From an uncultured Sphingomonas sp. (GTDB taxonomy: Bacteria; Pseudomonadota; Alphaproteobacteria; Sphingomonadales; Sphingomonadaceae), in NCBI RefSeq assembly GCF_937871615.1, contig NZ_CALMPA010000045.1:62001-126000 (forward strand): DNA of 64,000 nucleotides, read 5' to 3'. Of this stretch, positions 1 through 64,000 are shown in pieces (the stretch's first letter is position 1; each line of letters opens with the position of its first letter). A program made the position numbers and the translations under genes. Below the pieces are notes generated by a model. It saw nothing but the letters and a program-made list of their open reading frames with translations. It did not search any database and had not been told where the DNA came from.

Positions 1-305
1 AGGTGTATGAGAAGAACCGCTGGATAGCGCAGTCGCTCTACAAGGCGTTCGTAGAGGCGCAGCGGCTGAGCTACGAGCAACTGCTCGTCTCCGCCTCGCT
101 CAAGACGATGCTGCCGTGGCAGATCGCGGCGGTGGAGGATACGATCGCCACGATGGGCAGGGAATGGTGGCCCTATGGCATCGGCCGCAACCGCCACGTG
201 ATCGAGACGTTCACCCGCTATCACCACGAACAGGGCCTGTCGCCGCGTCGGCTGACGATCGAGGAGATGTTCGCGCCGGAGACGTTCGCGGAATTCAGGA
301 TTTGA
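1..305 (+). CDS. C-terminal fragment, 4,5-dihydroxyphthalate decarboxylase-like / substrate-binding-like protein (5' end outside window)
   Basis: The reading frame is already open at the window edge; only about the last 100 residues are present, so the GTG near position 3 is not a believable start. The motifs GIGRNRHVIETF and YHHEQGLSPRRL near the C-terminus match the end of the 4,5-dihydroxyphthalate decarboxylase family, which is related to periplasmic substrate-binding proteins (NMT1-like fold). In that family the end of the protein typically reads as a Tyr-His-His-Glu-Gln-Gly-Leu segment followed by a FAPET-like stretch, both seen here. The substrate cannot be inferred from this piece. 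It ends 21 bases before the convergent MarR-type gene, which could regulate an aromatic catabolic cluster lying to the left of the window. Confidence 0.6.
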   Translation, partial: VYEKNRWIAQSLYKAFVEAQRLSYEQLLVSASLKTMLPWQIAAVEDTIATMGREWWPYGIGRNRHVIETFTRYHHEQGLSPRRLTIEEMFAPETFAEFRI

Positions 306-326
306 TGCGGCCCACGCCGCTGGCCG

Positions 327-794
327 TCACTCGCCGATGTCCTCCGCGAGATTGCTGGTGACCAGCGCCAGCAGTTCGCGCAATGTCTTCACCTGTTCCT
401 CGGTCATGTTGCGCGTGGCGATCTCGTTGACCTCCGCGACATGGGGCAGCAATTGCGCCTCCAGTTCGCGCGCCTCTGGCGTGAGGAACACGTGCAGCCG
501 CCGCCGGTCCGTCGTGCTCTGTTCACGGCGGATGAAGCCCTTTCGCTCCAGGCCGTTCATCGCGGTTACCACCGTCGGCTCGTGGATGCCGACACGCTTG
601 CTCAGTTCGCGCTGCGTAACGCCATCGCGCGCCCATAACGCGCGAAGAAAACGCCACTGGCCCGCGGTTACACCATAAGGCTGGGTCCGCCGCTCAAGCG
701 ACCGCGTGAAAGAGCGAAACGCCATCCGCGTGAGATAGCCGATGCTGTTCGTCGTTTCCGCGTAGAAGCTGACGGGGTATTTTTTCTCGCTCAA
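327..794 (-). CDS. MarR-family transcriptional regulator
   Basis: A 155-residue winged-helix DNA-binding protein. The helix-turn-helix covers roughly residues 60-95 (TQRELSKRVGIHEPTVV) and the wing carries DRRRLHVFLT, the family's usual DxRxxxxxLT pattern. The C-terminal helix forms the dimer interface. The frame stays open far upstream, but that part is Arg-rich and unlike any MarR. I place the start at a TTG (792-794) because GGTGGA lies 5-6 bases upstream and the protein then has the usual family length. It diverges from the SulP transporter across about 170 bases and converges with the aromatic-decarboxylase-like fragment. MarR proteins commonly sense phenolic or aromatic ligands, which fits that neighbour, but the ligand and target are inference. 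Confidence 0.85.
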   Translation of the reverse strand: MSEKKYPVSFYAETTNSIGYLTRMAFRSFTRSLERRTQPYGVTAGQWRFLRALWARDGVTQRELSKRVGIHEPTVVTAMNGLERKGFIRREQSTTDRRRLHVFLTPEARELEAQLLPHVAEVNEIATRNMTEEQVKTLRELLALVTSNLAEDIGE

Positions 795-965
795 AGGAAC
801 TCCACCTGCTCCATGCCCGGCGCTTGACTTAGCGCGTCTTTGAACCCGAACGCAAAGATGCTGCGCGATAACCGCCGACGGGACCGATACAGCGCCGGGC
901 AAGCGAATACCTCTCAAACATCCCGACCGCTTGTCCTCTCCCGCGAAGCGAGTAGCGTTGCGCGC

Positions 966-2633
966 ATGACGCGATCGGACATTGTCGCCGGCGTTTCGGT
1001 GGCGGGATTGCTGCTTCCCGAGGCGGTGGCCTATGCCAGTATCGCCGGGCTGGAACCGGCGCGTGCGATCGTCGCCGCGATCGCCGGGTGCCTCGCTTAT
1101 GCGGTGTTCGGGCGGAGCCGCTTCGCGATCGTGTCGCCGACTTCCTCGTCCGCCGCGATTCTGGCGGCGGCGCTCGCCGCCATGCCGGGCGACGCGGCAT
1201 TGCGCGCCACACTGGCGACGGTGGCGGTGGCCTTCGCCGGCATATTGTTCCTGATCGCGGCGGCGCTGCGGCTGGGGGCATTGACCAGCTTTATCGCGCG
1301 CCCTGTGCTGCGTGGTTTCGCGCTCGGGCTCGCCATCACCATCATCCTGCGCCAATTGCCCGCGATCACCGGGGTGGAGATTGGCGGCGGCAATCTGCTG
1401 AAGCTGATCGGGGGGATATTCGGAAACATCGGCGAATGGCATGGCGCGAGCGTCGCCACGGGCCTGATCGCGCTGACGCTGCTGCTCGCGCTGCGCCGCA
1501 TCAGGGGGATGCCCGCCGCCTTCGTCGTGCTGGCGCTGGGCGTCGCCGCATCATTATTGTGCGATCTCCCCGCGCATGGGGTGAAGACGGTCGGCGAAAT
1601 CGTCATCGCGCCGCATCTGCCGAGCATCCCGGATCTGACTTTCGGGCAGGCGTCGCGGCTCGCCCAACTCGTCGTGCCGCTGGCGTTGATCCTGTTCGCC
1701 GAAAGCTGGGGCACGATGCGCGCGCTCGCGCTGCGTCACGGCGACACGATCGACCCCGATCGGGAACTGGCCGCGATCGGCGTGTCGAACCTCGCCGCGG
1801 CATTAGTGCAGGGTATGCCGGTTGGCGCCGGCTTTTCCGCCGGCTCGGCGAGCGAGAGCGCGGGCAGCGGCTCGCGCTGGACATCGGTGTTCGCCGGGCT
1901 CGCGCTGGCGGCGCTGGCATGGCTGGGCCGACCGGCGATCGCGCATTTGCCGGATGCTGTGCTGGCGGCGGTGGTGATCGCCGCCCTCACCCACGCATTG
2001 TCACCCGCGCCATTTGCGCATCTGTGGAAAATCGGTCGCGACGAAATCGTCGCCTTCGCGGCTGCCGCGTCGGTGCTGGCGTTCGGCGTGCTCGATGGGA
2101 TGCTGGTGGCGATCGGCCTGTCGCTCGCCGCGCTGATCCAGCGCATGGCCGCGCCCTATGTCGCCGCGCTCGGGCAACTCGACGGCGGCCACGATTTCGT
2201 CGATCTCGCGCGCCATCCGGAAGCGAAGGCGGTGCCGGGCGTGACGATCCTGCGCCCCGCGCAACCATTGTTCTTCGGCAACGCGGAGCGCGTGTTCGGC
2301 ACGGTGGAGCGCAGGCTCGGGGGCGATCGCGCGCTGGTGCTGAGCCTTGAGGAAAGCAGCGATTTCGACAGCACCGCGCTCGATTGCCTGATCGAATTCG
2401 ACGGAAAGCTGAAGCGGGGCGGCATCCGATTGCAGCTTGCGCGCGTTCACGATCACATCCGCGATCTATTCCGCCGCGCGGGGCAGGAAACGTTGATCGC
2501 CCGGAGCAGCTTCAGCGTCGCGGATGCGGTGATGACGATCAGAGGGAATGGTAATGCAGGAATGTCAGCCCTTTCTCCGTCCAACCCCGATCACGGACCT
2601 GCGCCCGACGCAGATGACCGTCGGCCTGCGTGA
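966..2633 (+). CDS. SulP-family inorganic anion transporter (C-terminal STAS domain)
   Basis: A 555-residue inner-membrane protein of the SLC26/SulP family, which moves sulfate, bicarbonate or dicarboxylates. The N-terminal LLLPEAVAYASIAGLEP segment is the family signature near the substrate site. About ten to twelve hydrophobic segments follow, up to roughly residue 410. A cytoplasmic STAS domain occupies about residues 420-520. I start at the ATG at 966 because the upstream in-frame stretch is polar and unlike a SulP N-terminus. The last 80 bases overlap the start of the ParB-like gene in another frame; the tail after the STAS domain (residues about 535-555) is Pro/Asp-rich and probably disordered. 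The substrate cannot be read from sequence. Confidence 0.88.
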   Translation: MTRSDIVAGVSVAGLLLPEAVAYASIAGLEPARAIVAAIAGCLAYAVFGRSRFAIVSPTSSSAAILAAALAAMPGDAALRATLATVAVAFAGILFLIAAALRLGALTSFIARPVLRGFALGLAITIILRQLPAITGVEIGGGNLLKLIGGIFGNIGEWHGASVATGLIALTLLLALRRIRGMPAAFVVLALGVAASLLCDLPAHGVKTVGEIVIAPHLPSIPDLTFGQASRLAQLVVPLALILFAESWGTMRALALRHGDTIDPDRELAAIGVSNLAAALVQGMPVGAGFSAGSASESAGSGSRWTSVFAGLALAALAWLGRPAIAHLPDAVLAAVVIAALTHALSPAPFAHLWKIGRDEIVAFAAAASVLAFGVLDGMLVAIGLSLAALIQRMAAPYVAALGQLDGGHDFVDLARHPEAKAVPGVTILRPAQPLFFGNAERVFGTVERRLGGDRALVLSLEESSDFDSTALDCLIEFDGKLKRGGIRLQLARVHDHIRDLFRRAGQETLIARSSFSVADAVMTIRGNGNAGMSALSPSNPDHGPAPDADDRRPA

Positions 2634-3168
2634 GGTCGCGCGCAAGCGACGCGACTGGGAGGAGCAATCCAGGGGCGCCGACGAGGCATTCCTGTCCCAC
2701 CACCTTGTCCCCGCCGTGATGGGGCCAAAGCAGCGGCCCTGGCTGATCGACAACCACCACCTCACGCTCGCGCTGCACGATGCCGGCCAGAAAACCGTGC
2801 TGGTGCATATCGTCGCCGATCTGAGCCACCTGCCGCACGACATGTTCCTGACGGTCATGGACAATCGCAACTGGCTCCATCCTTTCGATGCGAAGGGCGT
2901 GCGGCAACCGGCGGAGGATCTGCCGAAGAAGGTGACGAAGCTGATCGACGATCCCTATCGCTCGCTCGCGGGCGAGCTTCGGCGGGCGGGCGGCTATGCC
3001 AAGGACGACACGCCTTTTTCCGAATTCCTGTGGGCGGATTATTTGCGCCGCCATATCAAGCCCGCGCTCGTCGCCGGCGATTTCGACGCCGCCGTGAAAC
3101 AGGCGCTGAAGGCGGCGCGCAGCGCCGATGCGTCATATCTTCCCGGCTATGCCGCGCCGCACGGCTGA
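2554..3168 (+). CDS. ParB-like nuclease-superfamily protein (ParBc_2 type)
   Basis: A 204-residue protein. The opening LRPTQMTVGLREVARK, then HLVPAVMG and PWLIDNHHLTLAL, match the 'putative ParB-like nuclease' family, a small single-domain relative of the ParB/sulfiredoxin fold that is unrelated in context to chromosome partitioning. No helix-turn-helix or CTP-binding ParB motif is visible. AGAGGG at 2541-2546 is about 7 bases before the ATG at 2554, which I prefer over the ATG at 2548 with almost no spacing. The gene begins inside the SulP reading frame, so the two are probably translated together. Function is unknown; a link with anion transport is only suggested by the overlap. Confidence 0.75.
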   Translation: MQECQPFLRPTPITDLRPTQMTVGLREVARKRRDWEEQSRGADEAFLSHHLVPAVMGPKQRPWLIDNHHLTLALHDAGQKTVLVHIVADLSHLPHDMFLTVMDNRNWLHPFDAKGVRQPAEDLPKKVTKLIDDPYRSLAGELRRAGGYAKDDTPFSEFLWADYLRRHIKPALVAGDFDAAVKQALKAARSADASYLPGYAAPHG

Positions 3169-3206
3169 TACGCGTTGAACCCGCCGTGCCATCATCGCAT
3201 GAAGCC

Positions 3207-3881
3207 ATGATGAGATTGCTGATCGTCGAGGACAATATCGAGCTTGCGCATGCGATGGCCGACGCGTTCGCGCGCCGCCATATGCATTGCGACATCACGC
3301 ACGATGCGGGCGATGCGGAAATCCTGATCCGCACGACGCGCTACGCGCTCATCATCCTCGATCTCGGCCTGCCCGACGAGGACGGACTCGATCTGCTGCG
3401 CCGGCTGCGCACGGCGCGCCACAGCGAACCGATCCTCGTCGTCACCGCGCGGGGCGAGGTGGAAAACCGTATTCGCGGGCTGAGCGCCGGGGCGGACGAT
3501 TATATGTCCAAGCCGTTTCATTTCGACGAGCTTCACGCCCGCGTGCTCGCGATCCTCAGGCGCGATTCGGGATATAAGGATCGCCTGTTGCGTGCCGGCG
3601 GGCTGGAGCTGGACACCGAGGCCCGGCAATTCCGCGTCGACGGCGCGCCGCTGGAATTTTCGGTGCGCGAGGGGGAGTTGCTGGAATTGCTGATGCGGCA
3701 GCTCGATCGCGTGGTGCCCAAGCGTGTGCTTGAGGATCAGTTGTTCGGCGCGGGCGATTCGCTCGGATCGAATGCGGTGGAGGTTTATATCCACCGCATC
3801 CGCCGCCACCTGAAGGATGCCGGGCTGGCGCTTACCGTGCAGACGGTGCGCGGCGTTGGCTACATGCTGCAAACCAACTGA
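3207..3881 (+). CDS. OmpR-family response regulator
   Basis: A 224-residue two-component regulator. The receiver domain has the acidic pair E8-D9, the phospho-acceptor D52 (IILDLGLPDEDG) and the conserved Lys in YMSKPF near residue 102. A winged-helix DNA-binding domain follows from about residue 130, with SVREGELLELLM and the recognition stretch GSNAVEVYIHRIRRHL. Two adjacent ATGs (3207, 3210) are possible starts. No sensor kinase sits beside it: the next gene is convergent and belongs to the metal-efflux operon. Regulators of this subtype (CusR/CzcR/TctD-like) often control RND efflux, so it may act on that operon, but that is inference from position. The nearest kinase in the window, at 9952, is of the HisKA_2 type that usually partners with other regulators. 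Confidence 0.9.
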   Translation: MMRLLIVEDNIELAHAMADAFARRHMHCDITHDAGDAEILIRTTRYALIILDLGLPDEDGLDLLRRLRTARHSEPILVVTARGEVENRIRGLSAGADDYMSKPFHFDELHARVLAILRRDSGYKDRLLRAGGLELDTEARQFRVDGAPLEFSVREGELLELLMRQLDRVVPKRVLEDQLFGAGDSLGSNAVEVYIHRIRRHLKDAGLALTVQTVRGVGYMLQTN

Positions 3882-3890
3882 ACATCGTCC

Positions 3891-5318
3891 TCAGCGCGCC
3901 GTCACCGGCGTGCCACATGCCTGAAACAGCGCTACCGTATCGGTGAGCCGCGCGGCGACCGCCTGAATGCGCTGGACCGACGCCTGCGATGCCGCCGACG
4001 ATGCACCGCGCAGCGCCAGCGCGCCGACCGCGCCAAGCTCCATCTGCCGCCGCGTCATCGCCAGCGTGCGGCTCGCGGCGACATCCGCGCGGGTCGCGGC
4101 ATCGAGCGCGGCGGCATCGTTGCGCAGGCCGGAAAGCGCGTCGTCCACATCGAGGAACGCCTGCAACGCCGCGGCGCGATATTGCGCCTTGGCGGCATCG
4201 AGCGCCGCCTCCGCCGCGCGTTGCTTGTGGCGCAGTTCACCCGAATGGAACAGCGGCTGGGTAACCCCGCCGATCAGCGCGAAGAACGGATTGCCGCTCG
4301 CGAACATGTCGAAGAAGCGCGTGGAGGAGCCCCCCGCCGCGCCGCTGAGCGTGATCGCGGGCAGGCGCGCGGCGATGGCCGCGCCTACATCCGCTGCGGC
4401 GCCGCGCATCTGCGCCTCCGCCGCGCGCACATCCGGTCGATGCGCGACGATATCACCGGGCAGCGAAACCGGCAGATCGGTGGGCAGATGCAAATCGTCG
4501 ATCGTCGGGAGATCGGGCAGCGCCGATCCCGCCGGTCGCCCGAGCAAGGTGAGGATCAGGCCTGCCTGATGATCGCGTTGCCGCTCCAGCGCCGGCAGCG
4601 TCGCCTCGACATTGGCAAGAACCGTCTGCTGCGCGGCAACGTCCACCAGCCCGACCTCGCCCAGCACACGGCGGCGTTCAAGCATTGCGACGAGCGCGCG
4701 ATCATCCTCTATCGCCTTGCGCGTGGCGGAAACCTGCGCATCGAGCGCAGCGCGCTCGATCACCGCGACGACGAGATTCGAGACCGCCGATATCCGCGCC
4801 GCATCCAGCCGATGCGCCGCGACCTCAGCCGCCGCGCGCGCCGAACGCACCGCATTGCGCCCCGTGCCGAACAGGTCGAGCGGATAGGCCACCGTCACCT
4901 GCGCGGTATGGAGCGTATAGAGCGTGAGCGCCTGATCGTTGAGCGGCGGCGACAGCACGTTCGAAACGCGTGTGCGCTCCGCCTGATAGCTCGCATCGAG
5001 CTGCGGCCCCTGCGCTCCGCTGGTGACGCGCGCCTGTTCCCGCGCCTGCCGGAGGTTCGCGTCGGCGGTCGCCAGATCCTCATTGTGCGCGAGCGCCAGT
5101 TGCACCAGCGCATCGAGCTTCGCGCTTCCGAACGCCTGCCACCAGCGATCGAGCGCGGGGGCACCGACCTCAAGCCGCTGCGCCGCGCCGCTGACGGGCT
5201 CGATCGTCGCGGATGCGCGCGCGGGCGGGAGCGGCACCTGCGTGCCAGGATGCGCAGGGGTGATCGTGCAGCCCGCCAGCAGTGCGGCCAGCGCGGATAT
5301 CGAAAGAACGCGCATCAT
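3891..5318 (-). CDS. Outer-membrane efflux lipoprotein of an RND pump (NodT/CusC family)
   Basis: A 475-residue TolC-like channel that carries efflux substrates across the outer membrane. It begins with a lipoprotein signal peptide (lipobox LLAGC, acylated Cys at residue 17). Two repeats of the outer-membrane-efflux domain follow (about residues 60-250 and 270-465), with long alpha-helical coiled stretches such as LAHNEDLATADANLRQARE and the family's LPGDIVAHRPDVRAAEAQMR region (starting with LPGDIVAHRPDVR). It is the last gene of the metal-efflux operon; its ATG overlaps the stop of the pump gene by four bases (ATGA). It converges with the orphan response regulator. Assignment to a tripartite metal pump follows from its neighbours. 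Confidence 0.92.
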   Translation of the reverse strand: MMRVLSISALAALLAGCTITPAHPGTQVPLPPARASATIEPVSGAAQRLEVGAPALDRWWQAFGSAKLDALVQLALAHNEDLATADANLRQAREQARVTSGAQGPQLDASYQAERTRVSNVLSPPLNDQALTLYTLHTAQVTVAYPLDLFGTGRNAVRSARAAAEVAAHRLDAARISAVSNLVVAVIERAALDAQVSATRKAIEDDRALVAMLERRRVLGEVGLVDVAAQQTVLANVEATLPALERQRDHQAGLILTLLGRPAGSALPDLPTIDDLHLPTDLPVSLPGDIVAHRPDVRAAEAQMRGAAADVGAAIAARLPAITLSGAAGGSSTRFFDMFASGNPFFALIGGVTQPLFHSGELRHKQRAAEAALDAAKAQYRAAALQAFLDVDDALSGLRNDAAALDAATRADVAASRTLAMTRRQMELGAVGALALRGASSAASQASVQRIQAVAARLTDTVALFQACGTPVTAR

Positions 5319-8300
5319 GCCGGCTCCATCGGCGTCTCATCGGCGTCGTCATGGCGCACCTGATGAATAACGCCGCCTGTATGGCGGGAAAAGCGCGCGA
5401 TCAGCACCGGCAGGACCATCATGATAAGGATCGGCGCCAGCGTCATCCCGCCGACCACGACCAGCGCGAGCGGCTTCTGCACCTGGCTGCCGATGCCCGA
5501 GGAAACGGCGGCGGGCAGCAGGCCGATCGCGGCGGCAAGACAGGTCATCACCACGGGGCGCAGGCAATGGCGCACCGTCACCGCGATCGCATCGTCGCGG
5601 GCCAGCCCCTCGTTGATCTGGGCGTTATAGGTGGAAACGACGAGGATACCGTCCATCACCGCGATGCCGAACAGGGCGACGAAGCCGATCGCGGCGGAGA
5701 TGCTGAACGGCGTGCCGGTCAGCGCCAGCGCCAGCACCCCGCCGATCAACGCCATCGGGATCACGCTGAATGCCAGCATCGTATCGCGGATCGAACCGAA
5801 ATTGGCGAACAGCAGGATGAGGATCAGCAGCAGGCTGATCGGCACCACGATCTGAAGGCGCGCCACCGCGCTGGCGAGATTGCCCAGTTCGCCCGCCCAT
5901 TCGAGGTGATAGCCCGGCGGCAGATCGACATGTTTCGCGATCCGCGCCTTCACCTCGTCCACCGTGCTGCCCAGATCGCGGCCACGCACGCTGAACTTGA
6001 TCGGGACATAGCGTTCCTGATGCTCGCGATAGATGAACGACGCGCCCGACGTGAGGCGGATCTTCGCCACTTCGGATAGCGGCACCTGGATCATGCCGTT
6101 GCCGCTGGGTGATGGCGCGCCGACGGTGATGCGATTGAGCGCCTCGATATCGTTGCGCTGCGTGGGATCGAGCCGCACGACGATCGGGAAATAGCGATCG
6201 GTGTCCTTCTCATAAAGGTTGGCGGTGGATTGCCCGCCGACCGCCGCCGCGATCGTCTGGTTGATATCGTCGGGCGCGAGGCCGTAGCGCGCCGCCGCCA
6301 CGCGATCTATGTCGATGCGGACGGTGGGCTGACCGAGCGAATTGGATACGCCAAGATCGGCGATGCCGCGCACCTGCGCCATCTGCGCCTTGATCTGCGC
6401 GGCGATCTTTTCCAGCGTTTCCAGATCGTTGCCAAACACCTTGATAGAATTGGCGCCCTTCACGCCCGAAGACGCCTCATCGACATTGTCCTGAATATAT
6501 TGCGAGAATTCGAAATCGACGCCGGGGTATTTGGCCTGCAATTTCTGTTGCAGTTCGGCGGTGAGCTTCTCCTTGGTCGCGCCCTTCGGCCAGTCCTCGG
6601 CGGGCTTCAGCGGCGCGTAGAATTCCGCGTTGAAGAAGCCGGTGGCGTCCGTTCCGTCATCGGGGCGGCCATGGGTGGAAACCACGCGCTCCACCTCCGG
6701 TCGATCGGCGATGATGCGGCGGATGCCGTTGACCACCGGCTGCCCCGCCTCAAGCGAGATCGACGCGGGCAAGGTGCCACGGATATAGAGGTTGCCCTCC
6801 TCCAGATGCGGCAAGAATTCCACGCCCAGCGCCCGCACCGCGAACAGCGAGGTGGCGAGCGCGAGGCTGGTGACGCCCACCGTCAGCACGCGATTGGCGA
6901 GCGCGAACGACACCGCCGGCTCGGCCAGCCGCTTCAGGTGACGGACCACCCATGTATCCACCTCGGCCAGCTTGTCCGGCAGCAGCAGCGCCGACAATAC
7001 CGGCGCGACGGTAACCGCCGCGACCAGCCCGCCCGCGATGGCATAGGCATAGGTCTTTGCCATCGGGCCGAAGATATGCCCCTCCACGCCGGTAAGCGTG
7101 AACAACGGCAGGAAGCTCGCGATGATGATCGCGGCGGCGAAGAAGATGCCCCGGCTCACATCGTTGGAGGCGTGGAGGATCGCGGAGAAGCGGTTGGCGT
7201 TGCTCGCGTGGATGCGGCCGCTGCCGATATCGTGCGATCGCTCCACCATCCGCCGGAAGATCGCTTCCACCATGATGACCGCCGCGTCGACAATCAGCCC
7301 GAAATCGAGCGCGCCGAGCGACAGCAGATTGGCGGATTCCCCCTCCAGGATCAGCACCAGCACCGCGACCGACAGCGCGAACGGGATCGTCACGGCCACG
7401 ATCAGCGCGCTGCGCAGATTGCCGAGGAACAGCCATTGCAGGATGAAGATCAGCGCCACGCCGGCGACGAGATTGTGCATCACGGTGTGCGTGGTGACGT
7501 TAATCAGGTTCGAGCGGTCGTAGATGCGCTCCAGCCGCACGCCGGGCGGCAGCACCCCGCCAGCGTTGATCGTCTCCACCTCTTTCTCGACCGCGCGGAT
7601 CGCCGGCATCGACTTGGCCCCGCGCTGCATCAGCACGATTCCCATGACGATATCGTCGTCCTTGCCGTCGCCAGCGATGCCGAGGCGCGGCATGTTGCCG
7701 ATCCTCACCGTGCCGACATCGCGCAGCAGGACGGGGACGTTGCCCGCCATGCCGACGAACGTATCGCGGATCGCATCGACCGACTGGATCAGCCCCACCC
7801 CGCGCACGATCGCGGCCTGTTCGCCGAAATTCACGGTCTGGCCGCCGACATTGCCGTCGCTCTTGCCGATCGCCGCCAGCACCTGCGACACGGTGATGCC
7901 GTGCGCGATCAGCCGGTCGCGATCGAGTTGCACCTCATAAGTGCGCAGCTTCCCGCCCCAGCCGGTGACATCAACCACGCCGGGCAGCCGCTTGAAGCGG
8001 CGTTGCAGCACCCAATCCTGCAATGTCTTCAGGTCCATCACCGAATAGCCGGGCGGGCCGACCACGCGATAACGATAGATCTCCCCGATCGGGCTGGTCG
8101 GCGAAATCGTCGGCTGCGCGCCGTTCGGCATCGGCGGGATTTGCGAGAGGCGACCGAGCACAAGCTGCTCCGCCTCGCGGAAGGTCACGTCGTAGCTGAA
8201 CTGGATCTTCACGTCGGAAAGGCCGAACAGCGAGATCGAGCGCACCGCCTTGATATGCGGCAGGCCGGCGATCGCCACCTCGATCGGTGTGGTGACGTTG

Positions 8301-8485
8301 CGTTCCATCTCCTCGGCGGACGTGCCGTTGCTTTGCGTCAGCACTTCCACCATCGGCGGAACGGGATCGGGATAAGCCTCGATATTGAGGTTCGCGAAGC
8401 CGACCGCGCCGGCCATGATGAGGCCGACGAGCAGCGTCAGCACGAGCATCCGCTGGCGCAGCGCCAGCTCTACCAGCCGGTTCAT
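5315..8485 (-). CDS. Heavy-metal efflux RND transporter (CzcA/CusA family)
   Basis: A 1056-residue inner-membrane proton-driven pump. It opens with one membrane segment (MLVLTLLVGLIMAGAVGFANL) and the HME-RND signature AYPDPVPPMVEV. Membrane segments 2-6 lie near residues 335-500 and include LDFGLIVDAAVIMVE, which carries the Asp of the proton relay and marks the heavy-metal subfamily. Two large periplasmic loops and a second membrane block (about residues 860-1040) complete the usual fold. I start at the ATG whose bases overlap the adaptor's stop (ATGA). The metal specificity (Co/Zn/Cd or Cu/Ag) is not settled by motifs I can see; the short Met spacing of CusA is not obvious. Together with the adaptor and outer-membrane channel it forms a complete tripartite pump. 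Confidence 0.93.
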   Translation of the reverse strand: MNRLVELALRQRMLVLTLLVGLIMAGAVGFANLNIEAYPDPVPPMVEVLTQSNGTSAEEMERNVTTPIEVAIAGLPHIKAVRSISLFGLSDVKIQFSYDVTFREAEQLVLGRLSQIPPMPNGAQPTISPTSPIGEIYRYRVVGPPGYSVMDLKTLQDWVLQRRFKRLPGVVDVTGWGGKLRTYEVQLDRDRLIAHGITVSQVLAAIGKSDGNVGGQTVNFGEQAAIVRGVGLIQSVDAIRDTFVGMAGNVPVLLRDVGTVRIGNMPRLGIAGDGKDDDIVMGIVLMQRGAKSMPAIRAVEKEVETINAGGVLPPGVRLERIYDRSNLINVTTHTVMHNLVAGVALIFILQWLFLGNLRSALIVAVTIPFALSVAVLVLILEGESANLLSLGALDFGLIVDAAVIMVEAIFRRMVERSHDIGSGRIHASNANRFSAILHASNDVSRGIFFAAAIIIASFLPLFTLTGVEGHIFGPMAKTYAYAIAGGLVAAVTVAPVLSALLLPDKLAEVDTWVVRHLKRLAEPAVSFALANRVLTVGVTSLALATSLFAVRALGVEFLPHLEEGNLYIRGTLPASISLEAGQPVVNGIRRIIADRPEVERVVSTHGRPDDGTDATGFFNAEFYAPLKPAEDWPKGATKEKLTAELQQKLQAKYPGVDFEFSQYIQDNVDEASSGVKGANSIKVFGNDLETLEKIAAQIKAQMAQVRGIADLGVSNSLGQPTVRIDIDRVAAARYGLAPDDINQTIAAAVGGQSTANLYEKDTDRYFPIVVRLDPTQRNDIEALNRITVGAPSPSGNGMIQVPLSEVAKIRLTSGASFIYREHQERYVPIKFSVRGRDLGSTVDEVKARIAKHVDLPPGYHLEWAGELGNLASAVARLQIVVPISLLLILILLFANFGSIRDTMLAFSVIPMALIGGVLALALTGTPFSISAAIGFVALFGIAVMDGILVVSTYNAQINEGLARDDAIAVTVRHCLRPVVMTCLAAAIGLLPAAVSSGIGSQVQKPLALVVVGGMTLAPILIMMVLPVLIARFSRHTGGVIHQVRHDDADETPMEPA

Positions 8486-9726
8486 TGATCGAGGCCCGCC
8501 TCGTTCACGAACAGCGCGCCCGCCGTCACCACGCGATCGCCGGGCTTCAGGCCACTGGTGATGCGGGTAAGCCCACCCTCGCTCGGCCCGGTGGTGACCG
8601 TGCGCGCATAGAGCAGCTTGTCGCGCCCCTCGATCCACACGCGCGCATTATCGCCTTCATGGATCACCGCGGACGCGGGCACGAGGATCGCATTACCCCC
8701 ATCCGACTGCCGCCGGATCGTGAACGAGGCGAACATCTGTGGCTTGAGCGCACCGTCCGGGTTGCTGATCGACGCGCGCACCGGCAGGCGATGGCTGTTC
8801 GGATCGAGCGCCGCGCCGACATTGTCGATCCGTGCGTCGAATGTGCGGCCGGGCAACGCGGGCGTCGTCACCCGCACCTGATCGCCGACCCGCACCGATG
8901 CGGCATCGCCCTCCGCCACCTGCGCGATCAGCCACACGCGCGAGGGATCGGTGATCGTCAACAGCGGCGTGCTGCTGCCGGCGGTGATGAACTGGCCCGG
9001 CACGACGCTGCGATCGGCGATCAGGCCGCCCACCGGCGCGCGATAGAGCGTCGCGGGATGCCCCGCCGGCCCATCCCCGTCGCCGCGCCGCCCGAAGATC
9101 GCCAGATGGTTCTGCGCCGCGCGGAGCGCGCTCTCGGCGGTGTTCAGCGCGGATTGCGCCGCCACCCGATCGGCCTCGGCCTGGGTATAATCCTTCTGCG
9201 CGCCACCGGCGGTTTCGAAAATCGCTTTCTGCCGCGCGGCATTCGCGGTCGCGACGCGCAGCGCCTCCGCCGCTGTCGCGCGCTGGGCGGTGGCGGCTTG
9301 CAGCGCATTGCGCGCATCGACCATTTCGGGCGAGGCGATGCGGAGCAGCGGCTGCCCCTGCGTGACCCGCTGGCCCGGCTCGACATAGACCGCCATGATC
9401 TGCCCGGAAAACGGCAGCAACACCGGCGTGCTGCGATCGCCGTCCACCGCGATCGCGCCGCTCGCGCGCACCAGCATCGCATCGGCACCGCTCCGCACCG
9501 ACGCGATGGTGAGTTGCTTCAACTGCTCCGGCGTCGGCCTGAACGCGCCCGCGGGCAATTTTTCCGGCGGCGCCGGGTGGGTGGCGAACAACATGCGCCC
9601 GCCCGCGACGAGCAGCAGCAGCCCGACCAGCACGGCGAACACGAGCGCGATCAGCCGCATCTGCCCGCTTCGGCTGATCGAGCGGCTCTGCGGCAAAGGC
9701 GCAACAGTATCGAATATGTCGGTCAA
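8482..9726 (-). CDS. RND efflux periplasmic adaptor subunit (membrane fusion protein)
   Basis: About 414 residues: a short cytoplasmic N-terminus, one membrane anchor (LIALVFAVLVGLLLLVAGG), then barrel-sandwich (lipoyl-like) segments around VLLPFSGQIMAVYVEPGQ and APVGGLIADRSVVPGQ that flank an alpha-helical hairpin, and a C-terminal beta-barrel domain ending in GLKPGDRVVTAGALFVNE. This is the CusB/CzcB architecture. The start is uncertain: a GTG at 9777, a TTG at 9726 and an ATG at 9660 are in frame. I use the TTG because the resulting cytoplasmic stretch before the anchor looks natural and GGGCAGGGC lies just upstream. It is the first gene of the pump operon; its promoter must lie in the 225-base space before the divergent kinase. 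Confidence 0.88.
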   Translation of the reverse strand: MTDIFDTVAPLPQSRSISRSGQMRLIALVFAVLVGLLLLVAGGRMLFATHPAPPEKLPAGAFRPTPEQLKQLTIASVRSGADAMLVRASGAIAVDGDRSTPVLLPFSGQIMAVYVEPGQRVTQGQPLLRIASPEMVDARNALQAATAQRATAAEALRVATANAARQKAIFETAGGAQKDYTQAEADRVAAQSALNTAESALRAAQNHLAIFGRRGDGDGPAGHPATLYRAPVGGLIADRSVVPGQFITAGSSTPLLTITDPSRVWLIAQVAEGDAASVRVGDQVRVTTPALPGRTFDARIDNVGAALDPNSHRLPVRASISNPDGALKPQMFASFTIRRQSDGGNAILVPASAVIHEGDNARVWIEGRDKLLYARTVTTGPSEGGLTRITSGLKPGDRVVTAGALFVNEAGLDQ

Positions 9727-9951
9727 AGCGCCCTGCCCGCTATCAACTGATGTTATCGCCCGCCGAATGGTGAGCACATTTCGGGCGCTCTATCCACCAT
9801 CGCTTACACGGACATTACGCCAGCCACGGCCATGTGACCATGCGTGGAACAGAAGTGGAGTAAGGCCGGCGTAAGCAAGAAGGCGCATAATGAAGCGCAT
9901 CAGCACGTGTCCGGAAATCAACTCGCGTCGACGCTGGTGGGAGAAACTGCC

Positions 9952-10971
9952 GTGACGCCATCGCTCAGCCGCTCGCTCATCCTGTCCGCCGGGGCGCTGG
10001 CGCTGATCGCGGGGGTGACGTTCGGGATATTGCATTTCGCGCCCGCGCATCCCTTGCTGTTGTTCGTCTCGATCGCGCTCGCGTTTGTCGTCATCGCCAT
10101 TGTCGGCGGGCGCGGGCCGGGGCTGGCGGGCGTCGGGTTCGGCGCGATTGCGCTTGCCTTCGCGCTGCCCGGCGAAGGGCTGGCGGTGCCCGATCCCACC
10201 AACGCGCTGGGGCTGATCGCCACCGTGATGCTCGGGCTGCTTGTCTCATGGTTCGCTGGCCGCGCGAAACGCGAACACGAGTTGCTGACCGGCGAACTGC
10301 GTTTCGCGCAAGCCGGACAGGCGCGTTACACCGCGCTGCTGCGCGAATTGTCGCATCGTCTGGCGAATGATCTTTCGATGCTGGTTTCCGCCGCGACGAT
10401 GACGGCGCGACAATCGAGCACCCCCGAAACGGCGGCGGCGATCGACAGCATCGTTTCCCGCATGGTGGTGCTCGGTCGGGTCTATCAGCGCCTGCGGATC
10501 GACGAGGCGACCAGCGAGCGGGTGGATCTGAGCGCCTTCCTCGGCAATTTATGTGACGACATGCGGCTGACGCGCTTCAACATGCGCCCGATTTCGCTGC
10601 GTTTCGAAGCGGACAAATGCGCCGTGCCGCTGTCTCAGGCCGTGATCGTCGGGCTCATCACCAATGAATTGCTGACCAATATCGCCAAACACTCCTACCC
10701 CGACGATCGCCCCGGCAATGTCGCCGTGCGCCTGCGGCCACACCCGTTCCGCCCGGACGCGATGCAATTGACCGTGAGCGACGACGGCATCGGCCTGACC
10801 GCCACGCCAGTGAATGAGGGGCATATGGGGCAACGGCTGATCGCAGCCCTCGCCTCCCAGCTTGGCGGGGATATCGCGCTTGCGCGCCGCGAAGGGAGAA
10901 CGATCGCAACCCTTCACTTCCCGCTGGGAAGCGGCAGATATGACGGATCAATCGCTGACGACGCGCCGTAA
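9952..10971 (+). CDS. Membrane-anchored sensor histidine kinase (HisKA_2 type, DUF4118-like membrane domain)
   Basis: A 339-residue kinase with about four N-terminal membrane segments (residues 8-105) joined by very short loops, resembling the DUF4118 domain of KdpD-like sensors. The dimerisation helix carries the phospho-accepting His in LLRELSHRLANDLSML (H135). The ATPase domain shows the N-box VGLITNELLTNIAKHS and the G1 box SDDGIGL. This H-box belongs to the HisKA_2/HWE class common in alphaproteobacteria, often tied to general stress or light responses. I prefer the GTG at 9952 (GGTGGGAG 8-9 bases upstream) over a GTG at 9844. No response regulator is adjacent. Its last 24 bases overlap the convergent NUDIX gene. 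Confidence 0.82.
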   Translation: MTPSLSRSLILSAGALALIAGVTFGILHFAPAHPLLLFVSIALAFVVIAIVGGRGPGLAGVGFGAIALAFALPGEGLAVPDPTNALGLIATVMLGLLVSWFAGRAKREHELLTGELRFAQAGQARYTALLRELSHRLANDLSMLVSAATMTARQSSTPETAAAIDSIVSRMVVLGRVYQRLRIDEATSERVDLSAFLGNLCDDMRLTRFNMRPISLRFEADKCAVPLSQAVIVGLITNELLTNIAKHSYPDDRPGNVAVRLRPHPFRPDAMQLTVSDDGIGLTATPVNEGHMGQRLIAALASQLGGDIALARREGRTIATLHFPLGSGRYDGSIADDAP

Positions 10972-11382
10972 CGCCCCAGTCGTGCGCAGCGCCGCCGCGA
11001 GCGGAACATCCGCTGACGGCATCGGCAATGCGGCGAGCGAATCCGTATCTTCCCAGCGCAACGCCGCCGCCTCCAGCGGTTGCGGCGATCCCGCCCAGCG
11101 TCGGCAGCGGTAGAGCATCAGGATCATCTGTCGTTCGCCACGCGGTTCGCTGGCGAAAGTCACCGGCGCAAGATCGGCCGGCGCGACCGTGATGCCCAGT
11201 TCCTCGCGCAACTCCCGGCACAAGGCCGCTTCCGGCGTCTCGCCGCGCTCGATCTTGCCGCCGGGGAATTCCCACAGGCCGGCCAACGCCTTTCCTTCGG
11301 GGCGCTGCTGCACAAGCACTCTGCCGGCCTCATCAACAAGCGCGGCGGCGACGACGAGAAAAAGTTCGATTCCGGGCGCCAT
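10948..11382 (-). CDS. NUDIX hydrolase, MutT-like (8-oxo-dGTP/NTP pyrophosphohydrolase)
   Basis: A 144-residue enzyme. The NUDIX box is intact: GG at the start, then ERGETPEAALCRELREELGI with all the metal-binding glutamates of Gx5Ex7REUxEExGU (about residues 38-60). WEFPGGK just before the box is typical of MutT proteins, which hydrolyse oxidised dGTP to keep it out of DNA. In many alphaproteobacteria this gene sits alone, as here. Its 3' end overlaps the 3' end of the histidine kinase gene by 24 bases on the opposite strand. Only 39 bases separate its start from the first Flp pilin on the other strand. Confidence 0.88.
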   Translation of the reverse strand: MAPGIELFLVVAAALVDEAGRVLVQQRPEGKALAGLWEFPGGKIERGETPEAALCRELREELGITVAPADLAPVTFASEPRGERQMILMLYRCRRWAGSPQPLEAAALRWEDTDSLAALPMPSADVPLAAALRTTGALRRVVSD

Positions 11383-11421
11383 GTCGACTTTTCGTTAAGG
11401 CTGATCTGCCATCTTTACCTC

Positions 11422-11628
11422 ATGTTGCCAAAGTGGCCATCACGCCCTGTACGCAAACGCAGTGCTCGCACGAGCCTGTGGCGTGATCGTCGCGGGGCGA
11501 CCGCGATCGAATATGGCCTGATCCTCGCCGTGATCGTGATCGCGATGATCGCCAGCTTGATGGAAGTGGCCTCCGCCACCACCGACATCTGGAACAATGT
11601 CAGCACCAAAGTGACGAAGGCAAGCTGA
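11422..11628 (+). CDS. Flp-type IVb prepilin (first copy)
   Basis: A 68-residue small pilin. An Arg-rich leader of about 25 residues (RRGATAIEYGLI) precedes the prepilin-peptidase site; cleavage is expected after Gly, before ATAIEY, leaving Glu at +5 as in Flp pilins. One hydrophobic helix follows (ILAVIVIAMIASLMEVA). The leader is longer than in the neighbouring copy and no good ribosome-binding site precedes the ATG at 11422, so the start is uncertain. It lies 138 bases before a second pilin gene. No Tad secretion genes (tadA, cpaB, rcpA, tadV) are in the window, so assembly must depend on distant genes. Confidence 0.75.
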   Translation: MLPKWPSRPVRKRSARTSLWRDRRGATAIEYGLILAVIVIAMIASLMEVASATTDIWNNVSTKVTKAS

Positions 11629-11701
11629 CTTCTTTCGCCATGCCGACAAAGATTTCCCCGCTTTAAACATTCCTCAACCTCAACATTCTATCGATTCGTG
11701 T

Positions 11702-11727
11702 GCTGAATGAGGGATCCTCGATTCAGC
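11702..11727 (+). other. Imperfect inverted repeat in the leader of the second Flp pilin gene
   Basis: GCTGAATGAGG pairs with CCTCGATTCAGC across a GAT loop: seven outer and four inner base pairs with one bulged base. It sits about 40 bases upstream of the pilin ATG at 11767 and 73 bases after the first pilin's stop. There is no T-run, so it is not a classical terminator. It could be an RNA stem that stabilises the abundant pilin message or an operator. Confidence 0.45.
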
Positions 11728-11766
11728 CGGGTGACTGAAGCTTTGGACCAGCATTGGAGATCGAAT

Positions 11767-11934
11767 ATGCAGAAGATCCGCACTTTCCTGAAGAATTCCA
11801 AGGGCGCCACCGCGATTGAATACGGCCTGATCGCCGCGCTCATCGCCGTCGCCGCGATCACCGCGATGTCGAACCTGGGCGGCAAGCTGACGACCACGTT
11901 CAACAATGTCTCGTCGAACCTGAAGTCTTCGTAA
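11767..11934 (+). CDS. Flp-type IVb prepilin (second copy, probable major pilin)
   Basis: A 55-residue prepilin that begins MQKIRTFLKNSKG; the prepilin peptidase should cut after that Gly to release ATAIEYGLIAALIAVAAIT, the standard Flp N-terminal helix with Glu at +5 and Tyr at +6. A short C-terminal tail follows (Ser/Asn-rich). GGAGA at 11756-11760 lies 6 bases before the ATG, a strong site, and a very strong terminator follows immediately. These features fit a highly expressed major pilin used for surface attachment by a Tad machine. It differs from the first copy by its short leader and stronger expression signals. Confidence 0.9.
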   Translation: MQKIRTFLKNSKGATAIEYGLIAALIAVAAITAMSNLGGKLTTTFNNVSSNLKSS

Positions 11935-11952
11935 GCTTCAGCGTTTCAACAC

Positions 11953-11993
11953 GAAAAAGGGGCGGCGAACTTCGGTTCGTCGCCCCTTTTTCG
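11953..11993. terminator. Strong bidirectional rho-independent terminator
   Basis: A 12-bp stem (11959-11970 with 11975-11986, one G-T wobble) closed by a C-TTCG-G tetraloop, flanked by five A (11954-11958) and five T (11987-11991). It can end transcription from the pilin gene on the plus strand and from the threonine dehydratase gene on the minus strand. Confidence 0.93.
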
Positions 11994-12002
11994 TACACCA
12001 GA

Positions 12003-12977
12003 CTAGCTTTCGGAACCGCCGCAAAGCACACGCCCGTATGCGGCGATATCCACATTGCCGCCGGACAGGATCACCAGCACGCCGGGTTCCGGCGCGACAC
12101 GCCCCGCCAGCAGCGCCGCCAGCGCCACCGCCCCGCCGGGTTCCACCACGAGTCGCAGGTTTTCCGCGGCCCAGCGCTGCGCGGTCGCAATTTCTTCCTC
12201 GCTTACGGCAACGCCCTTCGCATCGCGGCGCGCCAGCACGTCGAAGGTCAGCGGGGACACCTCCTTCGTCTGAAGCGCGTCGCAGGCCGTGGACGGCGGA
12301 TTCGGGCCGACCGGCTCGATCCAGCTCGCTTCCAGGCTTCGGGTCATGTCGTCCCACCCGGCGGGTTCGACGATGGTGATTCGCGCCTCGGGCAGCGCGA
12401 GCGCAATGCCTGCCGCCAGCCCGCCGCCGCCGCACGGCACGATCGCGTGAGCCGGTGCGCCAAGGCCGGCCTCAACCATCTGTCGCGCCGCCTCGATCGC
12501 GGTGCTTCCCTGCCCTTCGATCACCCACGGATCGTCGAAACTGGGCACCAATGTCGCGTTGCGCGCCGTGGCGAGTTGCCCGGCGATCAGTTCACGACTG
12601 CCGGTCGCCCGGTCGTAAGCCACCACTTCCGCACCCAGCGCGAGCGTCGCCTCCCGCTTCGCGCGCGGCGCGTCGGCAGGCATCACGATCGTCGCCGCGA
12701 TTCCCAGCCGCCGCGCCGCCCAGGCGATTCCCTGCGCGTGATTGCCGGATGAGAAGGCGACAACGCCACGCGCGCGCGCTTCCGCGTCCAAAGCGGTCAG
12801 CCGGTGCCACGCCCCACGGATCTTGAACGCCCCGATCGGCTGCAACGATTCCGCCTTGAAGGCGACATCAATCCCATTGATTTCATGCACGAATAACGGC
12901 GTCGGCGGGAGGATCGCGGCGATCTTCGCCGCTGCGTCGCGCACCCCGGCACGGGTTGGCTGGCGTACAATTGTCAC
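12003..12977 (-). CDS. Threonine/serine dehydratase (PLP-dependent, fold type II)
   Basis: About 324 residues, the length of catabolic-type threonine dehydratase or serine racemase-like enzymes; there is no C-terminal ACT regulatory domain. The PLP lysine is K52 in SLQPIGAFKIRGA, followed by the substrate loop FSSGNHAQG and the phosphate-binding PCGGGGLAAG. These enzymes deaminate L-threonine to 2-oxobutanoate. The frame continues upstream, but I place the start at a GTG (12975-12977) giving MTIVRQPTRAGVRDAAAKI; GCAGG lies a few bases upstream. It diverges from the ornithine decarboxylase across 139 bases that also hold that gene's RNA leader. It might instead be a serine racemase; the sequence alone does not decide. 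Confidence 0.85.
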   Translation of the reverse strand: MTIVRQPTRAGVRDAAAKIAAILPPTPLFVHEINGIDVAFKAESLQPIGAFKIRGAWHRLTALDAEARARGVVAFSSGNHAQGIAWAARRLGIAATIVMPADAPRAKREATLALGAEVVAYDRATGSRELIAGQLATARNATLVPSFDDPWVIEGQGSTAIEAARQMVEAGLGAPAHAIVPCGGGGLAAGIALALPEARITIVEPAGWDDMTRSLEASWIEPVGPNPPSTACDALQTKEVSPLTFDVLARRDAKGVAVSEEEIATAQRWAAENLRLVVEPGGAVALAALLAGRVAPEPGVLVILSGGNVDIAAYGRVLCGGSES

Positions 12978-13049
12978 GGTCGAACCTGCATCATCTGAAT
13001 CCACTTTACATTCAGGGCCAGCGACCCTAACTCGCCCATCCGCTGCCCC

Positions 13050-13115
13050 ATGGGACTTCCAACCGCAAGGCAGCTTTTTTCGCTCGACGCCGCAAGGCAA
13101 TTGGAGGTCCCTTGA
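13050..13115 (+). CDS. Candidate upstream leader peptide of the ornithine decarboxylase gene (21 codons)
   Basis: An ATG-initiated frame starting MGLPTARQL and ending ARQLEVP, with its TGA two bases before the decarboxylase's TTG start. The tetrapeptide ARQL occurs twice because the DNA element CCGCAAGGCA is duplicated. Its codons cover both arms of the helix that hides the downstream ribosome-binding site, so a ribosome translating it would open that helix. No clear ribosome-binding site precedes its ATG, so expression is uncertain. Confidence 0.35.
   Translation: MGLPTARQLFSLDAARQLEVP
13052..13111 (+). promoter_or_regulatory. Leader-RNA helix that sequesters the ornithine decarboxylase ribosome-binding site
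   Basis: GGGACTTCCAA (13052-13062) pairs over all 11 positions, with one U-G wobble, with TTGGAGGTCCC (13101-13111). The 3' arm contains GGAGG (13103-13107), the ribosome-binding site of the decarboxylase. The loop holds two direct copies of CCGCAAGGCA (13063-13072, 13090-13099); the second can fold as GCC-GCAA-GGC with a GNRA tetraloop. A conserved 'speF leader' RNA has been described upstream of ornithine decarboxylase genes in alphaproteobacteria; this is the equivalent position, but I cannot confirm membership by consensus match. Confidence 0.65.
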
Positions 13116-13116
13116 G

Positions 13117-14349
13117 TTGCACCAGCATCATAGCGCGCTGGGGCTAGCCGCCCCCTCGATAGTTTCCGCCACCAATGCCGGCGGAGCCATTGACATTGCG
13201 AAGCGGGCGCCGGTTCAGCCGGTGACGCTGATCCGTCCGCACGCCGCCGCGCGGGCCGCCCGCTTCTTTTCGGAGAAGTTTCCGGGCCGCTCGATGTATG
13301 CGGTGAAGGCGAATCCCAGCCCCGAGCTGATCGCCACGCTGTTCGAAAACGGCATCACGCATTTCGATGTCGCCTCGATCGCGGAGGTGCGGCTCGTCGC
13401 GCGCGCCGCGCCCGGCGCCACGCTTTGCTTCATGCACCCGGTGAAGGCCGAGGAAGCGATCGCGGAGGCATATTTCACGCATGGCGTGCGCGTGTTCAGC
13501 CTCGACAGCCTTGAGGAACTGGACAAGATCGTCCGCGCCACCCGCAACGCCAGCGATCTTACGCTGTGCGTCCGTCTGCGCGTGTCGTCGGAGCATTCCA
13601 AGCTCAGCCTCGCGTCGAAGTTCGGCGTTCCGGCACATGAGGCAAAGCCGCTGCTGATGGCGGCGCGGCAGGCGGCGGATGCGCTTGGCATCTGCTTCCA
13701 TGTCGGCAGCCAGGCGATGACGCCGGACGCCTATGCTGAGGCGATGGAGCGCGTGCGCCACGCGATCGTCGATGCGGCGGTGACGGTGGACGTGATTGAT
13801 GTCGGCGGGGGTTTCCCCTCCTCCTATCCGGGGATGGAACCGCCCCCGCTGGAGCGTTATTTCGAGACGATCCACCGCGCGTTCGAAAGCCTGCCGGTCA
13901 GCTATTCGGCCGAACTGTGGGCGGAGCCGGGCCGCGCGCTCTGCGCCGAATATAGTTCGGTGGTGGTGCGCGTCGAAAAGCGTCGCGGCAACGAGCTTTA
14001 CATCAACGACGGCGCTTATGGCGCGTTGTTCGATGCGGCGCATATCGGCTGGCGTTTCCCGGTCGCGCTGTTGCGCGAACCGGAATCGACCGTGCGCGAT
14101 CACCCCTTCTCGTTCTACGGCCCGACCTGCGACGATCTCGATCATATGGCAGGCCCGTTCCTGCTCCCGGCGGACGTGCAGGCCGGCGATTATATCGAGA
14201 TCGGGATGCTCGGCGCCTATGGCGCGGCGATGCGCACCGCGTTCAACGGCTTCGGATCGGACGAGACGATCATCGTCACCGACGAGCCGATGGTCTCGCT
14301 CTACATGGATGGCGTGCGCGAGGTCGCGAACAACGTCGTAACATTGTAA
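13117..14349 (+). CDS. Ornithine (lysine/ornithine-type) decarboxylase, fold type III
   Basis: About 410 residues, an alanine-racemase-fold decarboxylase like eukaryotic ODC. The PLP lysine is K64 in MYAVKANP. HVGSQ, the glycine loop DVGGGFPSSYPG and EPGRAL bind PLP phosphate, and C338 in YGPTCDDLD is the catalytic Cys contributed across the dimer, with the Asp that favours ornithine. It makes putrescine from ornithine. No ATG occurs before the PLP lysine region, so I choose a TTG (13117) with GGAGG nine bases upstream; the first residues become MHQHHSALGL. The leader RNA appears built to hide that site. It is followed by a deoxyhypusine-synthase-like gene, forming a polyamine unit. Confidence 0.92.
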   Translation: MHQHHSALGLAAPSIVSATNAGGAIDIAKRAPVQPVTLIRPHAAARAARFFSEKFPGRSMYAVKANPSPELIATLFENGITHFDVASIAEVRLVARAAPGATLCFMHPVKAEEAIAEAYFTHGVRVFSLDSLEELDKIVRATRNASDLTLCVRLRVSSEHSKLSLASKFGVPAHEAKPLLMAARQAADALGICFHVGSQAMTPDAYAEAMERVRHAIVDAAVTVDVIDVGGGFPSSYPGMEPPPLERYFETIHRAFESLPVSYSAELWAEPGRALCAEYSSVVVRVEKRRGNELYINDGAYGALFDAAHIGWRFPVALLREPESTVRDHPFSFYGPTCDDLDHMAGPFLLPADVQAGDYIEIGMLGAYGAAMRTAFNGFGSDETIIVTDEPMVSLYMDGVREVANNVVTL

Positions 14350-14369
14350 TAGCCGCAAGGCAGGCTTTC

Positions 14370-14402
14370 GGGCGACGATGCGTTCCGCGCGCATCGTCGC
14401 CC
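14370..14402 (+). other. Perfect 13-bp stem-loop between the two polyamine genes
   Basis: GGGCGACGATGCG (14370-14382) is repeated exactly in inverted form at 14390-14402 around a seven-base loop. No T-run follows, so it is not a standard terminator. A third copy of CCGCAAGGCA (14353-14362) lies just before it, the same element found twice in the decarboxylase leader. It may be an RNA stability or attenuation element that sets the ratio of the two gene products. Confidence 0.6.
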
Positions 14403-14456
14403 CTGGGGTTTCCGCGTCCCCTTGAATGACGACGGCATCGTATGCGGGAGTTTCCC

Positions 14457-15536
14457 ATGACCGACACCTTGACCAAGACCGCCGCGGCCAACGCGCCGAT
14501 CAATGACAATCGCAAGGCCGAACTGCTGTCGAAGCAGGTCAAGCACATCGACATCAAGAGCTTTGACGCGCGCCCGATCGTCGATGCGATGGCCGACATG
14601 AGCTTCACCAGCCGCGATCTCGGCCGCGCCACCAGCATCTACAACCAGATGCTTGGCGACAAGGATTGCACCGTGGTGCTGGTAATCGCCGGCTCCACCT
14701 CGGCTGGCGGCTGCATGGATCTCTATGCCGAACTGGTGCGCAACAAGATGGTCGACGTGGTGGTCGCCACCGGCGCGACGATCGTTGACATGGATTTCTT
14801 CGAGGGCCTCGGCCACAAGCATTATCAGGCGCTTGAGGTGCCGGACGATGACACGCTGCGCTCGCTCTACATTGATCGCATCTACGATACCTATATCGAC
14901 GAGGAACAGCTTCAGGATTGCGATTTCACGATCAACAAGATCGCGAACGAACTGGAGCCCAAGGCATATTCCTCGCGCGCGTTCATCCGCGAAATGGGCC
15001 GCTATCTCGCCGAGCATGGCAAGAAGGAGAACAGCCTCGTCAAGCTCGCTTATGAGCATGACGTGCCGATCTTCTGCCCGGCGTTCGTGGACAGCTCGGC
15101 GGGCTTCGGCCTCGTCAAGCATCAGGTGGACAATGCCAAGGCGGGCAAGCCCTATCTGATGATCGACGCGGTGGCCGATTTCCGCGAACTGACCGATATC
15201 AAGATCGCGGCGGGCACCACCGGCCTGCTGATGATCGGCGGCGGCGTGCCGAAGAACTTCATCCAGGACACCGTCGTCTGCGCGGAGATCCTCGGCCACG
15301 AGGATGTCGAGGTGCATAAATATGCGGTGCAGATCACCGTCGCCGATGTGCGTGACGGCGCCTGCTCCTCCTCCACGCTGCAAGAGGCGGCAAGCTGGGG
15401 CAAGGTGAACACCGGCATCGAACAGATGGTGTTCGCCGAGGCCGGCTCGGTCATGCCGCTGCTGGCGTCGGACGCCTATCATCGCGGCCTGTGGAAGGAT
15501 CGCCCGGAACGTCGCTGGGCAAAGCTGTTCGCCTGA
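14457..15536 (+). CDS. Deoxyhypusine-synthase-like protein, probably a homospermidine-type polyamine synthase
   Basis: A 359-residue member of the deoxyhypusine synthase family. It has the NAD-binding Rossmann features (VIAGSTSAGG near residue 80; LLMIGGGVPKNF near 255) and the catalytic-lysine motif EAASWGK, giving K316, matching the enzyme-imine lysine of deoxyhypusine synthase. Bacteria have no eIF5A to modify, so a hypusine role is excluded by biology; bacterial members are thought to transfer an aminobutyl (or guanidinobutyl) group between small polyamines, giving homospermidine or a guanidino analogue. The neighbouring ornithine decarboxylase supplies putrescine, which supports that role. 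The ATG at 14457 has GGGAG six bases upstream, better than an in-frame ATG at 14442. A T-run terminator follows about 110 bases downstream. Confidence 0.85.
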   Translation: MTDTLTKTAAANAPINDNRKAELLSKQVKHIDIKSFDARPIVDAMADMSFTSRDLGRATSIYNQMLGDKDCTVVLVIAGSTSAGGCMDLYAELVRNKMVDVVVATGATIVDMDFFEGLGHKHYQALEVPDDDTLRSLYIDRIYDTYIDEEQLQDCDFTINKIANELEPKAYSSRAFIREMGRYLAEHGKKENSLVKLAYEHDVPIFCPAFVDSSAGFGLVKHQVDNAKAGKPYLMIDAVADFRELTDIKIAAGTTGLLMIGGGVPKNFIQDTVVCAEILGHEDVEVHKYAVQITVADVRDGACSSSTLQEAASWGKVNTGIEQMVFAEAGSVMPLLASDAYHRGLWKDRPERRWAKLFA

Positions 15537-15543
15537 GCGGCAC

Positions 15544-15565
15544 GCGGCCAGCGCAAGCTGGCCGC
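15544..15565. other. Perfect 9-bp stem-loop with a GCAA tetraloop
   Basis: GCGGCCAGC and GCTGGCCGC pair fully around GCAA, eight bases after the stop of the deoxyhypusine-synthase-like gene. It is the first of three hairpins in the space between this gene and the convergent amidotransferase gene. No T-run follows it. Confidence 0.6.
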
Positions 15566-15610
15566 GAGACCGCGAAAGGCCGGCCGGCGCGGCCACCTGC
15601 CGCGTCCGAC

Positions 15611-15633
15611 GTCATGGGATTCACTCCCATGAC
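15611..15633. other. Perfect 9-bp inverted repeat, middle of three hairpins
   Basis: GTCATGGGA and TCCCATGAC pair fully around TTCAC. It lies between two convergent genes; read on the minus strand it could help end the XrtA operon, although no T-run follows on that side. Confidence 0.55.
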
Positions 15634-15643
15634 GGCCCAGAAG

Positions 15644-15670
15644 CCCCTCCCCGACAGGGAGGGGTTTTTT
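15644..15670 (+). terminator. Rho-independent terminator of the polyamine genes
   Basis: CCCCTCCC pairs with GGGAGGGG (15657-15664) around CGACA and is followed directly by six T (15665-15670). It ends transcription on the plus strand just before the convergent amidotransferase gene's stop codon at 15674. Confidence 0.92.
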
Positions 15671-15673
15671 GCT

Positions 15674-17566
15674 TTAGCCGAACAGCCCCGCCAGGCTCTT
15701 TTCCAGCATGACGAACTGCCACAGCGTCCGGCCATGTTCCTCGCGGCCTGTGCGGTGCGCCTCGGCGAGCCGCGCGAGCCGATCGAGATCGAACCAGCCG
15801 GTATCGCCCAGCCTGCGCGATTTCGCCAGCGCCGCCGCCTGATCGGCCAGCGCCCCGCGAAACCATGCGCTGACCGGGGTGACGAAGCCCATCTTCGGGC
15901 GATAGAGAATCTCGCGCGGGAGATAGCGCTCCATCGCCTTCTTCATCAGCCATTTCCCCTCGCCATGCCGCAACCGCATCGACGCGGGGAGCCGCGCGGC
16001 GAATTCGACCAGGCGGTGATCGAGCAACGGCTCGCGCGCTTCCAGGCTCACCGCCATGCTGGTGCGATCGCTCTTGGTGAGGATATCGCCCGGCAGCCAG
16101 ATCTTCATGTCGGCATATTGCGCGCGGTCCAGCCCATCGCGCGCCGGCGCGTCACGCATCGCGGCGACATAGCGATCCTCCGCCCGATGCCCGGCAAGCG
16201 CGCGGCGCGCGGCATCGGTGAACAATTGTCGGCGCAGCGCGGGCGTGGTGACGCCGACCGCCTGGGCATAGGCCTCCGCCCCGTCGCCAGCGAGTGCGAG
16301 CAAGGTGGTCTTCGCGCGCAGCGGGCGCGGCGCCCAATCCGCCTTGGGATAGAAGCGCCCCAGCGTCCCGAACAGGCCGGCGCGCAACCCCGCGGGCAGC
16401 AACCCGCGCACCCGCTCCTCCGCCGCGTGGAAGCGATAGCGGCGATAACCGGCGAACGCCTCGTCCGCGCCATCACCGGAGAGCGCGACCGTCACCTGTT
16501 CCCGCGCGAGCGCGCACACCTGCAGCGTCGCAAGCGCGGAGGCATCGGCGAACGGCTCGTCAAAGGCGTGAGCGAGCGGGTCGATCAACCCGAAGTCGCT
16601 CGCATCGACGATGCGCGCGCGGTGATCGGTCGCGAACCGCTCGGCGATGATGCTTGCGTAACCGCGCTCGTCATGGCCGGCGGCGGTGAAGCCGATCGTG
16701 CAGGTCTTCACCGCCTGCGTCGACGCCTCCGCCATCAGCGCGACCACTGCGGAGCTATCCACCCCGCCCGACAGGAACGCGCCGAGCGGCACATCCGCCA
16801 CCATCCGCGAGCGCACCGCCTCGCGCAGGTGCGCGCGCAGTTCCTCCTCCAGCGCGGCGGGCGTGCCCGATGCGCGATCGGCGAAGGACACGTCCCACCA
16901 TTGGCGCGGCGCCGGAACCGGCTTGCCACGCTCGACCAGCAGGAAATGACCGGCGGGGAGTTTCTTCACCCCCGCGACGATACAGGCATCGTCGGGAACG
17001 TAGCCGAATGCCAGATAATCCTCGATCGCTGTCACATCCGGCGCGCGGCGCAGCAGGGGATGCGCGATGAGGCCCTTCAGTTCGGAAGCGAAGGCAAGCG
17101 CGCCATCGGCCAGTTCCACATAATGGAGCGGCTTCACCCCCAGCCGGTCCCGCGCGAGGAACAGCGTGTTCGCCCGCGCATCATGGATCGCGAAGGCGAA
17201 CATGCCGATCAGCCGATCGAGCATCGCCGGCCCCCATGCGGCCCATGCCGCGAGCAGCACCTCGGTATCGCCGTCGCTGTGAAACGCCCAGCCGCGCGCG
17301 CGCAGTTCCTGCCGCAGCGCGCGGTAATTATAGATCTCGCCGTTGAACACGATGGACAGCGCGCCGTCAGCGCCGTGCATCGGCTGCGGCGAGCCTTCCA
17401 CGTCGATGATCGAGAGCCGGCGATGCCCAAGGCCAACGCCCGGCGCGGTCCACACGCCCGAGCCATCCGGCCCGCGATGCGCCATGACATCCGCCATCGC
17501 GCGCACGCGCGCCGGATCAACCGGCTTGGGCGTTCCCGGATAATATAGCCCCGCGATGCCGCACAT
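15674..17566 (-). CDS. XrtA-system amidotransferase (asparagine synthetase-like)
   Basis: A 630-residue glutamine-hydrolysing asparagine-synthetase homologue. Cys2 (MCGIAG) is the N-terminal glutaminase nucleophile, with AHRGPDG and VFNGEIYNY completing that site. The synthetase half starts near residue 240 and has the ATP pyrophosphatase loop LSGGVDSS (266-272). Such proteins in exopolysaccharide loci are thought to amidate a sugar acid or a peptide in the polymer rather than make free asparagine; this 'exosortase A system-associated amidotransferase' is a recognised subgroup. Its ATG shares one base with the XrtA stop codon (TGATG). It is the last gene of the ten-gene minus-strand operon and converges with the polyamine genes. 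Confidence 0.92.
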   Translation of the reverse strand: MCGIAGLYYPGTPKPVDPARVRAMADVMAHRGPDGSGVWTAPGVGLGHRRLSIIDVEGSPQPMHGADGALSIVFNGEIYNYRALRQELRARGWAFHSDGDTEVLLAAWAAWGPAMLDRLIGMFAFAIHDARANTLFLARDRLGVKPLHYVELADGALAFASELKGLIAHPLLRRAPDVTAIEDYLAFGYVPDDACIVAGVKKLPAGHFLLVERGKPVPAPRQWWDVSFADRASGTPAALEEELRAHLREAVRSRMVADVPLGAFLSGGVDSSAVVALMAEASTQAVKTCTIGFTAAGHDERGYASIIAERFATDHRARIVDASDFGLIDPLAHAFDEPFADASALATLQVCALAREQVTVALSGDGADEAFAGYRRYRFHAAEERVRGLLPAGLRAGLFGTLGRFYPKADWAPRPLRAKTTLLALAGDGAEAYAQAVGVTTPALRRQLFTDAARRALAGHRAEDRYVAAMRDAPARDGLDRAQYADMKIWLPGDILTKSDRTSMAVSLEAREPLLDHRLVEFAARLPASMRLRHGEGKWLMKKAMERYLPREILYRPKMGFVTPVSAWFRGALADQAAALAKSRRLGDTGWFDLDRLARLAEAHRTGREEHGRTLWQFVMLEKSLAGLFG

Positions 17567-19089
17567 CAGCGCGCCGCCGTCACGCGATCCGCGACGCCGC
17601 CGATCGGCCCGAGCGCCGCGAGAAAACGCTCGATCGAGGCACGCGCGTCGCGCCCTTCCGCCGACAGATGGATCGCGACCGCCGCCTGATCGCCGCCCAG
17701 CAGCCTGGCCCTGAGCGTGGCGAATTTCACGATGACATCTTCCCCGGTTACGATTCCGCCGGCGCGATACCATGATGCGACGATCCGCTCCACCGGGCCG
17801 GGCGCGGTGATCCGCATCGCGCTGCCGCCGGAAAGGCCCGGTACGTCGGAAACGCGCACCCACACGTCATTCTCGCGCAGCACCCCGGTGCCGAACGCGG
17901 CGAGCTTCTTGCCCTCACGCTGGCTGGCGAACACCGCGATCGCGATATCCACCGCATGGCCCTCAGCATCCATATAACGCCCGAACAGATAATGATCCGC
18001 CGCGGGGTAATGAGGTTGCCATGGCGCGCGCCGGCTGAGCGGGGCGCGATGCCAGCCCGGCACCTCCGGCAGCGCGATCCGGTCCGGCAGCGTGGCAGCG
18101 CGCGCGGCGATCGCGGCGCTCCATCCGGCGAACAGTCCTGCGGTCGCCAGCACCAGCGCCGCCGCGGGAAGGAGCGCGAGCCGATGACGGATCGGGTGCG
18201 CCAATGTCGCCGGATCGAACGCGGGATCATCCGGCGCGCGATCAAACCAGCGCCAGCCGATCGCCATCACCAGCGCCATCACGACGCCGAAGAACAGCCA
18301 GCCATAGACGATATGATCGAACCCGGTCGCCCGCTCGATCGAGGTGAGATGCGCGGCATAGATCGTTCCGAACGCGCGAATGCCGTTGGCGATCACCGGC
18401 ACGATCAGGCTGACGACAAGAAACACCGCCCGCCGCCGCCACGAGGCGAAGCAGACATTCGCGACCAGCACGCCATAAGCGAGCATGGCGATGACGAACT
18501 TCGCGCCCGAACACGCCTCCGCCACCTCGAAATAATAGCGCCCGGCGTGGATCAACACGCCGTCCACCACCGCCGGCACGCCGAACAGGTGGAGCAACGG
18601 CAGCGTGATCGCCACCGTCACCTGCTGCAATGGCGGCTCCAACGCCTCGCCGAACGGCACGAGGAAAAAGGCGTAGCACAATGGAAACAGCAGCCCGCGC
18701 GCCACATTCGCGCCGAGCAACGTCACCACCGCGCCTTGCAGCATCATCACCAGGCCGAGCTGGCGCGCGAAAGCCACCCCCGCCGCATCGCCGAGCAGCC
18801 AGCCGAACCCGCCCAGCGCGACGATCGCCAGCCCCGGCCACCACGCCTGCGGCTGCAACACGGCCAGTTCGCGCCGCCTGACCCACACCAGCCAGGCGAC
18901 GACCGGCCCGATGAACAGGCAATGGCCGAAGGTGGTGCTGGTCCACCAGATCGACACGAGATGAAACAGATCGTCGTGAAAAACGGTGAGGATCAGCGCG
19001 GCCACCAGCGCCAGCGCGATCAGCGATCCCCGCCACGTCTGCCGTCTCGCGGGTGCGGCCACCGCCGCTTGGGCCATTGCCAGCGTCAT
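17566..19089 (-). CDS. xrtA: Exosortase A fused to an EpsI domain
   Basis: A 507-residue protein. About eight membrane segments fill residues 20-285 and hold the exosortase catalytic triad: C193 in VAEACSGAKF, R238 in IANGIRAFGT and H259 in FDHIVYGW. Exosortases are thought to cut PEP-CTERM proteins at the membrane and pass them to the envelope, in step with exopolysaccharide production. After a membrane segment near residue 310, residues about 335-500 form an EpsI domain (PGWHRAP, PHYPAADH, VDIAIAVFASQREGKKL), which is a separate protein in some species. Its ATG overlaps the glycosyltransferase stop by four bases (ATGA). No PEP-CTERM substrate lies in this window. Confidence 0.94.
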   Translation of the reverse strand: MTLAMAQAAVAAPARRQTWRGSLIALALVAALILTVFHDDLFHLVSIWWTSTTFGHCLFIGPVVAWLVWVRRRELAVLQPQAWWPGLAIVALGGFGWLLGDAAGVAFARQLGLVMMLQGAVVTLLGANVARGLLFPLCYAFFLVPFGEALEPPLQQVTVAITLPLLHLFGVPAVVDGVLIHAGRYYFEVAEACSGAKFVIAMLAYGVLVANVCFASWRRRAVFLVVSLIVPVIANGIRAFGTIYAAHLTSIERATGFDHIVYGWLFFGVVMALVMAIGWRWFDRAPDDPAFDPATLAHPIRHRLALLPAAALVLATAGLFAGWSAAIAARAATLPDRIALPEVPGWHRAPLSRRAPWQPHYPAADHYLFGRYMDAEGHAVDIAIAVFASQREGKKLAAFGTGVLRENDVWVRVSDVPGLSGGSAMRITAPGPVERIVASWYRAGGIVTGEDVIVKFATLRARLLGGDQAAVAIHLSAEGRDARASIERFLAALGPIGGVADRVTAAR

Positions 19090-20252
19090 GCCGCCACGCG
19101 CGGCGCCGGCGCGATCCCGATCAACTCGTCCAGCGGCGCGAGTGCCGCGGCCCAGTCATAACGCGCGATCACCCGTGCGCGCGCCGCCTTGCCGAGCGCA
19201 GCGGCAGCATCCCGATCGCCGAGCAGCGCATTGACGGCGGCGACAAACCCATCCGCATCGCCCGCGACACGGATCGTGCCGTCATGGTCGATCCCTTCCG
19301 CGGCGGCTGCAGATGCGACGACCGGGCGCGCCATCGCCATCGCCTCCAGCACCTTGTTCTGAATGCCGCGCGCCAGCTTGAGCGGCGCTACCACCACGCT
19401 CGCCGCCGCCAGCCAGCCGCGCACATCGGCCACTTCGCCCGTGACGATCACCCGCTCCCCCGCCAGCGCGCGCACCTCCGCCGTGGGCGCGCGCCCGACG
19501 ATCGCGAAGCGGGCGCCGGGGATGCGCGGCAGCATCTCGCGCGCGAACCAGATCACCGCATCAATATTCGGGCGGTAATCCATCTGCCCGGTGAAGACGA
19601 TGAGCGGCCCCTGCCCCACCACCGGCACATGCCGCGCGCCGGGATCGTAATGCGCGGTATCAATGCCGTTCTCGATCGCGATGCTGCCGGGGAGCAATGC
19701 CGCTTCCGCCGCGCTCACGAACAGGCGGGCATCGACGCGCCCCGCCACCTCGCGCTCGAACGCCGAGAGCAGCCGCGCCTCGCGACGCATCATATAACGG
19801 GTCAGCCCACGCGCATCCCCGGCATAGGCCGCGAACTTGGCCGAATCGAGATCGACGAAATCCATGATCGCGCGCGGCCCGGAAACGGGGAGATATTGCG
19901 CCATCTGCCCGGAAAAGACGTAGATCGCGTCGATCGGGCGCCGCGCGAGGATATCGCGCACCGCCGCCGCGACACGGTGATGCGCGAAGGCGGTGAGCGA
20001 CAGCGGCTGCGCCGTCGCCAGCGCCTCGATCGCGGCACGCGCGCGCGATTTGGTGCGCGGAACCACGACGCATTCGTCAACCAGCGCGCGATATTCCGGC
20101 GCCGGCACCAGATCGCGCGGATCGTCCGCGAACGTCACCAGATGCACACGCGCGCGCGCGGCGAGGTGGCGCAGCACATGATAGCTGCGGATCTTGTCGC
20201 CGCGATCCGGCGGGAACGGCACGCGATGCGCGAGGAACAATATCTCGTTCAC
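19086..20252 (-). CDS. XrtA-system glycosyltransferase (GT-B fold, GT4-like)
   Basis: A 388-residue glycosyltransferase. It starts MNEILFLAHRVPFPPDRGDKIRSYHVLRHLAA when the GTG at 20252 is read as Met; the segment AHRVPFPPDRGDK is typical of the PEP-CTERM/EpsH-associated sugar transferases. The donor-binding C-terminal domain has FTGQMDYRPNIDA, then the GxxN-type turn RGIQNKVLEAMAMARPVVA, as in GT4 enzymes. It would add a sugar to the lipid-linked repeat unit on the cytoplasmic side. The GTG overlaps the FemAB gene stop by four bases (GTGA) and its own stop overlaps the xrtA start by four, so it is tightly coupled on both sides. Sugar donor and acceptor are unknown. Confidence 0.92.
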   Translation of the reverse strand: MNEILFLAHRVPFPPDRGDKIRSYHVLRHLAARARVHLVTFADDPRDLVPAPEYRALVDECVVVPRTKSRARAAIEALATAQPLSLTAFAHHRVAAAVRDILARRPIDAIYVFSGQMAQYLPVSGPRAIMDFVDLDSAKFAAYAGDARGLTRYMMRREARLLSAFEREVAGRVDARLFVSAAEAALLPGSIAIENGIDTAHYDPGARHVPVVGQGPLIVFTGQMDYRPNIDAVIWFAREMLPRIPGARFAIVGRAPTAEVRALAGERVIVTGEVADVRGWLAAASVVVAPLKLARGIQNKVLEAMAMARPVVASAAAAEGIDHDGTIRVAGDADGFVAAVNALLGDRDAAAALGKAARARVIARYDWAAALAPLDELIGIAPAPRVAA

Positions 20253-21268
20253 CCCAGCCCCCGGCTGATCCACGGGCCGATGAAATTGGCGATCGGCAGC
20301 GGCAGTTTCCGCCACGTCCGCACCATCAGCGCATATTTGGGGTTGAGCGGATTTATCTCGCGCGCCGCCCCTTCGCTCCACCGCGCATAAGCGAGCGGCT
20401 CGCCTTCGAACCCCCAGTTCTTCTTGAACGCCGCCGCGCCCGTGCTTGCCTTGGAGCGCCCGAAATCGAAACGGGTGCAGCCGCGCGCCCGCGCATGTGC
20501 CATCAGCGCGAAATACATCCGGTCGTTGGCGCGCAGCGCCCGCGCCGCCGCCGTGCCGCCGCCCCAATAGGGATAGACCGTTCCGTTGAAATACAGGCTG
20601 AGCACGCTCGCCACCGCACGGCCCTTGTGGCGCACGGTCAGCACGTCCGCATCCATCGTTTCCAAGACCGCGCGAAACAGCGCGCGCGGGAAGACCGGCG
20701 TGCCGAGATTGCGGACCGATTCGGCATAGACCGCATAATGCTCGCCCGCGTGCTCCACGCCGCCGGTCATCACCTCCAGATCGTTCGCCAGCGCCTTGCG
20801 CACCTCGGCACGCTGCTTGCGCGGGATCGCCTTCAACTCCGCCTCGTCATCGCTCGCGAGCGGGCGAACGAAGCCGAGATAGGTGGCGTCGTCTGTCGCC
20901 CAGCCGCGCGGCGCCGCGCCTCCACGCAGTTCGACCGAAGGCAACCCAAGCGCGCGAGCGGCGGTGGCGAGCGCCTCGCCGCCCTCCCCCAGCGCCCCGC
21001 CATCGACCGCGAAACCGGCCGAGACCAGCGCGTTGCCGAATAACCGCGAACGCATCTCGGTCAGCGGCAGCACGCCGACGATCGCGCCGCCGCGCTCGGC
21101 CAGCAGATAGCGCGCGCGCTGGCCGCACCCACGCTCCACCGCCCGGCTCCAGGCGGGAAGGTGGAATGGCGTCGCATCGGGCCGTGCGCGGACGAAGGCA
21201 TCAATCGCCGTATCGTCCGCCGGCAGCGCCTCGCGCACCGCGATCGCCAGTCCGCCTTCCGCGTTCAT
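20249..21268 (-). CDS. XrtA-system FemAB-like (GNAT-fold) transferase
   Basis: A 339-residue protein of the FemAB/PEP-CTERM-associated family, built of two acyltransferase-like folds (about residues 1-150 and 155-330). The second half has LSLYFNGTVYPYWGGG and FDFGRSKASTGAAAFKKNWGF, conserved in this group. FemAB proteins transfer aminoacyl groups from tRNA to peptidoglycan peptides; in exopolysaccharide loci a related transfer of an amino acid to a sugar is proposed but not proven. Its ATG overlaps the deacetylase stop by four bases. The amidotransferase in the same operon could work on the same decoration. No signal peptide or membrane segment, so it is cytoplasmic. Confidence 0.9.
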   Translation of the reverse strand: MNAEGGLAIAVREALPADDTAIDAFVRARPDATPFHLPAWSRAVERGCGQRARYLLAERGGAIVGVLPLTEMRSRLFGNALVSAGFAVDGGALGEGGEALATAARALGLPSVELRGGAAPRGWATDDATYLGFVRPLASDDEAELKAIPRKQRAEVRKALANDLEVMTGGVEHAGEHYAVYAESVRNLGTPVFPRALFRAVLETMDADVLTVRHKGRAVASVLSLYFNGTVYPYWGGGTAAARALRANDRMYFALMAHARARGCTRFDFGRSKASTGAAAFKKNWGFEGEPLAYARWSEGAAREINPLNPKYALMVRTWRKLPLPIANFIGPWISRGLG

Positions 21269-22104
21269 CGCGCCGTGCCGTTCGTCGCGATCGCGTCGAT
21301 CCGCCCCCATTGATGCCGCGCGACAAGCCCGCGCAGCTTGCCCGCCATCGCGCCAAGCCGGCTGTAATGGCGCAGCCTGGAGCGGATCGGCGCGTTCGCG
21401 ACCCGTGGCTGTCCGGGATCGACCTCCCATGGGTGGAAATAGAAGATCGCCGGCTGCTTCTCGCCGTTCACCTGCCGCACCGCGAAATCGGTGAGCGCGG
21501 ACGGCAGCAGCCGAAAGAATCCGCCCCCCGTCGCCAGCCGCCGCCCGGCGATTTCCGCCACCGTGACGGGCAATTCGATCAACGCCGCGTCCGCCAGCGG
21601 GCGCCATGCGTAGCGCGGGCTGTCACGCCAGCCATAATGATCGTGCACTACGGGCGCGACGCTGGAGGAATAGGCATAGCCTTCCTCCGCCAGCACCTGA
21701 TGCGCCCATGGCGTGCGCGCGTCGATCGAGAAGCTCGGCGCGCGATAGCCCGTGACGGCGACGCCGCCCGCATCCTCCAGCGCGGCGCGGGTGCGGCGCA
21801 GGTCGTCGCGAAACATCGCCGCGTCCATCGTGAAGACGCGCGCATGATCCCAGCCGTGGCTGGCGATCTCATGCCCCTCGGCCACGATGCGGCGGATCAG
21901 CGCGGGATGGCGCGATGCGACCCAGCCGAGCGTGAAGAACGTCGCCTTCACGCCAGCCTCGGCGAACAGATCGAGCACCGTGCCCGTATTGCGCTCGACG
22001 CGCGATTCCAGGCCCTCCCAGTCGCTGCGCGCGATCGTCCGCTCGAACGCGCCGACCTGAAACCATTCCTCGATATCGACCGACAAGCCGTTGATAACAC
22101 CCAT
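21265..22104 (-). CDS. XrtA-system polysaccharide deacetylase (NodB-homology domain)
   Basis: A 279-residue deacetylase. It opens with LSVDIEEWFQ, giving the catalytic-base Asp (D10), followed by the metal-binding HEIASHGWDH (H83 and H87 as the His-x3-His pair) and YRAPSFSID. The C-terminal block has FYFHPWEVDP, typical of the PEP-CTERM-locus subgroup (carbohydrate esterase family 4). It would remove N-acetyl groups from the lipid-linked or growing polymer. There is no signal peptide, so it probably works on cytoplasmic lipid-linked sugars. One base separates its ATG from the stop of the ATPase gene; its stop overlaps the FemAB-like start. Confidence 0.92.
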   Translation of the reverse strand: MGVINGLSVDIEEWFQVGAFERTIARSDWEGLESRVERNTGTVLDLFAEAGVKATFFTLGWVASRHPALIRRIVAEGHEIASHGWDHARVFTMDAAMFRDDLRRTRAALEDAGGVAVTGYRAPSFSIDARTPWAHQVLAEEGYAYSSSVAPVVHDHYGWRDSPRYAWRPLADAALIELPVTVAEIAGRRLATGGGFFRLLPSALTDFAVRQVNGEKQPAIFYFHPWEVDPGQPRVANAPIRSRLRHYSRLGAMAGKLRGLVARHQWGRIDAIATNGTAR

Positions 22105-22105
22105 G

Positions 22106-23128
22106 TCAGGCAGCGGCGCCGCGCACCGCCTCCAGCCGGGATGCGGGCGGGCCAACCTCATTCTCCACCCAGTCAACCAACAGGGTGAGCACGCGGCGCA
22201 GCGCGGCATCCTGCTCCTCGATCCGCGCTTCCAGCGTGGCGATGCGCTGGGCGAGCACGGCTGCATCCTCGCGCGTGATCGCGTCCGCCGGCGCGGTGGA
22301 TGGTGTCGCGGTCGGCAGATCGCGAACCGCATCGGCCTGCACCTCCTCGATCAGCGCGGCGTCGATCAGCGTCGCGCCGAGGATCGCGGCGTGGAGCATC
22401 ACGCGTCCCATGAGCTGGTTCACCCGGCGCGGCACGCCGCCGGTAATCTGGTGGAGCAACGGAAAGGCATCGTCCGCGAAATCCGGGCTTCCCCGCCATC
22501 CGGCGATCTGGAGCCGGTGGCCGACATATTCGGCGATCTCCTCCGCCCCCATCGGATCGAGGTGATGGATCGCGATCACCCGCTGGCGCAATTGCTCCAG
22601 CGCTTGCGAGCCGTGCAGCCGCTCGCGGAACTCGGGCTGGCCGAGCAGGAATATCTGGACGAGCGCCCGCCCGCCGGCCTGGAAATTGGACAGCATCCGC
22701 AGTTCCTCGACCGCGGAGATATCCAGCGCCTGCGCCTCGTCTACGATCAGCAGCGTGCGCCGCCCGGTGCGCGCCACCGCGTTCAGCCCGCGCTCGATCA
22801 CGGTGAGCAGTTCGGCCTTGTTGCGCGGCGCATCGGCAACGCCAAGCCCGGTGGCGACGATCCGCAACAGATCGTCCGCCTCGATCGCACTCGACACTAG
22901 CGAGATGACGTTGAGGTCCGCCGGATTGATCCGCGAAGTCAGATGGCCGACCAGCGTTGTCTTGCCCGCGCCGATATCGCCGGTGATGACGATGAAGCCC
23001 TCGCCCTGCGCCAGCCCATAGCCGAGATATGCCATCGCCTTGCGATGCGTGGCGCTGTCGAACCAGTATTTCGGGTCCGGCGTGAGCTGGAACGGCCGTT
23101 CGCTGAGGCCGAAATGATCCTCATACAT
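22106..23128 (-). CDS. XrtA-associated secretion ATPase (AAA, ExeA/GspA-like)
   Basis: A 340-residue ATPase. The N-terminus MYEDHFGLSERPFQLTPDP is a hallmark of the ExeA-like family. Walker A is GDIGAGKTT (residues 50-58), Walker B is LLIVDEAQALD, and sensor-type residues follow at LLGQPEFRE. The C-terminal 50 residues (about 290-330) form a heptad-like stretch, EARIEEQDAALRRVLTLL, likely a coiled coil. There is no peptidoglycan-binding domain, unlike GspA/ExeA. In exopolysaccharide loci it is presumed to power assembly or export. GGGAG precedes the ATG. A 36-base gap separates it from the outer-membrane gene upstream, the largest gap inside this operon. Confidence 0.92.
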   Translation of the reverse strand: MYEDHFGLSERPFQLTPDPKYWFDSATHRKAMAYLGYGLAQGEGFIVITGDIGAGKTTLVGHLTSRINPADLNVISLVSSAIEADDLLRIVATGLGVADAPRNKAELLTVIERGLNAVARTGRRTLLIVDEAQALDISAVEELRMLSNFQAGGRALVQIFLLGQPEFRERLHGSQALEQLRQRVIAIHHLDPMGAEEIAEYVGHRLQIAGWRGSPDFADDAFPLLHQITGGVPRRVNQLMGRVMLHAAILGATLIDAALIEEVQADAVRDLPTATPSTAPADAITREDAAVLAQRIATLEARIEEQDAALRRVLTLLVDWVENEVGPPASRLEAVRGAAA

Positions 23129-23164
23129 CTTGCGAGGCTCCCTGATTTTCGTGCTCCCGCGCCA

Positions 23165-24772
23165 TCAGAACGTGTACCTCGCCCCAAGGAGCCCCTGCGC
23201 CGACCACTGGCTGTCGAAACCGCGCTGATCGTATGTGTAGATGCCGAGCGAGGCGATCGTGCCGATGCGCCCGAAGCGACGCTGATAGCTCCCGGTGAGG
23301 CCGGCACCGAGCACGCCCTGCATCACCGCGATGTTGCTGTTATAATAATTCACGAACAGATTGGCGTCGATTTCCGAAACCGGGCTCAGCGCGCGCGCGT
23401 AGAAAAGCTGCGCGTAATAGCTCTCGTCATTATCGCCGAGGATGCTGATGCCCGGCGCGGCGGGCGGCGCGTAGAGCTTGCGATTGGCATAGCCGAAGCC
23501 CAGCCCGAGCCGCGTCACGCCAAGCGTGCGGGAATAGACCACGTCCACGCCACGCGCGCGATAGACGGCCGTGGTTACCGACTGGAACGCGCTGTTGAGG
23601 CATCCGCCCGCGCCACCCGTGGCCGGTTGCGCCGCGAACACGCAGCCGGCGAACTGCTGCCCGAACGGATCGGCCTGCGTCTCGAAACTGGTCGGCAGCG
23701 AAGCCAGGCCATCGCGGAGCTGGCGCCCGAACGTGCTGATCCCGTCGTAAACCACCGCGCGCACCGCGCTGTCCGGCGACATGCGCCACGCAAGCGATCC
23801 GAAATAGGTTTCGCCGCCGTAGCGATAACCGGCATTGGCCTGCAATTCGAGCCGCGCGGAGGGGCGCCACACCACGCCCGCGTCATAGATCAGCCCATCG
23901 GTGTTATAGGCGATGCGGCGCGGCGAAGCGGGATCGGTGACGAAGCGCCCGTTGCCGTCCAGCACCGGATTGCCGTTGCCGTCGATCAGCGGATCGCGCT
24001 GGGTCGAGCGTATCTTCTCATAGCCCGCGCCCGCACGCAGCGCGACCGTGCGGCTGACCGGCTGAACCACATCGACGCGCGCGAACTCGCCCTCGTATCG
24101 TTGCGAAAGCTGGCTGGCGAAATCGCGCTCCAGCGCACCGCTCAGCGTGATGCCGAACGGCGCGATCCGCCCCGCGCCGACGCCGATCGAGGCCACCGCG
24201 AGATGGCTTGTCGAATCATCGAAATAGTCGAGCCGTGGCGCCCCCGGCGCGATGCCGGTGAAGCCGGGCACCTCGACCTTGGTATAACCGAAGCGATAGC
24301 CGAGCATCACCTGCGCCGGGCCGGCGCTGGTGGTGTATTGCGGGCCGAGATAGACGGAATAGACGTTCGACACATTGGCCGAATTGTCGCTGAACAGCCC
24401 CGGCGCCGCGCCGCGAATGTCGGCGCGGGTGCGGGTCGCGAGGGCGCCCGCATCAATCGAGAAGCCCGGCGCGAGCTTTACCGAGCCGCGCGCGAGGCCG
24501 GAAACCATGTCCACGTCGGCCAGATTGCCGTTCCACGGAATGCGGCGCTCATAACGCGCGCTGATCTGCCCTTCGGCACGGCGGCCTGAAATGCCCGCCT
24601 CCACGCCGACGGCCACCTGGGTCCAGGTCACGACATCGTCGTTGGTCAGATCGGCGCCGATCGCCTGCCCGAGTTCGACATAGGGCGCGACATATCGCGT
24701 ATCGGCAAGCGCCGGCGAAGCGATCATCACCGCCCCTAGCGACGCGGCAAGGAGACCCCGCCTCATCATCAT
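23165..24772 (-). CDS. XrtA-system outer-membrane beta-barrel protein
   Basis: A 535-residue protein with a cleavable signal peptide (about 23 residues, ending SPALA) and a body of alternating beta strands. It ends in ARYTF, the terminal aromatic recognised by the BAM complex. It belongs to the 'PEP-CTERM system-associated outer membrane protein' family and is likely part of the polymer's outer-membrane passage. A Cys pair (CVFAAQPATGGAGGC) may form a loop disulphide. The ATG overlaps the kinase stop by four bases; three consecutive ATGs (24764-24772) leave the exact start uncertain by one or two residues. Confidence 0.88.
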   Translation of the reverse strand: MMMRRGLLAASLGAVMIASPALADTRYVAPYVELGQAIGADLTNDDVVTWTQVAVGVEAGISGRRAEGQISARYERRIPWNGNLADVDMVSGLARGSVKLAPGFSIDAGALATRTRADIRGAAPGLFSDNSANVSNVYSVYLGPQYTTSAGPAQVMLGYRFGYTKVEVPGFTGIAPGAPRLDYFDDSTSHLAVASIGVGAGRIAPFGITLSGALERDFASQLSQRYEGEFARVDVVQPVSRTVALRAGAGYEKIRSTQRDPLIDGNGNPVLDGNGRFVTDPASPRRIAYNTDGLIYDAGVVWRPSARLELQANAGYRYGGETYFGSLAWRMSPDSAVRAVVYDGISTFGRQLRDGLASLPTSFETQADPFGQQFAGCVFAAQPATGGAGGCLNSAFQSVTTAVYRARGVDVVYSRTLGVTRLGLGFGYANRKLYAPPAAPGISILGDNDESYYAQLFYARALSPVSEIDANLFVNYYNSNIAVMQGVLGAGLTGSYQRRFGRIGTIASLGIYTYDQRGFDSQWSAQGLLGARYTF

Positions 24773-25809
24773 TTCCCCTGCCCGTAATAGCTGCCGAACC
24801 GCCCGCGGTGCGGCTCGTAGGAGGTGGCGTTCAACACCAGGCTGATGTGTTCGCAGCCGTCGAGCAGCGCCACCGCTTCGCGCACGTCGCTATCCGTCGT
24901 GCGATCGGCGCGCACCACCAGCATCACCTGCGCGACGAGCAGCGCCAGCACCGATGCCGGCGAGGCGGCAAGCGCCGGGGGCGAATCGAACACGATGATC
25001 CGGCGCGGATCGGCGGCCAGCAACTGATCGAGCACCTGCGCGGTGCGCACGCTGGCGAGCAATTCGGTATCGGCGTGGCTGCGCGCGCCCGCCGGCAGCA
25101 GCGAGAGTTGCGGCACGTCCGTCTTCAGCACGAACGCTTCCGGATCGAGCGTCTGATCGCTGATGATATCGAGCAGCCCGGTCGAATCATCCAGCCCGAG
25201 CGAGGCCATGACATCGGGCTTGGCGAAATCGGCATCGACCAGCAACACCTCGACATCGCGTTCGGCGGCGAGGCTGATCGCGAGATTGATCGCGCAGAAA
25301 GTCTTGCCCTCGCCCGGCTTGCCCGATCCGACGAGGATCGTGCGCGCGCGGCGCTCCGGCGCGCCCGCCGCGATCGTCCGCGCATTGAGCAGCAACTGCC
25401 GCTTCACCATGCGGAATTCCTCGGCGAGTGCGCCCACCGGGGCGCCGGGAACGAGCATCCCCTTCCCCGCCAGCATCGCCCGATCAATATGCGCGACGCC
25501 GGATGGATTCTCCCATCCGTCATCGTCGGCCTGCACGGCGAAATCGCGCAATTCCAGCGGGATCGCAGCCAGCGTCGCCGCCACTTCGGGCGACATGGTC
25601 ATCGCGCCCGGCGGCGGCGCGGGCGCGTCATCCAGGAACGTGTGAGCCGGAAGCCCCGGCGCGGTTTCCTCCGCTTCCTGTGCCTGCGCCTGCGCCTCCC
25701 GCGTGGCAGCACGATCGGCGCGGCGCACGCGGAATTGCGCATCGAAATCATATATTTGCGCGGCGCGCTCGATCAGCGATCCTTCGCGCGGGGCGGATGA
25801 TTTGCTCAT
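24769..25809 (-). CDS. XrtA-associated tyrosine autokinase (CpsD/CapB-like BY-kinase)
   Basis: A 346-residue cytoplasmic kinase. The first 130 residues are low-complexity and Ala/Gln-rich, a probable flexible link. The catalytic part has Walker [11 protein letters not shown] (161-170), Walker A' [10 protein letters not shown] and Walker B IIVFDSPP. The tail carries a Tyr cluster (Y331, Y341, Y342) that can be autophosphorylated in trans, the switch that sets polymer length in Wzc/CpsD systems. The membrane part of the kinase is the separate chain-length protein encoded just upstream, with which it overlaps by four bases (ATGA). This split layout resembles Gram-positive CpsC/CpsD rather than one-piece Wzc. 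Confidence 0.93.
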
Positions 25810-27323
25810 GCCGTCATCCCCCGCTGAACCATCTCGACGCCGAGCAGGATGATGTAACTCGCCAGCAATGCAGCGGTGCCGCCCGCCAGCCATTTCAGCT
25901 TCTTCGCGCGATCCTCGGACTGGGCACGCGTCACCATCTCGCCGATTGATCCGATCACCGCCATCCCCGAAGCCTTTTCCAGCCGCTGCGCCGTCGGGAA
26001 GGTTCCCTGTACCTGGCCCAGCGCGAAGGCCGCGCCCAGCCCGCCGAGCAACCCGGCGGCGAGCACGCCGGTCAGCAGCAACGGGCGGTTCGGCGCGGTC
26101 GGCGTGCGCGAGCTGGTCGGCGGGTCGATCACGCTGAATTTCACCGCGTCGGTCTGCGTCTGCGCCTGGCTGTGCAGCGCCACCTGCTCGCGCTGGACGA
26201 GCAACTGGTCATACTGATCCTTGAGCACGCTGTAATTGCGGTCGATCCCGCCCTGCTCCGCCGCGACCGCCGGATCCTGCGCCAGTTTCGCGTTGAGCGT
26301 ATCGAGATCGGATTGAAGCTGGCGCTTGCGCATCACCAGCGCGGTTACGGCGGCCTGCCGGTCCGCGCGCATCGACTGGAGCGAGATATAGGCGGGATTG
26401 TCCGCCGATGCCGCGCCTGCCGATGCCGGTTCGTTGCGGGCATCCGCCTGCGCCTGCGCAAGCTGCGCCTTCAGCGCGACGACATCCGGGTGGTTATCAG
26501 TATAACCGCGTGATCGCGCATCGGCGAGCTGGCCCTGGATCGCCGCGAGGCGCGCGCGCGCCGGCCCAATGCCCGGCGCGGGGCCGGCGCCGGGGATGTT
26601 GCGCGGCGTCCCAGACATCTGGCCGCTCAACGCCGCAAGATTGGCCTGCGCCGCGGCAAGATCGCTGTCGACCTGCCCCATTTGCGCGCGCGCGGCGCCG
26701 ATCCGGTCGCTGACCGATCCGGTGCCCGGCAGCGAGCCGAGATAGCGGTTCTGGAAATTGGCGCGTTTAACCTCCGCGTCCTGAAGCTTGGCGCCGAGCG
26801 ACTGAAGCTGCGAATCGAGGAACTGGAGTGTCTGCGCGCTCTGGCTGCGATCGTCCGACAGATTCTGCTCGACGAACAGGTCGATCAGCTTCTGCGTTAT
26901 CTGCCGCGCGAGATGCGGCGTGGAGGCGGTGGTGACGATCTCGAACAGATTATCCTGTTGCGCGGTGATCTTGATCGCATTTTGCAGCCCCGCGACGCGA
27001 TCCGCGATCGCGCGATCCGTCGTCGCGCCCTGCGCCAGATCGGTGCCACGCACCACCTTGGTAAGGTTCACTGCGGAAGTCAGCGTCTGGCGCACCGTAT
27101 CAATATCGCGCGTCTGATCCCCTACAGCCGCGCCGTTCGCGCTGGTCGGCAATACCTGGCGCACCTGCACGAAGATGCGCGCGTGGCTTTCGTAGCGGCT
27201 CGGAATCTGGCTGACGAACAGCCAGCCCAGAATGCAGATGCCCCACGCCACCGCCAGCGCAAGCCAGCGGCGGGTCCACATCATGTGGGCGGCGATCCGT
27301 ATCTCCTCAAGCAATCCCGACAC
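25806..27323 (-). CDS. XrtA-system polysaccharide chain-length determinant (Wzz/GNVR type)
   Basis: A 505-residue inner-membrane copolymerase. Two membrane helices flank a large periplasmic region: LALAVAWGICILGWLFVSQI near residue 22 and one near 425 (LLLTGVLAAGLLGGLGAAF), with a further hydrophobic segment near residue 480. The periplasmic part is strongly helical (residues 165-390), with coiled-coil-like runs. PPTSSRTPTAPNRP is the proline-rich stretch before the second helix typical of Wzz proteins. I start at a GTG (27321-27323), giving MSGLLEEIRIAAHMMW, with AAAGG seven bases upstream; upstream ATGs lie inside the export gene's end. It acts with the tyrosine autokinase and export lipoprotein. 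Confidence 0.9.
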   Translation of the reverse strand: MSGLLEEIRIAAHMMWTRRWLALAVAWGICILGWLFVSQIPSRYESHARIFVQVRQVLPTSANGAAVGDQTRDIDTVRQTLTSAVNLTKVVRGTDLAQGATTDRAIADRVAGLQNAIKITAQQDNLFEIVTTASTPHLARQITQKLIDLFVEQNLSDDRSQSAQTLQFLDSQLQSLGAKLQDAEVKRANFQNRYLGSLPGTGSVSDRIGAARAQMGQVDSDLAAAQANLAALSGQMSGTPRNIPGAGPAPGIGPARARLAAIQGQLADARSRGYTDNHPDVVALKAQLAQAQADARNEPASAGAASADNPAYISLQSMRADRQAAVTALVMRKRQLQSDLDTLNAKLAQDPAVAAEQGGIDRNYSVLKDQYDQLLVQREQVALHSQAQTQTDAVKFSVIDPPTSSRTPTAPNRPLLLTGVLAAGLLGGLGAAFALGQVQGTFPTAQRLEKASGMAVIGSIGEMVTRAQSEDRAKKLKWLAGGTAALLASYIILLGVEMVQRGMTA

Positions 27324-27333
27324 GCCCGGCCTT

Positions 27334-27981
27334 TCAGAACATGCTTTCGGGGATGATGATGACATCACCCGGCTCCAGCTTCACATTGGCCGTCGGGTCA
27401 CCGCTCTTGAGCAGGCGGTTGATCTTCAGCTGATATTCGTGCTGCTTGCCGGTCGCGCGGTCATAGCGGATCAGCCGCGCGCGATTGCCGGCGGCATATT
27501 GCGAAAGGCCGCCCACCGCGATCATCGCATCGAGCAACGTCATGTTCGCGCGATACGGCAGCGATGCCGGCTTCTCGGTCGCGCCGACGATGCGCACCTG
27601 CTGGCTGTAGGTGCCGGAAAAATTCTCGACGATCACCGATACGATCGGGTCTTTGATATATTCGCCCAGCGCCGCCTTCATATCGTCGGCGAGTTGCGCC
27701 GGCGTCTTGCCCACGGCGGACATGTCGTTGACCAGCGGCGTGGTGATGCGGCCATCGGGGCGCACCTGCACCTTGGCGGACAGTTCGGGATTGCGCCACA
27801 CGAAGATCTGCAGCGAATCGAGCGGCCCGATGACATATTGCTCGCCGGGTTGCTCCGCTTTGGCGACAAAGGCGGCGGACGGCAGCCCGCCTGGCCGTGC
27901 CTTGTCCTGAGCGCAGCCCGCCAGCATCACCGATGCCACGGTCATCGCCGCCAGGCCACGGGAACCATTGCCGAAACGCAT
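27334..27981 (-). CDS. XrtA-system exopolysaccharide export lipoprotein (Wza-like)
   Basis: A 215-residue outer-membrane lipoprotein (lipobox MLAGC, Cys23). A polysaccharide-export (PES) domain begins with YVIGPLDSLQIFVWRNPELS and DGRITTPLVNDM. A SLBB domain covers about residues 130-195. It lacks the C-terminal amphipathic helix region of full-length Wza, so another protein (perhaps the barrel at 23165) may make the outer-membrane pore. It is the first gene of the ten-gene operon. GGAG lies seven bases before the ATG. In the 94 bases upstream, TTGACC (28055-28060, reverse strand) could be a -35 element, with a weak -10. Confidence 0.93.
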   Translation of the reverse strand: MRFGNGSRGLAAMTVASVMLAGCAQDKARPGGLPSAAFVAKAEQPGEQYVIGPLDSLQIFVWRNPELSAKVQVRPDGRITTPLVNDMSAVGKTPAQLADDMKAALGEYIKDPIVSVIVENFSGTYSQQVRIVGATEKPASLPYRANMTLLDAMIAVGGLSQYAAGNRARLIRYDRATGKQHEYQLKINRLLKSGDPTANVKLEPGDVIIIPESMF

Positions 27982-28075
27982 AACATTCTCCTTCGCGCGC
28001 CCGGCCTGGCGGGAGACGTCTTCCCCGCCGGATGCACTCGTTTCCGGCCTATGGGGTCAAGAGGTGAAGATAGCG

Positions 28076-29302
28076 TTAGGAACGACTGACTATGCGCTCC
28101 GCCGGCGCCGGATGGCCGAGAAACGCCGTCGGGCTGGCGGTGACGCCATAAGCGCCGGCGAGGAAGATCGCGATGATATCGCCCGGCGCCGCATGGGGCA
28201 GCGCCACGCGATCGCCCAGCCGGTCGAGCGGTGTGCACAGGCACCCCACTACGGACACCTCACCGTATGCCGCCTCCCCCATGCGATGCGCCACCGCGAT
28301 CGGATAGTTGCGCCGCACCACGGTGCCGAAATTGCCGCTGGCGGCGAGCTGGTGGTGAAGCCCGCCATCGACGACGAGGAAGGTCTCGCCCCGGCTCTCC
28401 TTCCGATCGACCACGCTGGTGAGATAGACCCCGGCCTCCGCCACCAGCCAGCGCCCCAGTTCGATCGCGAAACGCGCGTCGCCAAGGATCGGCGCGCGCG
28501 CTTCAAGCGTCGCCGCCAGCGCGTCGCCGATCCGATTGATATCGAGCGGGATGTCGCCCGGAAAATAGGGAATGCCGAATCCCCCGCCGAGATTGACCAG
28601 CGGCGGGGCCGCCCCCGCTTCGTCCGCCAGCCGCGCGGCGAGCGCGACCGTCGCCGCCTGCGTGTCGATGATCGCCGCCGCGTCGAGCGCCTGCGAGCCC
28701 GCGAAGATATGGAAGCCGCGCCAGTCCGCCCCGCCGTCACGGATCAGGCGCACCACGTCCGCCGCCATTTCCGCATCCACGCCGAAGGGCGATGGGCGAC
28801 CGCCCATCTTCATCCCCGATCCCTTCAGCTCCATATCCGGATTGACCCTGACGGCGAGGCGCGGGCGGGCGCCCAGCCGATCGCCGATCGCCAGTGCGCG
28901 CCGGGCCTCGCCTATGGATTCGACGTTCAGCGTGGCGCCGCAGATGATCGCCGCCTCCAGTTCCGCGTCGCGCTTGCCCGGCCCGGCGAAGCTGATGTGC
29001 CTGGCCGGCATCTCCTTCAGCGCGACGGATAATTCGCCGGCGGAGGCCACGTCGATCCCGTCGACCAGCGGCGCGATCGCAGCGAGCAATATCGGGTTCG
29101 GGTTCGCCTTCATCGCATAATGCAGGTCAATCGCGGGCATCGCCGCGCGGAACCGCGCAACCCGCGCCGCGACGATCGCGGGATCATAGACGAAACACGG
29201 CGATCCGGCCTCGGCGATCCAATCGGTCGCACGCCGCCCGCCGATCGTCAATTCACCCCGCTGCCCGGCAAATTCGGGCGGGATCGGCCCCATCGGCTTC
29301 AT
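28076..29302 (-). CDS. XrtA-associated PLP-dependent decarboxylase (fold type III)
   Basis: A 408-residue enzyme of the diaminopimelate/ornithine decarboxylase fold. K65 in HYAMKANPNP is the PLP lysine. NLGGGFGIPYFPGD and ELGRWLVAEAG bind PLP phosphate, and VVGCLCTPLDRLG carries the catalytic Cys region. Its family is named for co-occurrence with exosortase A; the substrate is not known. The ATG overlaps the acyl-CoA ligase stop by four bases (ATGA), so the two are co-translated. It is clearly distinct from the ornithine decarboxylase at 13117, having a different Cys motif and an N-terminal extension. One guess is that it decarboxylates an amino acid or acyl intermediate made by the ligase/ACP pair. 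Confidence 0.9.
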   Translation of the reverse strand: MKPMGPIPPEFAGQRGELTIGGRRATDWIAEAGSPCFVYDPAIVAARVARFRAAMPAIDLHYAMKANPNPILLAAIAPLVDGIDVASAGELSVALKEMPARHISFAGPGKRDAELEAAIICGATLNVESIGEARRALAIGDRLGARPRLAVRVNPDMELKGSGMKMGGRPSPFGVDAEMAADVVRLIRDGGADWRGFHIFAGSQALDAAAIIDTQAATVALAARLADEAGAAPPLVNLGGGFGIPYFPGDIPLDINRIGDALAATLEARAPILGDARFAIELGRWLVAEAGVYLTSVVDRKESRGETFLVVDGGLHHQLAASGNFGTVVRRNYPIAVAHRMGEAAYGEVSVVGCLCTPLDRLGDRVALPHAAPGDIIAIFLAGAYGVTASPTAFLGHPAPAERIVSRS

Positions 29303-30825
29303 GGCGTCACCTCCGCACGGATTCGGGCACGATCGAGCTTGCCATTGGGGTTGCGCGGCAGATCGCCGCGCCACTCGATCCGCGCCGGCTGCATGAAATT
29401 GGGCAGATCACGCTTGAGCCGTTCGCGCAACGCCCCCTCCTGCGACGCATCGCCGCGCAGCACCAGCACGATCGCCTGCCCCAGCCGCGCATCGGCAACG
29501 CCAATTGCGACCGCCTCCGCCGCCTCACCACCGGCAACGGCGGCCTCTTCCAGTTCGGCGGGGCTGATGCGGTTCCCCGCGCTCTTGATCATTTCATCGT
29601 CACGCCCGACGAAGCGGAGCAACCCTTCCGCATCCGCAATCACCGTATCGCCGGACCATACCGCCGTTCCGCCATAATGCGAGAAGGCCGGCGCCGGGCG
29701 AAAGCGTTGCGCGCTGCGCGCCGCGTCCCGCCAATAGCCCTGCGCGACCAGCGGGCCGGCATGGACCAGTTCGCCCGCCTCTCCTGCGCCCGCGCGGGTG
29801 CCATCCGGGCGCACGACCAGCACCTCGGCATGGGGGATCGCGCGACCGATCGATTCGGGGCGGCTGTCGACCAGCGCCGGATCGAGGAAGGTCGAGCGGA
29901 ACGCCTCGGTCAGCCCGTACATCGGATACAGGCGCGCGGCGGGGAACCTTTCCCGCAGCGCGCGCACCAGCCGGGGCGTCAGCGCGCCGCCGGAATTGGT
30001 CAGCCGCGTGATCCGCGCGGCGGTCTCTGTCGGCCAGTCCGCCTCGATCAATTGCACCCACAAGGGCGGCACCCCCGCCAGCGTCGTCGCCGAAACCCGC
30101 TCCACCGCCTTCACCACATCGCGCGCCGTAAGATAATCGAGCGGCGCCACCGCAGCGCCCGCCGCCCATGTCGACAGCAACTGGCTCTGGCCATAGTCGA
30201 AACTCAACGGCAACACGCCAAGCACGCGATCTTCTGGCACAATTTCAAGATAATGCGCGACGGAATTCGCACCAAACCACAGATTGGCGTGGCTCAACAT
30301 CACGCCCTTGGGCCGCCCGGTCGAACCCGATGTGTAGAGGATCGCGGCCAGCGCATCCGGATCACCCGAGGAACGCGGCAACGCATCGCCCTCACCCGGC
30401 TCCACCGCGACGATCACTTCCGTCGCGAGGTCATCCGCCGCCAGCGTCGCTGCGCGCGGCGGTTGGGTGAGCAGCAGCCGTGCACCGCTATCCGCCATGA
30501 TATGCGCCACCTGGGCGCGCTTCAGCAGCGGATTGATCGGCACATGGACCAGCCCCGCGCGCGGCGCGGCGAGCGGCATCAGACAGGCGGCACGCGCCTT
30601 GGGTAGCCAGGTCGCGACGCGATCACCCGGCGCGAAGCCGAAGCCCGCCAGCCAGCCAGCGAGCCGCGCGACCGCCTGCTCCACCTCCCGATAGGTCAGC
30701 GTCGTGCCGCGCTCGATCAGCGCGGGGGCGTCGTCCGCCCCGGCAAGGACGTGATCTATCAATTGCGGGGTCGGGTCTAGCGGCACCATGATGCTTTCCA
30801 TGGCCGAACCCGTTGCGGATTTCAT
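29299..30825 (-). CDS. XrtA-associated AMP-forming acyl-CoA ligase
   Basis: A 508-residue ANL-superfamily adenylating enzyme. The AMP-binding loop is LYTSGSTGRPKGVML; MYGLTEAFRST is the A5 motif, VGRDDEMIKSAGNRISP the hinge, and NGKLDR near the C-terminus holds the catalytic Lys. The named family is 'acyl-CoA ligase, exosortase A-associated'. With an ACP encoded just across the divergent promoter, it may load an acyl or aminoacyl group onto the ACP rather than onto CoA. It is the first gene of a two-gene operon with the PLP decarboxylase. A G-rich run directly precedes the first ATG; a later ATG (MESIMVPLD) is possible. Substrate is unknown. Confidence 0.9.
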   Translation of the reverse strand: MKSATGSAMESIMVPLDPTPQLIDHVLAGADDAPALIERGTTLTYREVEQAVARLAGWLAGFGFAPGDRVATWLPKARAACLMPLAAPRAGLVHVPINPLLKRAQVAHIMADSGARLLLTQPPRAATLAADDLATEVIVAVEPGEGDALPRSSGDPDALAAILYTSGSTGRPKGVMLSHANLWFGANSVAHYLEIVPEDRVLGVLPLSFDYGQSQLLSTWAAGAAVAPLDYLTARDVVKAVERVSATTLAGVPPLWVQLIEADWPTETAARITRLTNSGGALTPRLVRALRERFPAARLYPMYGLTEAFRSTFLDPALVDSRPESIGRAIPHAEVLVVRPDGTRAGAGEAGELVHAGPLVAQGYWRDAARSAQRFRPAPAFSHYGGTAVWSGDTVIADAEGLLRFVGRDDEMIKSAGNRISPAELEEAAVAGGEAAEAVAIGVADARLGQAIVLVLRGDASQEGALRERLKRDLPNFMQPARIEWRGDLPRNPNGKLDRARIRAEVTP

Positions 30826-30829
30826 CCCC

Positions 30830-30854
30830 CCGTCCTAACGGCCCGTCCTGACGG
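30830..30854. promoter_or_regulatory. Tandem palindromic repeat in the divergent XrtA promoter region
   Basis: Two 12-base units, CCGTCCTAACGG (30830-30841) and CCGTCCTGACGG (30843-30854), sit 13 bases apart in the 42-base space between the divergent ligase and ACP genes. Each unit is itself a palindrome, CCGT-N4-ACGG. TTGCGG (30813-30818), 17 bases before TAACGG (30836-30841), could be the ACP promoter, so the repeats would cover its -10 and start site. This looks like a regulator-binding site controlling both operons. Confidence 0.5.
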
Positions 30855-30867
30855 GAAGGGATCGCGC

Positions 30868-31140
30868 ATGGGGCGAGCAGGGATGGACGAGATCGAACAG
30901 GCTGTGCGCGCGGTGTTGCGCCATGCGCTTGGGCTGTCCGAGGCACAGGTCGCCGCCTTCCATGCCGACACGCCGTTGTTCGGCGCGCTGCCCGAACTCG
31001 ATTCGATGGCGGTCGCCGGGGTGTTGACCGAACTGGAAGATCGGCTGGGCATCACCATCGACGATGACGATATCGACGGCGACATGCTGGAGACGTTCGG
31101 CGCGCTCGCGCGCTTCGCCGCGGACAAGGTGGCCGCCTGA
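30868..31140 (+). CDS. XrtA-associated acyl carrier protein
   Basis: A 90-residue ACP-like protein with four predicted helices and a high acidic content. S46 in ELDSMAV is the expected phosphopantetheine attachment Ser (DSM/DSL motif). GGAAGGGA lies about 6 bases before the ATG at 30868; a second ATG (30883) is less well placed. It diverges from the acyl-CoA ligase and is the first of three plus-strand genes with two alpha/beta hydrolases. This suggests it carries an acyl intermediate loaded by the ligase and released by a hydrolase. It is not the fatty-acid synthesis ACP, which has a different sequence around the Ser. Confidence 0.9.
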   Translation: MGRAGMDEIEQAVRAVLRHALGLSEAQVAAFHADTPLFGALPELDSMAVAGVLTELEDRLGITIDDDDIDGDMLETFGALARFAADKVAA

Positions 31141-31187
31141 GCGCCCCGCGCATCACGCATTACGCATGGCGCGGCGGTCGCGAGGCG

Positions 31188-31796
31188 ATGCTGCGTTTCG
31201 GACCGGAACGCGGCCCTGTCGTCGCCGCCATCCTCCCCTTGTTCGAGGAGGGCAACCGCACCCGCGCGGCGGCGATCGACGTTCTGCGGCGGCTGGCCGC
31301 GCTCGGCATTGGCGGCGCCTTGCCCGATCTGCCCGGCACCGGCGAAAGCCTCGTCCCCACGCGGGCAGCATCGCTGGCGGGCTGGCGAGCGGCCTTCGCC
31401 GCGGCGGTGGAGGCGTTGAACGCGCCGGTATTCGCGATGGCGTGGCGCGGCGGCGCGCTGATCGACGGTGGAGCCGAACTCGCTGGCCGGTGGCGCCTCT
31501 CCCCGATGACCGGGGCCGAGCAATATCGCGAACTGGCGCGGATTCAGCGGATCGGCGGCGGCGAGGGTTATGCGGGCAACCGTTTGTCGCCCGCATTGCT
31601 CGGCGAACTCGATACCGCCGAAACGCCAGCCGCTGGCGCGCTGCGCGTGGCGCGACTGAAAGAAGACCCGCGCGAGGCGGCGCTTTACTTGCCCGGTCGG
31701 CCGCTATGGCGCGCCACCGAACCGGGGGTGGATGCTGTGTTGCAGGAAGCGGTGGCCGATGATCTCGCCGCATGGATCGCCGCGTGCGGCGGCTGA
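31188..31796 (+). CDS. XrtA-associated hydrolase 2 (alpha/beta-hydrolase-like)
   Basis: About 202 residues from the first ATG, of the 'exosortase A-associated hydrolase 2' family. PDLPGTGES and MAWRGGAL resemble the nucleophile-elbow region of alpha/beta hydrolases, though a standard GxSxG is not seen: the position reads WRGGA, so catalysis is doubtful. The frame is open 17 codons farther upstream and that stretch (APRITHYAWRGGREA) looks protein-like. The only start-like codon there is a CTG at 31137 overlapping the ACP stop (CTGA), with AAGGTGG four bases before it; the true start may be there. It overlaps the next hydrolase by 25 bases. Confidence 0.8.
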   Translation: MLRFGPERGPVVAAILPLFEEGNRTRAAAIDVLRRLAALGIGGALPDLPGTGESLVPTRAASLAGWRAAFAAAVEALNAPVFAMAWRGGALIDGGAELAGRWRLSPMTGAEQYRELARIQRIGGGEGYAGNRLSPALLGELDTAETPAAGALRVARLKEDPREAALYLPGRPLWRATEPGVDAVLQEAVADDLAAWIAACGG

Positions 31797-32569
31797 TCGC
31801 CTTCCCCTGCGGCGGCGATACGCTGATCGGCTCGCTTGACGAGGCGCCAGGCGCAACGGGGCTGCTGATCGTTTCGGGGGGTAATGAGATTCGTGCGGGC
31901 GCGCATCGCGGCATGGCGATGCTGGCCGCCACTCTGGCCGCGGAGGGCGTACCCGTGTTCCGCTATGACCGGCGCGGAATCGGCGATTCGAGCGGAGAAA
32001 ATCGCGGCTTCTATGCGGCGCGAGACGATCTGCTCGCCGCAGCCGCGGCGTTTCGCGCCGAAGCGCCGCATATCACCCGGCTGACAGGGTTCGGTAATTG
32101 CGACGCAGCGACGACGCTGGCGCTCCACGGCAAGGCGGCGGGAATCGCACGGGTGCTGCTCGCCAACCCATGGGTGATCGAGCCGGTGGACGGGCTGCCC
32201 CCGCCCGCCGCAATACGCGCGCATTATGCCGCGCGGCTGCGTGATCCCGCGACATGGCGCCGCGCGCTCAGCGGCGGCGTTTCGATCGGTAAATTCATCC
32301 GTGGTTTACGGCGCATTTCGGATGGATCGACTGAGGCCGGGTCGCTCGCCGCCACCGCGCTGCCGGCTATCGCGGGCTGGGGATCGAAGGCGACGGTTAT
32401 TCTGGCGGAGGGCGACGCCACCGCCATCGCTTATGCCGATGCCGCGAAACGCGCAGCGGTGGCGCCGCGCACGATCGTTATCCCCTCCACCTCACATAGC
32501 TTCGCGCGGCAAGCGGACGCCGCCGCGCTGGCGGCGGCGATCCGCGATCTTGTCAACGCTTGCGAATAA
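31772..32569 (+). CDS. XrtA-associated hydrolase 1 (alpha/beta hydrolase)
   Basis: A 265-residue alpha/beta hydrolase. GLLIVSGGNEIRAGAH and YDRRGIGDSSG form the oxyanion and strand-4 loops. The nucleophile position reads GFGNCDAAT, a Cys or Asp rather than Ser, unusual for a serine esterase. EGDATAIAY holds the likely acid, and STSHSFAR the catalytic His region. The family is named for exosortase A loci, with an unknown substrate; a role in releasing the acyl group from the ACP or in hydrolysing an ester is plausible. It starts inside hydrolase 2 and ends 17 bases inside the 3' end of the convergent S10 peptidase. Confidence 0.85.
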   Translation: MDRRVRRLIAFPCGGDTLIGSLDEAPGATGLLIVSGGNEIRAGAHRGMAMLAATLAAEGVPVFRYDRRGIGDSSGENRGFYAARDDLLAAAAAFRAEAPHITRLTGFGNCDAATTLALHGKAAGIARVLLANPWVIEPVDGLPPPAAIRAHYAARLRDPATWRRALSGGVSIGKFIRGLRRISDGSTEAGSLAATALPAIAGWGSKATVILAEGDATAIAYADAAKRAAVAPRTIVIPSTSHSFARQADAAALAAAIRDLVNACE

Positions 32570-34076
32570 ACGCGCGAATGTCGTTGGAAAGTTTCTGCAA
32601 ATCCTCATCACGCACGTACATCATGTGGCCGGCGTGATAATAATGCCATTCGATCCGCCCGTCAGTGGGCATTCCGGTCCGGCTGAATGAATATTCCGCG
32701 CCGAAGAAGGGCGTCGCGAAATCATAATAGCCCTGCCCGGCGAACACGCGCAGCCCGCTGTTCTCGCGCAGCGCACGACCGATATAGGGCGCCACATTGA
32801 CGTAGACCGAGCCGCCGCGCGGGCCGGGGATCTTCCAGTCCCAGTCGCGCACCGCGCCGATCGAGGAATAGACCAGTTCGGGCGAATATTTCAGCCCCTC
32901 GCGCGCCCACCAATTCATCGCGGCGGTATAGGAACCGTCAATGCCATAGAAGCTCGGATCGTTATCCGGCTCCTCCCCCGCATTGTCGTAATCCTTGCCG
33001 GTGTAGCGCGTATCGAGCCGCCCGATCGTCAGCCCGCGATCGCGCAGCAATTCCTTGTAGAAGCGCCCCGGCGACAGCCTCAGGTCCGCATTGCTGAGAA
33101 AGGTTTGCGACACGCCGGTGAAGCGCGAGAGCTGCGGCAGGATCTGCGCACGCTCCTCGGCAGACAGGTTGTTGCCCTTTAGCAGCGCCGAGGCATAGGG
33201 GCCGATCGCCCAGGCGCGCGCCTCCGCCACGAATTCCTCGACCGTGGCGGGCTTGTTCGGCACCTTGTTGTGATACCAGGCCGTTGCCGCCATCGACGGC
33301 AGGTTGGTGACATAGCCAAGTTCGTTGCCCGGCGCTTCCGCCGCCTGGCTGAAATCCATGATCGAGGAGATCAGGATGATGCCGTTCACCGCGACATCGG
33401 TATAGCTGCCCTCAAGCTCGTTGATGACCGCCGCCGAACGCGTGGTGCCATAGCTTTCGCCGCCGATGAACTTCGGCGCATTCCACCGGCCATTGGCGTC
33501 CAGCCACAATCGGATGAACCGCGCCATCGACTTGGCATCGGCGGTGATGCCCCAATAATCCTTCGGATCGGTCTTGCCGAGCGCGCGGCTGAAGCCGGTG
33601 CCGACCGGGTCGATGAATACAAGGTCCGTCGCATCCAGCAGCGAGGCGTTGTTGTCGATGATGCGATAAGGCGGCGCGCCATCGTCCTTGGCATCGGGCA
33701 GCACGACGCGCTTCGGCCCGAACGCGCCCATCTGAAGCCAGAGCGATCCGGAGCCGGGACCGCCGTTCCACAGGAACGTCACCGGGCGGTTCGGATCGAC
33801 CGGCCCTTCCTTGATATAGCTATAGGAGGTGATCGCCGCGAGCGGCTTGCCGTCCTTGTCCTTCAGATAGGTTTCGCCCGCGATCGCCTTGTACGCGATC
33901 TTCACCCCGCCGAACGTGCCGCTGTGGTGCGTCACCGAAACGACGGGCGGCGGGATCGCGGGATCGCCGCTCTTTTCCGCAGGCGCCTTGTCGTCCGTCT
34001 TTTTGTCCTGCGCGATGGCCGGCGCCGCCAGCATGATGCCCGCCGCCGACAACGCGAGCGCGATCCGAAACTTCAT
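32553..34076 (-). CDS. Secreted S10-family serine carboxypeptidase
   Basis: A 507-residue secreted peptidase. The signal peptide (about 22 residues, cleavage after APAIA) is followed by FLWNGGPGSGSLWLQ, the oxyanion hole, GGESYGT, with the catalytic Ser, and YHAGHMMYV, with the catalytic His near the C-terminus. S10 enzymes remove C-terminal residues from peptides; bacterial members are periplasmic or extracellular and active at acidic pH. It sits between the XrtA locus and trxB without clear functional link. I place the start at the second of two adjacent ATGs (34074-34076), four bases after GGGGGGA. The 3' end overlaps hydrolase 1 on the other strand. Confidence 0.9.
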   Translation of the reverse strand: MKFRIALALSAAGIMLAAPAIAQDKKTDDKAPAEKSGDPAIPPPVVSVTHHSGTFGGVKIAYKAIAGETYLKDKDGKPLAAITSYSYIKEGPVDPNRPVTFLWNGGPGSGSLWLQMGAFGPKRVVLPDAKDDGAPPYRIIDNNASLLDATDLVFIDPVGTGFSRALGKTDPKDYWGITADAKSMARFIRLWLDANGRWNAPKFIGGESYGTTRSAAVINELEGSYTDVAVNGIILISSIMDFSQAAEAPGNELGYVTNLPSMAATAWYHNKVPNKPATVEEFVAEARAWAIGPYASALLKGNNLSAEERAQILPQLSRFTGVSQTFLSNADLRLSPGRFYKELLRDRGLTIGRLDTRYTGKDYDNAGEEPDNDPSFYGIDGSYTAAMNWWAREGLKYSPELVYSSIGAVRDWDWKIPGPRGGSVYVNVAPYIGRALRENSGLRVFAGQGYYDFATPFFGAEYSFSRTGMPTDGRIEWHYYHAGHMMYVRDEDLQKLSNDIRAFIRKR

Positions 34077-34139
34077 CATTCCCCCCGGTTCATTATCGTT
34101 CAGGCGAAGGTGTGTATCACCTTCACAATACACGTAAAG

Positions 34140-35108
34140 CTATTCCGCCGCTTCGGCGAGCTTTTCAAAATCGGCCTCGGCAAGGAAGCGTTCCGCATCC
34201 AGCGCGGCCATGCAGCCGGTGCCCGCCGCCGTCACCGCCTGGCGATAGACCTTGTCCATCACGTCGCCGCACGCGAACACGCCCGCCACACTGGTGCGCG
34301 TCGAGCCGGTCTGCACCGCGACATAGCCGTCGGCATCAAGCGCGACATGGCCGCGGAACAATTCGGTCGCCGGATGATGCCCGATCGCGACGAAGCCGCC
34401 CTCGACATCGAGCCGCGACGCCTCGCCCGTCTCCGTGTCGCGCAGATCGAGCGCGACGAGGCCCGCCGTGCCGCCGCCATCGACGAATTCGCGCACTTCC
34501 TTGTTCCACAGCACCGTGATGTTCGGATGCGCGAACAGCCGATCCTGAAGGATCTTCTCCGCGCGCAGCGAATCGCGGCGGTGGATCAGCGTGACGTTAT
34601 CGGAATGGTTGGTGAGATAGAGCGCCTCCTCGACAGCGGTATTGCCGCCGCCGATCACCGCCACCTTCTTGCCGCGATAGAAAAAGCCGTCGCAGGTGGC
34701 GCAGGCGCTGACGCCCTTGCCCTTCATCGGCTCCTCGCTGTCGATGCCGAGCCATTTGGCCTGCGCGCCGGTGGCGATCACCAGCACATCGCCTTCATAA
34801 ACGTCCCCGCCGTCGCCGATCAGGCGGAACGGCCGCTTCGAGAGATCAACCTCGACGATCGTATCCCACATCAGCCGCGTGCCGACGTGCTCGGCCTGCT
34901 TCTGCATCTGCTCCATCAGCCACGGGCCCTGGATCACGTCGGCGAAACCGGGATAATTCTCCACGTCGGTGGTGGTGGTGAGTTGGCCGCCGGGCTGGAT
35001 GCCCTGAACGACGATCGGCTGCATCCCGGCGCGCGCGCCATAGATGGCGGCGGAAAGGCCGGCCGGGCCGGAACCGAGAATCAGCATACGGGTGGAATGA
35101 ATTGTCAT
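34140..35108 (-). CDS. trxB: Thioredoxin-disulfide reductase
   Basis: A 322-residue flavoprotein that passes electrons from NADPH to thioredoxin. GSGPAGLSAAIYGARAG is the FAD-binding loop, VIGGGNTAVEEALYL the NADPH-binding loop, and the redox pair is C136/C139 in SACATCDG. GVFACGDVMDKVYRQAVTAAGTG near the C-terminus binds FAD. All key residues are intact. It is a cytoplasmic homodimer. It diverges from the aminopeptidase-like gene across 80 bases, where its promoter must lie. Confidence 0.97.
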   Translation of the reverse strand: MTIHSTRMLILGSGPAGLSAAIYGARAGMQPIVVQGIQPGGQLTTTTDVENYPGFADVIQGPWLMEQMQKQAEHVGTRLMWDTIVEVDLSKRPFRLIGDGGDVYEGDVLVIATGAQAKWLGIDSEEPMKGKGVSACATCDGFFYRGKKVAVIGGGNTAVEEALYLTNHSDNVTLIHRRDSLRAEKILQDRLFAHPNITVLWNKEVREFVDGGGTAGLVALDLRDTETGEASRLDVEGGFVAIGHHPATELFRGHVALDADGYVAVQTGSTRTSVAGVFACGDVMDKVYRQAVTAAGTGCMAALDAERFLAEADFEKLAEAAE

Positions 35109-35188
35109 GGCGCATGATGTAGAATGTGCATTCGCGCTTGCAAACCGCTCGCGTTGCGCGCGCGCCAAAGTCCTGCTTTGGTGACGGC

Positions 35189-36568
35189 ATGACCGACTTT
35201 ACCCCGATGCTCCAGCCCGATCGCGGCCAGCCGGCACGCGCGATCCACGTCGTCCATCCCAATGCCTTCGCCGACTGGCTCGCCGGCCAGCCGCCCCGCG
35301 TGCGCAGCGCGATCGCGGCGAACCGGGTGACGGGCAAGGCGGGCGAACGCGCGGTGCTGCCCGGCGAGGGCGCGGAGGAATGGTCGTATCTGCTCGTCTG
35401 CCCCGAGCCGGAAAGCTCGCCATGGCGGATCGCGTCGCTCGGCACCTCGCTGCCGGAGGGCACCTATCGCCTCGCCTCGGGCGAGCCGGGGGCGGCGATG
35501 CTCGGCTGGTTGCTCGGCCAATATCGCTTCGAGCGCTATCGCGCCGATCCGGCTGAGCCGCGCGTGTTGCTCTCGGGCGAACCCGCGCGGATCGACGAGG
35601 CGCTGCGCGTCGCGGAGGCCACCGCCATGGTGCGCGATCTGGTCAACACCGGCGCATCCGATCTCGGCCCGGCGGGGCTGGAGGAGATCGCCGGGGCGCT
35701 GGCAAAGAAACATGGCGCGACGCTCACCGTGACGCGCGGCGATGCGCTCGCCACGGGCTATCCGATGATCCACGCCGTCGGGCAGGCGGCGGCGAAGGAA
35801 CATGCGCCGCGCCTGATCGAGCTGGAATGGGGCGATCCCGCGCATCCGCGCGTCGCGCTGGTCGGCAAGGGCGTGTGCTTCGATTCGGGCGGGCTGGATA
35901 TCAAGCCGGCCGCGGGTATGCGGCTGATGAAGAAGGATATGGGCGGCGCGGCGCATATGCTCGCTCTGGCTGGCCTTGTGATGGGCGCGCGGCTGAAGGT
36001 CAGGCTCCACCTGCTGATCCCGGCGGTGGAGAATGCGGTGGCCGGCAACGCCTTCCGCCCCGGCGACGTACTCAAGACGCGCAAGGGCCTGACGGTGGAG
36101 AACACCAATACCGATGCCGAGGGGCGGCTGATCCTTGGCGACGCGCTCGCGAAGGCGGTGGAATCGTCGCCATCGCTGATCCTCGATTTCGCGACGCTCA
36201 CCGGCGCCGCGCGCGTGGCGCTTGGCCCGGATATGCCGCCGCTGTTCGCCAATGACGAGGCACTGGCGGCGGAATTGCTGGCGGCATCCGAAAGCGTGAA
36301 GGATCCCTTGTGGCGAATGCCGCTGTGGGACGGTTATGACGAGATGCTGAAATCCGACATCGCGGACATGGTGAATTCACCCGACAGTGGCTTTGCCGGC
36401 GCGATCACCGCCGCCTTGTTCCTGCGCCGTTTCGTGCCGGAAACGATCGCGTGGGCGCATGTCGATACTTTCGCATGGCGACCGGCGGCGAAAGCCGGGC
36501 GCCCCAAGGGCGGCGATGCGCTCGGCCTGCGCGCGGCATGGGAAGTGCTGAAGACGCGGTTCGGTTGA
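35189..36568 (+). CDS. Leucyl aminopeptidase family (M17) protein
   Basis: A 459-residue cytoplasmic M17 metallopeptidase. The signature NTDAEGRLILGD is intact, as are KGVCFDSGGLDIKP (metal-binding Lys and Asp) and MKKDMGGAAHM, giving two zinc/manganese sites. The N-terminal domain is divergent, as in PepB-like or 'leucyl aminopeptidase family' proteins of alphaproteobacteria. It removes N-terminal residues from peptides during protein turnover. It converges with the ABM-domain gene at 36582, only 13 bases apart. No partner genes are evident. Confidence 0.93.
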   Translation: MTDFTPMLQPDRGQPARAIHVVHPNAFADWLAGQPPRVRSAIAANRVTGKAGERAVLPGEGAEEWSYLLVCPEPESSPWRIASLGTSLPEGTYRLASGEPGAAMLGWLLGQYRFERYRADPAEPRVLLSGEPARIDEALRVAEATAMVRDLVNTGASDLGPAGLEEIAGALAKKHGATLTVTRGDALATGYPMIHAVGQAAAKEHAPRLIELEWGDPAHPRVALVGKGVCFDSGGLDIKPAAGMRLMKKDMGGAAHMLALAGLVMGARLKVRLHLLIPAVENAVAGNAFRPGDVLKTRKGLTVENTNTDAEGRLILGDALAKAVESSPSLILDFATLTGAARVALGPDMPPLFANDEALAAELLAASESVKDPLWRMPLWDGYDEMLKSDIADMVNSPDSGFAGAITAALFLRRFVPETIAWAHVDTFAWRPAAKAGRPKGGDALGLRAAWEVLKTRFG

Positions 36569-36581
36569 AGCCGGCGCGGCG

Positions 36582-36881
36582 TCAGACCGTGCGCGCCGCG
36601 CCCACTTCATAGGCGACGAGATCGCGCTGACCAATGCCAAGCGCGGGCCATGCCGCGCGCCACGCCTTGATATGCGCGGAGGCGAAGTGGCGTTCCAGCG
36701 CCGCTTCGTCCCGCCACAGTTCCCTCACATGGATCAGGCCGGCGTCGAGCACATCCTCGGCATAGGCATAAAGCAGGCAGCCATCCTCGGCGCGGCTCGC
36801 CTCGATCATCGCGGCCATCGCCGGGCGCGCCCGATCCAGCCGGTCGCGCGACAACCGAAATGTTCCGACGATCAGCAGCAT
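36582..36881 (-). CDS. Antibiotic-biosynthesis-monooxygenase (ABM) domain protein
   Basis: A 99-residue ferredoxin-fold protein of the ABM/YgiN family: MLLIVGTFRLSRDRLDRARP, then SRAEDGCLLYAYAEDV and RELWRDEAALERHFAS match its pattern. Members are small dimeric oxygenases acting on quinones or aromatics, or stress proteins without known substrate. Its ATG shares one base with the cupin stop (TGATG), and the cupin in turn overlaps tpiA, so all three are co-translated. The link to glycolysis is unexplained; it may handle a reactive by-product such as methylglyoxal-derived or quinone compounds, which is only a guess. Confidence 0.85.
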   Translation of the reverse strand: MLLIVGTFRLSRDRLDRARPAMAAMIEASRAEDGCLLYAYAEDVLDAGLIHVRELWRDEAALERHFASAHIKAWRAAWPALGIGQRDLVAYEVGAARTV

Positions 36882-37447
36882 CAGGCCGTGCGACCGCTCA
36901 CGCCATCGCGCGTGCCGTCGATCAGCACGAACGCCACGCGCGCCATCGCGGTGCCACGATTTTCCCAGCCATGCGAGGTGCCGCGCTGGATCAGGATGTC
37001 GCCGGCGCGCAGCAGCGTTTCGTCGCGATCCATCACCGCCCAAATTTCCCCGGCCAGCACGATCGCATAATCGACCGTATCGGTGGTGTGCATCCCGGCG
37101 CTGCGCTCGCTGCCCGCGTGATGATCGGCATCGGGATAGAGCAACGCGAACACCTGCGCGGCAAGTGCTGCCTGATCGGCACGCGATCCCTCCTGCGGCG
37201 GAAAATCTATCACGCGCAGCACCGTGCCGCCCGGTGGGGGCAGCACACCCTTGTGTTCGGCGATCGTATCCGGTGCCTCGATCGGCGCCGGAGCCGCGCC
37301 GGTGCGCCAGATATTATCGCTGCGAAACGGCGAGCCGGGCAGCGCGAATCCTGCCGGGCTCGGCCCGTCGGCGGCGATGTGTGATCGCCCCTCCCCGTCG
37401 ATCGCGGTGAGGACACGGCGAACTTGGCGGAGGGGCGCCAGCGTCAT
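36881..37447 (-). CDS. Cupin-domain protein
   Basis: A 188-residue protein with a C-terminal cupin barrel (about residues 85-180). HTTDTVDYAIVLAGEIWAVM and AGDILIQRGTSHGWEN are the two cupin motifs, with HTTDTVDY and SHGWEN giving possible metal ligands. It resembles alphaproteobacterial cupins found near dioxygenases or as small sensors; the substrate is not known. The N-terminal 80 residues have no recognised motif. The ATG overlaps the tpiA stop by four bases (ATGA), and its stop shares a base with the ABM gene. Confidence 0.85.
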   Translation of the reverse strand: MTLAPLRQVRRVLTAIDGEGRSHIAADGPSPAGFALPGSPFRSDNIWRTGAAPAPIEAPDTIAEHKGVLPPPGGTVLRVIDFPPQEGSRADQAALAAQVFALLYPDADHHAGSERSAGMHTTDTVDYAIVLAGEIWAVMDRDETLLRAGDILIQRGTSHGWENRGTAMARVAFVLIDGTRDGVSGRTA

Positions 37448-38181
37448 GCGTCCGCGCCCGCCGCGATGATCGGCGCGAACTTCGCAGCCGTCAGGCTCGC
37501 GCCGCCGACCAGCGCGCCATCCACGTCGCTGGCATGAAGCAACGCGGCGGCGTTATCCGCCGTCACCGATCCGCCATAGAGCAGCCGCACGCCCGCGCCG
37601 CCCTCCGCGCCGAGCAATTCCACCAGCGTTGCGCGGATCGCGCCGTGCATCGCCTCCACATCCGCGACGGTCGCGGTGCGCCCGGTGCCGATCGCCCAGA
37701 TCGGCTCGTAAGCGATAGCGAGCCAGTCGCCGCGCGCACCCTCTGGCAGCGACGCGCGGATCTGCGCCGTCACCACGGCCACCGCGCGGCCACTCTCGCG
37801 CTCGTCGAGCGTTTCGCCGACGCACAGGATCGCGTCCATCCCGTTGCGGCGCAGCGCCTCCGCCTTGGCCTTCACATCGGCGTCGCTCTCGCACTGGCCC
37901 TGGCGGCGTTCGGAATGGCCGACGATCGAGAAGCGCGCGCCCGCCTCCTTCGCCATCGCGGCGGAGATGCAGCCGGTATGTGCGCCGCTGTCGGCGGCAT
38001 GAACGTCCTCCGCCCCGATCGGGAAGGAGGCGCGCTGCGCGGCGGGCGCGATCAGCGTCGCCGGTAGCGCGATCGCCACATCGACGCGCGGATCCATGGC
38101 GGCACCGATCCCGTCGAGTTCCGCAAGGCTCGCGAGCGATCCGTTCATCTTCCAGTTTCCGGCAACCAGCTTACGACGCAT
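37444..38181 (-). CDS. tpiA: Triosephosphate isomerase
   Basis: A 245-residue glycolytic enzyme that interconverts dihydroxyacetone phosphate and glyceraldehyde 3-phosphate. AGNWKMNG holds the catalytic Lys, VGHSERR the electrophilic His, and AYEPIWAIGTG the catalytic Glu and flexible loop 6; YGGSV binds phosphate. All are intact. GGGAGG is close to the ATG. It is first in a three-gene operon with the cupin and ABM genes, and diverges from the PpiD-like gene across about 120 bases. Confidence 0.98.
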   Translation of the reverse strand: MRRKLVAGNWKMNGSLASLAELDGIGAAMDPRVDVAIALPATLIAPAAQRASFPIGAEDVHAADSGAHTGCISAAMAKEAGARFSIVGHSERRQGQCESDADVKAKAEALRRNGMDAILCVGETLDERESGRAVAVVTAQIRASLPEGARGDWLAIAYEPIWAIGTGRTATVADVEAMHGAIRATLVELLGAEGGAGVRLLYGGSVTADNAAALLHASDVDGALVGGASLTAAKFAPIIAAGADA

Positions 38182-38300
38182 ATTCCTCCCCTTGATGGCG
38201 ATAATCACGATTGCATCGGGCGATAGCCGCGCTCGGCGCTTGATGCCACCGGAAGCCGACCCTAAAGCCCTCACCTGCAACTTCACGGGTTTTTACGAGT

Positions 38301-40244
38301 ATGCTCGGCTTCTTTCGGCGGATCACCAATTCCAAGATCGGGCTAATCATCACCTTCGGCGTTCTCGCCATGATCGCGGTGGCCTTTGCCGCGGGCGACG
38401 TCACCGGGTTGCGCTCCGGCTCCGGCGCGATGACGACAACCACCGTCGCACGGATCGGCAATACCGTGATCGGCGAAGCGCAGTTGAAACAGCGCGTCAC
38501 CGATCAGCTCAACGAAATCCGCCAGCAGAATCCGACGGTGGACATGGCGACGCTGATCGCCAACGGCGGCGTCGAGAGCATTCTCGATCAGCTCACCACC
38601 GGCATCGCGCTCGAAAAATTCGGCCAGGATCAGGGCATGGCGGTCAGCCGCGCGCTGGTGGGCAGCGAGTTGCAGAGCATTCCGGCGCTGATCGGGCCGA
38701 CCGGAAAGTTCGATCAGGCCGCTTACGAGCGTATCCTCCAGCAGCGCCGGCTGACCGACGCGCAGATCCAGGGCGAGATCGCGCAGCAGACGATGGCGCG
38801 CTTCCTGATGGGGCCGACCGTCGGGGCGACGCAAATGCCCGAATCCGTGGCGCTGCCTTATGCCTCTCTGCTGCTTGAGCGCCGCACCGGCGAGGTGGCG
38901 ATCGTTCCCGCCGCGGCGATGATCGGCGGCCCGGCGCCAACCGACGCGGAAGTGCAGGATTTCTACAAGCGCAACGTCGCGCGTTATACCGTGCCGGAAC
39001 GCCGCGTGATCCGCTACGCGCTCGTCACCTCGGATATGCTGAAGGCGCAGGCCCAGCCGAGCGAGGCGGAGATCGCGCAGGCCTATAACGCCGATCGCGC
39101 CAAATATGCCGCGAAGGAGCGCCGCACGCTCACGCAGGTCGTCGTGCTCGATCAAAAGGGCGCCGAGGCGCTTGCCGCCAAGGCAAAGGCCGGCTCGATC
39201 GCCGATGCCGCGCGCGCCGCCGGGCTGGAGCCGCGCACGATCAGCGCGGTGGAAAAGGCGGCCTACGCGAGCCAGACCTCCGCCGCTGCCGCCGACGCCG
39301 CTTTCGGCGCCGCCAAAGGTGCTGTGATCGGCCCGATCAAGGGCGGGATCGGCTTTATCGTCGCGAAGGTCGATGCGATCGAGCAGGTGCCCGCCAAAAC
39401 GCTGGCGCAGGTCCATGAGGAGATCGCCAAGGCGCTCACCGCGCAGAAGACGATCGCGGCGATGAGCAAAATCCACGACAAGCTGGACGATGCGATCGCC
39501 GATAACGCCAATTTCAGCGAACTCGCCAACGACAACAAGCTCACCATGCAGGCAACGCCCGCGCTCACCAGCGCCGGGATCAACCCTGACGATGCAGCGT
39601 CCAAGCCCGATCCCGCGCTGGCCGAAATCGTCAAGGCCGGCTTCGCTGCGGAGGAAGGCGATTCGCCGACGATGGTGCAGCTCGCGCCCGATGGCAGCTT
39701 CGCGCTCGTCTCGCTCGATCGCGTCGTTCATTCGGCCCCCCGCCCGCTCGACAAGGTGCGCGACGCGGTGGCGAAGGATTTCGCGACCGATCGCGCGCGT
39801 AAAGCGGCGCGCCAGGCCGCCTCCGCGATCCTCGCCAAGGTGCAGAAGGGCGTTCCGCTGGCACAGGCGGTGGCGCAATCGGGCGCGAAAGGCGCCAGCA
39901 CCCAGCCGATCGGCGCGGTGCGCGGCCAGATCAACGATCCGCGCGGCGCCAATCCCGCGCTCGCGCTGCTGTTCAGCCTGCCCGGCGGTGGGGCGCGGCT
40001 GCTGGAGGCGCCGAACAACGCGGGCTGGATGGTCGTCAAACTCGACACGATCGTCGCCGGAGACGCCGCGAAGATGCCGCAGCTCGTCACCTCCACGCGC
40101 CGCGAACTGGGCAGCATGGTCGGTCGCGAATATGCCGAGCAATTCACCAATGCGGTGAAGGCTGAAATGAAGGCGACGCGTAACCAGGCTGAAATCGCGC
40201 GGGTGAAGGCCGATCTTGCGGGCAAGGATGCGTCCAATCAATAA
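38301..40244 (+). CDS. PpiD/SurA-like periplasmic peptidyl-prolyl isomerase
   Basis: A 647-residue protein anchored by one N-terminal membrane helix (IGLIITFGVLAMIAVAFAAG), the PpiD topology. A SurA-like chaperone region covers about residues 40-230, and a parvulin (PpiC) domain about 270-365, seen in ERRTLTQVVVLDQKGA and KGGIGFIVAKVDAI; the isomerase residues look degenerate, as in PpiD itself. It helps fold outer-membrane proteins leaving the Sec channel. The last bases overlap the start of trpE. It diverges from tpiA. I see no sign that it is tied to the nearby metabolic genes. Confidence 0.9.
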   Translation: MLGFFRRITNSKIGLIITFGVLAMIAVAFAAGDVTGLRSGSGAMTTTTVARIGNTVIGEAQLKQRVTDQLNEIRQQNPTVDMATLIANGGVESILDQLTTGIALEKFGQDQGMAVSRALVGSELQSIPALIGPTGKFDQAAYERILQQRRLTDAQIQGEIAQQTMARFLMGPTVGATQMPESVALPYASLLLERRTGEVAIVPAAAMIGGPAPTDAEVQDFYKRNVARYTVPERRVIRYALVTSDMLKAQAQPSEAEIAQAYNADRAKYAAKERRTLTQVVVLDQKGAEALAAKAKAGSIADAARAAGLEPRTISAVEKAAYASQTSAAAADAAFGAAKGAVIGPIKGGIGFIVAKVDAIEQVPAKTLAQVHEEIAKALTAQKTIAAMSKIHDKLDDAIADNANFSELANDNKLTMQATPALTSAGINPDDAASKPDPALAEIVKAGFAAEEGDSPTMVQLAPDGSFALVSLDRVVHSAPRPLDKVRDAVAKDFATDRARKAARQAASAILAKVQKGVPLAQAVAQSGAKGASTQPIGAVRGQINDPRGANPALALLFSLPGGGARLLEAPNNAGWMVVKLDTIVAGDAAKMPQLVTSTRRELGSMVGREYAEQFTNAVKAEMKATRNQAEIARVKADLAGKDASNQ

Positions 40245-41733
40245 CGCTGCCGAAACCGCGCTTGCCGCCGGGCGCCCCGCGCTCGTGTGGCGGCGGCGCG
40301 TCGCCGATACCGAAACGCCGGTTGCCGTCGCGCTCAAGCTGATCGAGCCGGGACGCGGCGATTTCCTGCTCGAATCGGTCGAGGGTGGATCGGTGCGCGG
40401 GCGCCACAGCCTGATCGGCCTCGCCCCCGATCTGGTGTTTCGCGCCGAGGGAAACAGCGCGGCGATCAACCCGCACTGGCTGACCGATCGCGACGCCTTC
40501 ACCCCCTGCCCCGAACCGACGCTAGAGGCATTGCGGCGGCTGGTCGCGGATTGCCGCGCCGACGTTCCGCAGGGGTTGCCGCGCGCGCTTGCCTGCCTCG
40601 TCGGCTATTTCGGTTATGAAACCATGGCGCTGGCGGAAAACCTGCCGGTGCCGGCGGCGGACCCGCTCGGCCTGCCAGACATGATGTTCGTGCGGCCAAC
40701 GGTGATCCTGGTGTTCGATCGGCTGGCCGACGCGCTGTTTCTCGTCGCGCCCGCCTGGCCCGATGGCAGCCGTGCGCCCGCGGCGATCGTCGCCCAGGCG
40801 GAGGAACGGCTCGATGCGGTGGAAGCGCGGCTCGCCGCCGCCACGCTGCCCCCGCGCGTGAGCGGCGAGCCGATGGAGGTTGCGCTCAACCCCGTGCTTG
40901 CGCCTGGCCGCTATGGCGAAATGGTTTCGCGGGCGAAGGAATATATCGCGGCGGGCGATATCTTTCAGGTGGTGCTGGCGCAGCGTTTCACCGCGCCCTT
41001 CGCGCTGCCGCCGTTCGAGCTTTACCGCGCATTGCGGCGCATCAACCCCTCACCCTTCCTCTATCACCTCGATCTGCCGGGCTTCGCGCTGATCGGCTCC
41101 AGCCCGGAAATCCTCGTCCGCGCGCGTGATGGCGAAGTGACGATCCGCCCGATCGCCGGCACCCGCCCGCGTGGGCGTACCGCCAGCGAGGATGAGGCGA
41201 ACCGCGCCAGCCTGCTCGCTGATCCGAAGGAACGCGCCGAACATCTGATGCTGCTCGATCTAGGCCGCAACGATGTGGGCCGCGTGGCATCCGCCGGCAG
41301 CGTGACGGTGACGGACAGCTACATGGTCGAATTTTACAGCCATGTGATGCACATCGTCTCGAACGTCGTCGGCCGGCTCGATCCCGCGCATGACGCGATC
41401 GACGCATTGCTGGCGGGCTTCCCGGCAGGCACGGTGAGCGGCGCGCCCAAAGTGCGCGCGTGCCAGATCATCGCCGAACTGGAACAGGAAAAGCGCGGCG
41501 CCTATGCCGGCGGCGTCGGGTATTTCTCGCCCGATGGATCAATGGATTCGTGCATCGTGCTGCGCACCGCGGTGGTGAAGAACGGCACGATCCACATGCA
41601 GGCCGGCGCCGGCATCGTCGCGGATTCCGATCCGGCTTATGAACAGCGCGAATGCGAGGCGAAGGCCAGCGCGCTCGTCGCCGCCGCGCGGGAGGCGATC
41701 GCGCAGGCGAGCGCGGCGGGCTTCGGCCAGTAA
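40228..41733 (+). CDS. trpE: Anthranilate synthase component I
   Basis: About 501 residues; converts chorismate and ammonia to anthranilate at the start of tryptophan synthesis. The chorismate-binding half has GSSPEILVRARDGEVTIRPIAGTRPRG, ELEQEKRGAYAGGVGYF and HIVSNVVGRL (each quoted in part), with the conserved GTRPRG and PAGTVSGAPKVRA. The N-terminal half includes LLESVEGG, the site that binds tryptophan in feedback inhibition. The start is a TTG at 40216 (GAAGG six bases before) or the ATG at 40228; both lie inside the PpiD-like gene. The glutaminase partner trpG is not in the window. Confidence 0.95.
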   Translation: MRPINNAAETALAAGRPALVWRRRVADTETPVAVALKLIEPGRGDFLLESVEGGSVRGRHSLIGLAPDLVFRAEGNSAAINPHWLTDRDAFTPCPEPTLEALRRLVADCRADVPQGLPRALACLVGYFGYETMALAENLPVPAADPLGLPDMMFVRPTVILVFDRLADALFLVAPAWPDGSRAPAAIVAQAEERLDAVEARLAAATLPPRVSGEPMEVALNPVLAPGRYGEMVSRAKEYIAAGDIFQVVLAQRFTAPFALPPFELYRALRRINPSPFLYHLDLPGFALIGSSPEILVRARDGEVTIRPIAGTRPRGRTASEDEANRASLLADPKERAEHLMLLDLGRNDVGRVASAGSVTVTDSYMVEFYSHVMHIVSNVVGRLDPAHDAIDALLAGFPAGTVSGAPKVRACQIIAELEQEKRGAYAGGVGYFSPDGSMDSCIVLRTAVVKNGTIHMQAGAGIVADSDPAYEQRECEAKASALVAAAREAIAQASAAGFGQ

Positions 41734-41814
41734 GCTCTTTCGGGCGCGCAACAACCCGCGCTTTTCCTGCGCAGGCGGTTGACCCGATCGCCGCCACGGG
41801 CAAGATCGCGCGCC

Positions 41815-42423
41815 ATGAAGCGCCTGCTCCTTACCATCGCCGCTCTGTTGCTCTCGCTCGGCGCGCTGCCCGCGCACGCCGGAGTCGTCATCACCTTCTG
41901 GAGCCACGAACTGGGCAATCATTTCCCGCACGCCTTCTTCACGCTGCGCGGCACGCCGGATGCAGGCGGCGCTGCGGTCGATCTCAATTACGGCTTCACG
42001 CCGAAATCCATCTCGCCCGCGATCCTGTTCGGGCCGGTCAAGGGCCGGATAGACATCGCCAAGCCGAGCTATATCGAGGGCAGCGACGCGCAATTCTCGC
42101 TGGAACTTAGCGATGCGCAATATGCCGCCATCCTGCGCCTCGTTGATGAATGGGATGAGAAGAAGGGCGACGCCACCTATCTGATGAATACGCGCAATTG
42201 CGTCCATTTCGCGAAGGAAGCCGCGCGCCGCGCCGGCCTTTCGGGGCTGGAGCAACCCGATCTGATGAAGAAGCCGCGATCGTTCCTGAAGGCGATCGCC
42301 GCCGCGAATGCCGGGCGGGTGGCGCTGATCGACCGCCACGGCAAGGAATATCTCCGCTCGCTCGCGCCGCTCGGCGCGCCCGTGCCGGTCATCGCGGCCA
42401 ATGCCCCGGCGAGGGCGCGCTAG
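41815..42423 (+). CDS. Secreted protein with LRAT/permuted papain-like Cys-His arrangement, function unknown
   Basis: About 202 residues with a signal peptide ending ALPAHA (about 22 residues). I do not recognise a named family with certainty. Residues NTRNCVHFAKEAARR (C129) resemble the NCEHF motif of LRAT-type enzymes and other circularly permuted NlpC/P60 proteins, in which the catalytic His comes before the Cys; HAFFTLRG (H39) is a good candidate His. A segment YAAILRLVDEWDEKKGDATY lies between. If so it is a periplasmic thiol hydrolase or acyltransferase acting on lipid or cell-wall peptide. The C-terminal 50 residues have no motif. It stands alone, followed by a hairpin terminator. Confidence 0.6.
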   Translation: MKRLLLTIAALLLSLGALPAHAGVVITFWSHELGNHFPHAFFTLRGTPDAGGAAVDLNYGFTPKSISPAILFGPVKGRIDIAKPSYIEGSDAQFSLELSDAQYAAILRLVDEWDEKKGDATYLMNTRNCVHFAKEAARRAGLSGLEQPDLMKKPRSFLKAIAAANAGRVALIDRHGKEYLRSLAPLGAPVPVIAANAPARAR

Positions 42424-42465
42424 AACGGTTGCCGACCCGATTGCATCGGACAACCGTTCTATTTT
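42422..42465 (+). terminator. Hairpin with T-rich tail after the LRAT-like gene
   Basis: AGAACGGTTG (42422-42431) pairs with CAACCGTTCT (42451-42460); inside the loop CCGA and TCGG can pair. ATTTT follows. It probably ends the LRAT-like transcript. The long loop also makes it a possible copy of a dispersed palindromic element, like the repeat just after it. Confidence 0.55.
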
Positions 42466-42477
42466 CCTTTGTTTGCT

Positions 42478-42521
42478 GCGATTTCCGAGCCGGCAGGTGA
42501 TTCCACCTGCCTCGAAATCGC
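42478..42521. repeat. Dispersed palindromic repeat, copy A
   Basis: GCGATTTC (42478-42485) pairs with GAAATCGC (42514-42521), and inside it GGCAGGTG (42492-42499) pairs with CACCTGCC (42504-42511) around ATTC. The sequence aligns base for base with copy B at 51064-51106, with matching changes on both sides of the stem. It lies in the space before the DUF4893 gene's stop. Confidence 0.65.
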
Positions 42522-42522
42522 G

Positions 42523-43218
42523 CTAAGGCACCGAAGCGATCTCGATCACTTCGATCGTCGCGTCGAAATGCGGGCTGGGGACGATCAGTCGCCACCGCTT
42601 GTCCCCGACGCGATCGAGATAGGCGATCATATCCCGTTTCGCGTCGAGTCCATATTCCAACGGGCGGCGCTCATCGCCCAGTTCCAGCGTGCCGAGAAAA
42701 ATGCCGCGCCCCGGCGGACCGGCAAAGAAACGACCGATCGGGCGCTGGATGCCGTCGTTCACCACGAACCAGCTTTCGCCACCGTCTTTCCCGACAGTGC
42801 AGTTCGCTGGCGGCAAGGTGACGAAATTCTTGTTATCCTTGGCCTTCGCCCCCAGCTTGATGATCCGGCAGCGATAATCGCCGGCGGGAGGAATCGGGCG
42901 ATCGAGCGCGAGGTCCGGATTGAATAACGCCTCGTCACGCGCAATCTCGTCCGCGCCGCCCGCGGCCTTCGCCTTCGCCAGCGCCTCCACCCACAAGGTG
43001 CGCCAGTTGCGCAGCCGCGCGCGATCGTTCTGCGTCGCGACGTGGCGCCAGGCCGCCTCCACGCCCGCGCATGACGACGAAGCCGATCGTTCGGGCAGCT
43101 TGCGATCGGGCACCACGCCTTCGGCGGCGGCGCTTGCCTGCGGCGCGGCTTGGGGCGCCGCGGCGGCACCGGCCTGACACGCCGCAACCGCGGCGGTGAG
43201 CGCGATCAGCAAGCCCAT
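42523..43218 (-). CDS. DUF4893-type lipoprotein
   Basis: A 231-residue predicted lipoprotein (lipobox AVAAC, then an Ala/Gln-rich linker). DRARLRNWRTLWVEAL near the middle matches the DUF4893 domain of alphaproteobacteria; the function of this domain is not known. GDYRCRIIKLG and NCTVGKD give two Cys residues that could form a disulphide. AGGA precedes the ATG. It is 34 bases after bdhA on the same strand, so it may be the third gene of the patatin-bdhA operon. The N-terminal extension seen in frame before the ATG is not protein-like. Confidence 0.75.
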   Translation of the reverse strand: MGLLIALTAAVAACQAGAAAAPQAAPQASAAAEGVVPDRKLPERSASSSCAGVEAAWRHVATQNDRARLRNWRTLWVEALAKAKAAGGADEIARDEALFNPDLALDRPIPPAGDYRCRIIKLGAKAKDNKNFVTLPPANCTVGKDGGESWFVVNDGIQRPIGRFFAGPPGRGIFLGTLELGDERRPLEYGLDAKRDMIAYLDRVGDKRWRLIVPSPHFDATIEVIEIASVP

Positions 43219-43252
43219 TCCTGCCCTTTCCTCATGGCTTCGCCATCCATTT

Positions 43253-44038
43253 TCAGGCCGCCGTCCATCCGCCATCCATCGACAGATTGGCGCCGGTGAT
43301 CTGCGCCGCCTCGTCACGGCACAGGAACAGCACGAAAGCGGCGACCTGCTCGGGTGTGACGAATTGCTTGGTCGGCTGGGCGGCGAGCAGCACGTCGTTC
43401 ACCACCTGCTCGCGCGTCAGCCCGCGCGCCTTCATCGTATCGGGGATCTGGTTTTCGACCAGCGGCGTCCAGACATAGCCCGGCGAGATGCAGTTGACGG
43501 TGATTCCGCTGGTCGCGGTTTCCAGCGCCACCGTCTTGGTCAGCCCGTCGACGCCGTGCTTAGCCGCGACATAGGCGGATTTGTTGGGGCTGGCGACCTT
43601 GCTGTGCGCCGAGGCGGTGGAGATGATCCGCCCCCATTTCTTCTCGCGCATCAGCGGCACCGCCGCGCGCATCATGTGGAACGCGCTGGTCAGGTTGATC
43701 GCGATGATCGCATCCCATTTGTCGATCGGAAACTGATCGACCGGCGCGACATGCTGGATGCCGGCGTTGTTGACGATGATGTCCGGCCCGCCCAGTTCGT
43801 CATGCGCGCGCTTTATCATCGCCGCGATCTGTTCGGGCTTTGTCATGTCCGCCGCGTCATACAGCGCCTGCGCGCCGCTCAGCGCCGCCAGCCCGGCGCG
43901 TTCCTGCTCGATCGCGGCAGCGTCGCCGAAACCGTTAATCACCACCGCCGCGCCCTCCGCCGCCAGCGCCTTCGCGATGGCGAGGCCAATGCCGGAGGTC
44001 GATCCGGTGACGACCGCGCTCTTGCCTTTCAGAAACAT
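43253..44038 (-). CDS. bdhA: 3-Hydroxybutyrate dehydrogenase
   Basis: A 261-residue short-chain dehydrogenase that oxidises D-3-hydroxybutyrate to acetoacetate with NAD. GSTSGIGLAIA is the NAD loop, NNAGIQHVAPV the strand-4 motif, and the catalytic Ser-Tyr-Lys are in ASAHSKVASPNKSAYVAAKH (YVAAK). SPGYVWTPLVENQI is typical of BdhA rather than other SDRs. It sits 8 bases after a patatin-like lipase gene, a pairing consistent with breakdown of stored polyhydroxybutyrate, which releases 3-hydroxybutyrate. Confidence 0.92.
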   Translation of the reverse strand: MFLKGKSAVVTGSTSGIGLAIAKALAAEGAAVVINGFGDAAAIEQERAGLAALSGAQALYDAADMTKPEQIAAMIKRAHDELGGPDIIVNNAGIQHVAPVDQFPIDKWDAIIAINLTSAFHMMRAAVPLMREKKWGRIISTASAHSKVASPNKSAYVAAKHGVDGLTKTVALETATSGITVNCISPGYVWTPLVENQIPDTMKARGLTREQVVNDVLLAAQPTKQFVTPEQVAAFVLFLCRDEAAQITGANLSMDGGWTAA

Positions 44039-44046
44039 ATCTACTC

Positions 44047-45180
44047 CTATCTCGCCAGATCGAAGGCCGCCGTGCGACCAGTAAGGACATTCTCCGCGAC
44101 CAGTTCGGCATTGGCCATCGTCGCCTCCACTGCCTGATGGCCCGCCGCCCAATGCTCGCGCATGGTGCGCGTGGAAAATTCGAAATCGCGCGCGCCGCCC
44201 TCCCACGCGTTCGCGCGATAGATCAGATGAACGAGGCTGACCGGCTGCTCCGCCGCCATCGCCGCCAGTGCCTCAACCTCCCGGTCGCCGCGCAGTTCCT
44301 CCGGCAATTTGGCGAGGACGCGGCGGACCAGCTCGCGCTCCTTTCGCAGCTTCATCAACTGATCGGTCACTTGCCGGGTGCGGCTGGAAAAGCTGATCTC
44401 CTTCGCGCGCGCCGCCACATCCATGATCGTGCGCGGGCGCTTGTCCGCGGCTGAAAACAGATCGACCTGAAAAACGATCAGTCCCTTATGCTGGTTGTCG
44501 AGCACATGCTGGAGCGGCGTATTCGATACCAGGCCGCCATCCCAATACCAGCGGCCGTCGATCTCCACCGGCGGCAGCCCCGGCGGCAACGCGCCGGATG
44601 CCATCACATGCCGCGCGTCGATCCGCTCCTCGCGCGTGTCGAAATAGCGGAAATTGCCGCTCTCCACATCGACCGCGCCGACGGAAAGCCGCACTGGCCC
44701 CTCGTTCAGCAGATCCCAGTCGATCAATCCGTCCAGCGTTTTCGCAAGCGGCGCCGAATCGTAGAAGCTCAGCGCCTCGGGCGTTCCCGGCACCGCCATG
44801 AACGGCGGCATGAAGCGCGGGCTGAAGAAGCCCGGCACCCCGGCCATGGCGACGAACCCGGCGGACCATTCATGGACGAATTCGCGCACCATATCGTCGG
44901 GCAGGATCGGGAAGCTGGGCAGCCAGCTCGTCGCCTGATCCCAGAACTGACGCAGCCGCTCCACCCGCCGCGCCGGCGGGTTTCCCGCGACGATCGCGGC
45001 ATTGACCGCGCCGATCGAAATGCCCGCCACCCAATCCGGCTCGATCTGGGCGACGGAAAGCGCCTCGATCACCCCGGCCTGATAGCTGCCGAGCGCGCCG
45101 CCGCCCTGCAACACCAGCGCCACCGTATCGGGCAACGGCAATGCCCGCGCGCGGCGCCGGCTAGGTTCGACATCGGCCAT
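44047..45180 (-). CDS. Patatin-like phospholipase (C-terminal DUF3734)
   Basis: A 377-residue patatin. LVLQGGGALGSYQAG is the oxyanion loop, GISIGAVNA holds the nucleophile S55, and WYWDGGLVSNTPL the catalytic Asp, the patatin Ser-Asp dyad. The C-terminal 100 residues (KELVRRVLAKLP region, LVHLIYRANAWEGG) match the DUF3734 domain that accompanies such proteins. It lies 8 bases before bdhA and probably helps release or turn over lipid or polyester-derived hydroxybutyrate. No signal peptide. It diverges from a zinc metallopeptidase gene. Confidence 0.9.
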   Translation of the reverse strand: MADVEPSRRRARALPLPDTVALVLQGGGALGSYQAGVIEALSVAQIEPDWVAGISIGAVNAAIVAGNPPARRVERLRQFWDQATSWLPSFPILPDDMVREFVHEWSAGFVAMAGVPGFFSPRFMPPFMAVPGTPEALSFYDSAPLAKTLDGLIDWDLLNEGPVRLSVGAVDVESGNFRYFDTREERIDARHVMASGALPPGLPPVEIDGRWYWDGGLVSNTPLQHVLDNQHKGLIVFQVDLFSAADKRPRTIMDVAARAKEISFSSRTRQVTDQLMKLRKERELVRRVLAKLPEELRGDREVEALAAMAAEQPVSLVHLIYRANAWEGGARDFEFSTRTMREHWAAGHQAVEATMANAELVAENVLTGRTAAFDLAR

Positions 45181-45290
45181 GGCACGTTCCTGCACGGGCC
45201 GGCGCCCGCGATCAAGCGCGGCACTTGCAACCGCCCCGCCGCTTCGCGCATTCATGCCGGCGCGACGGTGGCGGCTGAGGGGATAGCGCG

Positions 45291-46202
45291 ATGCGGCTCG
45301 ACGATTTCGATCCGAACATCAATGTCGAGGATCAGCGCGGCCAGAGCTTTGGCGGCGGCGGCGGAGGCGGCGGATTGATCTTCAGCCTGTTGCCGCTGAT
45401 CGGCAGCCGGTTCGGCTGCGGCGGGATCGCTATCGCGCTGTTGTTGCTCGCGATATTCGGCGGGTTCGGCAATCTTGGGAACATGCTCGGCAGCGGGGTC
45501 GGCAATACCCCGCAGATTGGGACCGGCACGCACACGTCCGGCGCGGGCGGGGCAAGCGGCGCCTGCTCGGTCGATCAGTCGAGCCGCGCCGCCTGCAATG
45601 CGTTCAGCTCCGCCGACAAGACCTGGGCCGCGCTGTTCGCCCGATCGAACGAGCGTTTCACGCAGCCCAAGCTCGTCTTCTATTCCGGGCAGGGCCGCTC
45701 GGGCTGCGGCGCGGCGCAATCGGCGATGGGGCCGTTCTATTGCCCGACCGATCAGGGCATCTATCTCGATACCAGCTTCTTCCAGGAATTGCAGGATCGC
45801 TTCCACGCGGCGGGGGATTTCGCGCAGGATTATGTGATCGCCCACGAATTCGGCCATCATATCCAGACGTTGCTCGGCACCTCCGAACAGGTGCGCCGCC
45901 AGCAGGCGCGAATGAGCGACGTTGACGCGAACCGCCTTTCGGTCAGGCTGGAGCTTCAGGCCGATTGCTATGCCGGGGTCTGGGCCGCGCAGAACCGCGA
46001 CCGGCTCGAACCCGGCGACGTGCAGGAAGGGATGACCGCCGCGCAGGCGATCGGCGACGATACGCTCCAGAAGGAAGCGCAAGGCCGCGTGATGCCCGAC
46101 AGCTTCACCCATGGCACCTCCGCCCAGCGGCAGGCGTGGCTCAAGCGCGGGCTGAACAGCGGCGACCCCGCGCAATGCGACACCTTCTCGGGCGCGATCT
46201 GA
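45291..46202 (+). CDS. Neutral zinc metallopeptidase (YpfJ-like)
   Basis: A 303-residue membrane-anchored protein. After a Gly-rich N-terminus (SFGGGGGGGG) comes one membrane helix (residues 45-65), then an external metallopeptidase domain with the zinc motif HEFGHH (H185, E186, H189) and downstream glutamates in RLELQADCYAG. It belongs to the widespread 'putative neutral zinc metallopeptidase' family of unknown substrate. Four Cys residues in the domain (positions about 96-145) may form disulphides. The family is often a single gene, as here. Confidence 0.9.
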   Translation: MRLDDFDPNINVEDQRGQSFGGGGGGGGLIFSLLPLIGSRFGCGGIAIALLLLAIFGGFGNLGNMLGSGVGNTPQIGTGTHTSGAGGASGACSVDQSSRAACNAFSSADKTWAALFARSNERFTQPKLVFYSGQGRSGCGAAQSAMGPFYCPTDQGIYLDTSFFQELQDRFHAAGDFAQDYVIAHEFGHHIQTLLGTSEQVRRQQARMSDVDANRLSVRLELQADCYAGVWAAQNRDRLEPGDVQEGMTAAQAIGDDTLQKEAQGRVMPDSFTHGTSAQRQAWLKRGLNSGDPAQCDTFSGAI

Positions 46203-46330
46203 GATCGGGCCGCATCGCGCCGGCCCCGACCGGCGGGGCTGCAAAAATTTACCCTCGGGTTGACATCGCCCCGTCGCGCCCGATGCTGCCCGGAAACCCG
46301 AAAGCGGCGTCTTCAATGGGGAGATCGGCA

Positions 46331-47278
46331 ATGCGGATCAGAAGCTGGGCGGTCTGGGCGTTGAGCGCCGCCGCTTTGGGTATATCGCCGGGCAACGCCG
46401 TCGCCTGGTCTAACCAGGGGCATATGGTAACCGGCGCCATCGCCCATGACGATCTGGCCGCCGCCAATCCCGCGCTGATCGCGACGATCGTGGAGATGAT
46501 GACGCATCATCCCGACAAGGCGCGGTTCGAACGCGCACTAGCGGGTTATTCGGGCGCGGCGCGCGACCGTCGCCTGTTCGAGATGATGGCGCGCTGGCCG
46601 GATGACGCGCGCGACGGGCCATACGATCATCCCGGCTGGCATTACTGGCTACGGCTGATCCCGTCCCGAACCGATCCGGCGAACGTGCCCCCTGCGATGC
46701 TGGGGATGACCACCGGCGAAGCGGCAGAGGCCTATCGGCTCAATCTCGCGACCGTGCGCGATCCTTATGCGCCGGCGGCGGATCGCGCGGTTTCGCTGTG
46801 CTGGCTGTTCCATCTTGCCGGAGACATCCAGCAGCCGCTTCATGCCGGGCACCTGATTTCAGGCCGTTTTCCGCTGAGCGATCGCGCGGGAACCAACGAT
46901 TTCGTGCGCCCGGCAAGCGGCAGGGACGCAACGACCCTCCATGCCTATTGGGATAATGTCATCGGCGGAGACAACGAGAACGACGCGAATGTCGAGGCGG
47001 TGCGCATCCGGCTCGAACAGGCATGGCCGCGATCGGCGCTCAAGGAGTTGAGCGGGAAGGCCGATCCCGAAGCGTTCCGGACATGGGCTGATGAAAGCTA
47101 CGAACTGGCCCGCACGGTCGCCTATGTGAACGGATCGTTCGAGGGAGCGACGACGGCGGCGGCGGCGCGCCCGGTCCCGGCGGAATATGCGGCGGCGCGC
47201 CAGAGCGTCGGCGAGCGCCGCGTTGCGCTGGGCGGGCATCGTATCGCCGATGCGCTCCGCGCCGCGCTGGCGAATTGA
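46331..47278 (+). CDS. Secreted S1/P1-type nuclease
   Basis: A 315-residue secreted zinc nuclease/phosphodiesterase. The signal peptide ends GNAVA, so the mature protein starts at Trp26 (WSNQGHMVTG), and in this family that terminal Trp nitrogen is a zinc ligand. HLAGDIQQPLHAGH, TLHAYWDNVI and HHPDKARF hold the remaining zinc ligands. These enzymes degrade single-stranded DNA and RNA and remove 3'-phosphates, useful for phosphate scavenging. GGGAG lies 8 bases before the ATG. A candidate -35 TTGACA is at 46260-46265. It converges with an SMR efflux gene. Confidence 0.9.
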   Translation: MRIRSWAVWALSAAALGISPGNAVAWSNQGHMVTGAIAHDDLAAANPALIATIVEMMTHHPDKARFERALAGYSGAARDRRLFEMMARWPDDARDGPYDHPGWHYWLRLIPSRTDPANVPPAMLGMTTGEAAEAYRLNLATVRDPYAPAADRAVSLCWLFHLAGDIQQPLHAGHLISGRFPLSDRAGTNDFVRPASGRDATTLHAYWDNVIGGDNENDANVEAVRIRLEQAWPRSALKELSGKADPEAFRTWADESYELARTVAYVNGSFEGATTAAAARPVPAEYAAARQSVGERRVALGGHRIADALRAALAN

Positions 47279-47288
47279 CCCGCGACGT

Positions 47289-47618
47289 TCAGTGGCTGAC
47301 GGTCTTCGAAAACAGGTTCAGCACGATCACCCCGGCGACGATCAGCGCCATTCCCACCAGCGCCGGGGAATCGAGCCGCTGCCCCTGAAACAGCCAGGCG
47401 ACCGCCGCGATCAGCACCACGCCGACACCTGACCAGATGGCATAGGCAACCCCCGTCGGCATCGCCCGCAAGGTCAGCGACAGGAAGAAGAACGCAAGCG
47501 CATAGCCCGCCACGGTGATGGCGGTCGGCCAGAGCCGGGTGAACCCCGCCGTCTGCTTGAGGAAGGAGGTCGCCGTCACCTCCGCGACGATCGCCAGCGC
47601 GAGATACAGATAGCTCAT
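47289..47618 (-). CDS. Small multidrug resistance (SMR) family transporter
   Basis: A 109-residue inner-membrane protein with four membrane helices. E13 in AIVAEVTATSFLK is the charge that binds both proton and cationic substrate in EmrE-like pumps. GVAYAIWSGVGVVLIA is the conserved helix-3 signature. SMR proteins export quaternary ammonium compounds or guanidinium; which group this belongs to is not settled by motifs seen here, though WSGVGVV favours the EmrE-like subtype. It probably works as a dual-topology homodimer. It converges with the S1/P1 nuclease gene. Confidence 0.93.
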   Translation of the reverse strand: MSYLYLALAIVAEVTATSFLKQTAGFTRLWPTAITVAGYALAFFFLSLTLRAMPTGVAYAIWSGVGVVLIAAVAWLFQGQRLDSPALVGMALIVAGVIVLNLFSKTVSH

Positions 47619-47681
47619 CGCCGTGCGATAGGTCGCGGATGCGATCGGGGCAACGCTCCCTTCCCCCCATGCGCCGCAGCC

Positions 47682-49481
47682 TCAAGCCGCGCGGAACATC
47701 TCCGGCGGCAATGCCATCACCGCGTCCGCTCCGCCCTCGATCTGGCGGCGCAGCGAGCCGGCCTCGGGCAGCATCCGCTCCGCGAAGAAGCGCGCGGTGA
47801 CAAGCTTCGCGTCAAGGAATGCGGCATCGCCCTCACCCGCCGCCTTCAGCCTGGCGGCGGCGCTCGCCATACGCAGCCACATCAGGCCGACCGCGACCAG
47901 CCCGGTGAGGTGCATATAGGGCACCGCGCCCGCGCCGATGTTGTTCGGATTGGAAAGATTGCCCATGAACCACATCGTCGCCGCCTGCATCTCGCCCAGC
48001 GCCTTTTCCAGCCGGCTGGCGAGATCGGCGGTTGCCGGATTGCCCTTGGCCGCCGCGCATTCGCCCGCGACCAGCGCGAAGAACGCCTGCACCGCGCGAC
48101 CGCCGTTCATCGCCAACTTGCGCCCCACGAGATCCATCGCCTGCACGCCGTTGGTGCCTTCGTAGATCATCGCGATCCGCGCATCGCGGACATATTGCTC
48201 CATCCCCCATTCCTGGATGTAGCCGTGCCCGCCATAGACCTGCTGCGCGTTGGTGGCGATCTCATAGCCCTTGTCGGTGCCGACGCCCTTGATGACCGGG
48301 GTGAGCAGCCCGATCAGATCGGCGGCGGACTGGCGTTCCTCCTCGCTCGCCGCCTTTTCCTCCAGATCGACCAGCAACCCGCCCCACAGGCAGAGCGCGC
48401 GCAGCCCTTCGAGCCACGCCTTGCCGTGCATCAGCATCCGGCGCACATCGGGATGGACGAACAGCGGATCGGCCTTTTCGGCTGGCTCCGCCGCCCCGGT
48501 AAGCGCGCGTCCCTGCCGGCGATCACCGGCATAGATCACCGCGTTCTGATAGGCCGTTTCGCCCACCGCGAGGCCCTGAAGCCCCACGCCGAGGCGCGCG
48601 GCGTTCATCATGATGAACATCGCGGCAAGGCCCTTCATCTCCTCGCCGACCAGCCATCCCTTCGCGCCATCATAGTTCATCACGCAGGTGGCGTTGGCGT
48701 GGATGCCCATCTTGTGTTCGATCGAGCCGCACGACACCGCATTACGCGCGCCCAGCGAGCCATCGTCCTGCACGATGAACTTGGGCACCACGAACAGCGA
48801 AATACCCTTCGAACTGTCCGGCGCGCCCGGCGTCTTGGCGAGCACGAGGTGGATGATATTGTCGGTGAGATCATGCTCACCGGCGGAGATGAATATCTTG
48901 GTGCCGGTGATGCTGTACGATCCGTCCGCCTGCGGCTCCGCCTTGGTCTTGATGAGGCCCAGATCGGTGCCGCATTGCGGCTCGGTCAGGTTCATCGTAC
49001 CGCCCCACTGGCCGGATACCATCTTGGGCAGATAGGTCCGCTGCTGCTCGGGCGAGCCTTTTACCAGCAATGCCGCGATCGCCCCGTGCGCCAGCCCCGG
49101 ATACATGGCGAAGGCCATGTTCGACGAAATCATATATTCCTGAAACGCCGTGGAGATGACGTGCGGCATATTCTGTCCGCCGAACTCCTCCGGCGCGGAA
49201 AGCGTGCCCCAGCCCGATTCCACGAATTTGGCATAGGCTTCCTTCACCCCCCTGGGCGTCGTCACGGATCCGTCGGCATGGCGGGTGCATCCTTCCTGAT
49301 CGCCCGACTGGTTGATCGGGAACAGCACCTCGGCAACGAAACGGCCGCCTTCCTCAAGCACGGCATCGACCATGTCGGGCGTCGCCGCGGCGAAGCCGGG
49401 AAGGTTCGTGTAACCGTTGAGCTTCACGACGTGATCGAGCACGAAGCGCGTGTCGCGCACGGGGGGCGTATATTGCGGCAT
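47682..49481 (-). CDS. Acyl-CoA dehydrogenase (DmdC/AcdA-like, extended C-terminus)
   Basis: A 599-residue flavoenzyme, longer than the usual ~380-residue dehydrogenases because of an extra C-terminal helical domain. NLTEPQCGTDLGLIKT and ITGTKIFISAGEHDL bind FAD and substrate; MIYEGTNGVQAMDLVGRK contains the catalytic Glu. It is the type seen in DmdC and related long-form enzymes, acting on short or branched acyl-CoAs. The MerR gene is three bases upstream on the same strand, and AAGGAAG precedes the ATG. Together they form an operon probably induced by its own substrate. Confidence 0.92.
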   Translation of the reverse strand: MPQYTPPVRDTRFVLDHVVKLNGYTNLPGFAAATPDMVDAVLEEGGRFVAEVLFPINQSGDQEGCTRHADGSVTTPRGVKEAYAKFVESGWGTLSAPEEFGGQNMPHVISTAFQEYMISSNMAFAMYPGLAHGAIAALLVKGSPEQQRTYLPKMVSGQWGGTMNLTEPQCGTDLGLIKTKAEPQADGSYSITGTKIFISAGEHDLTDNIIHLVLAKTPGAPDSSKGISLFVVPKFIVQDDGSLGARNAVSCGSIEHKMGIHANATCVMNYDGAKGWLVGEEMKGLAAMFIMMNAARLGVGLQGLAVGETAYQNAVIYAGDRRQGRALTGAAEPAEKADPLFVHPDVRRMLMHGKAWLEGLRALCLWGGLLVDLEEKAASEEERQSAADLIGLLTPVIKGVGTDKGYEIATNAQQVYGGHGYIQEWGMEQYVRDARIAMIYEGTNGVQAMDLVGRKLAMNGGRAVQAFFALVAGECAAAKGNPATADLASRLEKALGEMQAATMWFMGNLSNPNNIGAGAVPYMHLTGLVAVGLMWLRMASAAARLKAAGEGDAAFLDAKLVTARFFAERMLPEAGSLRRQIEGGADAVMALPPEMFRAA

Positions 49482-49484
49482 GGT

Positions 49485-49904
49485 TCAGGCTTCCTTGGTT
49501 GCGCTGGTTTCGAGCAGGACGACGAATTCGCCCAGTTCCTCGATCGCGGCGTCGATGTCTTTCTTCTGCGCGTCGAGCGCGGCGATGCGCGCGCGGCATC
49601 GCGCGATGGTGACGGCGCGCTGGGTATTCCGGCCATCGCCGATATCGTAAAGGTCGATCATCTCGCGTATCTCAGCGAGACTGAACCCCACGCGCTTGCC
49701 ACGCAATATCCACGCCAGCCGCGCGCGATCGCGCTGCGTATAGATGCGGGCGGTGCCGCGCCGCTCGGGCGCGATCAGCCCCTCGTCCTCATAAAAGCGC
49801 AACGCGCGCGCGGTGACGCCGAATTCGGCAGCCAGATCGGTGATCGTGAAGCTGGTGCGATCGGGAAGCGACGGTATCGGGGCGTAGGCGGCGACGCTCG
49901 ACAT
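49485..49904 (-). CDS. MerR-family transcriptional regulator (LiuR-like)
   Basis: A 139-residue regulator. The winged helix-turn-helix (about residues 20-75) contains FTITDLAAEFGVTARALRFYED, quoted in part, EGLIAPERRGTARIY and RDRARLAWILRGKRVGFSLAEI. A C-terminal coiled coil (residues 95-130) makes the dimer. There is only one Cys, so it is not a metal sensor. MerR proteins next to acyl-CoA dehydrogenase genes usually regulate branched-chain amino acid or fatty acid breakdown (LiuR type). It is the first gene of the operon. Confidence 0.9.
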   Translation of the reverse strand: MSSVAAYAPIPSLPDRTSFTITDLAAEFGVTARALRFYEDEGLIAPERRGTARIYTQRDRARLAWILRGKRVGFSLAEIREMIDLYDIGDGRNTQRAVTIARCRARIAALDAQKKDIDAAIEELGEFVVLLETSATKEA

Positions 49905-49950
49905 GATGGAAAACCTATCGCCACCTTACGTTAACGTCAACTGCGTGATC

Positions 49951-50457
49951 TTACCCGCACAAAGGCTTTCCGTCCGGCCCGCGCAGCGTGGCCGCTTCGG
50001 ATTCCGCCTCGCTCAGCCGCCCGGCGACAAGCGCGCTCAGCGACGCGCGGCCAGTGCACAGGCTGTCGCAGCCTTCCGGCAACACCGGTGGAAAGACCAG
50101 TCTGGCCCCGTCAAACCGCGCCTCGAACCGGCAGGTGCCGCCAAAGCTGATCGCGAGCTTGCCCAGCCCGCGCGCCGTGCCGCGCGCCACACAGCCGTGA
50201 CCCTCGCCATAATCCACGCTCGCGCCGATCCGGTATCCGCCGCCCGCGCGCAGAATGCAGACGCGATCGCTTGCCGAACTATAGGCACCGGCGGGATCGA
50301 GCCGCCCCGGATCGGCCACTACACCCGCCGCTATTGCGGCACGTTCCAGTTGCGCACCCGCGCCGGTCGATTGCGCGCCCGGCTCATGCGAGGCGCGGCC
50401 ACATCCCGCCAGCGCCGCGATCAACGCGAGCGACACGGCAACAGCGGCTCGCGTCAA
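49951..50457 (-). CDS. Predicted lipoprotein, function unknown
   Basis: A 168-residue protein I do not recognise. It has a lipoprotein signal (AALAGCGRA) and then a Cys-rich body: [31 protein letters not shown] and [12 protein letters not shown] hold six Cys that could pair in the periplasm. It ends [10 protein letters not shown] place the start at a TTG (50455-50457) because it overlaps the hisI stop as TTGA; this makes it translationally coupled to hisI. Nothing in the sequence suggests a histidine-pathway role. Confidence 0.7.
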
Positions 50458-50816
50458 TCGACACGCTCCAGCGCGCCATCGACGACGCGGCGATAGAAGC
50501 AACTCGTCGCGCCGGTGTGGCACGCGGGGCCTGCCGGATCGACCACCAGCCACACGGCATCCTGATCGCAATCGACCCTGATTTCCGCCACGCGCAGCAC
50601 GTTGCCCGAGGTCTCGCCCTTCTTCCACAGCCGACCGCGACTGCGCGACCAGAAGGTCGCCTCGCCGCTCGCCAGTGTGGCGGCAAGCGCCTCGGCGTTC
50701 ATATGCGCGACCATCAGCACCGCCCCGCCAACGCGGTCGGTGACCACCGCCGTGACAAGGCCGTTAGCATCATATTTGGGATCGAGGGCAAAGCCTGATT
50801 CGCGCGGATCACTCAT
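50454..50816 (-). CDS. hisI: Phosphoribosyl-AMP cyclohydrolase
   Basis: A 120-residue enzyme for the third step of histidine synthesis. [11 protein letters not shown] supplies the Mg-binding Asp residues, and [11 protein letters not shown] the two zinc Cys. [12 protein letters not shown] and [18 protein letters not shown] are the other conserved blocks. It lacks the C-terminal phosphoribosyl-ATP pyrophosphatase domain of HisIE, so hisE must be elsewhere. It lies alone here, coupled only to the unknown lipoprotein downstream. Confidence 0.96.
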
Positions 50817-51206
50817 GCAACCGGGTCTAGCGGGGTGATGGCGATCGCGCCAACGGGGCGATGGCGATGAGCGAGCGCCAGGCGTCATCGTGTCAGTCGG
50901 GGCCGATCGACATTCCGTTCATGCCTGCCGGCAAACCGCGCTTTCCCACGCTTCCCGCGCCCACCTTACCGTTGGCACGCAGCGCTCCCGGTCACGGGAA
51001 TTCGCCATTTTCGACTCGATCTGGCCCGAATGATGATCGGCTCAAGGTTTTTGCTTCGCCACGCTTTCCCGATCCGCAGATGCTTCCATCTGCTTCAAAA
51101 CCGCGCTGATGCGGCCCGTTGCGCGCACCGATAGCGATACCCGGTTTCACTTGCCTGACACGCAGCCAAGCAGCGCACGTTCGCGCGCCTCGCAACCCCC
51201 GAAACG
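50817..51206. other. Long intergenic space between hisI and the ATP synthase operon
   Basis: No convincing gene. The only open frame of note (plus strand, about 50861-51109) is Pro/Ser-rich and not protein-like. The region holds copy B of the dispersed palindromic repeat (51064-51106) and the hisI promoter on its left side. No RNA gene or riboswitch fold was recognised. Confidence 0.7.
51064..51106. repeat. Dispersed palindromic repeat, copy B
   Basis: GCAGATG (51076-51082) pairs with CATCTGC (51087-51093) around CTTC. Copy A has GCAGGTG paired with CACCTGC around ATTC, so the G-to-A change on one arm is matched by C-to-T on the other. Flanks TTTCC/CGA and AAAxCGCGCT are shared with copy A. 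Confidence 0.65.
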
Positions 51207-51236
51207 AAACGGGGCGACCCGCAGGCCGCCCCGTTT
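51207..51236 (-). terminator. Probable terminator of the ATP synthase F0 operon
   Basis: AAACGGGGCG pairs with CGCCCCGTTT (51227-51236), a ten-pair stem. It lies 24 bases beyond the atpF stop at 51260. The T-run is short (GTTTC), so termination may be partial. Confidence 0.7.
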
Positions 51237-51259
51237 GCGTCGATCGTTCAGGCGTCCGC

Positions 51260-51814
51260 TCAGTGCGGGCGACCGAGCCCGGCGATCGTGCGATCGACCA
51301 TCGCCTTATCGGCATCCGCGCCGTGGCGTTGCGCGATCAGCGCAGCCGCCGCCTTCGCCGCCGCGTCAGCGGTTTTCGCGCGAACCTCGGCGATCGCGGC
51401 GCGCTCCGCGGCGGCGATCTTGTCCTCCGCCATCTTCGCGCGACGCTGGACCAGTTCGGCCGCGTCCGTCCGGGCCTGCGCGACGATCGCTTCGGCTTCG
51501 TGTTCGGCCTGCGTCGCCATTTCGCCGGCGTTCTTTTCGGCGTCGGCGATCTTGCGCGCATATTCGTCGCGCAGCACTTCGGCCTCGGCGCGCAGCTTCT
51601 TCGCGTCGTCGAGCTGCGAGCGGATGTCCGCGATCTGGCGATCGAGCATCGCCGTGATGGCGCTGATGCCGCCCTTCCAGATGACGATCGCGATGAACAC
51701 CGCCATCGCGATCGAGACCCAGGCGGTGCCGTTCAGCACGCCGAACAGCGCCGGATCGGCGGCATGTTCAGCGCCCTCGACCGCCGCTTCGGAGAGAAGG
51801 ACCAGATCAACCAT
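51260..51814 (-). CDS. atpF: ATP synthase F0 subunit b
   Basis: A 184-residue peripheral-stalk subunit. After a short start, one membrane helix (residues 30-47, AWVSIAMAVFIAIVIW) leads to a long Ala/Glu-rich helix (60-165) that reaches up to F1. It starts eight bases inside the end of the b' gene. With b' it forms a heterodimeric stalk, the arrangement of phototrophs and many alphaproteobacteria. It is the last gene of the operon; the F1 genes are not in the window. Confidence 0.93.
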   Translation of the reverse strand: MVDLVLLSEAAVEGAEHAADPALFGVLNGTAWVSIAMAVFIAIVIWKGGISAITAMLDRQIADIRSQLDDAKKLRAEAEVLRDEYARKIADAEKNAGEMATQAEHEAEAIVAQARTDAAELVQRRAKMAEDKIAAAERAAIAEVRAKTADAAAKAAAALIAQRHGADADKAMVDRTIAGLGRPH

Positions 51815-52301
51815 TCGCCATCGCCGTCTTCACGGCCCCCTTCGCCTCGTCCGCCGTCACGCTCGCGCCGGAAACGCGGGCGACGATTTCCTGCGCGGCC
51901 TCGACGGCCACGGCCTCGATCTCGCCCAGTGCACGGGCCGCCGCCGCACGAACTTCCGCCTCGCCAGCCGCAACCTTCGCCGCCTGTTCGCTATTGGCGG
52001 CGTGAAGCGTGGCCTCGGTCGCCTTGGCGGCCCGGCCACGCGCCTCGGCGACGAGCGCCTGCGCCTTTTCACGATTGGCGTGATCGCGCTGCCGCCAGGC
52101 TTCTTCAGCCGTGTCCGCCGCATCGCGCGCACGGCTAGCGGCGGCGAGATCGTCGGCGATCGAGCGGTCGCGGGAATCTATCGTCTTCTGCACCTTCGGC
52201 AGCATACCGCGACCGACGACGAAGAAGATGATGCCGAAGGTCAGCAGCAGCCAGAAAATCTGGGAGGCATAGGTTTCGGCGAGCTGGGATATCTGTGGCA
52301 T
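51807..52301 (-). CDS. atpF': ATP synthase F0 subunit b'
   Basis: A 164-residue stalk subunit with an N-terminal membrane helix (IFWLLLTFGIIFFVVGRGMLP) and a long charged helix. The motif ending GMLPKVQKTIDSRDRSIADDL marks b' rather than b. Its 3' end overlaps the start of atpF by eight bases. It sits 71 bases after atpE. Confidence 0.92.
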   Translation of the reverse strand: MPQISQLAETYASQIFWLLLTFGIIFFVVGRGMLPKVQKTIDSRDRSIADDLAAASRARDAADTAEEAWRQRDHANREKAQALVAEARGRAAKATEATLHAANSEQAAKVAAGEAEVRAAAARALGEIEAVAVEAAQEIVARVSGASVTADEAKGAVKTAMANG

Positions 52302-52372
52302 GTTCGTCCTGCCTCGGCGGGCCGGCGCGCTTCAACCGCGCACCGGGCCGCCCAAGGGAAACCTGAGGTTCG

Positions 52373-52600
52373 TTACGCGACGAAGATCAGGATCATCGCG
52401 ACGACGAACGACAGCAGACCGAGAAGCTCGGCTGCGGCGAAGCCGATGAACAGGCGGCCCTGCTGGCCGTCGGCAGCACCCGGATTGCGCAGCGCGCCTT
52501 CAAGGAACGAGCCGAAGACGTTGCCGACGCCGATGGCGGCCATGCCGGCGCCGATCGCGGCGAGACCAGCACCGATGAGCTTAGCTGCTGCGGGATCCAT
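52373..52600 (-). CDS. atpE: ATP synthase F0 subunit c
   Basis: A 75-residue hairpin of two membrane helices joined by a polar loop (RNPGAADGQ). E58 in [13 protein letters not shown] is the proton-carrying carboxylate of the rotor ring. No sodium-binding residues (Gln/Thr pattern) are evident, so it is proton-driven. Confidence 0.96.
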
Positions 52601-52644
52601 GATTTAACTCCAGTGTTGAAAAGGTTGAAACTGTTACGAAAAAC

Positions 52645-53430
52645 TCAGTGCAGGTTGACCGCGTCGTTGAGATAGAGCGAGGTCAGCAGTGCAAAGACAT
52701 AAGCCTGAATACCGGCCACCAGCAGCTCAAGCGCGGAAATGCCGACCATCAGGACGAAAGAGGGGACGCCGACGAACAGGCCGGGAAAAAGCCCCGCCGT
52801 GCCGGAATTGATGATGAAGCCCGCCAGCACCTTCAGCAGCACGTGGCCCGCCGTCATCGCGACAAACAGTCGCAGGCCGAGGCTGAACGGGCGCACCATG
52901 AACGAGACGAACTCGATCAGCGGGATGAGCGGCAGCAGCCAGATCGGCGTGCCATGCGGCACGAACAGGCTGAAGAAATGCAGGCCATGCCGCCAGAACC
53001 CCACGATCAGCACGATCGAGAAGCTCATGATCGCCAGCACGCCGGTGATCGTGAAATGGCTAGTGAAGGTGAACGGATGGATGCCGACCATGCCCAGCGG
53101 CAACAGCCCGAGCACGTTGGCGAACAGGATGAACATGAACAAGGAGAAGATGTAGGGAACGTAACGCTTCCCTTCCGGCCCGACGTTCGCCGACAGCATA
53201 TTGTCGACGAACCGGACGAAGCCTTCCACCATCACCTGGCCGCGACCGGGGATCAGCGCGCCGCGCGTGCCCATCGACATGAACGCGATCAGCGCGACGA
53301 CGGCGAGGCACATCCACGCCGCGGAATTGGTGAAGGCCACATTGTAGCCCGCGATCGACCAGTTTTGGGTTCCGAACAACGGCTCCACCAGGAACTGATG
53401 CATCGGGTCGATCTTGCCGCCGGCTGCCAC
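52645..53430 (-). CDS. atpB: ATP synthase F0 subunit a
   Basis: A 261-residue membrane protein forming the stator proton half-channels. RPFSLGLRLFVAMTAGH holds the essential Arg facing the c ring. ISALELLVAGIQAYVFALLTSLYL is the last helix pair. I choose a GTG at 53430 (MAAGGKIDPMHQF) over the ATG at 53403, since close relatives begin with a similar AAxGKxDPMHQF; AAGGA is about nine bases upstream. Confidence 0.93.
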   Translation of the reverse strand: MAAGGKIDPMHQFLVEPLFGTQNWSIAGYNVAFTNSAAWMCLAVVALIAFMSMGTRGALIPGRGQVMVEGFVRFVDNMLSANVGPEGKRYVPYIFSLFMFILFANVLGLLPLGMVGIHPFTFTSHFTITGVLAIMSFSIVLIVGFWRHGLHFFSLFVPHGTPIWLLPLIPLIEFVSFMVRPFSLGLRLFVAMTAGHVLLKVLAGFIINSGTAGLFPGLFVGVPSFVLMVGISALELLVAGIQAYVFALLTSLYLNDAVNLH

Positions 53431-53461
53431 TTCGCTCGATCCTTGAACAAAGCGCCCGAAG

Positions 53462-53776
53462 TCACTTCGGGCGCTGGGAAATCCGAATGATGTTCCTGAA
53501 AGCAACGACCGTCCCAAGGGCGAGCATCACCAACAGGGCCCAAGGAGATGTGCCGGCGAACCGATCGATCACCCAACCGATCAGGGCGCCACCCGCCATT
53601 CCCCCTACAAGCTCAGCGAGCACGCGATTGCCGAGACGGTAACCCGCATCGTCCGCCGCTTTACCCGCGCCCTTCCGAAGCGCCTCGCCGTTCCGCGCCG
53701 CCTTCAGCCGCTCGTCGAGCGATTTCAGGCGGACATCTTCGCCGAGATTTTCCGGTCCGGGCTCGTTTTCAGCCAT
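53462..53776 (-). CDS. ATP synthase-associated AtpI/AtpZ-like protein
   Basis: A 104-residue protein with a charged N-terminus (residues 1-50) and two membrane helices (LAELVGGMAGGALIGWVID and WALLVMLALGTVVAFR). It is the small protein encoded first in alphaproteobacterial F0 operons, thought to help assemble the c ring or take up magnesium. It is 31 bases before atpB, and a clear promoter lies upstream. Confidence 0.9.
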   Translation of the reverse strand: MAENEPGPENLGEDVRLKSLDERLKAARNGEALRKGAGKAADDAGYRLGNRVLAELVGGMAGGALIGWVIDRFAGTSPWALLVMLALGTVVAFRNIIRISQRPK

Positions 53777-53841
53777 TCGCGCTCCCCGTGTGACGGGCAG
53801 GCGATTTCAAGCCGAAAGGGCGAGCCCGCCAAGGCCGGGTC

Positions 53842-53870
53842 CGGTTAGCCGGGGGGTCCGGGGGTGTCAA
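53842..53870 (-). promoter_or_regulatory. Promoter of the ATP synthase F0 operon
   Basis: On the minus strand TTGACA (53865-53870) is followed by a 17-base spacer and TAACCG (53842-53847). The -35 is a perfect match to the sigma-70 consensus; the -10 is weak, as often in this group. The first gene starts about 66 bases downstream. Confidence 0.65.
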
Positions 53871-53970
53871 CACTTCGTCACCCTCCGGTAACGGTCCACC
53901 CTGCGTAGGTCGGTTCGAAACCGGCACAGACGCCGTTCAGGGCACGCCCGGCACGCGCCCGCCCGCCAGT

Positions 53971-54351
53971 TCAGATGCAGCGCGAATCGCGTTCGGGGGC
54001 GCCGGCGCCACGCGTTTCCCATGCGCCGCCCGGCGTCTTGTATTTCTCGCCCGCGGCCGTTTGCAGAATCAGGTTGCACCCCGATGTGAAGGCCATCTGC
54101 TCAACGGTCGCGCCTGAGGCTTGCGCCTTTTGCGTATAGGCCGCCTTGCGCTGGATATTGATCGAGTTGACCAGCGCGCGCAGCTCTGGCGTGCCGGCGC
54201 CGACGACGCCCAGATAGCCGTCCGGCTGCTCGCCCACCTTGCCCTGCGCGCGGGCGGCGGCATAGGCCGGGTCGCGCTGCGCGAAGGCGGTGGCGGAAAG
54301 GCCGGCGAGAGCCACCGCGCCGGCAACCATCAGCAAAGCCTTTTTCATCAT
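53971..54351 (-). CDS. YdbL-family periplasmic protein (DUF1318)
   Basis: A 126-residue secreted protein: signal peptide ending ATAFA, then a YdbL/DUF1318 body (GKVGEQPDGYLGVV, LVNSINIQRKAAYTQKA). In E. coli YdbL works as a chaperone-like partner of the YdbH-YnbE bridge between the membranes. It is two bases downstream of the YnbE gene. Two Cys (about residues 92 and 125) may form a disulphide. The first of two ATGs is used here. Confidence 0.9.
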   Translation of the reverse strand: MMKKALLMVAGAVALAGLSATAFAQRDPAYAAARAQGKVGEQPDGYLGVVGAGTPELRALVNSINIQRKAAYTQKAQASGATVEQMAFTSGCNLILQTAAGEKYKTPGGAWETRGAGAPERDSRCI

Positions 54352-54353
54352 GG

Positions 54354-54578
54354 TCAGAATATCCCCGGATTCTGCTTTATCAGCGATTTTGCCTCACCAT
54401 CGAGGCGATATACCACTTCCTGCGTCACATTGATGTTGAGATTGATGACGATCGGCTTGTCGGGCGCGGAAACATTGACGCACGCCGCCGTGCCGCCCGC
54501 CAGCAGGATCATCATCGCTCTTTTCATCGCGCCACAGGTCATGCGCCTTTCGTGCATCGTCAATTCCATAATGGTCAT
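54354..54578 (-). CDS. YnbE-family outer-membrane lipoprotein
   Basis: A 74-residue lipoprotein. A hydrophobic signal ends in GGTAAC, a lipobox-like site; a later ATG (MKRAMM) may be the true start. The mature part (INLNINVTQEVVYRLDGEAK) is typical of YnbE. In E. coli YnbE stacks onto the end of YdbH to complete a lipid-transport bridge. Its ATG overlaps the YdbH-like stop by four bases. Confidence 0.85.
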   Translation of the reverse strand: MTIMELTMHERRMTCGAMKRAMMILLAGGTAACVNVSAPDKPIVINLNINVTQEVVYRLDGEAKSLIKQNPGIF

Positions 54579-57500
54579 GGCATTTTCTCGCTTGCGGATG
54601 GCTGAACGGGCGCGGGCGGTCGTGCGCGCTTTTCCTGCTCCTCAAGGAGCGTCGGAAGATTGCGTTCGATCAGCCGCCTGGGATCATAAAAGGATGATAC
54701 CGAATCGAGCAGCCCGCGGAACGGGGCCTTGATGCGGACATTGAAGACAAACGGCAGCTTTTGCAGCCGGCGGATGAGGAAGTTCGATTTGGCGCCCTCC
54801 CCTTGCGAAACGCCGGCGAAGCGCACCTCCGTCACCATCTCGCCGGCGAGCGGGCCGTTCATCACGATCTCCAGGCTGCGATAGCGCAGCGATTTCAGCG
54901 CCTGAAACGCGATATTGCCCCATGTGCCGAGATCCTTCTCGGTCAGTTCCCCGACATAGGCGATGCCGCCGCCGCCCGCGCGCACTGCGAGCTTGCCGCT
55001 CTCGATCCGCCCGCCCGATTGATCGAAGGCGATCGGCAATTCGCCGTCGAACGTGCCGGTGGCGTCGAGATTCTTGAAATCGAACTGCTGGAGGAATTGC
55101 GCCGCCTCCGCGCCCTTCACCCGGAAAGTGAGCCGGTGCGCCTCCGGCACCGAAAAATCGAGCAGCGAGGGATCGAGCGTCAGTTCCCCGCCGGCAAAGG
55201 GCCAGCGCGCGCCCTCTATTTTGATCCGGGTGTTGGGGAGCGTCTGATAGGTGATACGCCCATCGTTGACCGGCACGCCGGGGTTGATCGACGCCACCGT
55301 CGCCACCTGCCCCGGCGCGCTTTCGAGTGCGAGCAGATCGGTGAAATGGATCGCGCCCTTCAGCCCGGTGACCGGCCCGAACGCGGCGGCGAGATTGGTG
55401 CCCGCGGTGCGAAACGTGCCGCTGGAGGTGATGCCATCGGCATTCCACGCGATATCGCCCTCGCCCGTCACCGTGCCGTTCACGTCGGCGATCACCCCGA
55501 AGGTAAGGCGCGTCAGCTCCTCCGGCTGGAATTGCTTTCCGAAAGTGAGGCCTGGTACGACGATCCGCGCGCTTCCCGCGCCGCTGCCGAGCACGTGCCT
55601 GATCGTGACATCGGCGACCTTCACCGCCTTTTTCGGCTCTTGCAGCACGCCGGTGGTGGTGATCGCGCCATCGGCGAGCCGCAGCGCCACGCCACGCGCC
55701 GCGAGCGAGCGAAAGCGCGGCTCCGGCGCGGCGTCGCTCACCATCAGATCGCCCGTCACGTCCAGCGCCGCCTTTGCGAAGCTCCACCGGCCCGCCGCCT
55801 CGCTCAGCAACAGCGGCACGTTGCCGACATGCCCGGCCCCTCCGGCGAAATCGCCCGCCAGCCCATGCGCGCCGAACGTGCCTGTGATGGTCGAGAAATC
55901 GAGCGCGGTCTGGCGATCCGCCGGCCCCAGCCGCGCCTTCAGCCCGATCGCGGTGATGCCGTCCGCGCGGGCCGTCAGTGTGTCGGCGGCAAGGGTCAGC
56001 GGGCTCGAACCGAGCGTCCCCGCCAGCCGTGGCGCCGTTACGCGCGCGCCATAGCCGCTGCGCCCGCCGCCGGCATGGAACAGCGCCGGCCCGGTCGGAC
56101 AAAGCGTCAGCCGCGCCGGGCGCAGAACAAGCCCGCTCATCTGGAGCCGATCGAACGCAAGCGGCGTGCAGGATGGATTGAGCGACACGCCGCCAGCACC
56201 GATCACGGCAACCAGCGGGGCACGCAGCTTCTCCACGCGGCCATCCGCGAGCGGGCCGGACAGGGCGATTTGCGTGCGCAGCGTCCCCCGCCCGCCGGCC
56301 TGGTCGAACACGATCGGCGATAACCTCAGCCGCGCACCGCCTGCCGCATAGGGCGCGACCGTGGCGGTGCCGGTGAGTGGCGCGTTCGCGCTGCGCTGCG
56401 CCACCGCGATCCGGATCGCCGGAAAGCCGCCACCCGAAAGCTTCGTCACGCCATCGACCCGCAACCCCGCCGCGCCGCCAAGCGATATGCCCGCGCCACC
56501 GCCGAAAACGAGCCGCGCGCCGCTCGCCGCGCTGGCGGTGAGGCCCGCGACCGTAAGGACGTTGCCGGCGCCGCTTCCCACTTCGGCGCCCACATCGAAA
56601 CGCCGCGCCGCGCCGCCTGCCGCGCGCGCCAGTTCGCGCGCGATCGGGGCGAGCGGCGTTCCGGTGGCGGCGGCGGGCGCGCTCGCAATCCGCTCGCGTA
56701 TCCCCTGCGCTAGCGCGACACCGTGCGCGCGAACCGTTCCGGCGAAAGTCGGTTGACCATCGGCCACCCGCCATCTGCCACGAAGCGCGAGTTGCTCGCC
56801 GACCGCGCCGGGCAGAGCGAACACGCCGCTCGCCAGATCCGCGCTGCCCTCCGTCCGGTGCGCATTGCCCGCGAAGTCGATCGTGCCGCCCGACGACGAC
56901 GCGCGCGCGCTTCCTCCTCCCATCGTGGCAACGGCCAGTGCGGCCCGGCCCGACCAGTGATCGAGCGCAGGCCCAAGCTGCACATCGAGATTGGCCCGCG
57001 CCGCCCGCGCGCCGATGCCGCCGCAGCGCGCACTGGCGATCCGCACGGGGCCGGCAAGGCGTGGCCCCTCGCGGCCCATCGCGATTTTCAGGAAGGCGCT
57101 TGGTCGCGCGGCGACACATCCGCCGGCTGAAATTTCCTCGCCCAGCGCGGCAATCGTTCCGCGGAAGCCATTGTCCAGCGGGCCATTTCCGCTGACCTTC
57201 GCCGCGACCACGCCATAGGGTGTCTCCAGCCGAAGGCGCGCATCCGCTATATCGAGGTTCAGCGCCGGCAGCGTGAATTTCGCGCCATTGGCCGAAGCCG
57301 GCAACAGCCGGTCGATCGCGCCAAGCGAAAGCTTCCCGTCGACCAATCGCGCGCGCAGGCGGACGTGCCCGGCGCGCACGCTCGCAAGATACGGCCCGCT
57401 AACGCCAAGGCCGACGCGCGTTTCCACCCAGTCCGCAACGAGATCGGGATCGCGCGGATCGCCGATCACCACATTGTTCAGCCGCTGTCGCCCGACCCCG

Positions 57501-57727
57501 AGACCCGTTAGCTCATATCGCGCGGCGACATTGCGTCGCCCCAGCTCGCGGTCGATAAAGCCGGTCGCGATCGGCACGCGCTCCAGCCACAGCGCGCCCA
57601 GCGTCGCCACCGCGATCGCGCCGAGCGCGGCACCCGCGCGCCGCCTGCGGCTGCGACGGGGGCGTGATACTTCGCCTTCCTCCACCGTCGCCCGCAACCC
57701 TTTCTCAACGCCCGCTGACCGATCCAT
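54575..57727 (-). CDS. YdbH-family intermembrane lipid-transport protein (AsmA/TamB-like)
   Basis: A 1050-residue protein with one N-terminal membrane anchor (residues 35-55, AGAALGAIAVATLGALWL) and a long periplasmic beta-rich body with repeating short strands, typical of AsmA-like bridge proteins. The C-terminal part (FKNLDATGTFDGELPIAFDQ, ending GLLDSVSSFYDPRRL before a polar tail) matches the YdbH dicarboxylate-transport-named domain. YdbH, TamB and YhdP together move phospholipid to the outer membrane in E. coli. Gene order YdbH-YnbE-YdbL is conserved here. An upstream in-frame extension is Cys-rich and not protein-like, so I start at 57727; radC diverges 37 bases away. Confidence 0.9.
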   Translation of the reverse strand: MDRSAGVEKGLRATVEEGEVSRPRRSRRRRAGAALGAIAVATLGALWLERVPIATGFIDRELGRRNVAARYELTGLGVGRQRLNNVVIGDPRDPDLVADWVETRVGLGVSGPYLASVRAGHVRLRARLVDGKLSLGAIDRLLPASANGAKFTLPALNLDIADARLRLETPYGVVAAKVSGNGPLDNGFRGTIAALGEEISAGGCVAARPSAFLKIAMGREGPRLAGPVRIASARCGGIGARAARANLDVQLGPALDHWSGRAALAVATMGGGSARASSSGGTIDFAGNAHRTEGSADLASGVFALPGAVGEQLALRGRWRVADGQPTFAGTVRAHGVALAQGIRERIASAPAAATGTPLAPIARELARAAGGAARRFDVGAEVGSGAGNVLTVAGLTASAASGARLVFGGGAGISLGGAAGLRVDGVTKLSGGGFPAIRIAVAQRSANAPLTGTATVAPYAAGGARLRLSPIVFDQAGGRGTLRTQIALSGPLADGRVEKLRAPLVAVIGAGGVSLNPSCTPLAFDRLQMSGLVLRPARLTLCPTGPALFHAGGGRSGYGARVTAPRLAGTLGSSPLTLAADTLTARADGITAIGLKARLGPADRQTALDFSTITGTFGAHGLAGDFAGGAGHVGNVPLLLSEAAGRWSFAKAALDVTGDLMVSDAAPEPRFRSLAARGVALRLADGAITTTGVLQEPKKAVKVADVTIRHVLGSGAGSARIVVPGLTFGKQFQPEELTRLTFGVIADVNGTVTGEGDIAWNADGITSSGTFRTAGTNLAAAFGPVTGLKGAIHFTDLLALESAPGQVATVASINPGVPVNDGRITYQTLPNTRIKIEGARWPFAGGELTLDPSLLDFSVPEAHRLTFRVKGAEAAQFLQQFDFKNLDATGTFDGELPIAFDQSGGRIESGKLAVRAGGGGIAYVGELTEKDLGTWGNIAFQALKSLRYRSLEIVMNGPLAGEMVTEVRFAGVSQGEGAKSNFLIRRLQKLPFVFNVRIKAPFRGLLDSVSSFYDPRRLIERNLPTLLEEQEKRARPPAPVQPSASEKMP

Positions 57728-57764
57728 AGCCACCGACACAACGCACGCGCAATTGCATGGAGCC

Positions 57765-58484
57765 ATGACGCGCCCTACGCTCGGGCCGATGGCCGATGGC
57801 GACGCCCTTTCTTCCGACACCGCAGGCCACCGCGCCAGATTGCGCGAACGGCTGCTCGCGCGGGGCGGTGGCGATGCGCTGCTCGATCACGAACTGATCG
57901 AATATCTCCTCGCGCTCGCCATCCCGCGCCGCGACACCAAGCCGCTCGCCAAGGCGCTGTTGCGCGAATTCGGCGGGATCGGCGGGCTGCTGACCGCCGA
58001 CGCGGAGGCGCTCACCCGCGTGTCCGGCATGGGCGACACCTCCACCGCCGCGATCAAGATCGCCCATGCCGCAGCACTCCGCCTGCTCCATGGCGAGGTT
58101 TCGGCGCGCCCCGTGCTGGCGAACTGGCAGGCCGTGCTCGATTATCTCCACGCGGACATGGCACACCATGTGATCGAGCGTTTCCGCGTGCTCCATCTCA
58201 ACACGCGCAACATGCTGATCCGTGATGAGGTGATGAGCGAAGGCTCGATCGACCAGGCGCCCGTTCATGTGCGCGAGGTGATCCGCCGCGCGATTGATCT
58301 CGGATCAGCCGCGATCATCCTCGTCCACAACCACCCCTCAGGCGATCCCTCCCCCAGCCGCGCGGATATCGACATCACCCGCGCGATCGTCGAGGCCGGG
58401 CGCGGCCTTGGCATCACCGTTCACGATCACATCGTGATCGGCGCGAACGGCCACGCAAGTTTACGCGCCAAGGGGCTGATATAA
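57765..58484 (+). CDS. radC: RadC-family (JAB/MPN domain) protein
   Basis: A 239-residue protein with an N-terminal helix-hairpin-helix region (residues 55-95, GGIGGLLTADAEALTRVSG) and a C-terminal JAB domain carrying the zinc motif VHNHPSGDPSPSRAD. The name comes from a DNA-repair mutant now assigned to another gene, so the true role is unknown. The ATG at 57765 has GGAG only two bases upstream; an ATG at 57789 is an alternative. It diverges from the YdbH-like gene and converges with metH. Confidence 0.93.
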   Translation: MTRPTLGPMADGDALSSDTAGHRARLRERLLARGGGDALLDHELIEYLLALAIPRRDTKPLAKALLREFGGIGGLLTADAEALTRVSGMGDTSTAAIKIAHAAALRLLHGEVSARPVLANWQAVLDYLHADMAHHVIERFRVLHLNTRNMLIRDEVMSEGSIDQAPVHVREVIRRAIDLGSAAIILVHNHPSGDPSPSRADIDITRAIVEAGRGLGITVHDHIVIGANGHASLRAKGLI

Positions 58485-58488
58485 AGCC

Positions 58489-61185
58489 TTAATCAAGATT
58501 CGGTCGCAACAGGCGCTTCGCCCGTTCCAGATCAACCCCGCGACGCACGGCATAATCCGCCACCTGATCCTCGCCGATCCTCGCGACGCCGAAATATTCG
58601 GCCTGCGGATGCCCGAAATAGAAGCCGGAAACCGCCGCTGTCGGCAGCATCGCGAAGCCCTCGGTCAGGCTGATGCCCGTCGCGTGATGCGCATCGAGCA
58701 TCTCGAACAACTGCGTTTTCAGGCTGTGCTCGGGGCACGCCGGATAGCCAGGCGCGGGGCGGATGCCGCGATATTTCTCGCGGATCAGCGCCTCGTTATC
58801 GAGTTGCTCGTCGGGCGCATAACCCCATAGAATGGTGCGGACATGGTGGTGCAGCGCCTCCGCCATCGCCTCGGCCAGACGATCCGCCAATGCCTTCAGC
58901 AGGATATCGGAATAATCGTCGATCGCCGCCTTGAAGCGCGCAAGATGCGGCTCGATGCCGTGGATCGACACCGCGAAACCACCGATCCAGTCGCCCTTGG
59001 GATCGACGAAATCGGCAAGGCACATGTTCGGTCGCCCCTCGCGCTTCGCGATCTGCTGGCGCAGGAACGGCAGGCGGACGACATCGGTGCCCTTGACCAG
59101 ATCGAGCAGATCGAGGCCGCGCAATTCCTCCGCGTTGAAATCGCCCTTCAGATCAACGATCACGTCATCCTCATGCCGCGCGCACGGCCACAGCCCGGCA
59201 ACGCCGCGCGCGGTGAGCCATTTCTCCGCGATGAGGCGATCGAGCATATTCTGCGCGTCATTGAACAATGAGCGCGCGCTCTCCCCCACCACCTCATCAT
59301 CAAGGATCGCCGGATAATTGCCCGCGAGTTCCCATGCGCGGAAAAACGGCGTCCAGTCGATGAAATCGCGCAATGCGTTCAGATCCCAGTCGCGGAACAC
59401 ATGCACGCCCGGCTGGGCCGGCGCACCCGGCTTCAGCGCCATATCCGCGACGAAACCGTTGGCGCGCGCCTTGGCGAGCGGGAGCAATTCGTTCTGCGCC
59501 TTGCCTTCGCGCGCGCGGCGGACGGCGGCATATTCGTCCGCCACCTTCGCCACATAATCGTCGCGCTGCGTATCGCTGACCAATGTGGTCGCGACCCCCA
59601 CCGCGCGGCTCGCGTCAAGCACATGGACGACCGGGCCGGAATAGGCGGGCGCGATGCGCAGCGCGGTGTGGACTTTCGAGGTGGTGGCCCCGCCGATCAA
59701 CAGCGGCATTTCCATGCCCGCGCGCTGCATCTCCTCGCCCACCGTCACCATCTCATCGAGGCTGGGCGTGATAAGGCCGGACAGGCCGATCATGTCCGCG
59801 TCATTGTCTTTCGCCGCGGCGAGGATCGTCGACCATGGCACCATCACGCCAAGGTCGACCACCTCGAAGCCGTTGCATTGAAGCACGACGCCGACGATGT
59901 TCTTGCCGATATCATGAACGTCGCCTTTCACCGTCGCCATGATGATCCGGCCCTTGGCCTTGGTGCCGGGTTCCTTGCTCGCCTCGATGAACGGCAGAAG
60001 GTGGGCGACCGCCTTCTTCATCACACGCGCCGATTTCACCACCTGGGGCAGGAACATCTTGCCCGCGCCGAACAGATCGCCGACGACGTTCATGCCGTCC
60101 ATCAGCGGGCCTTCGATCACTTCGATCGGCCGATCATATTGCAGCCGCGCTTCCTCGGTATCGTCAACGACATGCGCGTCGATACCCTTGACGAGCGCGT
60201 GTTCCAGCCGCTTGGCGACCGGCCAGCCGCGCCATTCCTCCGCCGCCTTTTCCGCTGCGACATCGGTGCCGCGGAAACGCTCCGCCAGTACCACCAGCCG
60301 CTCCCCCGCCTCCGGATCGCGATTGAGGATCACGTCTTCGCAGGTCGTGCGAAGTTCGGGATCTATCGTATCGTAAACATCGAGCTGCCCGGCGTTGACG
60401 ATCGCCATGTCCATGCCCGCCGGAATGGCGTGATAGAGAAACACCGAATGCATCGCGCGGCGCACCGGCTCGTTGCCGCGGAACGAGAAGCTCAGGTTGG
60501 AAAGGCCGCCGGAGATATGGACGTGCGGGCAGCGCGCCTTGATCTCGCGCGTCGCCTCGATGAAATCGACGCCGTAATTGTTGTGCTCCTCGATCCCCGT
60601 CGCGATCGCGAAGACGTTTGGATCGAAGATGATATCCTCGGGCGGAAAGCCGATCCCGATCAGCAATTTATAAGCGCGTTCGCAGATTTCGATCTTGCGC
60701 GCCTTCGTATCCGCCTGCCCGGTCTCGTCGAACGCCATGACGACCACCGCCGCGCCATAGGCCATGCATTTGCGCGCGGCATCGAGGAACGGCCCCTCCC
60801 CCTCCTTCATGCTGATCGAATTGACGATCGGCTTGCCGGAAACGCACTTCAGCCCCGCCTCGATCACTTCCCATTTCGAGCTGTCGATCATGATCGGCAC
60901 GCGCGCGATATCGGGCTCCGCGGCGATCAGCTTGAGGAAGGTGGTCATCGCCTCCACGGCGTCGAGCAGCCCCTCGTCCATGTTGATGTCGATCACCTGC
61001 GCGCCATTCTCGACCTGCTGGCGCGCGACCTCCACCGCGCGGGCATAATCACCCGCCATGATGAGCTTCTTGAATGCCGCCGATCCGGTGACGTTGGTGC
61101 GCTCGCCGACGTTGACGAAGGAGGTGGAAGATGCGGTGGTCACTGTTTTTTCCGACCTGAAATGAGGATGAGCGGTGGCCGTCAC
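58489..61185 (-). CDS. metH: Methionine synthase, cobalamin-dependent, C-terminal part (folate, B12 and activation domains)
   Basis: An 898-residue protein that holds three of the four MetH modules. The folate-binding domain is at about residues 20-290 ([16 protein letters not shown]). The cobalamin domain is at about 350-570 with [12 protein letters not shown], whose His binds cobalt. The activation domain follows (about 590-890), with [10 protein letters not shown] for SAM binding. The homocysteine-binding module is a separate gene whose stop overlaps the GTG start by four bases (GTGA). This split layout is known in alphaproteobacteria. It is the last gene of the methionine operon. Confidence 0.95.
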
Positions 61186-62228
61186 GCGGCCATCGTGAAA
61201 GGCTCCAGCCCGGCGAGGCGCGTGCGCACCTGCGACATCGGGACCGGGCGAGCGGGCAGCCCGCGCACGGCATCGGCGATCGCCTTGATATGCGCGGGCG
61301 TGGAGCCGCAGCAGCCGCCCAGCACATTGACCTGCCCTGCCCCAGCCCATTCGCCGACAAGCCCGGCGGTAGTGGCCGGCGCCTCGTCATAGGCGCCCAA
61401 CTCGTTGGGCAGGCCGGCGTTGGGATAAACCATGATGAGCGTGTCAGCTATCTCGCTCAACGATTTGACATGCGGGCGCAATTGCTCCGCCCCGAACGAG
61501 CAGTTGAGCCCCACGGTCAGCGGCCTGGCATGGCGGATCGCGTGCCAGAACGCCTCCACCGCATGGCCGGACAGGTTGCGCCCCGAAAGATCGGTGAGCG
61601 TCATCGACAGCATGATCGGCAGATCGCGGCCCAGCGCCTCGCCCGCCTCGATCGCGGCCATGATGCCCGCCTTGGCGTTCAGCGTATCGAACACCGTTTC
61701 GATCAGCACGAAATCCACGCCGCCTTCGACCAGCGCGTCAATCTGCTCGCGATAGACCTGCTTCAGATAATCGAAGTCGATCTCGCGATAGCCGGGGTCG
61801 TTCACATCCGGGCTGAGCGAAAGCGTCTTGTTGGTCGGCCCGATCGCCCCAGCAACGAAACGCGGGCGGCCATCCTTCGCCTGAAATTCGTCGGCGACGC
61901 GGCGCGCCATCTTCGCGCTTTCCACGTTGATCTCGCGCACCAGATGCTCGGCGCCGTAATCCGCCTGGCTGATGCTGTTGGCCGAAAAGGTATTGGTTTC
62001 CGCGATATCCGCCCCCGCCTCGAAATAGGCGCGGTGGATCGCCTCCGGCACCTCCGGCTTTGTCAGCGCGAGGATGTCGTTATTGCCCTTCTGATCGCGC
62101 GACAGGCCGAGATTGCCGGCATAATCCGCCTCGGACAGCTTCCAGCCCTGAATCTCCGTGCCGAACGCGCCATCGGTAATCAGGATGCGCTTCGCCGCTT
62201 CCGCGTTGAAGATATCGCGTACAGTCAT
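61182..62228 (-). CDS. metH: Methionine synthase, homocysteine-binding part
   Basis: A 348-residue TIM-barrel homocysteine S-methyltransferase domain, the N-terminal quarter of classic MetH. GLNCSFG and [10 protein letters not shown] give the three zinc Cys ligands; [14 protein letters not shown] is the start of the barrel. It works with the larger part encoded just downstream, with which it is translationally coupled. It is 37 bases after metF. Confidence 0.95.
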
Positions 62229-62265
62229 GGTTCTACTCCATCGCCCGGCCAGTGCCGGGATATCG

Positions 62266-63207
62266 TTAGGCCGCGACGGCGCGCGCGCCGGCCTTCGCCC
62301 GCACGCCGAGCAGGTGGCAGATCGCGAAGGAAAGCTCGGCGCGGTTCAGCGTGTAGAAGTGGAATTGCTTCACCCCGCCGGCATAGAGCTTGCGACATAA
62401 TTCGGCGGTGAGCGTCGCGGCGACGAGCTGGCGCGCGTCGGGCAGATCATCCAGCCCTTCGAACAGCCGCCCCATCCATGGCGGCACGGCGGTGCCGCAC
62501 ATCGCGCTCATCCGCTGGACGGCGGCGAAATTGGATACCGGCATGATGCCCGGCACCATCTCCGCGTCGATCCCCGCCGCCGCCGCGCGATCGCGAAAGC
62601 GGAAGAAGGTTTCAGGTTCGAAGAAAAATTGCGTGATCCCGCGTGTGGCGCCGGCATCGACCTTGCGCTTCAGATTGTCGAGATCGGCGGCGGCATCGGC
62701 TGAATCCGGGTGTTTTTCCGGATAAGCGGCAACCGACAGCTCGAACGGATGCAGCTTGCGCAGCCCTTCGACCAGCGCGGCGGCATTCTCATAGCCGCCG
62801 GGGTGCGCCGCATAACGCGCGCCCTGCACCGGCGGATCGCCGCGCAGCGCGACGATGTGCCGCACGCCCGCCGCCCAATATTCGCGCGCCACCGCGTCGA
62901 TCTCCTCGCGCGTCGCCTCCACGCAGGTAAGATGCGCGGCGGCGGGAATCGCGGTTTCGCGCGCGATGCGGGCGACGGTCGCATGGGTCCGCTCGCGGGT
63001 CGAGCCGCCCGCGCCATAAGTGACCGAGACGAAACGCGGGCCGAGCGGCGCGAGCGTGGAGATCGAACGCCACAGCGTCTCCTCCATCTTCTCCGTCTTG
63101 GGCGGGAAGAATTCGAAACTTACGTCGATATCGCCCGCCACATCGGCATAGAGCGGCCCATCGAGCGCGCGGCGCGCCTCCTCAAGCTGATTGAGCGATA
63201 ACGTCAT
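62266..63207 (-). CDS. metF: Methylenetetrahydrofolate reductase
   Basis: A 313-residue FAD-dependent TIM-barrel enzyme making the 5-methyl-tetrahydrofolate used by MetH. SFEFFPPKTEKMEETLW, VTYGAGGST, and GDPPVQGARY are the conserved blocks; ITQFFFEPETFFRF and PGIMPVSNF bind folate. The ATG overlaps the upstream regulator's stop by four bases (ATGA). Confidence 0.96.
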   Translation of the reverse strand: MTLSLNQLEEARRALDGPLYADVAGDIDVSFEFFPPKTEKMEETLWRSISTLAPLGPRFVSVTYGAGGSTRERTHATVARIARETAIPAAAHLTCVEATREEIDAVAREYWAAGVRHIVALRGDPPVQGARYAAHPGGYENAAALVEGLRKLHPFELSVAAYPEKHPDSADAAADLDNLKRKVDAGATRGITQFFFEPETFFRFRDRAAAAGIDAEMVPGIMPVSNFAAVQRMSAMCGTAVPPWMGRLFEGLDDLPDARQLVAATLTAELCRKLYAGGVKQFHFYTLNRAELSFAICHLLGVRAKAGARAVAA

Positions 63208-64000
63208 GCCGCCTTCACCTCACGCAAGGCCGCGCCCTGACGGACGCCGAGCCACAATTTCACCGTCAACTCCCCGCCCGCCAGCGTCTCTACCTGCGCC
63301 AGCGTCAACCCGGCGGCGGTGAACCATCGTTCGATCTGCGCATCGGAAAAGCCAAGCCGGGTATGCGCATCGCGCGCGCGTAATTCCTCACGATCGTGCG
63401 GCGCGAAATCCGCGATCAGCAGCCGCCCGCCCGGCGCCAGCACGCGCGCCGCTTCCGCGATCGCGGCCCCCGGCTGCTGCGCGAAATGAAGGACGTGGTG
63501 GATGATCGCCACATCCGCTTCGCCATCGCCCATCGGCAGCGCATAGAGATCCGCCTGGCGCAGCTCGACATTCGCAAGCCCTCGCTCGCCCAGCTTGGCG
63601 CGGGCGAGGCGCAGCATTTCGGAGCTGCGATCAATGCCCAACGCCGTGTCCGCGCGCGGCGCGAACAGTTCGATCATCCGCCCGGTTCCGGTGCCGATGT
63701 CGATCAGCCGCCCGACCGGCGCCTCGCCGAGCGCGGCGAGCATCGACGCCTCCACTTCGCTTTCCGCGACATGCATCGAGCGGATCGCATCCCATTCGCC
63801 GGCATTCGCCTCGAACCAGGCAGCCGCCGATGCCGCGCGATCGGCACGCACCGCCGCCAGCCGCGCCACGTCCGCCGCCGCCTGACGATCCGGGCTTGCC
63901 ACCTCCCAGCGATCGAGCGCCGCCGCGATCGGCGCCACCGCCTCGATCGGGCCAAGCGCCACGAACACCCAACTCCCCTCCTTGCGCCGCTCGGCAAGGC
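63204..64000 (-). CDS. ArsR-type regulator fused to a SAM-dependent methyltransferase (5' end outside window)
   Basis: Partial: the start lies beyond position 64000. The frame read to the edge gives a winged-helix end (RRKEGSWVFVALGP), the ArsR/SmtB wing, then a linker and a class I methyltransferase fold (IDIGTGTGRMIELFAPRA as the SAM loop, ALGIDRSSEML, ALPMGDGEADVAIIHHVLHF, in part). It is the first gene of the operon with metF and both metH parts, overlapping metF by four bases. Alphaproteobacterial SahR-type ArsR regulators control methionine-cycle genes in response to S-adenosylhomocysteine; the fused SAM-binding domain fits such a sensor, but this is inference. Confidence 0.88.
   Translation of the reverse strand, partial: LAERRKEGSWVFVALGPIEAVAPIAAALDRWEVASPDRQAAADVARLAAVRADRAASAAAWFEANAGEWDAIRSMHVAESEVEASMLAALGEAPVGRLIDIGTGTGRMIELFAPRADTALGIDRSSEMLRLARAKLGERGLANVELRQADLYALPMGDGEADVAIIHHVLHFAQQPGAAIAEAARVLAPGGRLLIADFAPHDREELRARDAHTRLGFSDAQIERWFTAAGLTLAQVETLAGGELTVKLWLGVRQGAALREVKAA

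Follow-up and report, generated by a model that had tools for sequence, protein, structure and literature searches.

The leader of a putative ornithine decarboxylase gene in the window (the whole stretch of 64,000 nucleotides from an uncultured Sphingomonas sp. that was analyzed) is, by its described features, the odc1 motif, which Brewer et al. had already described in 2021 (PMC8632094); the comparison made here is with the text of that description. The element is real and well conserved, and we consider it probable (roughly 0.7) that the leader, positions 13040–13116, acts as an odc1-class cis-regulatory RNA that would set decarboxylase output via access to the ribosome-binding site and via start choice. 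A preliminary description of this DNA had recognized one of the two pseudoknot helices and had picked the wrong small frame; helix A and the second UUG, at 13112, were absent from it. As a regulator of ornithine decarboxylase, odc1 is an orphan, with no ligand found in print and no match in Rfam 15, and the wider alignment reported below adds covariation support for its pseudoknot. The features discussed are collected in Table 1.

Table 1. Features of the decarboxylase leader and the adjacent genes, in window coordinates
Feature	Position	Strand	Basis or remark
-35 element TTTACA	13005-13010	+	sequence and spacing in relatives
-10 element TAACTC	13028-13033	+	relatives have TATGTG, TATTTC, TATATC and similar
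Helix A, 5′ arm GCTGCC	13042-13047	+	98.6% of cells paired; 4/6 pairs with both-side changes
21-codon ATG frame	13050-13115	+	present in the window, not conserved
Helix B, 5′ arm GGGACTTCCAA	13052-13062	+	left shoulder of Brewer's P1, as read here
Helix A, 3′ arm GGCAGC, within the helix B loop	13069-13074	+	covariation
Small hairpin within the variable stretch, GCC-GCAA-GGC	13089-13098	+	different sequence in relatives, paired or unpaired
Helix B, 3′ arm TTGGAGGTCCC, containing the Shine-Dalgarno site	13101-13111	+	sequence and covariation
Shine-Dalgarno site GGAGG	13103-13107	+	sequence; 4 nt to UUG 13112, 9 nt to UUG 13117
Overlapping uORF, UUG start, MSCTSIIARWG, UAG stop 13145-13147	13112-13147	+	11 codons in 176/180 loci
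Ornithine/diaminopimelate-family PLP-dependent decarboxylase, UUG start	13117-14349	+	Orn_Arg_deC domains
Deoxyhypusine-synthase family gene, next downstream	14442-15536	+	NF002699, 561.5 bits, cutoff 500

Comparison with the odc1 motif and other leader RNAs

As far as its text describes it, the odc1 motif (uORF-25-1; 272 alphaproteobacterial examples) has its ribosome-binding site in the right shoulder of a stem with a large loop, a pseudoknot between the 5′ end and that loop, a UUG main start that another UUG precedes by two nucleotides, and a small frame that begins after the helix and encodes an 11-residue peptide (PMC8632094). All of this was found in the window: helix B gives the extended stem with a large loop, its right shoulder containing the ribosome-binding site, helix A gives the pseudoknot between 5′ end and loop, TTG 13117 is preceded two nucleotides upstream by TTG 13112, and the uORF encodes exactly 11 amino acids. 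The leader is, moreover, alphaproteobacterial, with Sphingomonas as the nearest named relatives, and lies upstream of a decarboxylase as judged by its domains. The published starts, nucleotides 75–77 and 80–82, coincide with those of the window if 13038 is counted as nucleotide 1, an agreement that proves nothing. We found nothing that separates the window from the motif as described in the text of that paper. A search for the motif's name led to no other paper, and among the texts consulted no other describes the element; it is absent from the passages of PMC3766115 examined and, by term search, from PMC11109978.

In the reporter experiments reported with the motif, made in E. coli with lacZ fusions of an example from Sphingomonas echinoides, the two UUGs were both functional, the uORF start being about 3-fold better, and both frames were expressed more in minimal than in rich medium (PMC8632094). 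Three mutations of conserved nucleotides, M4–M6, led to loss of main-frame expression, two of them with little effect on expression of the uORF (PMC8632094).

The preliminary description had raised membership in the speF leader, which likewise precedes ornithine decarboxylase in alphaproteobacteria (PMC1273637). The speF model RF00518 did not match this leader: it gave no gathering match in the window or in 20 related loci (seven of the window's family), and none at E ≤ 10 within 12700–14700. The speF leader, as far as Corbino et al. 2005 describe it, appears to be longer, having been probed from −400, and contains a large insertion as well as a stem-loop that is long and bulged (PMC1273637). 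Rfam 15 as a whole gave no gathering match in the window and none on the plus strand of the leader at E ≤ 10. Six matches to other families at E ≤ 10 within 12700–14700 were all far below gathering; the three on the plus strand (13605–13750, 13969–14135 and 14276–14419) do not cover the leader, and the three on the minus strand include ncRv12659 opposite 13063–13143 (E 0.032, 22.4 bits versus the 209 needed).

By its described architecture, SAM-II (RF00521, PMC1273637), like other compact pseudoknot riboswitches, works in a similar way, with a single stem and a pseudoknot in fewer than 80 nt of an alphaproteobacterial 5′ leader, but these RNAs serve other genes and the present leader is without an Rfam match. 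RNA sensing of a polyamine exists in the spermidine riboswitch class, described as a variant of the SAM aptamer (PMC10853860), with which the leader was compared by Rfam scan only.

Covariation of the two helices

The preliminary description had placed GGAGG in the 3′ arm of an 11-bp helix. This was borne out, with exact coordinates, one of the 11 pairs being G-U. Taken alone, this helix is weak evidence, as 61 of 2000 dinucleotide-shuffled versions of the 82-nt leader also contained one of at least 11 pairs, and the nested fold of 13037–13160 had a z of −1.27, with 23 of 200 shuffles equally good. Relatives were collected by protein search (the best 80 of at least 594, with titles mostly of Sphingomonas and close genera), and a shared core was present upstream of the decarboxylase in all 84 leaders compared, comprising the 80 relatives, three further leaders and that of the window. 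Apart from small departures, it reads CCGCTGCCCCAT-GGGACTTCCAACCGCAAGGCAG, 16–42 variable nucleotides and then TTGGAGGTCCC-TTGA-N-TTG; the variable length between A3 and B3 follows no three-nucleotide step. Helix A was recognized from this core. Its arms alternate with those of helix B in the order A5-B5-A3-B3, which implies an H-type pseudoknot whose B3 arm contains the Shine-Dalgarno site.

For a first alignment 51 of the 84 leaders were used, leaving out 22 with an identical core, eight near copies, and L044, L051 and L055, in which MAFFT had misplaced an extra G. In these 51 distinct close leaders, 99.8% of cells were paired over both helices, with double changes in two pairs. Among the 84 leaders, helix A changes from CTGCC/GGCAG to CAGCC/GGCTG in L067 and L075. 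A covariance model built from the 51, R1, was run against 296 genomes of the order; 210 of them had a match at E ≤ 0.1, and each had just one. In its own genome the window's element was the one strong match, accompanied by a weak one (E 0.42) on the opposite strand at the same place. In a kinship-ordered table, at least three genomes of the window's family had no R1 match, ahead of the misses in other families. Two loci of that family, L232 and L233 (genomes G498 and G673), carry paired UUG starts before the decarboxylase, with uORFs of 22 and 11 codons, and went unmatched by R1 even at E ≤ 5, which points to a strongly changed or lost leader in both.

A divergent set of 97 loci was drawn from 119 (L112–L141 and L143–L231) by dropping 22 that were judged close to the Sphingomonas set already collected. 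R1 matched all 97, and the decarboxylase lay immediately downstream in each of the 96 typed matches (L215, a copy of L129, was left out). Eighty-seven of these loci together with eight others made up a set of 95 leaders; the ten left out were partial (L160, L168, L172), carried an inserted hairpin (L163, L165, L170, L171) or were near copies (L161, L207, L215). Over the 95 leaders, 98.5% of cells were paired, compared with 38–59% when partners were slid. An alignment for compensatory stem changes, as the preliminary description had proposed, indeed yielded changes on both sides in nine of 16 pairs (25 cells), a level reached in 0 of 500 shuffles. This alignment (designated A3, like the helix arm) was fitted to helix B and thus favors B, not A. 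Helix A plays no role in the R1 structure and has both-side changes in four of its six pairs, as in the variants GCCGCC/GGCGGC (L148), GTTGCC/GGCGAC (L155) and GCAGCC/GGCTGC (L144). The nucleotides between the helix arms were nearly invariant. As both helices covary in the 95 leaders, we regard the helix as certain: on this comparative evidence, the leader helix is real and is half of an H-type pseudoknot.

Some loci depart from the common layout. L161, L196 and L197 have an enlarged variable stretch, with elements of 135–137 nt and a sequence common to all three. In L163, L165, L170 and L171 the extra hairpin is small and, by eye, apparently lies between A5 and B5, with helix A seemingly still able to pair.

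Paired UUG starts and the overlapping uORF

UUG 13112 stands two nucleotides before UUG 13117, the two starts beginning 5 nt apart, and the uORF overlaps the decarboxylase start and has a stop that begins 28 nt inside the decarboxylase gene. The four of 180 loci (157 distinct leaders) that deviate from 11 codons have early stops (L186, L202), a deletion (L146) or a lost stop (L169). The stop requires that decarboxylase codon 10 end in T and A (TG for UGA), and in 155 of 161 distinct sequences this codon is CTA (66), GTA (65) or TTA (24), the remainder being CTG (4), GAC (1) and GTG (1). Over approximately codons 31–380 of the genes of the 80 relatives, CTA and TTA together account for 27 of 2324 leucine codons and GTA for 73 of 2143 valine codons; most cases of GTA at codon 10 are in other genera. 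Codon 10 is thus held by codons that are otherwise rare in these genes, which argues that the uORF stop is very probably under selection.

The peptide was assessed by codon-position entropy in two classes, after four of the 161 distinct stretches without canonical starts or stop had been set aside; "Sphingomonas-type" denotes a peptide with RW at positions 9–10, a sequence class and not a tree. In the 93 distinct Sphingomonas-type sequences, mean site entropies at the three uORF codon positions were 0.35, 0.34 and 0.66, the third varying most (permutation p 0.045 for the third-position excess, relatedness not corrected). From the second base after the uORF stop, entropy climbs to about 1.5 bits and shows no periodicity in step with the decarboxylase codons. 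The 64 distinct sequences of other types gave 0.90, 1.22 and 0.82, a pattern that follows the codon positions of the decarboxylase (p 0.066). Codons off the uORF consensus were synonymous in 106 and non-synonymous in 140 cases in the Sphingomonas-type set, and in 58 and 261 cases, respectively, in the other types. These data weakly suggest that the uORF peptide is selected in the Sphingomonas-type set only. The odc1 report, in its description of the motif, presents most peptide positions as highly conserved and mentions no length variation (PMC8632094), whereas in our wider set constraint on the peptide was confined to the Sphingomonas type and the length deviated in the four loci named above.

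The same data bear on a nascent-peptide sensor, in which ornithine or a polyamine would cause the 11-residue peptide to stall its ribosome close to the UAG, so that the decarboxylase start would be covered and expression turned off. The E. coli SpeFL peptide and the mammalian AMD1 uORF are parallels for such stalling, and the steady length of the uORF, the variation at third uORF positions in the Sphingomonas-type set and the rise of entropy just past its stop would all fit. We nevertheless consider this explanation unlikely, given that the entropy pattern is reversed in the other 64 sequences, where the peptide frame is not constrained, that off-consensus uORF codons are mostly non-synonymous in both sets, and that M4–M6, as described, act in RNA upstream of the peptide (PMC8632094). 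With a stop that is very probably selected and a peptide weakly constrained in one clade, it is start choice, not the peptide, that presents itself as the experimental target.

The 21-codon ATG frame and the transcript start

The preliminary description had proposed a translational attenuator, in which translation of a 21-codon frame from ATG 13050 would open the helix. The frame exists: it encodes 21 amino acids, runs through both arms and ends one nucleotide (13116) before TTG 13117. However, the conservation check envisaged for it went against the proposal, as the ATG at that place is missing in 54 of 180 leaders; among the 126 that have it, the frame ends at the window's stop in 43, runs past the decarboxylase start in 51, stops earlier in 19 and shows no stop in view in 13 (for the 157 distinct leaders: 53 without ATG, 36 with the window's stop, 37 past the start, 19 earlier and 12 without a stop).

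The promoter elements proposed earlier, TTTACA and TAACTC, are present and 17 nt apart, and TTTACA keeps a steady distance, beginning 36–40 nt upstream of helix A in 79 of the 84 leaders; it was not found in the other five. The transcript is expected to start near 13040, as compared with the coding start at 13117. ATG 13050 would then follow an expected leader of only about 10 nt, with no Shine-Dalgarno site and, given the start near 13040, no room for one. An unconserved frame behind so short a leader, lacking a Shine-Dalgarno site, argues that translation of the arms is not the mechanism, and the 21-codon frame is best explained as a by-product of RNA conservation. The attenuator thus has in its favor the presence of the frame in the window and an identical frame end in 43 of 180 leaders, but with neither ATG nor frame end kept and with a loop length that varies freely, we regard it as having next to no chance of being correct. 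What stands of the earlier leader logic is a cis-acting element with a covarying stem that hides the ribosome-binding site of the decarboxylase; the 21-codon frame as its gate does not.

Proposed mechanism

We suggest that helix A closes a loop and that helix B pairs that loop with the Shine-Dalgarno stretch. With both helices formed, neither start would have access to the Shine-Dalgarno site; opening of helix B would free this single site for use by both UUG codons. Initiation at 13112 would yield the 11-residue peptide and no enzyme, making the uORF a decoy, and initiation at 13117 would yield the enzyme. The decarboxylase level would be set by the RNA, as it would control both access to the site and start choice. 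The comparisons made here demonstrate three things: the pseudoknot, the pairing of the starts and the constancy of the uORF stop. The loss of main-frame expression in M4–M6 speaks against a plain off-switch by site occlusion (PMC8632094), and the published mutants, as described, suggest that the conserved RNA nucleotides favor the main start (PMC8632094).

A signal would presumably shift the balance between the starts. Ornithine decarboxylase commits the pathway to polyamines (PMC8632094). The most plausible signal would be a polyamine or some other metabolite of the pathway, which is a guess. Corbino et al. report no binding of ornithine, putrescine or spermidine to the speF leader (PMC1273637), and a polyamine ligand at a decarboxylase leader is hence not a given. 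The pseudoknot might also be no small-molecule switch at all, serving to fix translation at a low level or responding to temperature, magnesium or an RNA-binding protein. In line with this, a single gene was found with the element, searches of the literature returned no ligand and no follow-up for odc1, and the higher expression in minimal than in rich medium names no signal (PMC8632094). Near-invariant loop nucleotides across many genera exceed what a passive stem needs, however, and we rate this explanation as quite unlikely. A search of the window's own genome with R1 and a class-wide search found no regulon beyond the one gene; the class-wide search gave four matches outside the family (E 0.001–0.07), and no decarboxylase was found in their loci.

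Paired starts and a second leader in other families

Decarboxylase genes across the class and the order were inspected by eye, in 77 loci, for a start 5 nt upstream. In most of the distant families no tandem start was seen at the likely start of these genes. Tandem starts with other uORF lengths occurred in family f102 (L093), in part of f98 (L101, L103) and in a few others. In f116, in which two of four genomes have the gene (L087, L088), paired starts ATGAGGTG stand behind GGAGGTCCC and open an 11-residue uORF (MRCQITIAPMN or MRCQITIAPMT); no odc1-like leader was recognized there by eye.

In family f63 the gene is present in 55 of 60 genomes, and the start pair lay at −5 in 27 of 30 loci and, as GTGGGTG, at −4 in three. 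These 30 loci share a second leader, with departures in L296, that reads TCCGGCGGACCC...GCTGCTAACGCCGG.TGGGTT.AAC...GGGGG...GTGAATTG, its 3′ part also being given as GGGGGTTACGTGAATTG. The second leader was located in L089–L091 and L283–L309 (f63), in a shorter form in L332–L344, L346 and L347 (f182), and partially, without its 5′ part, in L345 (f146). Rfam gave no match in L089 and L090 (gathering) or in L091; one chance match (E 3.6) was seen in L298. Alignment A4 comprises 28 of the 30 f63 leaders, the near copies L292 and L309 being left out. R2, a model of the second leader, matched at E ≤ 0.1 in 65 of 150 genomes of the order of f63, and the fifty matches with E < 1e-6 comprised 31 in f63, 18 in f182 and one in f146. 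A decarboxylase followed in all 20 R2 loci fetched (16 from f182 and f146, four weak ones from f181).

All but one of the 28 aligned second leaders have an identical helix A (L296 deviates), and covariation is uninformative as a consequence; the guessed helix B is impossible in f182. A pseudoknot in the second leader is therefore only suggested. Of 46 loci from f63, f182 and f146, 43 have paired starts with the 5-nt offset; in these families the uORF has 31, 29 or 17 codons (30, 6 and 7 loci) and it is the decarboxylase frame that is constrained. The paired starts of these families, together with this constraint, indicate that paired starts are more widespread than odc1 and that a conserved peptide is not. 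It is possible, and we propose it only tentatively, that several alphaproteobacterial families control the decarboxylase through a common core of paired starts and an overlapping decoy uORF, with different structured leaders fitted in front: the odc1 pseudoknot in the window's family and the second leader in f63 and f182. The second leader is a further candidate for the same signal. Should the two leaders respond to one and the same metabolite of the pathway, a single start-choice device would be driven by RNA sensors that are unrelated to each other.

Decarboxylase and neighboring genes

The product of the gene behind the leader is taken as ornithine decarboxylase by its domain content, and the deoxyhypusine-synthase-family neighbor appears to fit polyamine synthesis. 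A second PLP-dependent decarboxylase homologue, 31% identical to the first, lies at 28100–29173 on the minus strand; R1 gave no match there. After the stop of the first decarboxylase, GCCGCAAGGC recurs at 14352–14361, and a very stable hairpin follows at 14370–14402 (z −3.70 for 14347–14410), which is perhaps a terminator or a processing site before the next gene.
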